The notes under the pieces: generated by a model
Told to the model about the DNA's origin: nothing
The model's input: only the letters and a program-made list of their open reading frames with translations
Databases searched by the model: none
Origin: Bacteroidales bacterium
Lineage (GTDB): Bacteria; Bacteroidota; Bacteroidia; Bacteroidales; Marinilabiliaceae
Direction of reading: 5' to 3'
Assembly (NCBI GenBank): GCA_017539645.1
Contig: JAFYCM010000059.1
Coordinates: 1-34,852, forward strand
Length of the DNA stretch: 34,852 nt
Translations under genes and position numbers: made by a program
Shown here: positions 1 through 34,852 of the stretch, in pieces
Layout of the letters: each line of letters begins with the position of its first letter
Position numbering within the stretch: position 1 is the stretch's first letter

Positions 1-1
1 C

Positions 2-355
<354 letters not shown>

Positions 356-427
356 GTTTTGTTTGTTGACGTATGCACATGCAGCCCAATGCGTGTGCAT
401 TCGTTTTTTCTGAATGAAATGTCCACT

Positions 428-490
428 GTCATCCTGAGCGTAGCGAAGGATCTCAATTCCGATAAGATTCTTCGCTAAGCTCAGAATGAT
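428..490. repeat. Dispersed GAGCGTAGCGAAGGATC element, inverted pair
   Basis: The stretch has GTCATCCTGAGCGTAGCGAA followed by a degenerate reverse-complement copy (TTCGCTAAGCTCAGAAT), so it can form a long imperfect hairpin. Related copies occur at 3511, 7940, 10057 and 12642, all between genes. Such elements are often mistranslated as CHPERSEGS-like peptides. Confidence 0.8.
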
Positions 491-519
491 AATAAATATC
501 CCAAACTTTATATAACTAA

Positions 520-3495
<2,976 letters not shown>

Positions 3496-3510
3496 AAATT
3501 GAAATTGAAA

Positions 3511-6330
<2,820 letters not shown>

Positions 6331-6335
6331 TTATT

Positions 6336-6367
6336 ATGTAGAGACGCGGCGCGCCGCGTCTCTACAT
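6336..6367. repeat. Perfect 32-bp palindrome, GTAGAGACG family
   Basis: ATGTAGAGACGCGGCG and its exact reverse complement abut with no loop, between the GH97 fusion stop and the GH43 start. It could act as a hairpin attenuator or processing site. A looser copy with the same outer arms (AGTAGAGACG...CGTCTCTACT) lies at 21586-21616. Confidence 0.85.
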
Positions 6368-6390
6368 TCCAAACAAAAATCAATTCCAAA

Positions 6391-7896
6391 ATGAATAAAC
6401 TTTCTGTAACGACATTGGTTATGTCGGCGTCGGTATTCGCCGTAGCGCAGGTGAAAGAGCCTTGTCTCGACCATCATAAGGTCAATATGCCGTTATTTCA
6501 GACCAAATTCACCGCCGACCCTTCGCCATTGAGAGTGGGCGATACTCTTTTTCTCTACACTTCACATGATGCATCGCCCGAAGATATTCCAGATGAAAAT
6601 GAGAAAAATTCGGCCGGATTTTTTATGTACGACTGGCTTTTGTGGTCGACAACCGATATGGTAAACTGGACGGAGCATGGCGCAGTAGCATCGCTGAAAG
6701 ACTTCAGTTGGCGCAGTCGCGAAAATGGAGCTTGGGCTATTCAGACCCTTGAGCGCAACGGCAAATTCTACCTCTATGCACCGCTGCATGGTCATGGCAT
6801 TGGCGTACTCGTTGCCGACTCGCCTTACGGACCATTCAAAGACCCACTTGGCGAGCCGCTCGTATGGCAACGTGAGCATTGGGAAGACATCGACCCCACG
6901 GTTTTCATCGACGATGACGGACAAGCCTATATGTATTGGGGCAATCCTTATACCTATTGCATCAAGCTGAACGAGGATATGATTTCGACCGAGGGCGACA
7001 TCTACGTGCTCAATCCGCAAGACGGCACTATGCGCCCAGTGAAAGATGAAGACTCGAAAATCAACCTTCGCATACCCGAAGAGCAGAAAAGCGATTGGGC
7101 TGTAAAGCACTATCAAGAAGGTCCGTGGTTCTACAAACGCGGCGGACACTATTACATGGGCTACGCCTCGACCTGCTGTCCCGAAGGTTTGGGCTACGCG
7201 ATGAGCGATTCGCCTATGGGACCATGGGAATATCAGAATTATCTGATGGCACCCACCAACCGCGACCGTGGCAACCATCCCGGCATTGTTGACTATAAAG
7301 GCCATTCCTACCTCTTCGGCCAGAATTATGACCTTATGCATCTCGACACATACGAGCATCACGAGCGCCGTAGCGTTTCGGCTGTTGAATTTATCTACAA
7401 TGCCGACGGAACAATTCCAGAATCGCCCTATTGGCTCGACCATAAGCCGATGACGCAGCTCGAATGGCTAAATCCCTACAAGCGCGTTGAGGCCGAGACG
7501 ATGGCGTGGGGCTACGGTCTGAAAACGGCTAAGATGGGCATCGAGAATACGGGCATCGTGGCTCAGATGCCGCTATCGACGGGTAAGCGTAATATGTATG
7601 TATACGACCTCAACGATGGTGAATACATACGCCTACGCGGTGTCGATTTTGGCAAAGGCGCTAAGAGTTTCCTCATTGCAGCCGCAGCCACAGGAAGCGC
7701 CGAGGTAACGCTCCGCATCGACTCGCCAGAGGGCAACGTCATTGGTTCGCTAAAGATTACGCCAACAACTTCGCTCGACGCTTATCGCACCTTCAGCGCC
7801 AAAGTGAAAGGCGCACAAGGCGTGCACGACCTCTACATCTGCTTCAGCAAAGCTACCGATGAGGTTCGCCTCGACTGGTGGAGGTTTGAAAATTGA
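6391..7896 (+). CDS. GH43 arabinofuranosidase/xylosidase with C-terminal CBM6
   Basis: 501 residues with a signal peptide ending near AVAQ. The five-bladed propeller carries the GH43 triad: base Asp43 in TADPSP, pKa-modulating Asp168 in EDIDPTVF and acid Glu243 in YQEGPWF. Residues 370-501 form a CBM6-type jelly roll (EAETMAW at its start, YIRLRGVDF, and LDWWRFEN at the end). GH43-CBM6 enzymes of this length typically remove alpha-L-arabinofuranose from arabinoxylan or hydrolyse xylo-oligosaccharides. It is the last gene of the plus-strand run, 60 bp behind the GH97 fusion and separated from it by the palindrome. Its last codons run into an AAAATTGAAAATTG repeat. Family assignment is firm; the exact specificity is not readable from sequence. 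Confidence 0.9.
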   Translation: MNKLSVTTLVMSASVFAVAQVKEPCLDHHKVNMPLFQTKFTADPSPLRVGDTLFLYTSHDASPEDIPDENEKNSAGFFMYDWLLWSTTDMVNWTEHGAVASLKDFSWRSRENGAWAIQTLERNGKFYLYAPLHGHGIGVLVADSPYGPFKDPLGEPLVWQREHWEDIDPTVFIDDDGQAYMYWGNPYTYCIKLNEDMISTEGDIYVLNPQDGTMRPVKDEDSKINLRIPEEQKSDWAVKHYQEGPWFYKRGGHYYMGYASTCCPEGLGYAMSDSPMGPWEYQNYLMAPTNRDRGNHPGIVDYKGHSYLFGQNYDLMHLDTYEHHERRSVSAVEFIYNADGTIPESPYWLDHKPMTQLEWLNPYKRVEAETMAWGYGLKTAKMGIENTGIVAQMPLSTGKRNMYVYDLNDGEYIRLRGVDFGKGAKSFLIAAAATGSAEVTLRIDSPEGNVIGSLKITPTTSLDAYRTFSAKVKGAQGVHDLYICFSKATDEVRLDWWRFEN

Positions 7897-7939
7897 AAAT
7901 TGAAAATTCATAAATTGAGAATTCATAATTGGGAATTAT

Positions 7940-7966
7940 GTCATTTAGGGCGTAGCGAAGGATCTC
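7940..7966 (+). repeat. Dispersed GCGTAGCGAAGGATC element, single arm
   Basis: GTCATTTAGGGCGTAGCGAA followed by GGATCTC matches the family at 428, 3511, 10057 and 12642. It lies in the convergent gap behind the GH43-CBM6 gene, just after an AAAATTG/AATTCAT repeat tract. Confidence 0.7.
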
Positions 7967-7994
7967 TGTTCAAATAAGAATTATAAATATAAAT

Positions 7995-8044
7995 GACACA
8001 GATTCACGTGGTTATAATCCGTAGAATCTGTGTCATCTGTGTTC
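7995..8044. terminator. Inverted repeat in the convergent gap, possible bidirectional terminator
   Basis: GACACAGATTC and GAATCTGTGTC form a perfect 11-bp inverted repeat with a 28-nt loop between the two convergent GH43 genes. There is no long T-run, so a termination role is plausible rather than certain; it may instead be a dispersed repeat. Confidence 0.45.
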
Positions 8045-8065
8045 ATCGTATTTCGGAACTTGTAT

Positions 8066-9673
8066 TTAGTTCTCCACTTTCAAGTCGAACGAGTCTACAT
8101 CAACATATCCGCCCAAAGCTTTTGTGGCGTAGTTGAATATGGCAAATTTAGAGCCCATGAACATGCGGCGGTAGTCGAATACCATCTTTATTGGGCGACC
8201 TATGTTGTGCCACTCCTGTCCGTCGAGGCTGTAGGCAAAGGTAGCCCAATCGTTGCCGTAGGTGAAGTCGCCACTTATGCGTAGCCATAGTTCGTTGGTG
8301 CTCAGCTGCACGGCTTCAATCTCTTCTACGTCGGCACGCTCTATTGCGCGATGGCTGGCAGCGAGGTCGGTTGTGGCAAGCACCATCTTCTGTTCGGTGA
8401 GCACCAAGCGTTTCTGTCCGTTTTCATCTTCGATGCTAAGTACGCCGCTGTCGCCATTGTAAGCCGAGAATCCGCAACGATCGCCATCGGCCATGCCTGA
8501 CACGTCTATCTTGATAGTGCCAACACATTTAGGCCCGGGCATACGCTGAGTGAGTGTGTTGGGTGCAACGAAGATATTGTCTACTACGCGAGCCGTATGC
8601 ATACGTATATAGCCAGCACGCTCGCTGAGGCTCCAAGCACTATCCACAGGATTATGATTCCACTGCCAAAGGAGCGAAAGTTTCTCGCCCGAAAAATCGT
8701 CGGAACCGTAAACGCCCGTTTGGTTGATGTGAGGTTGCGATAAATCGGATGGCACCTTGCCATTCTCGTCGCCAAGGATAGGCCACTCGTCAATCCAACG
8801 GCATGGCATGAGGCATGGCACACGACCAACGCCGCCACGATCTTGGAAGATAAGGCCGTACCACTCGCCATTCTTACCATCGACGATGCAGCCTTGACCA
8901 ACGCCGCCATACTCTTCGAATGGCGTTTCGAGAATGACCTTCTTCTCGTACGGACCAGTGATATTGTCGGCACGGTAGCACACCTCACGGCGCACACGAC
9001 CTGGAACGCCCCACTTCATCGAAATCATAAGTATGTAGTATTTACCATTCACCTTGAACATCTGGCTACCTTCGAGCAATGCGCCGATCTCCTCTTCATC
9101 GCGTTGGAAGAGAACGGTATCTATGCCGTCCTCTTTCACACCCTGAAGGTCGGCACTGAGTTCAACCAAATGACCTTGATCGCATACTATATATACACGA
9201 TTATCGTCGTCGAAGAAGAGTGAACCATCGTGGAAATGAGGCGGACGAGCCACAACTTCCCATGGACCTTCAGCTTTCTCGGCCGAGAAGATAAAACCCT
9301 TATGCGGAGCGCCATTGGCTGTAAACCATACGTAGAAACGATTGTTGTGGTAGCGAATAGACGAAGCCCACTGACCTTGCCCATAGACCGAACCATCGAT
9401 GAGGTTGTAGCGGTCGCCATCGTCGATGCGGTCTAAAAGGTAGCTAATGGTTTCCCAGTGCATCATATCCGTTGAGCGCATTATCGGTCCGCCTGGCATG
9501 AGGTGCATTGTGGTAGATACCATGTAGTAGTAATCGCCAACACGCACCACCGACATGTCGGGCACATCGGCATTGATGATTGGGTTGCGGTAGGTGAGTT
9601 GCGGTGCTTGCGTTTGCTGGCAACCCACGAGTGTAGCCATAATTAGCGCGGCTACAAGAGATAAAGTTTTCAT
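8066..9673 (-). CDS. GH43 lipoprotein, beta-xylosidase/alpha-L-arabinofuranosidase type with C-terminal sandwich
   Basis: 535 residues. The N-terminus ends in the lipobox LVGC (Cys18), so it is a surface or periplasmic lipoprotein. GH43 residues are base Asp36 in NADVPD, Asp149 in HDGSLFFDDD and acid Glu201 in LLEGSQM. The usual Pro after the middle Asp is Gly here. Residues about 325-535 form the concanavalin-like domain common at the C-terminus of GH43 beta-xylosidases, which gives a GH43_12-like architecture. It probably trims arabinosyl or xylosyl residues from xylan-derived oligosaccharides. It is the last minus-strand gene and is separated from GH95 by a repeat-filled 507-bp gap. The family call is firm and the subfamily tentative. 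Confidence 0.88.
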   Translation of the reverse strand: MKTLSLVAALIMATLVGCQQTQAPQLTYRNPIINADVPDMSVVRVGDYYYMVSTTMHLMPGGPIMRSTDMMHWETISYLLDRIDDGDRYNLIDGSVYGQGQWASSIRYHNNRFYVWFTANGAPHKGFIFSAEKAEGPWEVVARPPHFHDGSLFFDDDNRVYIVCDQGHLVELSADLQGVKEDGIDTVLFQRDEEEIGALLEGSQMFKVNGKYYILMISMKWGVPGRVRREVCYRADNITGPYEKKVILETPFEEYGGVGQGCIVDGKNGEWYGLIFQDRGGVGRVPCLMPCRWIDEWPILGDENGKVPSDLSQPHINQTGVYGSDDFSGEKLSLLWQWNHNPVDSAWSLSERAGYIRMHTARVVDNIFVAPNTLTQRMPGPKCVGTIKIDVSGMADGDRCGFSAYNGDSGVLSIEDENGQKRLVLTEQKMVLATTDLAASHRAIERADVEEIEAVQLSTNELWLRISGDFTYGNDWATFAYSLDGQEWHNIGRPIKMVFDYRRMFMGSKFAIFNYATKALGGYVDVDSFDLKVEN

Positions 9674-9775
9674 ACTTACTTATAATAGTTACGAATAGTG
9701 AATTACATGTTTTTTATAAGTACACAAATCAATCCGCCAGAACGGGGCTCTATTTCAGCGTTTGAAAATTTGCTT

Positions 9776-10010
9776 CAATCGTTGCAGCATAGTTTCCGTG
9801 CCGCGGATAGTCCCATGCAATCGTTGCAGCATAGTTTCCGTGCCGCGGATAGTCCCATGCAATCGTTGCAGCATAGTTTCCGCGCCGCGGATAGTCCCAT
9901 GCAACCGCTGCAGCATAGTTTCCGCGTCGTGGACAGTCCCATGCAATCGCTGCAGCATAGTTTCCGCGCCGCGGATAGTCCCATGCAACCGCTGCAACAT
10001 AGTTTTCGCA
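9776..10010. repeat. 42-bp minisatellite, five full units plus a partial
   Basis: Units start at 9776, 9818, 9860, 9902 and 9944, with a 25-nt partial at 9986. Each unit contains GCAGCATAGTTTCC, a CCGCGG core and TAGTCCCATG. Nearly all differences between units are transitions. Because 42 is divisible by three and the unit lacks stops in most frames, overlapping ORFs appear on both strands (for example repeats of QSLQHSFRAADSPM). None has a convincing start or domain, so I do not call a gene. It lies upstream of the GH43 lipoprotein start, where copy number could change spacing to a promoter. Confidence 0.9.
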
Positions 10011-10056
10011 AGTGTGCAGAGCCATCGAGTCATGAAAATGGCGTGGACTTACCTTG

Positions 10057-10078
10057 TTATCCTGAGCGTAGCGAAGAA
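10057..10078 (+). repeat. Dispersed GAGCGTAGCGAAG element, short copy
   Basis: TTATCCTGAGCGTAGCGAAG is a truncated copy of the dispersed family and sits directly against the 14-bp array that follows. Confidence 0.65.
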
Positions 10079-10080
10079 AC

Positions 10081-10184
10081 AATTATGAATTTTCAATTAT
10101 GAATTTTCAATTATGAATTTTCAATTATGAATTTTCAATTATGAATTTTCAATTATGAATTTTCAATTATGAATTTTCAATTAA
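10081..10184. repeat. 14-bp tandem array (AATTATGAATTTTC) ending in the GH95 stop codon
   Basis: Seven near-perfect 14-bp units start at 10081, 10095, 10109, 10123, 10137, 10151 and 10165, plus a partial. The partial overlaps the complement stop codon of GH95 (10181-10183). Shorter AATTTTCAATT or AAAATTGAAA tracts lie beside the stops of most other genes in this locus (near 3491, 7890, 12722, 13848, 15010, 19685). Confidence 0.9.
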
Positions 10185-12622
10185 TACTCCACTTCAATCG
10201 TTTCTCCGGCGTTCATATCTACATCATATTCAAACACTTGCTTTAGTTGAGGCCATGCGGCTTTGCCTTTGTCGCTTTGGAGCGGCTCACGTATGTTGGC
10301 AGGGCTCATCAAGTTGTTGGGGCAAGCGCCTTGGGCTTCGCGTAGTCCGTTGCCGTGGAGAGGTACATAACTACGCAAACGAAGCGTGCCTTTGCGACTT
10401 GCGGTGATGGTGGCTTTCTGTATCTGCCCTTTGTCCCACTGCATGCTCACTTCGTAGCCACCGCGTGCCTTCAGTCCGCTTACCTCGCCTTTGCTCCACA
10501 CATCGGGTAGAGCTGGCAGTAGGTGCAGCGCGCCATCGTGACTCTGAAGCAGCATCTCAGCAACGCCTGCCGTATAGCCAAAGTTGCCATCTATTTGAAA
10601 CGGAGGATGGGCGCAGAAGAGGTTGGGGTAGCATCGACCGCTGCGGAATTGGCGGCGCACCTTGTCAGAAGGCAAAAGCGATATGAAGTTGCTGATAATC
10701 TTATATGCATGATTGCCGTCGAGGAGGCGAGCCCACATATTTATCTTCCAACCAATGCTCCAACCCGTAGCCATGTCGCCGCGCTGGAGGAGTGTGGTGC
10801 GAGCAGCGCTGAAGAGCAGTGGATGGCTATATGGCGAAATCTGGTTGCTCGGATAGAGTCCGTAGAGATGCGAAATGTGGCGATGGTCGTCGGTAGGGTC
10901 GTCGAGGTCGTCGAGCCACTCTTGCAGCTGTCCGTACTGGCCAATTTTCATAGGCGGCAACTGAGCCAATGTGTTTTGGAGTCGTTCTATGTATGACTTG
11001 TCGCCACCGAGCAACTTAGTAGCTTCGATGACCGAGGTGAGTGCGTCGAAGACAATCTGGTTGTCCATTGTGCAACCTTGCGTTATGGCAGTGCCAGTGC
11101 CTGCTGGTCCGTGTTCGGGCGAAACAGATGGATTGAGTACAAGGTAGCCACGTTTCTCATCGCGTTGAAGTACAGAAAGATAGAAGTCGGCAGCACCGCG
11201 AAGTACGTCGTAATATTTACGAAGAAAATCGAGGTCGCCAGTGAATAGGTAATGTTGCCAGATATGTTGTGCCGACCATGCACCGCCGTTGGGAAACATG
11301 CCCCATTCTGCACCATCGATAGGACCAGTAACGCGCCAAATATCCGTGTTATGATGAGCTACCCAGCCATCGGCGCCGTAAAGCATCTTGGCTGCGTCTT
11401 TGCCTGTCTGAGCCATGTCGGCCACCATGCCATAAAACGGCTCTTGCAGCTCGCTGAGGTTGGTCACTTCGGCTGGCCAATAGTTCATCTCGGCATTTAT
11501 ATTTATAGTGTACTTACTATCCCACGGAGCATCGGCAAGGTTGTTCCAAATGCCTTGCAAATTGGCAGGTTGAGTGCCTTTTTGCGACGATGATATAAGT
11601 AGATAACGACCATAGTTGAACAGCAACGCAGCGAGCGATGGGTCGCCACCTTCGCCAAATAGGCGTATGCGCTCGTTGGTGGGTAGTTTAGCTTGGTCGG
11701 TAGCAGGCAACGTGAGTTTCACACGGTCGTATTGCGCATGGAACGCTGCCTTGTGAGCCGTAAGCATAGCATCGAACGTCTTGCCCTTAACGCTCTTGAG
11801 CGCCGCAGCCACTCTCTTGTCTGCATTGCCCGACACGTCGTGATAGTTTACAAAGTTGGTGGCAGCGGTCATCACAAGCATTGCTTCGGAAGCGTTGCTG
11901 ATGGTGAGTTTGCCATCGGCAGTGGCTTTTGTTTTGCCGTTTGTACGTACTTCAACCCTACTTTTTGCCTCTATAACGCCCTTTATGCCCTCGTGGTCGA
12001 CAGGCGCACACGTCCACGATAGCGACGCGCCTGAAGCCTTTACGGTAGTTGGCAGCGGACTCTGATGTGACAACGTGAAGTTGAGCGCACCGTTCTTGTC
12101 GGCTGTCAGGCGAACGACAATAACATTATCTACAAGCGAGGCAAACGCCGTGCGAGTGTAAGTGACGCTGTCGACGGTGTAGGTGGTTGTCGACACGGCA
12201 TCGGCGATGTTGAGGTCGCGGCGGTAGTTGGTCGCATTCTCTTGCTTGCCGAAGTCGATGAAGAGCGAGCCGAGAGTGAGGTATTTCATGCCGTGCACGC
12301 CAGTGAAGAACTTCTCGTCGATGATTTTATGAGCCTCGAGGTTATGTCCTTCGGCAATCAGTTTGCGCACATGCGTCAGCACTTCGGCATCGACGGGTTT
12401 TATGTTGTTATGCGGACTGCCCGACCAATAGGTCTCTTCGTTGAGCTGAAGTTCCTCGCAGCCTGTGCGACCGTAAATCATAGCACCCAGACGACTATTG
12501 CCAATGGGTAGCGCGTCGGTCCACTCTTGTGCGGCTTGGTCGTACCACAAGGTATTCTCCTCTTGTGCCACAGCATAGCTACATACGAGCAACGCTGCCG
12601 ATAGTAGAAACTGTTTTGTCAT
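10181..12622 (-). CDS. GH95 enzyme, probable alpha-L-galactosidase rather than fucosidase
   Basis: 813 residues from the ATG at complement 12622, which opens a signal peptide ending at AVAQ. A longer in-frame start at 12727 would only add a translated dispersed repeat (CHPERSEGS), so I reject it. The protein has the GH95 layout: N-terminal beta-sandwich, (alpha/alpha)6 barrel, C-terminal sandwich. The catalytic Asn pair is Asn374/Asn376 in [13 protein letters not shown], and Glu503 in SPEHG is the likely acid. From memory, the residue two before the first Asn is His in L-fucosidases and Thr in an alpha-L-galactosidase acting on complex xylan; here it is Thr372. Removal of terminal L-galactose from glucuronoarabinoxylan fits the neighbouring enzymes. 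The family is firm; the specificity is inferred. Confidence 0.88.
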
Positions 12623-12641
12623 ATTTATAATTACGAGTGGT

Positions 12642-12707
12642 TGCCATTTTGAGCGTAGCGAAAAAACTCCGAGTTGACGGGATCCTTCGCTACGCTCAGG
12701 ATGACAA
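12642..12707. repeat. Dispersed GAGCGTAGCGAAGGATC element, inverted pair
   Basis: TTTTGAGCGTAGCGAA and GATCCTTCGCTACGCTCAGG face each other around a roughly 20-nt loop, between the stop of the 12750 esterase and the GH95 start. The hairpin lies in the leader of GH95 and could influence its transcript. Confidence 0.8.
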
Positions 12708-12749
12708 CAATAATTAAGAATTCTCAATTATGAATTTTCAATTTCCAAT

Positions 12750-13685
12750 TTACTTCCCCGCTTCGCGTACGAAGAATTCAGTCATTTGTTTGAAGGTATC
12801 TTCGTTGAAGGTGATCGGACCATGCTGACCGTTAGGCACGGTGATGAACTTCTCGAGGCGACCTGCTTTTTCGAGCACTTCGGCAAAATATGAGCCTTGG
12901 CAATATGGCACCACATTGTCGGCATCGCCATGTATGACGATGAACTTAGGGCATTTCTCGTTTACGTATGTAATAGGACTGATAAGAGTCACAAGATCAG
13001 GGTTTTCGGCTGGAGCACAACCCATAAGTGCAGCTTCTGGCGACTGTGCATCTTTCACCGTCTCGCAGTTCTCCATGCGTGCCATATCTACTGGTCCGAA
13101 CCAATCTACCACGGCATCAACCGAACTGCTTTGGTCGAGATTGCCACCTACCGAGCCTTCAATATCTACGGTGGTGTTGCCTACGGTGTGCGTCTTCATT
13201 CCGTTTGTCACGCCAGCCAAAGCCGACAAGTGTCCGCCTGACGAGAAACCAGTGATGCCAATAAACGACGTGTCGAGACCATACTTATCGGCATTGGCAC
13301 GAATGAAACGAATAGCGCCCTTCACATCGTTGATTTGCGCAGGGAACTTAGCGTCGCCACTCGAACGGTGGTTGATACATACCACAGCAAAACCAGCCTC
13401 GGTGAGCGGTTTGCCATACGAGAAATAGGTTATGCCCTTCATATTGTTGGAGTACCACGCCGAACCATAAATAGCGATGATGGCCTTGTGCTTAGCCGCG
13501 CCATCTTTAGGCAGATATATGTCGAGGCGATGCGCTTCGAGGTCGTCGCCAGCGTAGTTAACGTCTTTGAAATCGGGTTCCACGTGCGGAGGCATCTGTG
13601 CTTGCCCAGCATGAAAATCGGGTTGTGCCATGGCTATTGTTGCTACAAGCATCGATGCTATTGATAATACTATTTGCTTCATCAT
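12750..13685 (-). CDS. Secreted alpha/beta-hydrolase esterase, acetyl/feruloyl esterase type
   Basis: 311 residues with a signal peptide ending at AMAQ. The fold is the esterase/lipase (former CE10, BD-FAE-like) group: strand and oxyanion segment IAIYGSAW, nucleophile Ser148 in GFSSGG, acid in HGDADNVVPY and His in NGQHGP. The family usually has HGG in the oxyanion loop; here it is YGS, a variation seen in some secreted Bacteroidetes esterases. It probably removes acetyl or feruloyl groups from xylo-oligosaccharides, consistent with its position between GH95 and another hydrolase. Two adjacent Met codons are possible starts; the difference is one residue. Confidence 0.82.
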   Translation of the reverse strand: MMKQIVLSIASMLVATIAMAQPDFHAGQAQMPPHVEPDFKDVNYAGDDLEAHRLDIYLPKDGAAKHKAIIAIYGSAWYSNNMKGITYFSYGKPLTEAGFAVVCINHRSSGDAKFPAQINDVKGAIRFIRANADKYGLDTSFIGITGFSSGGHLSALAGVTNGMKTHTVGNTTVDIEGSVGGNLDQSSSVDAVVDWFGPVDMARMENCETVKDAQSPEAALMGCAPAENPDLVTLISPITYVNEKCPKFIVIHGDADNVVPYCQGSYFAEVLEKAGRLEKFITVPNGQHGPITFNEDTFKQMTEFFVREAGK

Positions 13686-13725
13686 TTTATTTACGATTGA
13701 AATATTTACGATTTGTCTATTTATG

Positions 13726-13842
13726 TATCACCAAATTGAACGAATTAATACAAACTGAGATTCGTTTCATTCGTGACGAAGCTGCCTTCCTTACGAATTG
13801 ATACGAAACACTTTTATTTCAATTCGTATTCATTCGGTGATG
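13726..13842. repeat. Inverted-repeat element bounded by ATCACC(G/A)AAT
   Basis: The ends ATCACCAAAT and ATTCGGTGAT are nearly complementary, and the interior holds several AATTCGT/ACGAATT words. A shorter relative lies at 19577-19632. No ORF is present. It resembles a small non-autonomous dispersed element. Confidence 0.5.
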
Positions 13843-13859
13843 ATTTCTCAATTTTCAAT

Positions 13860-14750
13860 TTATTCTACCTTGTCATTTTTCTCAATTGTCCAGCCCTCGC
13901 GTTGTAAGAGTTTAGGTTGAGCGCCGAGAAACATCTGCGAAGCCTCATTGCTACCTTTGAGCTGCCAATCGAGCCAAGCCAATGCAGCCACAGCAAACTC
14001 GCCGCCATGAGGTTGAGCGTACGTACCACCATGGCCCACAGGCAAGTTGATGGCTATGGCAGGCACATGAGCTATGCGATGAAAATCGTCCATACCATTC
14101 TCGTAGGCAATATCTGGCTTGCCGCCCAAGATGTAAATAACAGGAGTATGTATGTCGGCAAGTTTCGTTTTGCGCGGCATAGGCATATTAGGCACAGCGC
14201 TCGCTGCATTTTGGTCGTTGAAGAGACCACTGTTGCATATCATCAGCGCACTGACGCGGCTATCGGCACAGTTGTGGAGTGTCTGCAAACCACCGCACGA
14301 CATGCCCGAAAGACAGATGTGCTTCGTGTCAATCTTCTGATAGTAAGGACTTTTAGGGTCTGCATTTTGTGCCATCACCCAATCGATAGACTGAATCTGC
14401 TGCTCGGTGGTCGACATCGGGCCTTGGTACCACTCATCGGTCATAGGTATGTAGCCCGTAGCTACCACGAGGTATCCGTGCGAAGCTATCTCGCTGAGGA
14501 ATTTGATATGCTCGAAAGGCGAATTGTTGCAAGCGCCATTGCCCCACACGAGCACTGGCAGCGGATTTTGAGCGTTGAACGGTTCGAGATTTTGTGGAGC
14601 GATAATGGTATGAGCCTCAAAGCCTTCCACTTCGGTCATTATGGCTTTGTACGGACCAGTGCCACCATCTTCAACAATGCGTTGTTTAATCTGAGCTTCG
14701 GTGGACAATGCAATGCACAAAGCCGCTACCGATAAGAGAAACTGTTTCAT
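13860..14750 (-). CDS. Secreted alpha/beta-hydrolase, dienelactone/cutinase-like esterase
   Basis: 296 residues with a signal peptide ending at TEAQ. The fold has LPVLVWGNGACNN (oxyanion region), the nucleophile elbow SGMSCGG (Ser151, with Cys directly after it), acid Asp213 in GGKPDIAYENG and His240 in VGHGGTY. This is the complete triad of a dienelactone-hydrolase or chlorophyllase/cutinase-like branch. Proteins of this kind occur in Bacteroidetes xylan loci, but I cannot name a tested substrate; a carbohydrate ester is the best guess. A strong candidate regulatory region (repeated GTTACA words) lies just upstream, so it may head the minus-strand unit that includes the 12750 esterase. Confidence 0.78.
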   Translation of the reverse strand: MKQFLLSVAALCIALSTEAQIKQRIVEDGGTGPYKAIMTEVEGFEAHTIIAPQNLEPFNAQNPLPVLVWGNGACNNSPFEHIKFLSEIASHGYLVVATGYIPMTDEWYQGPMSTTEQQIQSIDWVMAQNADPKSPYYQKIDTKHICLSGMSCGGLQTLHNCADSRVSALMICNSGLFNDQNAASAVPNMPMPRKTKLADIHTPVIYILGGKPDIAYENGMDDFHRIAHVPAIAINLPVGHGGTYAQPHGGEFAVAALAWLDWQLKGSNEASQMFLGAQPKLLQREGWTIEKNDKVE

Positions 14751-14841
14751 AGATAAAAGATTAATTCTTTTTTTTGCTGTTTAGAAAATATTTCCGTTTG
14801 ATGATAAGATTTTTCTGTAAATATATATATAAATATCGCTT

Positions 14842-14914
14842 GGCGTGTCGATTGATGTTACACATAGTATCGGTAAAAAGAACACGCTGTAACATATTCT
14901 TTGCGATTTGTAAC
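14842..14914 (-). promoter_or_regulatory. Candidate regulator-binding cluster upstream of the 13860 hydrolase
   Basis: GTTACA at 14857 lies within CGATTGATGTTACA, and TGTAAC repeats at 14889 and 14909, exactly 20 bp apart. The same extended word, read on the minus strand as TGTAACATCRATYG, occurs about 105-140 bp ahead of the 21627 GH43 and the GH31 gene. This suggests a shared locus activator, but binding is inferred. Confidence 0.45.
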
Positions 14915-14934
14915 AATAGGCACGCAAGTGATAC

Positions 14935-14976
14935 AGATAAAACGGATTAATACGGATAAAACTATATAATCCGTTT
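14935..14976 (-). terminator. Intrinsic terminator behind the GH31-CE15 pair
   Basis: AACGGATTA and TAATCCGTT form a 9-bp stem; read on the minus strand, the hairpin is followed by TTATC. It lies about 40 bp downstream of the CE15 stop. Confidence 0.55.
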
Positions 14977-15014
14977 ATATCTGTGTTCACTGCGTTCTCA
15001 GTGCGAAAAAAATC

Positions 15015-16196
15015 TCAATTCTCAATTTTCAATTTAATCTTCTCCACCTCCGTTTCTGCATCTTTCCCAAGCAAAAACTTATCGATGAAGGCTTTCACTT
15101 CGGGCTCTTGCTCTTCGGGCAGTTGGCAATGTCCGTGGCCGCCCACTATCGAGAATCCCATGCGGTCGGCTATGCCAAAGTGTTGCCACACCTTGCGCGC
15201 CTCACGAGCCGACACGAGCATGGCATCGTCGGCAAGCCATTTGTAGTCGGGGTTGCCAAGCAGAAGCAACGCGCGCGGACAAATCATGGCGCAGAGTTCA
15301 TGCTGGTCGTAGGGCAAGCGGACTACATTGCCGCCGCCGAAGTTGGTGCGCTGACTCTCGAGAAACCAATGATAGTCGGTCTTGTCGATATTCTCCACGC
15401 TGTCGCTCTGTTGCGAGATGCGCCACGCCGCAGCACCGCCACCACCAGGTTCTTGAGCTATGGTGAGGCACACACGCTCGTCGAAAGCACCGCAATAGAG
15501 CGCCATCTTGCCAGCATAGGAGCAACCTGTAACACCAATGCGTTGTGTGTCGATGCGAGTAACGCTTGAGCCCAGCTGCTGCAAGCCGTCTATTATGCGA
15601 CTGACACACCACGCCCATTCGCTGTATGCACCATTTTCGGTAAGCTCGGGATAGAGGCGGTCGAAATTGTGCTCGCCTCGTTCTTTGTGTGGTCGCCACT
15701 GCGAATAGTCGTTCACCTGAGCTTCGTGGAAGATGAGTGTAGCCACTGGGCGACTGTCGAGCAAGTGCTTAGGCAAGGCAATCACACTCGTACCTATCAT
15801 GAGCGCGTATGGTGGTTGTCCTATTTGCGGATAGTGTATCTCGGAGCGCAACGTGAGCGTCTGAGAGCCAACAGTGACGTCGACAATGAGCGTATCGCCA
15901 TCCATGCGCGCCGACACTTGCTCTTTCGTTACAGATGGCTTCGTACCTATGCCGTAGTGCTGAATCTGCGCAGCTATCACGTTGCGTCGTTGCTCCCAAT
16001 CGCCGAATGAGTTGACGCCCGAAAGCGCATCGGGCAATGTTTTTATAGATGGTAATTCGGAGGCTGGTGGCAATGCTGGTTTGGCGAAGTGCGCACCAGT
16101 GTTCTCAACGTCGTAAACCTGCGGAATATTGTCTTGTGCGCTCGCCACTATCGACGCAAGTAGCGCTGCTATACTCAAACTGAAAATATTGTTCAT
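15015..16196 (-). CDS. CE15 glucuronoyl methylesterase, atypical oxyanion residue
   Basis: 393 residues with a signal peptide almost identical to that of GH31. CE15 enzymes cleave ester bonds between 4-O-methylglucuronic acid on xylan and lignin alcohols. The family hallmark is TGCS-x-x-GK; here it reads GVTGCSYAGK with nucleophile Ser226. The acid is Glu249 in AQEPGGGG and the His lies in GGHGHC (His354/356). In characterised CE15 enzymes the residue after the Ser is usually Arg and helps form the oxyanion hole; here it is Tyr227. It is probably co-transcribed with GH31, 53 bp upstream, but also has its own copy of the GH31 leader. The C-terminus (EKIKLKIEN) is encoded by an AT-rich dispersed repeat. 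Confidence 0.87.
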   Translation of the reverse strand: MNNIFSLSIAALLASIVASAQDNIPQVYDVENTGAHFAKPALPPASELPSIKTLPDALSGVNSFGDWEQRRNVIAAQIQHYGIGTKPSVTKEQVSARMDGDTLIVDVTVGSQTLTLRSEIHYPQIGQPPYALMIGTSVIALPKHLLDSRPVATLIFHEAQVNDYSQWRPHKERGEHNFDRLYPELTENGAYSEWAWCVSRIIDGLQQLGSSVTRIDTQRIGVTGCSYAGKMALYCGAFDERVCLTIAQEPGGGGAAAWRISQQSDSVENIDKTDYHWFLESQRTNFGGGNVVRLPYDQHELCAMICPRALLLLGNPDYKWLADDAMLVSAREARKVWQHFGIADRMGFSIVGGHGHCQLPEEQEPEVKAFIDKFLLGKDAETEVEKIKLKIEN

Positions 16197-16234
16197 AATT
16201 ATTATTGTTATCGAAAGAAATATAGAGTATAAAA
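16137..16234 (-). repeat. 98-bp duplicated leader and signal-peptide segment, CE15 copy
   Basis: This segment covers the CE15 signal-peptide codons and 38 bp upstream. It aligns without gaps to 18434-18531 ahead of GH31, with about six mismatches by eye. Only one mismatch lies in the non-coding part. Confidence 0.9.
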
Positions 16235-16249
16235 ATAAACCTTACGTAT

Positions 16250-18493
16250 TTATAAACTTTCTGCTGCATATTGAAGGTCATCGCCAAGCGGAACACTGTA
16301 GCCAGCGCGACGGAACACAGGTATTTGCGCCTTATTGACTTCAGTAGTTACATATTGCCCACCGTCGTAATGCTTGCCTGTGCGGAAGTCGAACCAACCG
16401 CCCTCGTTTTTAGGTAGATACGTACGCCACGTGGTAACATTAGGCTCGGTGATTGGGCTAACGAGCAGCGCCGGACCGAACATATATTCGTATTTCTGCT
16501 TCAGAGCCTCGGTGTCGTTAGCAAAGTCGAACACAAGCGGACGCATCAGTGTTGAGCCATTCTTAGCCACAGCCACGTTGCACGAATCTATGTATGGCAA
16601 AAGTCGGTAGCGCTCGCGCAGACATTGCGCTATAATCTCTTGCGCCTCAGGCCCGTAGTGCCAAGGTTCGGTATTGCTCATGTAGCCATGCACACGCATA
16701 AGCGGCAAGTAGACGCTGGTCTCTATCCAACGAAGCATACGTTCTATGTATTCTGCATTGGTATATTGATCGGCAGGGCGGAAGAAACCTCCAGCATCGT
16801 AGGTCCACCAAGGTATGCCAGCAGCCTGCAAGCCGAGTCCGCCCACAATCTGACGACGGAACGTTTCCCAATCGTTGCCAACATCGCCACTCCACAGAGC
16901 CGCGCCATAACGCTGAATGCCAGGGAATCCGCTGCGTGTAAGTATGAATTGCGAATCGTTGTTACTTTCGGCTTTCAAACCCTCGTACACCGTTTTGCAC
17001 ACCATAAGCGGATATACGTTGCGCACCGCCTCGCCAGCCCATTTGCCACCATTCAAGCGTCGGCCTTCGAGGTCGTCGTTTTCGGGCTCAGTAGCATCTT
17101 GCCACCACGCGTCGATGCCAAGCGGCAGTAGGTGAGTGCGGAAGTTGTGCCAATATGCTTCGGCAGCTTCGGGGCGGAAGAAGTCAATCCAATCGGTACC
17201 GGGTATGTAGTATCCGTCGCGCTCCATCTGCTTACCCACTTCGCTGCTTTTGTCAATTTTCGACCAAACAGAGAGCATAAGTTTGAAGTTTATGCGGTGC
17301 AGACTGTCAGTCAGCGCTTTAGGGTCGGGATAATTATTACTGTCGAACAACATCGAGTTCCAGCCCGTCGATCCCCAATATTGCCAATCTTGCACAATGA
17401 CATCGGCTGGCAAGTGCTCGGAGCGAAAACGGTTGGCAGTTTGCAGAATCTCGTCGGACGAATGGAAACGCTCGCGGCAATGTATGTAGCCCAGCGCCCA
17501 TCGAGGCATCTGCGGCGCGTTGCCAGTGAGGTTGCGATATGTAGCTATTATCTCGTCGGGCGAACCGACAAAAACGGTATAATCGACTATTTGAGCCACA
17601 GGCGAGCTGAATGTCGTTGAGGCGGTCACATAGCGATAAAAAACGGTTGGCTTATCATCTTTAGTGAGCTCGGCTGTGAGCGTATGCTTGCCTTTTTTGA
17701 GGTGAACTATGGTCGACGCGGTAGGCGGCAGCCATAGGTTTTGCATCTCAACAACCGTTTGTCCGTCGATGGTGAGGTTATGCCGGCGCGCCATCTTCTG
17801 ACCCACGTCGAGGAGGATAGCGTAGTCGCCTTCGCGGTCAATTTCCAGCGTAGCGCCAAAGATGTTGCTCTGTCGCACCTCTTGCTGTCCGCCATGAGTG
17901 GTAGTTACGTTCACCACTTCGCTGCGTCCGCCTTGCTCCTCGCGAGTGAGAGCGATGCTTTTATCGCATGGGTTGAATTCGGTTAAGCCGTAGTTGTTCC
18001 AAAGCACGCCATAGCCTTTGCTCGAGAGTACCATAGGTATGCTTATCTGCGTATTGACCTGCGTCAGGCGGCGCGACAAGCCTCGCACATTGCTCTGACC
18101 ATCTTGAAACTGCCCCAAGCCAAACAGATATTCATCTTCAGGCGAATCGAACGACACAAGAGCCTCATACGTATCTTCGCTAGCCACGGTGTTGGCTTGC
18201 AGCTGATGCCGAGTAGCCGTGAAGACAACCTTGCCACTCTTATCTACAACACTAACTACGCGGTTTTTATTATCGATATTGACCTTTATATCGGCATCGG
18301 CAACCTCATCATTATTTACGTAAATCCACTCGGGCAGAGCGTTTTGCACTGGCGATTCTACATATTGAATGCGGACTGCGTTTTTAGCTATCGTACGTAC
18401 TACAATCTGCCCATCACCAAACTTATACTGCTCTGCGCTCGCCACCACCGACGTAAGAAGCGCTGCCATACTCAAACTGAAAATATTGTTCAT
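16250..18493 (-). CDS. GH31 alpha-xylosidase/alpha-glucosidase family enzyme
   Basis: 747 residues with a signal peptide. An N-terminal beta-sandwich (including GLGQFQDGQSNVRG) is followed by an inserted PA14-like beta domain (roughly 195-320), as in alpha-xylosidases active on oligosaccharides. The catalytic barrel has the nucleophile Asp in DAWWQDATEPE and the acid/base Asp in WSGDVGNDWE. The WWQDATEPE form is typical of the Bacteroidetes GH31 group that includes alpha-xylosidases. In this locus it would remove alpha-xylosyl units from complex xylan or xyloglucan side chains. It starts the GH31-CE15 transcript. ORF6N lies divergently upstream. Specificity cannot be fixed from sequence alone. 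Confidence 0.87.
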   Translation of the reverse strand: MNNIFSLSMAALLTSVVASAEQYKFGDGQIVVRTIAKNAVRIQYVESPVQNALPEWIYVNNDEVADADIKVNIDNKNRVVSVVDKSGKVVFTATRHQLQANTVASEDTYEALVSFDSPEDEYLFGLGQFQDGQSNVRGLSRRLTQVNTQISIPMVLSSKGYGVLWNNYGLTEFNPCDKSIALTREEQGGRSEVVNVTTTHGGQQEVRQSNIFGATLEIDREGDYAILLDVGQKMARRHNLTIDGQTVVEMQNLWLPPTASTIVHLKKGKHTLTAELTKDDKPTVFYRYVTASTTFSSPVAQIVDYTVFVGSPDEIIATYRNLTGNAPQMPRWALGYIHCRERFHSSDEILQTANRFRSEHLPADVIVQDWQYWGSTGWNSMLFDSNNYPDPKALTDSLHRINFKLMLSVWSKIDKSSEVGKQMERDGYYIPGTDWIDFFRPEAAEAYWHNFRTHLLPLGIDAWWQDATEPENDDLEGRRLNGGKWAGEAVRNVYPLMVCKTVYEGLKAESNNDSQFILTRSGFPGIQRYGAALWSGDVGNDWETFRRQIVGGLGLQAAGIPWWTYDAGGFFRPADQYTNAEYIERMLRWIETSVYLPLMRVHGYMSNTEPWHYGPEAQEIIAQCLRERYRLLPYIDSCNVAVAKNGSTLMRPLVFDFANDTEALKQKYEYMFGPALLVSPITEPNVTTWRTYLPKNEGGWFDFRTGKHYDGGQYVTTEVNKAQIPVFRRAGYSVPLGDDLQYAAESL

Positions 18494-18531
18494 AATTATT
18501 ATTGTTATCGAAAGAAATACAGAGTATAAAA
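18434..18531 (-). repeat. 98-bp duplicated leader and signal-peptide segment, GH31 copy
   Basis: Partner of 16137-16234. It includes the first 20 codons of GH31 and the upstream stretch with ATTATTATTGTTATCG and GAGTATAAAA. Confidence 0.9.
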
Positions 18532-18587
18532 GTAGTAAAAAGTGTTGCGGAGCAAGTAGAAACTGACGGATAAATGTTTTGGAAAAT

Positions 18588-18640
18588 GTTACAAATATTT
18601 ATGCTATCGACATTTTCATAAATTTGCGATTGATGTTCAA
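18588..18640 (-). promoter_or_regulatory. Candidate regulator site between GH31 and the ORF6N gene
   Basis: GTTACA at 18588 and GCGATTGATGTTCAAA at 18625 resemble the CGATTGATGTTACA word ahead of two other minus-strand enzyme genes. The divergent gap also has TAAATTTG at 18619, a match to the Bacteroidetes -7 element for the plus-strand ORF6N gene. Confidence 0.4.
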
Positions 18641-18658
18641 AGTTTGCCATTCATATCT

Positions 18659-19570
18659 ATGAAAAAAGAATCAGAAATAGTTAATGACAGTGCTCAAAAT
18701 GGTATCGTCGATATTGAAAAAATGATATTCAACATTCGCGGCATGCAAGTAATGATAGACCGCGATTTGGCGCAACTTTATGGCGTTGAGACAAAAGCAC
18801 TAAACCAAGCTGTAAAACGCAATATTAACAGATTCCCAGAACGCTTTAGGTTTCAACTATCTAATAATGAAGCGAATGAACTGGTCACAATTTGTGACCG
18901 GTTGCAAAATCTGAAACATTCATCTGTTATGCCGTATGTATTTACAGAGCAAGGCGTAGCAATGCTATCTACTGTTTTGCATAGCACAACAGCAGTTGAA
19001 GTCAGCATTCAAATTATGGATGCGTTTACCGCGATGCGACGTTTTATTTCATCAAATGCCAATATTTTCCAACGATTGGCTTTTATAGAACAAAATCAAA
19101 TAGCACTGTCGGCTCATCAAATAATGACCGACAACAAATTGGCAGAAGTATTTAGACGATTAGATTCTGTGAACAAGATACCCACGCAGGGCATCTTCTA
19201 CGATGGGCAAATATTCGATGCTTACACATTTGCTTGCGACCTCATCCGCTCGGCAAAAGAGCAAATCATTCTGTTCGATAATTACATTGACGACAGCGTG
19301 CTAACAATGCTCGACAAACGTACAGATGGTGTGTCTGTGCGCATTCTTACAAAAAGCATATCGCCACAACTACGTCTCGACATCAATCGTCACAATGCGC
19401 AATATCCGCCGCTGACAGCAGAAATATTCGTCAAAGCACACGACCGCTTTCTCTGCATCGACGACGCCGTATATCACATAGGAGCTTCGCTAAAAGATTT
19501 GGGCAAGAAATGGTTTGCTTTCAACAAAATGCAAATAGCTACGACTGAACTGTTAGCACATTGGCAATAG
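18659..19570 (+). CDS. ORF6N-domain protein with C-terminal PLD-like domain
   Basis: 303 residues from the ATG at 18659; a TTG at 18644 is also in frame but less likely. Residues about 15-110 match the ORF6N DNA-binding domain found in phage and mobile-element proteins (IRGMQVMIDRDLAQLYGVET, then NRFPERFRFQL and PYVFTEQGVAML). Residues about 180-300 resemble a single phospholipase-D-like half: ILFDNYIDDSVL, then H261-x-R263 and Asp268 followed by GAS, a degenerate HKD motif with Arg for Lys. Such proteins occur widely in Bacteroidetes, with unknown function. It stands alone and in opposite orientation within the minus-strand enzyme genes, and is visibly richer in A+T than they are. It looks like accessory cargo, not a part of xylan breakdown. 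Confidence 0.82.
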   Translation: MKKESEIVNDSAQNGIVDIEKMIFNIRGMQVMIDRDLAQLYGVETKALNQAVKRNINRFPERFRFQLSNNEANELVTICDRLQNLKHSSVMPYVFTEQGVAMLSTVLHSTTAVEVSIQIMDAFTAMRRFISSNANIFQRLAFIEQNQIALSAHQIMTDNKLAEVFRRLDSVNKIPTQGIFYDGQIFDAYTFACDLIRSAKEQIILFDNYIDDSVLTMLDKRTDGVSVRILTKSISPQLRLDINRHNAQYPPLTAEIFVKAHDRFLCIDDAVYHIGASLKDLGKKWFAFNKMQIATTELLAHWQ

Positions 19571-19576
19571 ATAAAT

Positions 19577-19632
19577 ATCACCGAATTCAACTAATTGAAA
19601 CTAATTCGTTTTGTTAGTGTGAATTCAGTGAT
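19577..19632. repeat. Inverted-repeat element bounded by TATCACCGAATTCA
   Basis: TATCACCGAATTCA and TGAATTCAGTGATA pair at 13 of 14 positions around AATTCGTT-containing sequence. It lies directly behind the ORF6N stop and could double as its terminator. It is related to 13726-13842. Confidence 0.55.
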
Positions 19633-19717
19633 AGAATCTGTGTTTCAGTTTCGTAAATCGTAATTAGAAAATCGGACCTAATTATGAATTTTCACTTTCT
19701 AATTTTGAATTAGAAAT

Positions 19718-21553
19718 TTACTTCCCCGCTTTTTCAAGTAGCAATGCTTCGAGAGCAGTTTGACGTTCGGCCCAAGTGCCGTATTTAGTGGCGTCGAGGG
19801 TGATGGCGCCTGCTGAGGCTTTGCCTACAACGAGTCTTACGGGTTTTATCTTACCCTCGGCAAAGAGAAGGTCGGCTACTACGTTGGCATTTGCATTTTT
19901 GAACCAACTTTCGGTGGTGTCGTATTGTCCGCCAACCAAATTAATCTCTACGAAATTGCTTGCTGCTTCGGCTGGTGAGGTGTAAACTGCCTCAGTGTCT
20001 GCGCCAAAGCTGTATGCCACGTTGCCGAAAACAATGTTGCCAGCATTGGCATAGCTATACTTACACTGCGGATGACATGCTATGCTTATTGGGCGGAAGC
20101 CTTTCAGAGGCGAAGCATACATATTATTGGGGTCGGCTACGCTAATGCCGTTTACAAGGAATGTGTAGGTAAAAGGCTTATCGATATTACTATTTACTGC
20201 AATACTCCACACGCCAAGCGAATCGCGCTGCATAGGTACATTTCCTGTTTCTGTCTGTAGCATAACACTCTTGGCTTTTTCGGCTTTGAAGCGGAACACG
20301 ATGCTGCTATCGGTGTATTCGGGCGAGATGATTGGCTTAGGGAACAGACGTGCCATTACGCCAGGCGTGAACTGGGCTTCGTTGCCTGTAGCTGGGCGCG
20401 TAGGTTGAGCATTTGCCATGGCTTCGGCAGCTGCTTTGGGACGGAAGAGTAGGCGCAACGTTTTGCCAAGGAAATATTTAGCATTCATCCATGTGTGGCC
20501 ATACTTATCTTCTGTATACTCTTTGATGCACCGAATACCTTTTTGGTCGAGGAACTCGGTGTAGTTTCGCGCATTGCCATAGAGAAAATCGTCGGTGCCA
20601 ACGCCGAGCCAGAAGAGCTTGATGCGGGCATTGGTGTCGTCGGCATTGTTGTAGACGTCTGGAATGTCGGTTGTTGTGAATGAGCTATAGCTGCATAAAT
20701 ATGCAAACTTATCGAGGTGACGCAACCCGTTCGATAGCGCCTGATTACCACCGCGCGAGAAACCACCAATGGCACGATGGTCGGCATCGTTGATGGTGCG
20801 ATAGGTGCGTTCTACGTATGGCATAAGGTCGTTGTTGAGGTCGAGGCTGAAGAGGTCGGCACCGAAGTTGGTTTGTGGCACACTGGCTACATCGGGCACA
20901 GTGGGCAGTAGCTTGTACGGATTGCCGTATGGCATAACTATAATCATCTCCTCCGCATCGCCCTGAGCTATCAGGTTGTCGGCTATGTAGTTGGTGCGAC
21001 CCACTTTGTAGTACACCTCTTCGGTGTCGGTTGTGCCGCTGATGAGGTAGAACACAGGGTAACGCTTGTCGGTATTTTCTGCATAAGTAGGTGGCAGATA
21101 AACCACCGCATGATTCACAGCATTGATAGTTGACGAGAAGTAGTTGACATACTCCACCGTGCCGTGCTTTACATTAGTTATGTCGTGCAGCAAAGCGCTG
21201 TCGGGAGCTGCGATGCTGAGCAAACTATTTTTGAAACCCTCGTTAGGGAAATAGACCTCGTTCATTGGGTCGGCAATGCTTATGCCATCCACAACAAAGC
21301 AATAGGGATACATATCGGGAGCTGCCGGACCGAGTGTGACCGACCAGATGCCTGTAACAGAATCGAGCACCATATTGTTGCGACCTGCAAACTGCACATC
21401 CACCTTCACATCTTTGGCCGCGCCATTGTGATAACGAAAAGTAACGGTGCCATCGGCATTGCACATCACCGACTGAAACGGTTGCGGCTCATCGGCTTGC
21501 TTTGCACAACTAATTAGTGCCAATAGCGATAATGATAGTAGTAACTTTTTCAT
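19718..21553 (-). CDS. CE1 esterase lipoprotein with a second, truncated esterase repeat
   Basis: 611 residues from the ATG at complement 21553 (a TTG at 21559 is two codons upstream). The lipobox LISC gives lipidated Cys16. The protein has an E-set/CBM48-like sandwich (about 25-100) and an esterase-D CE1 domain with Ser266 in GGFSRGG, Asp321/322 in GTDDF and His353 in YGHTW. It then repeats the plan: a second E-set (about 415-480) leads into a partial esterase (about 500-611) whose ADLLFAEGKIKPVRLVV parallels ADNLIAQGDAEEMIIVM of the first copy. The second copy ends before any nucleophile elbow, so only the first can be catalytic. The predicted role is removal of ferulate or acetate from xylan at the cell surface. 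Confidence 0.85.
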   Translation of the reverse strand: MKKLLLSLSLLALISCAKQADEPQPFQSVMCNADGTVTFRYHNGAAKDVKVDVQFAGRNNMVLDSVTGIWSVTLGPAAPDMYPYCFVVDGISIADPMNEVYFPNEGFKNSLLSIAAPDSALLHDITNVKHGTVEYVNYFSSTINAVNHAVVYLPPTYAENTDKRYPVFYLISGTTDTEEVYYKVGRTNYIADNLIAQGDAEEMIIVMPYGNPYKLLPTVPDVASVPQTNFGADLFSLDLNNDLMPYVERTYRTINDADHRAIGGFSRGGNQALSNGLRHLDKFAYLCSYSSFTTTDIPDVYNNADDTNARIKLFWLGVGTDDFLYGNARNYTEFLDQKGIRCIKEYTEDKYGHTWMNAKYFLGKTLRLLFRPKAAAEAMANAQPTRPATGNEAQFTPGVMARLFPKPIISPEYTDSSIVFRFKAEKAKSVMLQTETGNVPMQRDSLGVWSIAVNSNIDKPFTYTFLVNGISVADPNNMYASPLKGFRPISIACHPQCKYSYANAGNIVFGNVAYSFGADTEAVYTSPAEAASNFVEINLVGGQYDTTESWFKNANANVVADLLFAEGKIKPVRLVVGKASAGAITLDATKYGTWAERQTALEALLLEKAGK

Positions 21554-21585
21554 AGACAAACGTTTATATCGATTATTATATATTT

Positions 21586-21616
21586 AGTAGAGACGCCACA
21601 ACGTGACGTCTCTACT
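21586..21616. terminator. GTAGAGACG-family hairpin between GH43 and the CE1 lipoprotein
   Basis: AGTAGAGACG and CGTCTCTACT form a perfect 10-bp stem with an 11-nt loop. Read on the minus strand it follows the GH43 stop at 21627. The outer arms match the palindrome at 6336, so it is both a repeat family member and a plausible attenuator. Confidence 0.55.
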
Positions 21617-21626
21617 TTTATAAAAA

Positions 21627-23660
21627 TTAGTTGATGAGGAACACCTTCTCTTTGCCGTTGTAGATGCAGCGAACGGTTGCACGGCCGTCCTCAATCTTGC
21701 CAATCTTTATCTCAACGCCTGGCACTGTCGATTCTACTTTGAGCACCGATTTGTCGGTCAACGGCCCGTAGACTTGGTAGTGGTTAGCCTCGGTATAGCC
21801 ATTGAAATTGGTGAAGTAGATAGGCTCGGCAGGCACATGCAAGCGGTTGCCATCGGCAGTGATGATGATTTCGGGCACGCGTGGTGCTTCGAATGTCTCG
21901 CCAGCCTTGCTAAAGCCTATGCCGTGAAGGTTGAAGAGTCCGTAAGGCTTGTTCGACATACGCTCCCATGGGTTGCGTGGTTTAGGTGCTTCCACATCAG
22001 GACCTTCGGCAACGAGGTAAATAGCGTGTTTGCCTGCGAGGCCTTCCACTTGTGGCACTTTCACAGAGTAGATAGTAGCTTCGCGTGGTGCGTCGGCAGG
22101 CACATCAATAACGCCAATCTCCTTGCCGTTCCATGTGCTGTTGGCATACGGACCATCGAGCATAATGTGAATCTTGAATGCGCCGTGACCTTGCGACGAG
22201 AGGTTGAGGTTGATGGTTGTGCCATCGCCACTCTTAGTGCCAACGAATGCCTTGATGCCTTTAGTGTCGGCTGACAATCCGCCAAAGCCGAAGTATTTGA
22301 AGCCTACGATGCCTTTGTTTGTGATGCCTTCGAGGTTCATGCTGTTGTTCCACACGTCGAAGTTGTCGCGCATCCATTCATTGCCGGTCATGTAGCAAGC
22401 TATACCAGCCGAATAATATTTATAAGGTTGCAAACCAAATATTTGAAAACCTTCGCTCGTAACCTCAGCGCCTGTGTATTCGTTGCCATCGGTTGACTTA
22501 GCTGTCCATTCGTTGTTTGTTGCGTATGGGTCGTAAGCCGTTATCTTAACCACGCCACCGTCAGCCACTTTTTTCTTATCCCAAGTTATCTTCACAGGCG
22601 CAACCATAGCTTGGCGTGCATTGCCAAAGCCACGTGGTGGACGATGGTAGAATACATACCACTGGCCGTTAATCTCTTGCAGTGAACCGTGAGTGTTATG
22701 AGCAGCATTGGTCGTTACGAGGTGGCTACCATCTTCGTTTGGCACTACGCCGCGCGAATCGACCAAAACGCCCCCCGAACGCCACGGACCGAGAGGCGAG
22801 TCGCCAAAAGCATAGCGAAGAGCAGAGTTTGTTGCGTCCAAACCATACTCCTTGCCGCTGTAACCCGAGAATACCATCACATACTTATTGCCAATCTGAC
22901 GGATAGACGATGCCTCGAAGAAGTTGAAATCGAGCGGGTTCTGACCTTTGTAGAGCGCTTTATATTCCGAGCCCTCTTTGTCGAGCAACTTGCCATCGCG
23001 GCTGCTGGCTGGTATGAATGGGTCGATGAGTTCAGTGCCCGGACGCTTCGAATACATAGTATTCTGGTCAAGCTCGCAAGCCGTTGAGTGCTGGAATCCA
23101 TAGAATACGTACGCGCGGAAGCCCTTCTTGTAGTCTTTGTCTTTCTTGTTGTTTACCGGTTCGATGAATACCGATGGGTCGAAGTCGATGAGCGAACCCT
23201 CGAGACACTGGCGACCATCGTCGGTGAGGTTGATAGGTACGAACGGACCATCGGGACGGTCGCTTTTGCACACCATTGGCACACGACGCCAACCGCGCGA
23301 ATGTGGATAGAGATAATACGTACGTTTGCCAGTTTCGCGGTCGTTGACCTCAACAAGGTCTGGAGCAAACATAGTGTCCCACTGCCCGTCGACGAAATAA
23401 GAGAAAATAGGACCCTCATCGCGCCAATCGGAGAGATCTTCAACGGGAGCGCTCCACATACGTATGTCGTTGCCACAATAGCCAGTGTAGCGCGTGTCGT
23501 GCGAACCAATGATGTAGGCACGATATTTACCCGGCTGATCGGGATCTTCGAAAACGCGAGGTTCACCATCGGGAAGATGTTCCCACAATGGCAAATAAGG
23601 ATTTTGAGCCGTAGCCGCAAGTGCCCATAGCGACGCAATAGAAATGATTAGTTTTTTCAT
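21627..23660 (-). CDS. GH43 family enzyme with C-terminal carbohydrate-binding-like domains
   Basis: 677 residues with a signal peptide ending at ATAQ. The GH43 propeller (about 25-380) carries base Asp31 in LPDGEPRVF, Asp161 in IDFDPSVF and acid Glu249 in NFFEASSIR. The LPDGEPRVF...YIIGSHD opening is typical of a long-form GH43 group in Bacteroidetes. Residues about 410-565 look like a CBM6-type jelly roll, followed by an 85-residue sandwich of uncertain type ending in KEKVFLIN. It probably removes arabinose or xylose decorations. It is the first gene of the minus-strand enzyme run and has a candidate operator cluster 70-130 bp upstream. The subfamily and exact substrate are not assigned. 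Confidence 0.85.
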   Translation of the reverse strand: MKKLIISIASLWALAATAQNPYLPLWEHLPDGEPRVFEDPDQPGKYRAYIIGSHDTRYTGYCGNDIRMWSAPVEDLSDWRDEGPIFSYFVDGQWDTMFAPDLVEVNDRETGKRTYYLYPHSRGWRRVPMVCKSDRPDGPFVPINLTDDGRQCLEGSLIDFDPSVFIEPVNNKKDKDYKKGFRAYVFYGFQHSTACELDQNTMYSKRPGTELIDPFIPASSRDGKLLDKEGSEYKALYKGQNPLDFNFFEASSIRQIGNKYVMVFSGYSGKEYGLDATNSALRYAFGDSPLGPWRSGGVLVDSRGVVPNEDGSHLVTTNAAHNTHGSLQEINGQWYVFYHRPPRGFGNARQAMVAPVKITWDKKKVADGGVVKITAYDPYATNNEWTAKSTDGNEYTGAEVTSEGFQIFGLQPYKYYSAGIACYMTGNEWMRDNFDVWNNSMNLEGITNKGIVGFKYFGFGGLSADTKGIKAFVGTKSGDGTTINLNLSSQGHGAFKIHIMLDGPYANSTWNGKEIGVIDVPADAPREATIYSVKVPQVEGLAGKHAIYLVAEGPDVEAPKPRNPWERMSNKPYGLFNLHGIGFSKAGETFEAPRVPEIIITADGNRLHVPAEPIYFTNFNGYTEANHYQVYGPLTDKSVLKVESTVPGVEIKIGKIEDGRATVRCIYNGKEKVFLIN

Positions 23661-23830
23661 TCGAAAACGAGATTTACGAGTTTTATTTTTTGTAAAACTA
23701 CCGTAAATAGATGGCAGCTAACGCCCATTTTTGTTACAAAAGATATTGATGTAGACAATCGATGTTACATATTTTTTAGATTTTGTTACATGCATAGCTT
23801 GCGTAACGCCAACTCGCTATCTGTGTACGT
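23661..23830 (-). promoter_or_regulatory. Promoter and candidate operator region for the 21627 GH43
   Basis: The 315-bp divergent gap (23661-23975) has no ORF. GTTACA occurs at 23733, 23764 and 23785 (the last two 21 bp apart, about two helical turns), the middle one within CAATCGATGTTACA. TAGTTTTA near 23694 on the minus strand is a weak -7 candidate. The arrangement suggests a dimeric activator. Confidence 0.45.
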
Positions 23831-23975
23831 TTTTTAGATGTTCGATTATGCAAACGAGTTATACTTTTGAAATCGTAAAGCATAAGTTTTTTACTATAAA
23901 TATAAAAGCGACTTGCGCATTCCTTAGGCTTTGCGTGAGTTGCCTTTTTATATGTATATAGCGAATCACAATTTT

Positions 23976-25229
23976 ATGAAGAACATTAGAAATTTTGCGT
24001 GCATGATAGCCATGCTGGGGCTAATATCGTGCTCCGAAAAAGATGATCCAGCACCCGTAACTCCTCCTTCGCCCGAAGAGCCTGAAACGCCCACCGAAAC
24101 GCCCGACACTACCACGACGTCTTCCAATATGCTCGATTTGCATGTGGATGGTAGATATTTGGTCGACGCGAATGGCAAGATTATCAATCTGCATGGCTAT
24201 ACGCAGACCTACAGCCCATATTTCAACAATAATGCTTGGTCGAGCGGCGATGTAGAAGGCTGCTTGAAATACAACAAAGAGATGGACGACGGCTTGCGCG
24301 CTGCCGGTTGGAAGTTCAACTTCGTGCGTCTCCACATGGATCCCGTTTGGTCCGACGATGCATCGCTTACATACGTACGTTTCGAAGGTCATGAGCGTTT
24401 TTCGGCTAAACTTTTCAAACAGGCGCTCGAGAACGTATTCATTCCTATGGCTGAATATTATATCGAGAATGGCGAGTATGTAGTTATGCGCCCGCCTGGA
24501 GTTTGCCCCGAAGAGTTGGCGCCTAACGATAGCTACTACGAATTTTTGAGGAAGGTCTGGAGCATCGTTTCTACGCATCCGAAGATTCAGAACAATATGA
24601 AGATTATGTTCGAACTTGCCAACGAGCCCGTACGTTTCAAAGGCGACAATAAGGCGTTGCACGACTATTTTCAAGGTATCACAGATGTTATTCGCGCTAA
24701 TTGCAATAATGTCGTTTGGGTTCCTGGAACTGGCTATCAGTCGCAATATCAGGCTTATGCGCAGTATCCTATCGAGGGCGAGAATATAGGTTATGCTGTC
24801 CACTGCTATCCGGGTTGGTATGGCTCACCAGCCGAGGCTCAGCCGGGCGAGTTTACCGTTTCTCTCGATGGCAACGAAGAGCGATTCCGCCAAGGATGGG
24901 CAAATCAAGTTGGCTGCGTAAGCGAGTTTGCGCCTATCATGGTGACCGAAATCGATTGGGCTCCAGCTAAGTATAATATCGAAAATGGCGAGAATAAGCA
25001 CCTCTGCACGTGGGGAAGTTCCACCACAAGCGCCTTCGGTAAGCCATTCAAAAAGATTGCCGACGAGAGTGGCAACGTCAGCTGGTTGCTATTCACTACA
25101 AGTCACCATAGATATGTACAATTCCAAAATGTAGCAGGGCACGAAGGTAGCTACACCTTCATGAACGACCCTCAGGCTTGTCCGTGGCCAATTTGGCATT
25201 GGTTCCGTGAATACGCCGAAGAGAAATAA
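23976..25229 (+). CDS. GH5 lipoprotein, endo-glycanase
   Basis: 417 residues from the ATG at 23976, chosen because it opens a lipoprotein signal with lipobox GLISC (Cys19). A Pro/Thr/Glu-rich linker (about 20-50) tethers the catalytic domain to the membrane. The (beta/alpha)8 barrel shows GH5 features: NFVRLHMDPVW, acid/base Glu217 in FELANEP and nucleophile Glu325 in MVTEIDW, with a conserved HCYPGWYG strand between. GH5 members act on cellulose, mannan, xylan or xyloglucan; I cannot assign the subfamily. Its place beside the xylan-decoration enzymes, divergent from GH43, suggests it may cut the backbone or a linked glucan. An intrinsic terminator follows. Confidence 0.87.
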   Translation: MKNIRNFACMIAMLGLISCSEKDDPAPVTPPSPEEPETPTETPDTTTTSSNMLDLHVDGRYLVDANGKIINLHGYTQTYSPYFNNNAWSSGDVEGCLKYNKEMDDGLRAAGWKFNFVRLHMDPVWSDDASLTYVRFEGHERFSAKLFKQALENVFIPMAEYYIENGEYVVMRPPGVCPEELAPNDSYYEFLRKVWSIVSTHPKIQNNMKIMFELANEPVRFKGDNKALHDYFQGITDVIRANCNNVVWVPGTGYQSQYQAYAQYPIEGENIGYAVHCYPGWYGSPAEAQPGEFTVSLDGNEERFRQGWANQVGCVSEFAPIMVTEIDWAPAKYNIENGENKHLCTWGSSTTSAFGKPFKKIADESGNVSWLLFTTSHHRYVQFQNVAGHEGSYTFMNDPQACPWPIWHWFREYAEEK

Positions 25230-25254
25230 TAAATACGGAATACACGTTCTACTG

Positions 25255-25289
25255 AATGGCTGCCGCATCGCTTGTGGTAGCCATTTTTT
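25255..25289 (+). terminator. Intrinsic terminator of the GH5 gene
   Basis: AATGGCTGCC pairs with GGTAGCCATT (10 bp with one G-T) around an 11-nt loop and is followed by TTTTTTG. Confidence 0.85.
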
Positions 25290-25342
25290 GTGCGTATAAC
25301 ACAAATTTGTGAATTAAACTTTCAATTTTTATTCACTAAGGC

Positions 25343-25371
25343 TTGTGTACTTATATTTTGTTATACCTTTG
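25343..25371 (+). promoter_or_regulatory. Bacteroidetes-type promoter of the C1 peptidase
   Basis: TACCTTTG at 25364-25371 matches TAnnTTTG, with TTG about 18 nt upstream. It lies 25 bp before the chosen ATG. Confidence 0.65.
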
Positions 25372-25395
25372 GCGCAAAATTATTTATATACAAAA

Positions 25396-26583
25396 ATGAG
25401 AAAGTTACTCCTATCAACCCTTTTGGTATCTCTTTGCTCTTTGTCTATAGCGCAAGAAAAATCTGAGAAAGAAACTACTGGTTACAAATTCACCGATGTA
25501 AAACGCTTACCTGTTACCTACGTTAAGTCGCAAGACAACACTGGCACTTGCTGGTCGTGGTCGTCGCTCTCCTTCTTCGAATCTGAGATGATTCGTGCAG
25601 GCAAAGATTCTGTCAGCCTCGCTCCTATGTTCGTGGTTTGGAATGCTTACGACTACAAAGCTGAGAAATATGTACGTATGCACGGCCATGTCAATTTTGC
25701 TCAAGGTGGCGCATTTGCCGATGTGCTTTGGACTTTGCGCGAGCGTGGTTTTATGCCTCTCGAAGCTTACAAAGGTCTTGAGTATGGCGAAGACAAACAC
25801 CGTCATGGCGAACTCGAGGCTGTCCTCAAAGCATACGTAGACGCTGTTGTAGAAAACGAAAACGGTCGTCTGAGCACTGCTTGGCGTAAAGGTCTCGATG
25901 GCGTTCTCGACGCTTACCTCGGTGTTAAACCTAATGAGTTTACATACAAAGGTAAAAAGTACACTCCACGCACTTTTGCCGACAATGTTACTGGCTTGAA
26001 CCCAGATGATTACGTATGCCTTACCTCGTATACGCATCACCCATTCTACACCAAGTTTGCCATCGAGGTAGAAGACAACTGGCTTGGCGAACAGAACTAC
26101 AACCTTCCTCTTGATGAGTTTATGGACGTTCTCGACAAGGCTATCGACAATGGCTACACCTTCGCTTGGGGGGCCGACGTTTCTGAACGCGGTTTCTCTC
26201 GCAAACATGGCATAGCTGTGTCGCTCGACGAGAAGGCTATTGCTAAAGACATCGAAGGCTACGACAAAATGACGCGTCGCGAAAAAGATGAAATTCTATA
26301 CTCATTCAAGACAGTTCAGCCAGAAATTACTGTAACTCAAGAGATGCGTCAGAAATCGTTCGATAATTATGAAACTACCGACGACCACGGCATGCACATC
26401 TTGGGCAAAGCAGTAGACCAAAACGGCAATAAATATTTCATCGTGAAGAACTCTTGGGGCGATTATGGCGACTACAAAGGCTATATCTATGTGTCGTATC
26501 CATACGTAGCATATAAGACTATGAACGTGATGATAAACAAGAATGCTCTTAGCAAAGAACTTCGCAAGAAGTTAGGCATCTGA
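25396..26583 (+). CDS. Secreted papain-fold (C1) cysteine peptidase, bleomycin-hydrolase/aminopeptidase-C-like
   Basis: 395 residues from the ATG at 25396, which follows the promoter and opens a signal peptide ending at SIAQ. Catalytic residues are clear: Gln46 and Cys52 in QDNTGTCWSW, His334 in DDHGMH and Asn352 in VKNSWGDYG. The large insertion between Cys and His and the overall length match the PepC/bleomycin-hydrolase group. Cytosolic PepC lacks a signal, whereas Bacteroidetes commonly encode exported versions. It likely degrades peptides in the periplasm. It stands as a single-gene unit between two good terminators and its own promoter. Confidence 0.88.
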   Translation: MRKLLLSTLLVSLCSLSIAQEKSEKETTGYKFTDVKRLPVTYVKSQDNTGTCWSWSSLSFFESEMIRAGKDSVSLAPMFVVWNAYDYKAEKYVRMHGHVNFAQGGAFADVLWTLRERGFMPLEAYKGLEYGEDKHRHGELEAVLKAYVDAVVENENGRLSTAWRKGLDGVLDAYLGVKPNEFTYKGKKYTPRTFADNVTGLNPDDYVCLTSYTHHPFYTKFAIEVEDNWLGEQNYNLPLDEFMDVLDKAIDNGYTFAWGADVSERGFSRKHGIAVSLDEKAIAKDIEGYDKMTRREKDEILYSFKTVQPEITVTQEMRQKSFDNYETTDDHGMHILGKAVDQNGNKYFIVKNSWGDYGDYKGYIYVSYPYVAYKTMNVMINKNALSKELRKKLGI

Positions 26584-26610
26584 TTCTTTTCATACCTAAT
26601 ACAACGAAGG

Positions 26611-26647
26611 TCGCATAGCTCATTGTAGTTATGCGGCTTTTTTTTTG
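26611..26647 (+). terminator. Intrinsic terminator of the C1 peptidase
   Basis: TCGCATAGCT pairs with AGTTATGCGG (G-T wobbles) around CATTGT, followed by a run of about nine T. Confidence 0.85.
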
Positions 26648-26663
26648 TTTATGTATCTACTCA

Positions 26664-26699
26664 TAAAAAAACGCTGCTTCGTGTCTCACGAAGTCAGCG
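26664..26699 (-). terminator. Intrinsic terminator of the GlsB-like gene
   Basis: CGCTGCTTCGTG and CACGAAGTCAGCG form a near-perfect stem with a 3-nt loop. On the minus strand it is followed by seven T (26664-26671), about 40 bp past the GlsB-like stop. Confidence 0.85.
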
Positions 26700-26741
26700 C
26701 CACAAAAATCTAATGAAAAGATGTTATTTACTCACTTGATG

Positions 26742-26990
26742 CTATTTGCGAATGAGCGATATAATCCAAAGAAGGATTATTGCACCAATTACTGAAAATA
26801 TTATCGCATCGAGAAGGCCACCGAATAGCGATATGTGCAAAACATCCACCATCAGCCAGCCACCGATGAACGAGCCTACAAGACCGATAATCAAATTCAA
26901 TAGAAGACCACTGCCTTTGCCTTTGAAAATAAGGCTTCCAAGATAACCAGCCACAATGCCGATTACGATTGTTAGAATAATTCCACTCAT
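26742..26990 (-). CDS. GlsB/YeaQ/YmgE-family small membrane protein
   Basis: 82 residues with three predicted membrane segments and the Gly-rich pattern of the transglycosylase-associated/GlsB family: IVIGIVAGYLGSLIFKGKGS, LIIGLVGSFIGGWL, and a third hydrophobic stretch ending ISLIRK. The family is linked to stress responses in many bacteria, but its biochemical role is not known. It is monocistronic, with its own terminator, between the peptidase and era. Confidence 0.88.
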   Translation of the reverse strand: MSGIILTIVIGIVAGYLGSLIFKGKGSGLLLNLIIGLVGSFIGGWLMVDVLHISLFGGLLDAIIFSVIGAIILLWIISLIRK

Positions 26991-27097
26991 ATTCGTAATA
27001 TTTATGAATTAGTTTGGTTGTTGAATTCTTCGTTGTGGGCACCTAAGTTATATTTTTTTATAACTAAAATTAACTCATGCATAAAGAAAAAGTTGCG

Positions 27098-27129
27098 TTT
27101 GGTCTAAAAGCGCGCGCTGTCTACATTTG
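27098..27129 (+). promoter_or_regulatory. Bacteroidetes primary-sigma promoter of era
   Basis: TTTG at 27098-27101 and TACATTTG at 27122-27129 are separated by 20 nt and lie 20 bp before the era ATG. This is an almost ideal -33/-7 pair and a useful reference for weaker promoters in the window. Confidence 0.8.
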
Positions 27130-27149
27130 CAAACTAAATTTTACAACGC

Positions 27150-28046
27150 ATGTTCAAAGCAGGATTCGTAAATATTGTTGGCAATCCCAATGTGGGCAAA
27201 TCGACACTGTCGAATAAGCTCGTTGGCGAACGCTTATCTATAATAACATCTAAGGCACAGACGACTCGTCATCGCATTATGGGCATTGTGAATGGCGAAG
27301 ATTATCAGATAGTTTTCTCCGATACGCCTGGTGTGCTCAAGCCCAACTACCGTCTTCAGGAGACTATGCTCGGCTATTCCAAGAGTGCTCTTGCCGACGC
27401 CGATGTGCTCGTCTACGTCACCGACACCGTGGAGACGCCCGATAAGTATGACGATTTCCTAAAGCAAGTTGAGAAACGTACTATTCCTATCATACTTATA
27501 ATAAATAAGATAGACCTCATCGACCAAACGCGTCTCGAAGAACTCGTAGACTATTGGCATGAGCAGTTGCCCGATGCAGAGATTATCCCCGTGTCGGCGC
27601 TGCATAAGTTCAATACCGATGGCATAATTAAGCACATTGTGGAGCTTCTGCCCGAAGCCGAGCCTTACTACGACCGCGATGCGCTGACCGACAAGAGCGA
27701 ACGCTTCTTTGTGAGCGAGATTATCCGCGAAAAAATTCTGCTCTACTACAAAAAAGAGATTCCATACTCTGTGGAGGTGGAAATAGAGGAGTTCCACGAA
27801 CTGGATGAACGCGTAGATATTCGCGCCGTCATTCACGTGGCTCGCGACTCGCAGAAGGGCATAATTATAGGTCACCAAGGTGTTGCGCTGAAGAAACTCG
27901 GCACACTCGCTCGCCGCGACATTGAAAAGTTCCTCGACAAGAAGGTCTACCTACAGATTTTCGTGAAGGTTACTAAAGATTGGCGCGATAAGGATAAGAT
28001 ACTCAAACAGTTCGGCTACAACGTCGACAACGCATCGGAGGCATAA
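27150..28046 (+). CDS. era: GTPase Era, 30S ribosome maturation
   Basis: 298 residues, full length. The G1 motif is GNPNVGKS (11-18), the effector TT lies in AQTTRHR, G3 is DTPG (58-61), G4 is NKID near 123, and G5 is VSALH. The C-terminal KH domain has the GHQG loop in IIIGHQGVALKK. Era binds the 3' end of 16S rRNA near the anti-Shine-Dalgarno region and links maturation to growth. It is immediately upstream of rsmA (two bases between stop and start), so the two 16S maturation genes are co-transcribed from the promoter at 27098. Confidence 0.97.
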   Translation: MFKAGFVNIVGNPNVGKSTLSNKLVGERLSIITSKAQTTRHRIMGIVNGEDYQIVFSDTPGVLKPNYRLQETMLGYSKSALADADVLVYVTDTVETPDKYDDFLKQVEKRTIPIILIINKIDLIDQTRLEELVDYWHEQLPDAEIIPVSALHKFNTDGIIKHIVELLPEAEPYYDRDALTDKSERFFVSEIIREKILLYYKKEIPYSVEVEIEEFHELDERVDIRAVIHVARDSQKGIIIGHQGVALKKLGTLARRDIEKFLDKKVYLQIFVKVTKDWRDKDKILKQFGYNVDNASEA

Positions 28047-28048
28047 GT

Positions 28049-28840
28049 ATGACAATGCGAGTAAAAGCTAAAAAACAACTTGGTCAGCACTTTTTGACTG
28101 ACTTGAGCATAGCTCAACGTATAGTCGATGCTATGGACAACCTCGCTTGCCGCGATGTGGTGGAGATTGGTCCGGGTATGGGCGTACTTACGCAGTATTT
28201 ATTGCCTCGAACAGACATCGATTTGCAACTAATTGAGATTGACCACGAGTCGGTGGAATATCTGCAGCAGGAACTCAAAGTAGACCCGAAAATTATTGTG
28301 GAGGGCGACTTCCTGCGCATCAATCTTGCCGAACTTTGTGGCGGTCGTCAGTTTGCGGTTATTGGCAATTTCCCGTACAATATTTCGAGCCAGATTTTCT
28401 TTCATATTCTTGATTATAAGGATCTTGTGCCGTGTGTGGTATGTATGCTTCAGCGCGAAGTGGCTCAGCGTCTTGCGTCGCCTCCGGGAAATAAGGATTA
28501 CGGCATTTTGAGTGTCTTCCTTCAGGCATACTACGATATAGAATACCTATTTACGGTGAACGAGGGTGTGTTCAGTCCACCGCCCAAGGTGAAGAGTGGC
28601 GTCATTCGTCTGCGCCGCAATGGGGTAGAGCACCTCGACTGCGACGAGAAACTTTTCCGCCAGATAGTGAAAGCCACCTTCAATCAGCGCCGTAAGACCA
28701 TACGCAACAGCATACGCGCCGTTCAATTCAATCACGAAGCTTTGGCTGAGCATCCGTATATGGCTCTTCGCCCCGAGCAACTCTCAGTGGCTCAGTTTGT
28801 TGAGCTTACGAAACTCGTGGAAGCTAATAGGGGAAGATGA
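28049..28840 (+). CDS. rsmA: 16S rRNA A1518/A1519 dimethyltransferase RsmA (KsgA)
   Basis: 263 residues. Class I SAM-methyltransferase motifs: KKQLGQHFL at the N-terminus, motif I EIGPGMGVLT, acidic end of strand 2 in LIEIDHESV, GDFLRIN, and the catalytic motif IV GNFPYNIS (family N-[LIF]-P-Y). The FSPPPKVKSGVIRL and FNQRRKTIRNS segments are typical of the KsgA/Dim1 family. It dimethylates two adjacent adenines in helix 45 of 16S rRNA. It starts two bases after the era stop; Met codons at 28049 and 28055 are both possible starts. Confidence 0.96.
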   Translation: MTMRVKAKKQLGQHFLTDLSIAQRIVDAMDNLACRDVVEIGPGMGVLTQYLLPRTDIDLQLIEIDHESVEYLQQELKVDPKIIVEGDFLRINLAELCGGRQFAVIGNFPYNISSQIFFHILDYKDLVPCVVCMLQREVAQRLASPPGNKDYGILSVFLQAYYDIEYLFTVNEGVFSPPPKVKSGVIRLRRNGVEHLDCDEKLFRQIVKATFNQRRKTIRNSIRAVQFNHEALAEHPYMALRPEQLSVAQFVELTKLVEANRGR

Positions 28841-28863
28841 TTTTGAGTTACGAATTACGAATT

Positions 28864-29196
28864 ATGAAACGGGTACTTTTCCTATTACTGATAGCGATGT
28901 TATGCTGCGCCATGAGTAGCGACGATTGCATAACTAAAGACGGATATTTCCGAGGCAAACGTCTATGCGGAAGAGTGAAAATAGTTGATAGCTTCGCCGA
29001 TTTCGATGTGCGTGTAGTTACTTCGCTTGCCGACCTCGATGTCAAAAAAGTTTCCTCTTTTGCCGACGATCCAGGCGAATGGATATTTGTGGATCATTTT
29101 CCAGATTTCACCATTCGTATAGTGGATCATTTCCCTGACTTCACTATTCGCTACGTAAAAAGCTTTCCTGGCGTCAATAGTCCATGCGATAATTAG
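28864..29196 (+). CDS. Small secreted repeat protein, probable 7(1) septoil-knot family
   Basis: 110 residues from the ATG at 28864, just after the rsmA stop; the earlier in-frame Met overlaps rsmA. A signal peptide or lipobox-like stretch (LLLIAMLCC) covers residues 1-18. The mature part consists of about six 11-residue units: VKIVDSFADF, VRVVTSLADL, VKKVSSFADD, WIFVDHFPDF, IRIVDHFPDF and IRYVKSFPGV. From memory, this V-x-[SH]-F-x-D-[FL] pattern is that of the family named '7(1) septoil knot domain', predicted to form a very complex backbone knot. Cys22, Cys35 and Cys108 could form disulfides. The function is unknown. The family match should be treated as probable. Confidence 0.65.
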   Translation: MKRVLFLLLIAMLCCAMSSDDCITKDGYFRGKRLCGRVKIVDSFADFDVRVVTSLADLDVKKVSSFADDPGEWIFVDHFPDFTIRIVDHFPDFTIRYVKSFPGVNSPCDN

Positions 29197-29208
29197 TAAG
29201 GATATTTG

Positions 29209-29250
29209 CGACTTGGTGCTTTAGCGGTTAAACTAAACCAAGTTAATACC
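29209..29250. terminator. Hairpin in the convergent gap
   Basis: ACTTGGT...TTTAG and CTAAACCAAGT form an imperfect 11-bp stem between the small repeat protein and the convergent membrane-protein gene, whose stop it overlaps. No long T-run is seen. Confidence 0.4.
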
Positions 29251-29428
29251 ATGGTAAACGCTCGTTGTTCGACTTGGAGAATAATGTGTTCCAATAATTA
29301 ATAACACTGCAAAGGATTATAAATTCAAGCACCAAAGAGAATGTATCTTCTTCGCCTCCGAAGAAGAAATATAGTACTAATAGTAATACACTTATTGGCC
29401 CTATAATATTGAGAATTCGTTTAATCAT
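29243..29428 (-). CDS. Tiny hypothetical membrane protein
   Basis: 61 residues with an ATG start and two predicted membrane segments (about 6-24 and 30-46) separated by FGGEEDT. I recognise no family. It lies 15 bp behind the next small membrane-protein gene in the same direction, which supports a two-gene unit. Confidence 0.5.
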   Translation of the reverse strand: MIKRILNIIGPISVLLLVLYFFFGGEEDTFSLVLEFIILCSVINYWNTLFSKSNNERLPWY

Positions 29429-29443
29429 AATGCAAATATAAGA

Positions 29444-29683
29444 TTAGGGCTTTTCTGCGCATTCTGTCATGTAAAATGTCCATACCCCCCAACATGATAG
29501 CATGTAGAGAGATGCGGCACACATGTTGTCATCTGTGAAACCTATAATTAGAAATAAAGTATTAGGAGCAATAATAGATAATGCTACAAGCACTCTTTTT
29601 ACCTTGCTCTTATAAGGTAAAGCGTAGGTTATACCACTGGAGTATGTTATTAGTAGCATCAATATGCCTAAGAAGATCCACAT
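29444..29683 (-). CDS. Small hypothetical membrane protein
   Basis: 79 residues with an ATG start and three hydrophobic stretches: WIFLGILMLLITYSSGITYA, VLVALSIIAPNTLFLIIGF and ASLYMLSCWGVWTFY. The family is unknown. It is upstream of and probably co-transcribed with the 61-residue protein. It is the first gene leftward of the RNA array on the same strand, but array unit 1 ends in a strong terminator, so read-through from the array is unlikely. Confidence 0.5.
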   Translation of the reverse strand: MWIFLGILMLLITYSSGITYALPYKSKVKRVLVALSIIAPNTLFLIIGFTDDNMCAASLYMLSCWGVWTFYMTECAEKP

Positions 29684-29816
29684 AGCAAACTTTATTTTTT
29701 CGAAAATATAAATATAAAGTAGGATAATAAATCCACTGCACTCTAAATTAATCTGGTTTTCATATCAATGGCTTTGACCGCGCAATCCAACGTGAGACGA
29801 TATTTGAAACATTACT

Positions 29817-29891
29817 ACAAAACAGCAACGACTTCCACTAAAGAAGTAGAAGTCGTTACCGGCGGGGTCCTAAGCCTTGCAGCCAAGAACC
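29817..29891 (-). ncRNA. Array RNA 1, GNRA-hairpin type
   Basis: Promoter octamer at 29896-29903 (TATAATTG). The 5' part folds into an 11-bp hairpin closed by GCAA (GGTTCTTGGCT / GGCTTAGGACC), shared with RNA 2. The 3' part is a 13-bp terminator stem (AACGACTTCTACT with TCTTT loop), then GCTGTTTTG. An upstream motif lies at 29956. Confidence 0.75.
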
Positions 29892-29994
29892 ACTTCAATT
29901 ATACGAATAAATAATGAAATAGTTACAAAATGGAAAAAGAAGTATTCAAGGCAGGAGCCTTGCCGTACCAATGAGACCTTATATGCCATTAGAC

Positions 29995-30100
29995 AAAAAG
30001 AAAAGGAAACCCATTAAACGACTCCGACCCTCAGCAAAAACTGAGGTTATGAAGCGTGGGGCTTCCTTTTGAGGGGTCCTAAGCCTTGCGGCCAAGAACC
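29995..30100 (-). ncRNA. Array RNA 2, GNRA-hairpin type, longest unit
   Basis: Promoter octamer at 30105-30112 with TTTG at 30131-30134. It shares the GCAA-closed 5' hairpin with RNA 1, with C-G replacing U-G at the closing pair. It then has an internal CCTCAG-TTTTTG-CTGAGG hairpin enclosed by GGAAGCCC/GGGTTTCC, followed by TTTTCTTTTTG. It lacks the upstream motif. Confidence 0.75.
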
Positions 30101-30181
30101 ACTGCAATAATACGAATAAATAATAAGTTACAAAACTTGGCTACACTAATAAAATTGACAAAGCTAAACGTGTGGATTGTA

Positions 30182-30281
30182 TAAAAATAAAATAGCCAAG
30201 ATGCTGGCAGGGATTCGAACCCGCGATATGGCGAACTTATGTTCCCCGTGCCTCCAATGGCACCATCAGCACTTGACTACA
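30182..30281 (-). ncRNA. Array RNA 3, tRNA-like
   Basis: Promoter octamer at 30286-30293. The RNA has a tRNA-like outline: acceptor-like GTGCTGA/CCAGCAT, D-arm-like GTGC-loop-GCAC, a central hairpin (GGGGAACATAAGTTCGCC) and a T-loop word GGGTTCGAATCCC. An outer 8-bp helix TAGTCAAG/CTTGGCTA extends the acceptor, and TTTTATTTTT follows. The central arm lacks U33 and the T stem keeps only three pairs, so it is not a normal tRNA. Confidence 0.7.
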
Positions 30282-30361
30282 AATACAATAATACGAATAA
30301 ATAGATACAACACGGAATGCTGTAATTCAAAACAATAGCCTTGTTGAGAATGAGACTATTA

Positions 30362-30440
30362 TAAAAAAGGCAACCTCAAAGGCTGCCAATTAGTACATAG
30401 CGGCTTGAAGTCATCTCGCACTACTGCTATCGAGTACCAT
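30362..30440 (-). ncRNA. Array RNA 4, TTCAAGC-core type
   Basis: Promoter octamer at 30445 is divergent (TATCATTG) and has no upstream motif. Stems GTAC/GTAC and ATAGC/GCTAT enclose the conserved core GCGAGATGACTTCAAGC. Terminator GGCAGCCT-ttg-AGGTTGCC is followed by TTTTTT. Confidence 0.78.
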
Positions 30441-30501
30441 ATTGCAATGATATGAATAAAAAACTAAATAGATAATAGATGCGTAAATACGAGGTTCTTT
30501 A

Positions 30502-30579
30502 TAAAAATAGATAGAGCCGTAGTTTCCTACAGCTCCAATCAGCAACAAGCTTGAAGTTATCGCGCCCCTTCGTGCTGAT
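30502..30579 (-). ncRNA. Array RNA 5, TTCAAGC-core type
   Basis: Promoter octamer at 30584-30591 with TTTG at 30610-30613. A 7-bp stem ATCAGCA/TGCTGAT encloses the core GCGCGATAACTTCAAGC. Terminator GAGCTGTAG-gaaa-CTACGGCTC is followed by TATCTATTTTT. Confidence 0.8.
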
Positions 30580-30657
30580 ATTTCAATAATACGAATAAAT
30601 AATAGATTACAAAATCGAAATAACCCAAGCGTGAGCCTTGCTAATGCCATCGATAAA

Positions 30658-30728
30658 TCAAAAAAGAATAAAGATTTGAATTGCGCATTAGCCCAAACCT
30701 GAGCCTCGACTTACATCCAAACCTCTAT
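30658..30728 (-). ncRNA. Array RNA 6, GAGGTTTG type, weak terminator
   Basis: Promoter octamer at 30733-30740. The 5' end GAAGCATAGAGGTTTG is shared with RNA 8. GCAT/ATGC can close the body. The end is T-rich (TTTATTCTTTTTTG) but the preceding hairpin is poor, so the 3' boundary is uncertain. Confidence 0.6.
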
Positions 30729-30858
30729 GCTTCAATAATACGAATAAATAAATACAAGAAAGAAGTGAAAAGTCTAAATATAAGCCTTGCTATACCAATG
30801 ACGTTGGCAGAGTCTATTCCAAATTTGGGGAATCAGACGTAAAATCTTCCCTATAGAA

Positions 30859-30926
30859 ATAAAAAAGCCGCAAAAGATAACTCTCTTGCGACTAATATTC
30901 TGGCGAAGAATAAATCCCCTCCAGCT
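30859..30926 (-). ncRNA. Array RNA 7, unique body
   Basis: Promoter octamer at 30931-30938. The body starts ATCAGCTGGAGGGG. The terminator is a 10-bp stem (GTCGCAAGAG / CTTTTGCGGC, loop AGTTAT) followed by TTTTTTATTT. Confidence 0.75.
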
Positions 30927-31025
30927 GATGCAATAATACGAATAAAAAATAGATTACAGAATCGGAATAGCCCAAGCGTGAGCCTTGCTATGCCAATGAG
31001 GTAGGCAGAACCTATTTGCAAAACA

Positions 31026-31104
31026 TGAGAAAAGCCACTTTGGTTATAAAACCTCAGTGGCAATTCAAAGGGGGCCGAGTGTTTTTCAACCCGCAAACCT
31101 CCAT
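31026..31104 (-). ncRNA. Array RNA 8, GAGGTTTG type
   Basis: Promoter octamer at 31109-31116. The 5' end GAAGCATGGAGGTTTG matches RNA 6; GCGGGTTGAA resembles a broken T-loop. Terminator GCCACT...AGTGGC with inner GGTT/AACC is followed by TTTTCTC. Confidence 0.75.
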
Positions 31105-31205
31105 GCTTCAATAATACGAATAAATAATAGATTGTAAAATTGAAAGTAACCAAGGTCGATACTTGTTATACCAATGACGTATGTAGCCCAAACAAGATGA
31201 ACCGA

Positions 31206-31270
31206 CAAAAAATAAAGACTTGAGAAACGTCGAAGCAGGCCCCCCCGCCAGCGATTCATACCCAAGCCTT
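31206..31270 (-). ncRNA. Array RNA 9, G-rich body, weak terminator
   Basis: Promoter octamer at 31275-31282. CGAAGGC/GCCTGCTTCG can pair around TTGGGTATGAATCGCTGG and a run of seven G. A short hairpin (GACgTT/AAGTC) precedes TTTATTTTTTG. Confidence 0.62.
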
Positions 31271-31377
31271 CGTGCAATAATACGAATAAATAATTACAAG
31301 AAGGGAAAGAAGAAACCTAAAACATTAGACTAGCTATACCAATGATATATAGACAGCGCCAATCACGAGCATATATA

Positions 31378-31453
31378 CAAAAAAACCGCTGACTGAGAGT
31401 CAACGGTGGAGTGGAACGCCCACGATGCATAAGCAACGGTTGCGCCGTCCCGC
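31378..31453 (-). ncRNA. Array RNA 10, unique body
   Basis: Promoter octamer at 31458-31465. The body contains GCAACCGTTGC. The terminator stem ACCGTTGACT/AGTCAGCGGT (loop CTC) is followed by seven T. Confidence 0.75.
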
Positions 31454-31532
31454 ACTGCAATAATACGAATAAATAGTTATAGATGAAGCCTACACAAGAG
31501 CCTTGCATATGCCAATGATGTGGTAAGGTGCG

Positions 31533-31623
31533 CAAAACGAAGAAGAAGGTTGATTGTTTGTATAATCAACCTTCTCATACAAAGCAGCTTGAATTTATCG
31601 CGCTTATCGCTTTCTAGTATGAT
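31533..31623 (-). ncRNA. Array RNA 11, TTCAAGC-core type, first unit
   Basis: Promoter octamer at 31628-31635; the sequence upstream of it differs from the other units. CATAC/GTATG and AAAGC/GCTTT enclose the core GCGCGATAAATTCAAGC. A 12-bp terminator stem (AGAAGGTTGATT / AATCAACCTTCT) is followed by TCTTCGTTTTG. Confidence 0.78.
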
Positions 31624-31667
31624 GCAGCAATAATACGATTTTACGTATTATTTATCTCTGTGCGAGA

Positions 31668-31703
31668 ATAGAAAAGGGCTGCCACACGCGTGACAGCCTT
31701 TTG
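31668..31703 (-). terminator. Intrinsic terminator of the Kelch lipoprotein gene
   Basis: AAAAGGCTGTCA pairs with TGTGGCAGCCCTTTT across CGCG, followed by CTATTC. It lies between the Kelch gene and the first array promoter and insulates the array. Confidence 0.85.
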
Positions 31704-31729
31704 CCTTTTTCTCTTACTTATCACTATTT

Positions 31730-32950
31730 CTAATCGTGTTCATCATAATCTTGTGAAGGTTCGAAGTACCAAACATCATCAAAGAACCTGCCACCCCAGT
31801 TTTTGTTAATATAACTGCTTGAGCCTCCCAAGGTTAGATAAGGTACGTATTTCAATTCGCCCGTCTCGATGTCTGGTTGTTGGAACACGAATGAATTTGC
31901 ATAGCAACGTACAGGCCCTTCAAAAAATGTTTTCTGTGTCCACGAATTCTCTAAAGGGTCATATTCCCAAGTAGAATTGCCTGCGTAGCCTGCGCCACCT
32001 GTTGTAACATAAGCCTTTTGTCTGTCGGGTAACACGAATGATGTTGCTCCTGCCAATGCTATGTTGGCGCTATCTTTACCCATGCTACAATCTTCCCACG
32101 TCTCAGTATCGGCATTGAAACGTTCGAGTCGGCACAAAACGTCATCTCTGCCCACGCCTCCATATAAGTATGCGTAGTCGATGCCGTCTATATTCATAAC
32201 AAACGAAGTGGCTTTAGAGCGGCTTGCGCTACATGCAGGAGCTTCTTCCCATTTCTCACCATCGAAGCGATAGAAGGTTGAATCTAAGTTCAAAATGCCA
32301 TCTTCGCCAGTGCCTACGTATGCATAATCTTTACCAGTAGTGTTGGAGTGAACGACAAATGCCACTGCATGACGGCACTCCTTGCCGGGAAAATCTGCTA
32401 TGCGGCTCCATCTGCCAGTTGCGGCAGTGCCAACATTCGCGCGAGCCTCATCGTTCCTCATTTGCTCCATTGTAGATGTATACTGGTCGGCACTGGGAGT
32501 TCCTGCAGGGTCGAACTCCCAGAAGTCGCGCAAGCAGTCTTCGCCAGTATAGCCTAAACCTACATATCCTTTGCCATTGAGCGCGAAGCCTACAGCGCCA
32601 TAACGTGCCATTGCTGCGTCGGGCATAGACGAGATGCCTTCGTTTCCTTTCCCCTCCCAATTGGAACTCCACGTTATGCCTCCATTGCCGTCTGGCGTTA
32701 CCGATGCAAAATTTCTAAAATAGTCTCCTACATCTGTTCTGTAGGTGTTTACGCCTGTGCCTATATATGCCGTTTCGCCTATCTGAAAGCACACCGCACC
32801 TCCTCGTTCTTCCAATGGAAACATATCTCGCATTTGCACCCAATTGCCAATTAGGACGTCATCATTATCGTCTTTGCAGTTAGTAAATATTACACAGAGC
32901 ATCAAGGTTAGCATTGTTGCTAACAAAATGTGAGTAGAACGTCTCTTCAT
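31730..32950 (-). CDS. Kelch-type beta-propeller lipoprotein
   Basis: 406 residues with a signal ending in a lipobox-like FTNC (Cys25) followed by acidic KDDNDD, typical of surface-exposed Bacteroidetes lipoproteins. The body has repeated propeller blades: GGAVCFQIGETAYIGTGV, GAVGFALNGKGYVGLGY...DFWEFDP, HAVAFVVH...YAYVGTG, SFVMNIDGIDYAYLYGG, SFVLPDRQKAYVTTGG...STWEYDP, and a last DDVWYFEP. Such proteins often occur with outer-membrane receptors and bind extracellular ligands; a specific ligand is not readable. The neighbour on its upstream side encodes DUF4249, another surface lipoprotein type, and the two are in the same orientation about 320 bp apart with a terminator between them. Confidence 0.82.
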   Translation of the reverse strand: MKRRSTHILLATMLTLMLCVIFTNCKDDNDDVLIGNWVQMRDMFPLEERGGAVCFQIGETAYIGTGVNTYRTDVGDYFRNFASVTPDGNGGITWSSNWEGKGNEGISSMPDAAMARYGAVGFALNGKGYVGLGYTGEDCLRDFWEFDPAGTPSADQYTSTMEQMRNDEARANVGTAATGRWSRIADFPGKECRHAVAFVVHSNTTGKDYAYVGTGEDGILNLDSTFYRFDGEKWEEAPACSASRSKATSFVMNIDGIDYAYLYGGVGRDDVLCRLERFNADTETWEDCSMGKDSANIALAGATSFVLPDRQKAYVTTGGAGYAGNSTWEYDPLENSWTQKTFFEGPVRCYANSFVFQQPDIETGELKYVPYLTLGGSSSYINKNWGGRFFDDVWYFEPSQDYDEHD

Positions 32951-33220
32951 ACTTTTTCTTTGTTTTTGTTAATTGTTTCTTTGTTGTTTGATTGATGATA
33001 TGCGCATATCTCTTTCGGCGCAAAGGTTGTCGTAATTCTTTTCTTGGAAATAGTATTTCTATAAGAGATGAATATTTATTAGCTCTCGCACAATTTTTCT
33101 CAATGAGACGAGAAATTGATAAATATCCATTGTTTGTTGAAAAATATATAGCTATGCTGGCCGATGTCGTTGGAGGGGATTTGTAATATCCGACTATTGT
33201 CAGAATAGGTTGAACAATAA

Positions 33221-33246
33221 AAAAGAGAGCCTTGGCCCTCTTTCAC
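33221..33246 (-). terminator. Intrinsic terminator of the DUF4249 gene
   Basis: GAGGGC-CAAG-GCTCTC stem on the minus strand followed by TTTTTTATTG, about 30 bp after the stop. Confidence 0.8.
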
Positions 33247-33271
33247 TTATTATTGATTCTGAATTTTTGCT

Positions 33272-34312
33272 TCAATAAGACATTTGTTCAAGGAGTTCAG
33301 CACGATTAGTAGCTTTTGTACTATTTATGGTGCTCGAAGACGTTATAATGAATTGACCATAAATAGTGCCGCCCGTGAAATTCGTTGGAGGAGTTGACGC
33401 AGCTTGATTGTAAATGCCGCCATCGGTTCTAATCTGTTTCTCGATGGCTTTGTAGTAATCATAATTAGCCTTGCTCAATGGATAGAAACTATAATTTATA
33501 CCATAGCTATCCTCATCCAAAGCATCATCCCATTCATAATCGTCTATGTACCAATCATCCCTATTCGAAAATCTAACACTACCTGATTCGAAGACTGGCT
33601 CAGAATTGAATTCTCTAAATTGTAGTTCACGTATAGTGTCGTTCATATTTTCGGTTTTGAATAGTCTCATAGACCTATCACTATAGCTCATTTTTGCGAG
33701 AAAGTAGTTACTCTCGTTTTCGGCTTTGTTGACAAGACTAAACGTAGGACACAGCATATTATGCGTTTCCCACATACTCTTTTCTCTTGGTATTACTTTA
33801 TACTTTAGACTGGTAATCTCTATTGGTGGCAATAGCTTCTCGGTAGCAGTGTACTCTTTGCCATCTATTGCTATGCTGAGTGTATACACCCTACCCACTT
33901 CTAATTTTTGGTCTATGGCTACAAATGTTTTTTCGAAGGTATCGTCAGTATCTATATAGCTGAGTAATCTATTTCTGTCTCCGGATTTGCTTTTATCTGC
34001 CGTCTCATAATAATAATTATACTTATCATAATAAGAATTGTAAGTAGAGTCCAACTTCATTGGATAATAGTAATCAACAGTGTCCATAGGAATCTTTTGG
34101 GCATCCCTAAAAACTATCGTTCTGCCATTATCATCTGTTAGTTTGACGGAAAAATTATTGGTGCGATATGACATTACTCTGTCGCCAATTGCACGAATAT
34201 GCACGGCATGTAGCATATTGGGATATACAAGTTTTGCCTCTACAACAAATCCATCATAACGAGAGATCTCTAAATCAACGGATTCAAGGCATGATTGATG
34301 AAGTATAATCAT
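33272..34312 (-). CDS. DUF4249-like lipoprotein with damaged or atypical N-terminus
   Basis: 346 residues from the only in-frame ATG (complement 34312); a TTG sits two codons earlier. The body resembles DUF4249 proteins, usually partners of TonB-dependent receptors: VVEAKLVYPNM, VKLTDDNGRTIVF, YTLSIAIDGKEYTATEKLLPP and a C-terminal GGTIYGQFI. The N-terminus is MIILHQSCLES, ending in a lipobox-like Cys8, which is too short for a normal lipoprotein signal. The frame upstream reads IIIALP before a stop, as if the 5' end of a signal sequence had been lost. No receptor gene is visible in the 530 bp upstream. It may be a decaying gene, or it may start at a rare codon. It is richer in A+T than the enzyme genes. 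Confidence 0.65.
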   Translation of the reverse strand: MIILHQSCLESVDLEISRYDGFVVEAKLVYPNMLHAVHIRAIGDRVMSYRTNNFSVKLTDDNGRTIVFRDAQKIPMDTVDYYYPMKLDSTYNSYYDKYNYYYETADKSKSGDRNRLLSYIDTDDTFEKTFVAIDQKLEVGRVYTLSIAIDGKEYTATEKLLPPIEITSLKYKVIPREKSMWETHNMLCPTFSLVNKAENESNYFLAKMSYSDRSMRLFKTENMNDTIRELQFREFNSEPVFESGSVRFSNRDDWYIDDYEWDDALDEDSYGINYSFYPLSKANYDYYKAIEKQIRTDGGIYNQAASTPPTNFTGGTIYGQFIITSSSTINSTKATNRAELLEQMSY

Positions 34313-34318
34313 CGGCAA

Positions 34319-34852
34319 TGCAATGATTATGGGCTAAGTTTATTAACAATGCTGCATATCAATGAATTACAAATGATTGTATCGTGTGAGTAACAAAATA
34401 TTTGGTCTGCAATCCCACCTCAAAGACTTTTCGTGACACTTCGAATTTAGCGCAAAATTGCCAACATTCCGCAAATAAAAGGGAGCGTAATTTATTTTGA
34501 GTCTAAATAATTATCAAGCCCTAATCATCGTTTTCTGACCAGTCGGAGGCGTGCTTAATGGTCACTTATGTCCTCGTTGACGCTCTTCTTGGCTATACCC
34601 ATGAACTATGTCGGTTCATAGTAGTTTGTCGTTGTCGGCAGGCATTAGCCGATGTGCATGAGAGTATATGATAGTTCCTCGACATTTCTAATGACAGTGG
34701 ATGTTATAAGATGAAGTAGAACGAAAAATGACTATTTGTATTTGGCCTCATCTGATTACATGGTGATTACTTGGTGACAGCTTGATGACGTACTTTATAA
34801 AAAGTATAAATTCGGCAATAGAATGCACCTATTGCCGAATTTATGTGGGCCG
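34319..34852. other. No recognisable gene in the right end of the window
   Basis: I see no convincing ORF here. The stretch contains a small inverted repeat (ATGAAC...GTTCAT near 34600) and the hairpin listed separately at 34808. It could hold part of a leader or a decayed gene. Confidence 0.5.
34808..34842. terminator. Strong hairpin, probable terminator of a gene beyond the window
   Basis: AAATTCGGCAATAG and CTATTGCCGAATTT form a perfect 14-bp stem with a 7-nt loop. T-rich sequence (TTTATACTTTTTA) follows on the minus strand, so it could end a leftward transcript entering from the right. Confidence 0.7.

Follow-up and report, generated by a model that had tools for sequence, protein, structure and literature searches.

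Eleven small RNA genes in a Bacteroidales genome as probable orphan immunity RNAs directed at the MuF toxins of phages

Bacteroidales carry acquired interbacterial defence loci, in which orphan arrays of protein immunity genes are directed against type VI effectors. The antidote is an RNA in type III toxin-antitoxin systems, where a tandem-repeat RNA antitoxin is located upstream of, and is co-transcribed with, a ToxN-like endoribonuclease. As described in the available part of one account of these systems, the folded RNA neutralises the protein toxin (PMC8860590). MuF proteins are known polymorphic toxins, again according to the available parts of two papers (PMC5576092; Bxa, PMC11699363), and the earlier of these, a 2017 survey, found a small ORF behind 89.4% of 191 MuF toxin genes (PMC5576092). 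In the same parts of both papers immunity to MuF toxins is described as protein only, and immunity to polymorphic toxins has so far been described as a task of proteins. The literature, of which mostly open-access papers and few preprints were covered, yielded no account of MuF or any other polymorphic toxin being countered by an RNA.

The window, i.e., the whole stretch of 34,852 nucleotides of Bacteroidales DNA that was analysed, contains an array of eleven minus-strand units (29819-31643), each made up of a promoter of the Bacteroidota type and a short RNA that is structured. Judged from sequence comparisons, this array is probably an orphan set of immunity RNAs, which would neutralise the MuF toxins of phages and protect the host. 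The head protein MuF of Mu-like phages ends in a variable toxin domain, and in the proposed mechanism, the oppositely read gene directly behind MuF would give rise to a short folded RNA that neutralises this domain. The host would store eleven RNAs of this kind in the absence of their toxins, all with one type of promoter, and the array would thus confer resistance to toxins that are delivered or made by phages. We infer that the toxin domains cut RNA, and that the RNA most likely binds the toxin domain as type III antitoxins do, imitating the RNA target of the toxin.

The proposed MuF-RNA mechanism is like that of the type III systems (ToxIN, CptIN, TenpIN), as an RNA is set against a protein toxin. 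Unlike in type III systems, the MuF toxin forms part of a head protein, its RNA gene is present in a single copy, there are orphan arrays, and no ToxN-like protein was noticed; as the MuF-linked RNA genes are convergent and separately promoted, the classical type III layout was rejected for them. With the published MuF polymorphic toxins, the loci that carry relatives of the array RNAs or RNA genes in the same position (partner loci) share the toxin family and a small, putative immunity gene behind the toxin, but the Bacteroidales slot mostly harbors a convergent RNA gene and not a protein gene. The combination of PF04233 with a variable toxin end, by which MuF systems are recognized, is found at the partner loci, and MuF was not found in the window. 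The orphan immunity arrays consist of toxin-less immunity genes in a row that give resistance to many toxins, as is proposed for the window array, but these encode proteins against type VI effectors, whereas the window array would encode RNAs against phage toxins.

The Bacteroidota -7 box has the consensus TAnnTTTG, which the promoter motif of the array fits as TATTATTG, off by one base. Searching for the promoter TTTATTCGTATTATTG with up to 3 mismatches yields 13 matches in the window; 11 fall inside the array, every one of these on the minus strand, with a chance expectation of 0.43 per whole window as determined from shuffles. Eight of the array copies are exact, and one each has 1, 2 and 3 mismatches. 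The claims of the earlier note that there are eleven units on the same strand, each with a near-identical promoter, are thus borne out, the strand being minus. Similarly, all 10 matches to a promoter 17-mer in the host genome (up to 2 mismatches) fall within the array. The RNAs measure 68-110 nt from promoter to T-run, the T-runs having been chosen by eye as their ends, and unit spacing is 139-209 nt. Folding predicts a 3' hairpin ahead of the T-run in most units, and the T-runs of units 1, 4 and 11 are short (4 T). In most units, an upstream box resembling TCATTGGYATAGCAAGGCT precedes the promoter by about 45-55 nt, and it is unclear in units 1 and 8; copies are dispersed over 29949-31519 on the minus strand (e.g., 29949-29974, 30776-30801, 30974-30999, 31152-31177 and 31320-31345). 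The promoter region recurs in its entirety across the units, in most cases with the upstream box about 50 nt above the -7 box. As these regions are near copies and the RNA bodies belong to different families, the units seem to have been gained by recombination at the promoter repeat.

A conserved promoter with variable bodies, which the earlier note regarded as the opposite of a CRISPR array, is indeed what is found: units of promoter plus body with terminators, 139-209 nt long, are not short identical repeats with unique spacers of even length, which in CRISPR come with a leader and cas genes. That the bodies all differ does not hold: units 1, 7 and 8 have a common core, units 10 and 11 have a 5' hairpin in common, and units 4 and 6 share their first bases. 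Integron cassettes were also rejected, as inspection by eye revealed no attC-like palindrome in the repeat. Rfam has no match for the array at its thresholds and only chance-level matches below them, ARAGORN finds no tRNA in the window, and the small number of overlapping ORFs, 60-100 aa in length, are taken as chance.

The convergent RNA genes at MuF toxins form the stronger half of the case and stand alone without the array. MuF loci were collected from viral contigs (10/10, 80/215 and 57/57 loci kept in three scans) and from genomes of the order (43/393 genomes with a match). From 205 ORFs, removal of 4 without a stop codon, 7 with less than 300 nt behind them and 39 near-duplicates left 155 non-redundant MuF genes, of which 144 have an end domain of at least 100 aa, 1 is intermediate, and 10 have an end of less than 70 aa. 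A gene of putative immunity function lies directly behind the toxin in most cases: a convergent TAnnTTTG is found 40-135 nt past the MuF stop codon in 123/144 genes with an end domain, as compared to 6 on the gene strand, 17 with the motif read backwards and 10 at 220-315 nt away (n = 144 for each control), while the slot has a convergent protein gene in L403 and L404 and a co-directional ORF in L217 and L218. MuF genes with the bare end have the convergent motif in 1/10 cases. The 21 end-domain genes that have no TAnnTTTG within the interval include six in which inspection revealed a variant box or a box outside the interval (L356, L366, L371, L373, L382 and L309), and some of the rest have ends of other kinds. 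Among the 123, L392, L397 and L398 have an apparent sigma-70 promoter whose -10 box matches the motif by coincidence, and these are therefore probably not from Bacteroidota. At the MuF stop codon, the RNA strand has a T-run in 89/123 cases and the gene strand in 3. The convergent promoter is likewise present at two MuF genes of G009, a genome from the genus of the window.

The RNA follows the toxin type and not the phage backbone. When the MuF N-terminus is held constant, RNA similarity tracks toxin similarity with a partial rank correlation of 0.11 over 7503 pairs, which was reached in 0/500 permutations. Among pairs with near-identical N-termini, RNA similarity is 0.52 for the same toxin (14 pairs) versus 0.15 for different toxins (60 pairs), and among pairs with distant N-termini, it is 0.26 (81 pairs) versus 0.14 (5481 pairs). 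The end domains themselves might be RNases. Their CdiA_C matches have E values of 0.0035 to 0.048, which fall under Pfam's cut-off, several end-domain families have no Pfam match, and PDB searches with the T4 domain gave nothing of use.

The presence of convergent or co-directional ORFs behind some toxin ends indicates that certain toxin classes have a protein gene in the slot, and most of the remaining ones an RNA gene. L217 and L218 have T6 ends, which we take to be JAB-like, an identity for which a Pfam search gave no confirmation, and there the ORF behind MuF is co-directional. The cultured Bacteroides phages BKO1-TP4 and jmh42 have an identical type of MuF end, a glutamine deamidase (PF15644, E 9.7e-10, tested for BKO1-TP4, in which the MuF domain matches PF04233 with E 1.1e-8), and their slot contains an annotated small convergent protein gene behind a TAnnTTTG-like promoter. 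A convergent ORF was also seen by eye in L405 and in L281, the latter with PF15644 at E 3.9e-18. For toxins of the glutamine deamidase class, the available part of PMC11699363 proposes that small ORFs provide the immunity.

The notion that the RNAs imitate the targets of the toxins rests on hints from tRNA-like RNAs (unit 9, L309 and L392/L393/L397) and from the hairpins of the T2 RNAs. The T2 RNAs, which accompany an LPD3 toxin end (E 4e-18 in L240), have an anticodon-arm-like hairpin in 4/8 cases versus 0.06 in shuffles, with a pattern that was chosen post hoc, and over all RNAs, such hairpins are mildly enriched (16/123 versus 7.6 expected, maximum 15). A T4-like end in L309 is accompanied by a tRNA in the slot, and a tRNA-like 3' half was seen by eye in the slots of L392, L393 and L397, where ARAGORN calls none.

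The RNA family F1 is defined by the core GCGCGATAACTTCAAGCY, which is kept over 17 nt across loci with differing flanks. It has 64 matches in 62 genome contigs, plus 19 viral contigs; 45/62 of the genome contigs are from Bacteroidota and 16 from other groups. All 16 non-Bacteroidota matches are inside ORFs of at least 129 aa and have no promoter, as expected by chance. TAnnTTTG is found above the core in 13/19 viral and 29/64 genome matches, and as seen by eye, the promoter is followed by a hairpin holding the core and then by a terminator. At nine chromosomal loci, the core takes the position of the anticodon arm in a tRNA-like molecule (by eye), and ARAGORN calls a tRNA in 4/9 of these. The helix that closes the core varies in sequence and yet remains paired, in support of a conserved structure, when at least 6 pairs are demanded (19/36, window units included, versus a mean of 6.3 and a maximum of 12 in 500 flank swaps), and a looser test shows no difference (39/47 versus a mean of 34.8). 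Convergent to the F1 RNA is a recurrent protein end, found in a group of 20 neighbours, and this group is the phage head protein MuF (PF04233, E 3.5e-7 in L140) with a CdiA_C-like end (E 0.0035-0.011, under Pfam's cut-off), the T4 domain. A convergent T4 domain is present within 700 nt of 23/42 F1 RNAs with a promoter versus 1/41 without, which leaves 19/42 promoter-bearing F1 RNAs with no T4 domain nearby. The earlier note had proposed a search for a co-occurring protein gene, and it has been answered: the MuF C-terminal toxin domains are found convergent to relatives of the RNAs in phages and prophage remnants.

The window units were matched blindly to the collected MuF RNAs, with the best score compared to 200 shuffles. 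By this and by further comparisons, 8/11 window RNAs can be tied to toxin-linked RNAs, with unequal strength. Three units belong to F1. Unit 7 (30503-30599, minus strand, as for all units) scores 84 with the RNA of the L140 MuF toxin (T4), where the best shuffle reaches 41 (p 0). Unit 1 (31533-31643, promoter at 31628-31643 with 3 mismatches) carries the core as GCGCGATAAATTCAAGC and has a T4-linked RNA as its best match (score 40, p 0.01), and unit 8 (30363-30460, promoter with 2 mismatches) scores 38 with T4-linked RNAs (p 0.02). Unit 6 (30660-30748) matches the MuF-domain RNA of L316 with a score of 57, the best shuffle being 43. The links of units 2, 3, 9 and 10 are post hoc, borderline or indirect. 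Unit 3 (31207-31290) matches the RNA of L297 weakly, with a score of 40 that the best shuffle also reaches (p 0.005), and the MuF ends of L316 and L297 look alike. Unit 2 (31379-31473) has GCAACCG..TCGTGGGCG in common with an RNA of G009, a genome of the same genus, that lies behind a MuF domain of type T0; this was reached in 0/2000 shuffles in a comparison that was picked post hoc, and the blind p is 0.07.

None of the collected MuF RNAs matches unit 9 (30183-30301; p 0.565), a tRNA-like RNA with a long stem (F3), or the F2b module of unit 10 (p 0.235), which follows hairpin F2a in that unit (29995-30120). Both are connected to toxins through relatives in the genus and family, as identified by blastn. 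Relatives of unit 9 are found in G011:C51 (85%) and G017:C118 (87%), and the first is convergent to a fragment that consists of the MuF linker (E 2.9e-10) and its own end domain, with the stop codon of the fragment within the 3' part of the unit 9-type RNA. Part-relatives of unit 10 that comprise F2b are found in G012:C114 (79%) and G017:C45 (78%); the one in G017:C45 faces, in convergent orientation, a fragment of MuF whose end is L224-like (E 1.1e-6). Whole unit 10 matches L254 with p 0.01, which was judged composite and was not counted. Unit 11 (29819-29911, promoter with 1 mismatch), made up of the F2a hairpin and a terminator, gives p 0.025 with the MuF RNAs and was not counted as assigned; its relative in G011:C51 (70%) shows compensating changes. 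Units 4 (31029-31124, with 5' bases that resemble those of unit 6) and 5 (30861-30946) have no toxin-linked match among the collected RNAs (p 0.14 and 0.16), and together with unit 11 they are without a convincing relative. Across 3 sequences of the unit 9 family, there are 3 pairs in which both partners have changed, and the F2a hairpin has several such two-sided changes by eye. Most relatives of the units appear by eye to have their own Bacteroidota-like promoter. A relative of unit 8 (86%) is found in G011:C9, where an F4 RNA has a T5-like remnant convergent to it at 45 nt (E 3.8e-9); F4 scarcely matches T5-linked RNAs (E 0.12; p 0.23-0.64), and the F3 and F4 models give a best E of 0.12 in the MuF loci. 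This locus, which lines up the toxin remnant with the F4 RNA belonging to it and with an F1 RNA, may represent an early stage of an array.

The tRNA-like fold on a long stem in unit 9 is also found in the bacterial Y RNA YrlA. A Y RNA/Ro system was rejected, as the array has no YrlA match (RF02553) and the host genome no TROVE match, which only 2/15 genomes of the genus have. Rfam gives a YrlA match below threshold (E 0.016) near the unit 9 relative in G017:C118, and the genes a few kb from this relative are presumably TROVE- and RtcB-like.

The position of the RNA gene also invites the idea that it acts in the manner of a type I antisense RNA. The RNA is opposite the MuF-gpG intergenic region, with its terminator overlapping the 3' end of MuF, so that in cis it would be fully complementary to a read-through message; the convergent RNAs could then regulate the late MuF-gpG message, with the array reflecting prophage decay or the silencing of incoming phage messages. 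This is unlikely, since the F1 core is maintained in spite of its differing flanks and its closing helix covaries, which points to structure, and the RNA type follows the C-terminal domain and not the gpG side that is common to these phages. Orphan copies such as unit 7 moreover differ from any single phage message, and the slot yields a protein in the glutamine deamidase phages. That the RNAs serve another need of the phage, such as packaging, late control or transposition, and that the array is a functionless relic of a prophage, is improbable as well. The location of the slot in the late gene cluster, the tape-measure fragment next to a second array in the host genome, and the decayed phage genes at the G011 and G017 loci fit such an origin, but the promoter is missing where MuF lacks the end domain (1/10), the RNA changes together with the toxin, and in a chromosome where no MuF was found, eleven units have decayed little and have retained their promoter, which argues for selection.

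The earlier note offered three roles, of which that of a decoy comes closest to immunity RNAs that imitate a target. Guides or regulatory RNAs that work with a protein encoded elsewhere would account for a common promoter with variable bodies, but the bodies are recurrent folded families with toxin partners and not free spacers, and guides are thus very improbable. The preferred reading, antidotes against MuF toxins, can be extended to an arms race, for which the chances appear about even: RNA, not protein, would be the immunity to RNA-cutting polymorphic toxins in Bacteroidales and their Mu-like phages, each toxin domain being paired with a folded RNA antidote specific to it, in some cases in the shape of a tRNA part, and host chromosomes would gather the antidotes behind one promoter in arrays that give resistance to many phage toxins simultaneously. 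If true, there would be a large class of phage-borne toxins paired with RNA antidotes, with dozens of toxin-RNA pairs to study. RNA antidotes would explain the absence of an observed immunity gene behind those toxins, and the target of a toxin might be readable from its antidote, as some are tRNA- or anticodon-arm-like. With orphan RNA arrays, gut bacteria would then have stored immunity of a new kind.

Neither of two profiles matched MuF in the host genome (E up to 1e-20 and up to 1e-4), nor was the T4 domain, the end domain searched for, found there. Array copies in phages or plasmids were limited to 2 and 3 chance-like matches, the promoter pattern in viral contigs gave a single match in each of 34 contigs and no array, and the exact F4, F3 and F2b patterns gave no match in viral contigs. 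Across 61 genomes, 10 match the promoter pattern (1 mismatch), and all except the host have a single match. Among 393 genomes, the R1 search found the host and 3 weak matches, two of which resemble ordinary tRNA genes, and the R2 search found the host strongly and 12 others weakly (best E 2.4e-7). The second, short array of the host genome (G000:C39:60-340) comprises a complete F4 unit and a cut one that is F3-like; its promoter is related, its upstream repeat differs, and part of a phage tape-measure gene lies alongside. A small repeat protein adjoins the main array (28837-29196, plus strand; phrog_6462, E 2.1e-26), and two relatives of this type flank the RNA cluster in G011:C9, as an association only. 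The closest relative by KsgA (G002, 96% identical) has kept ksgA and the small protein gene and has other genes in place of the array, indicating that the site is variable.

Another short RNA array is found in the same genome as the window (G000:C39:60-340; loci L075 and L022), where it adjoins a tape-measure fragment and ends in a cut RNA resembling unit 9, the tRNA-like RNA on a long stem. RNA clusters with a neighbouring phrog_6462 small repeat protein occur in two genomes, with the protein encoded beside the cluster, at 28837-29196 in the window and at both 10302-10631 and 12239-12568 in locus L073. The island at 9561-13676 of L072 (G011:C51) holds F4 RNAs (the second array's family), F2a (the 5' hairpin of units 10 and 11) and unit 9-type F3 RNAs. 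These lie among genes for an AriA/HEC-02A-like AAA ATPase, a protease of the SDH type and a protein of 77-80 aa that occurs repeatedly.

A relative of unit 9 lies at 66-170 in L092 (G017:C118), near WYL-, TROVE- and RtcB-like genes, and a below-threshold match to the bacterial Y RNA YrlA is present nearby (L078:1391-1528). An RNA more distantly like unit 9 (E 2e-5) is immediately preceded by an apparent tmRNA gene in L096 (G098:C19). In Bacteroidales chromosomes, the core of F1, the family of units 1, 7 and 8, replaces the anticodon arm of a tRNA-like gene (L155, L156, L159, L170, L182, L185, L188, L189 and L200), and six of these loci have an upstream protein gene in common.

On viral contigs L392, L393 and L397, which have sigma-70-like promoters, the RNA convergent to the gene for MuF, the Mu-like phage head protein with a variable C-terminal toxin domain, has a tRNA-like end; these contigs hint that RNA immunity extends outside Bacteroidota. 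Viral contig L133 carries an RT-3 RNA (RF03068, 153.5 bits) at 11712-11860, with an F1 RNA and a MuF gene some 600 nt away.
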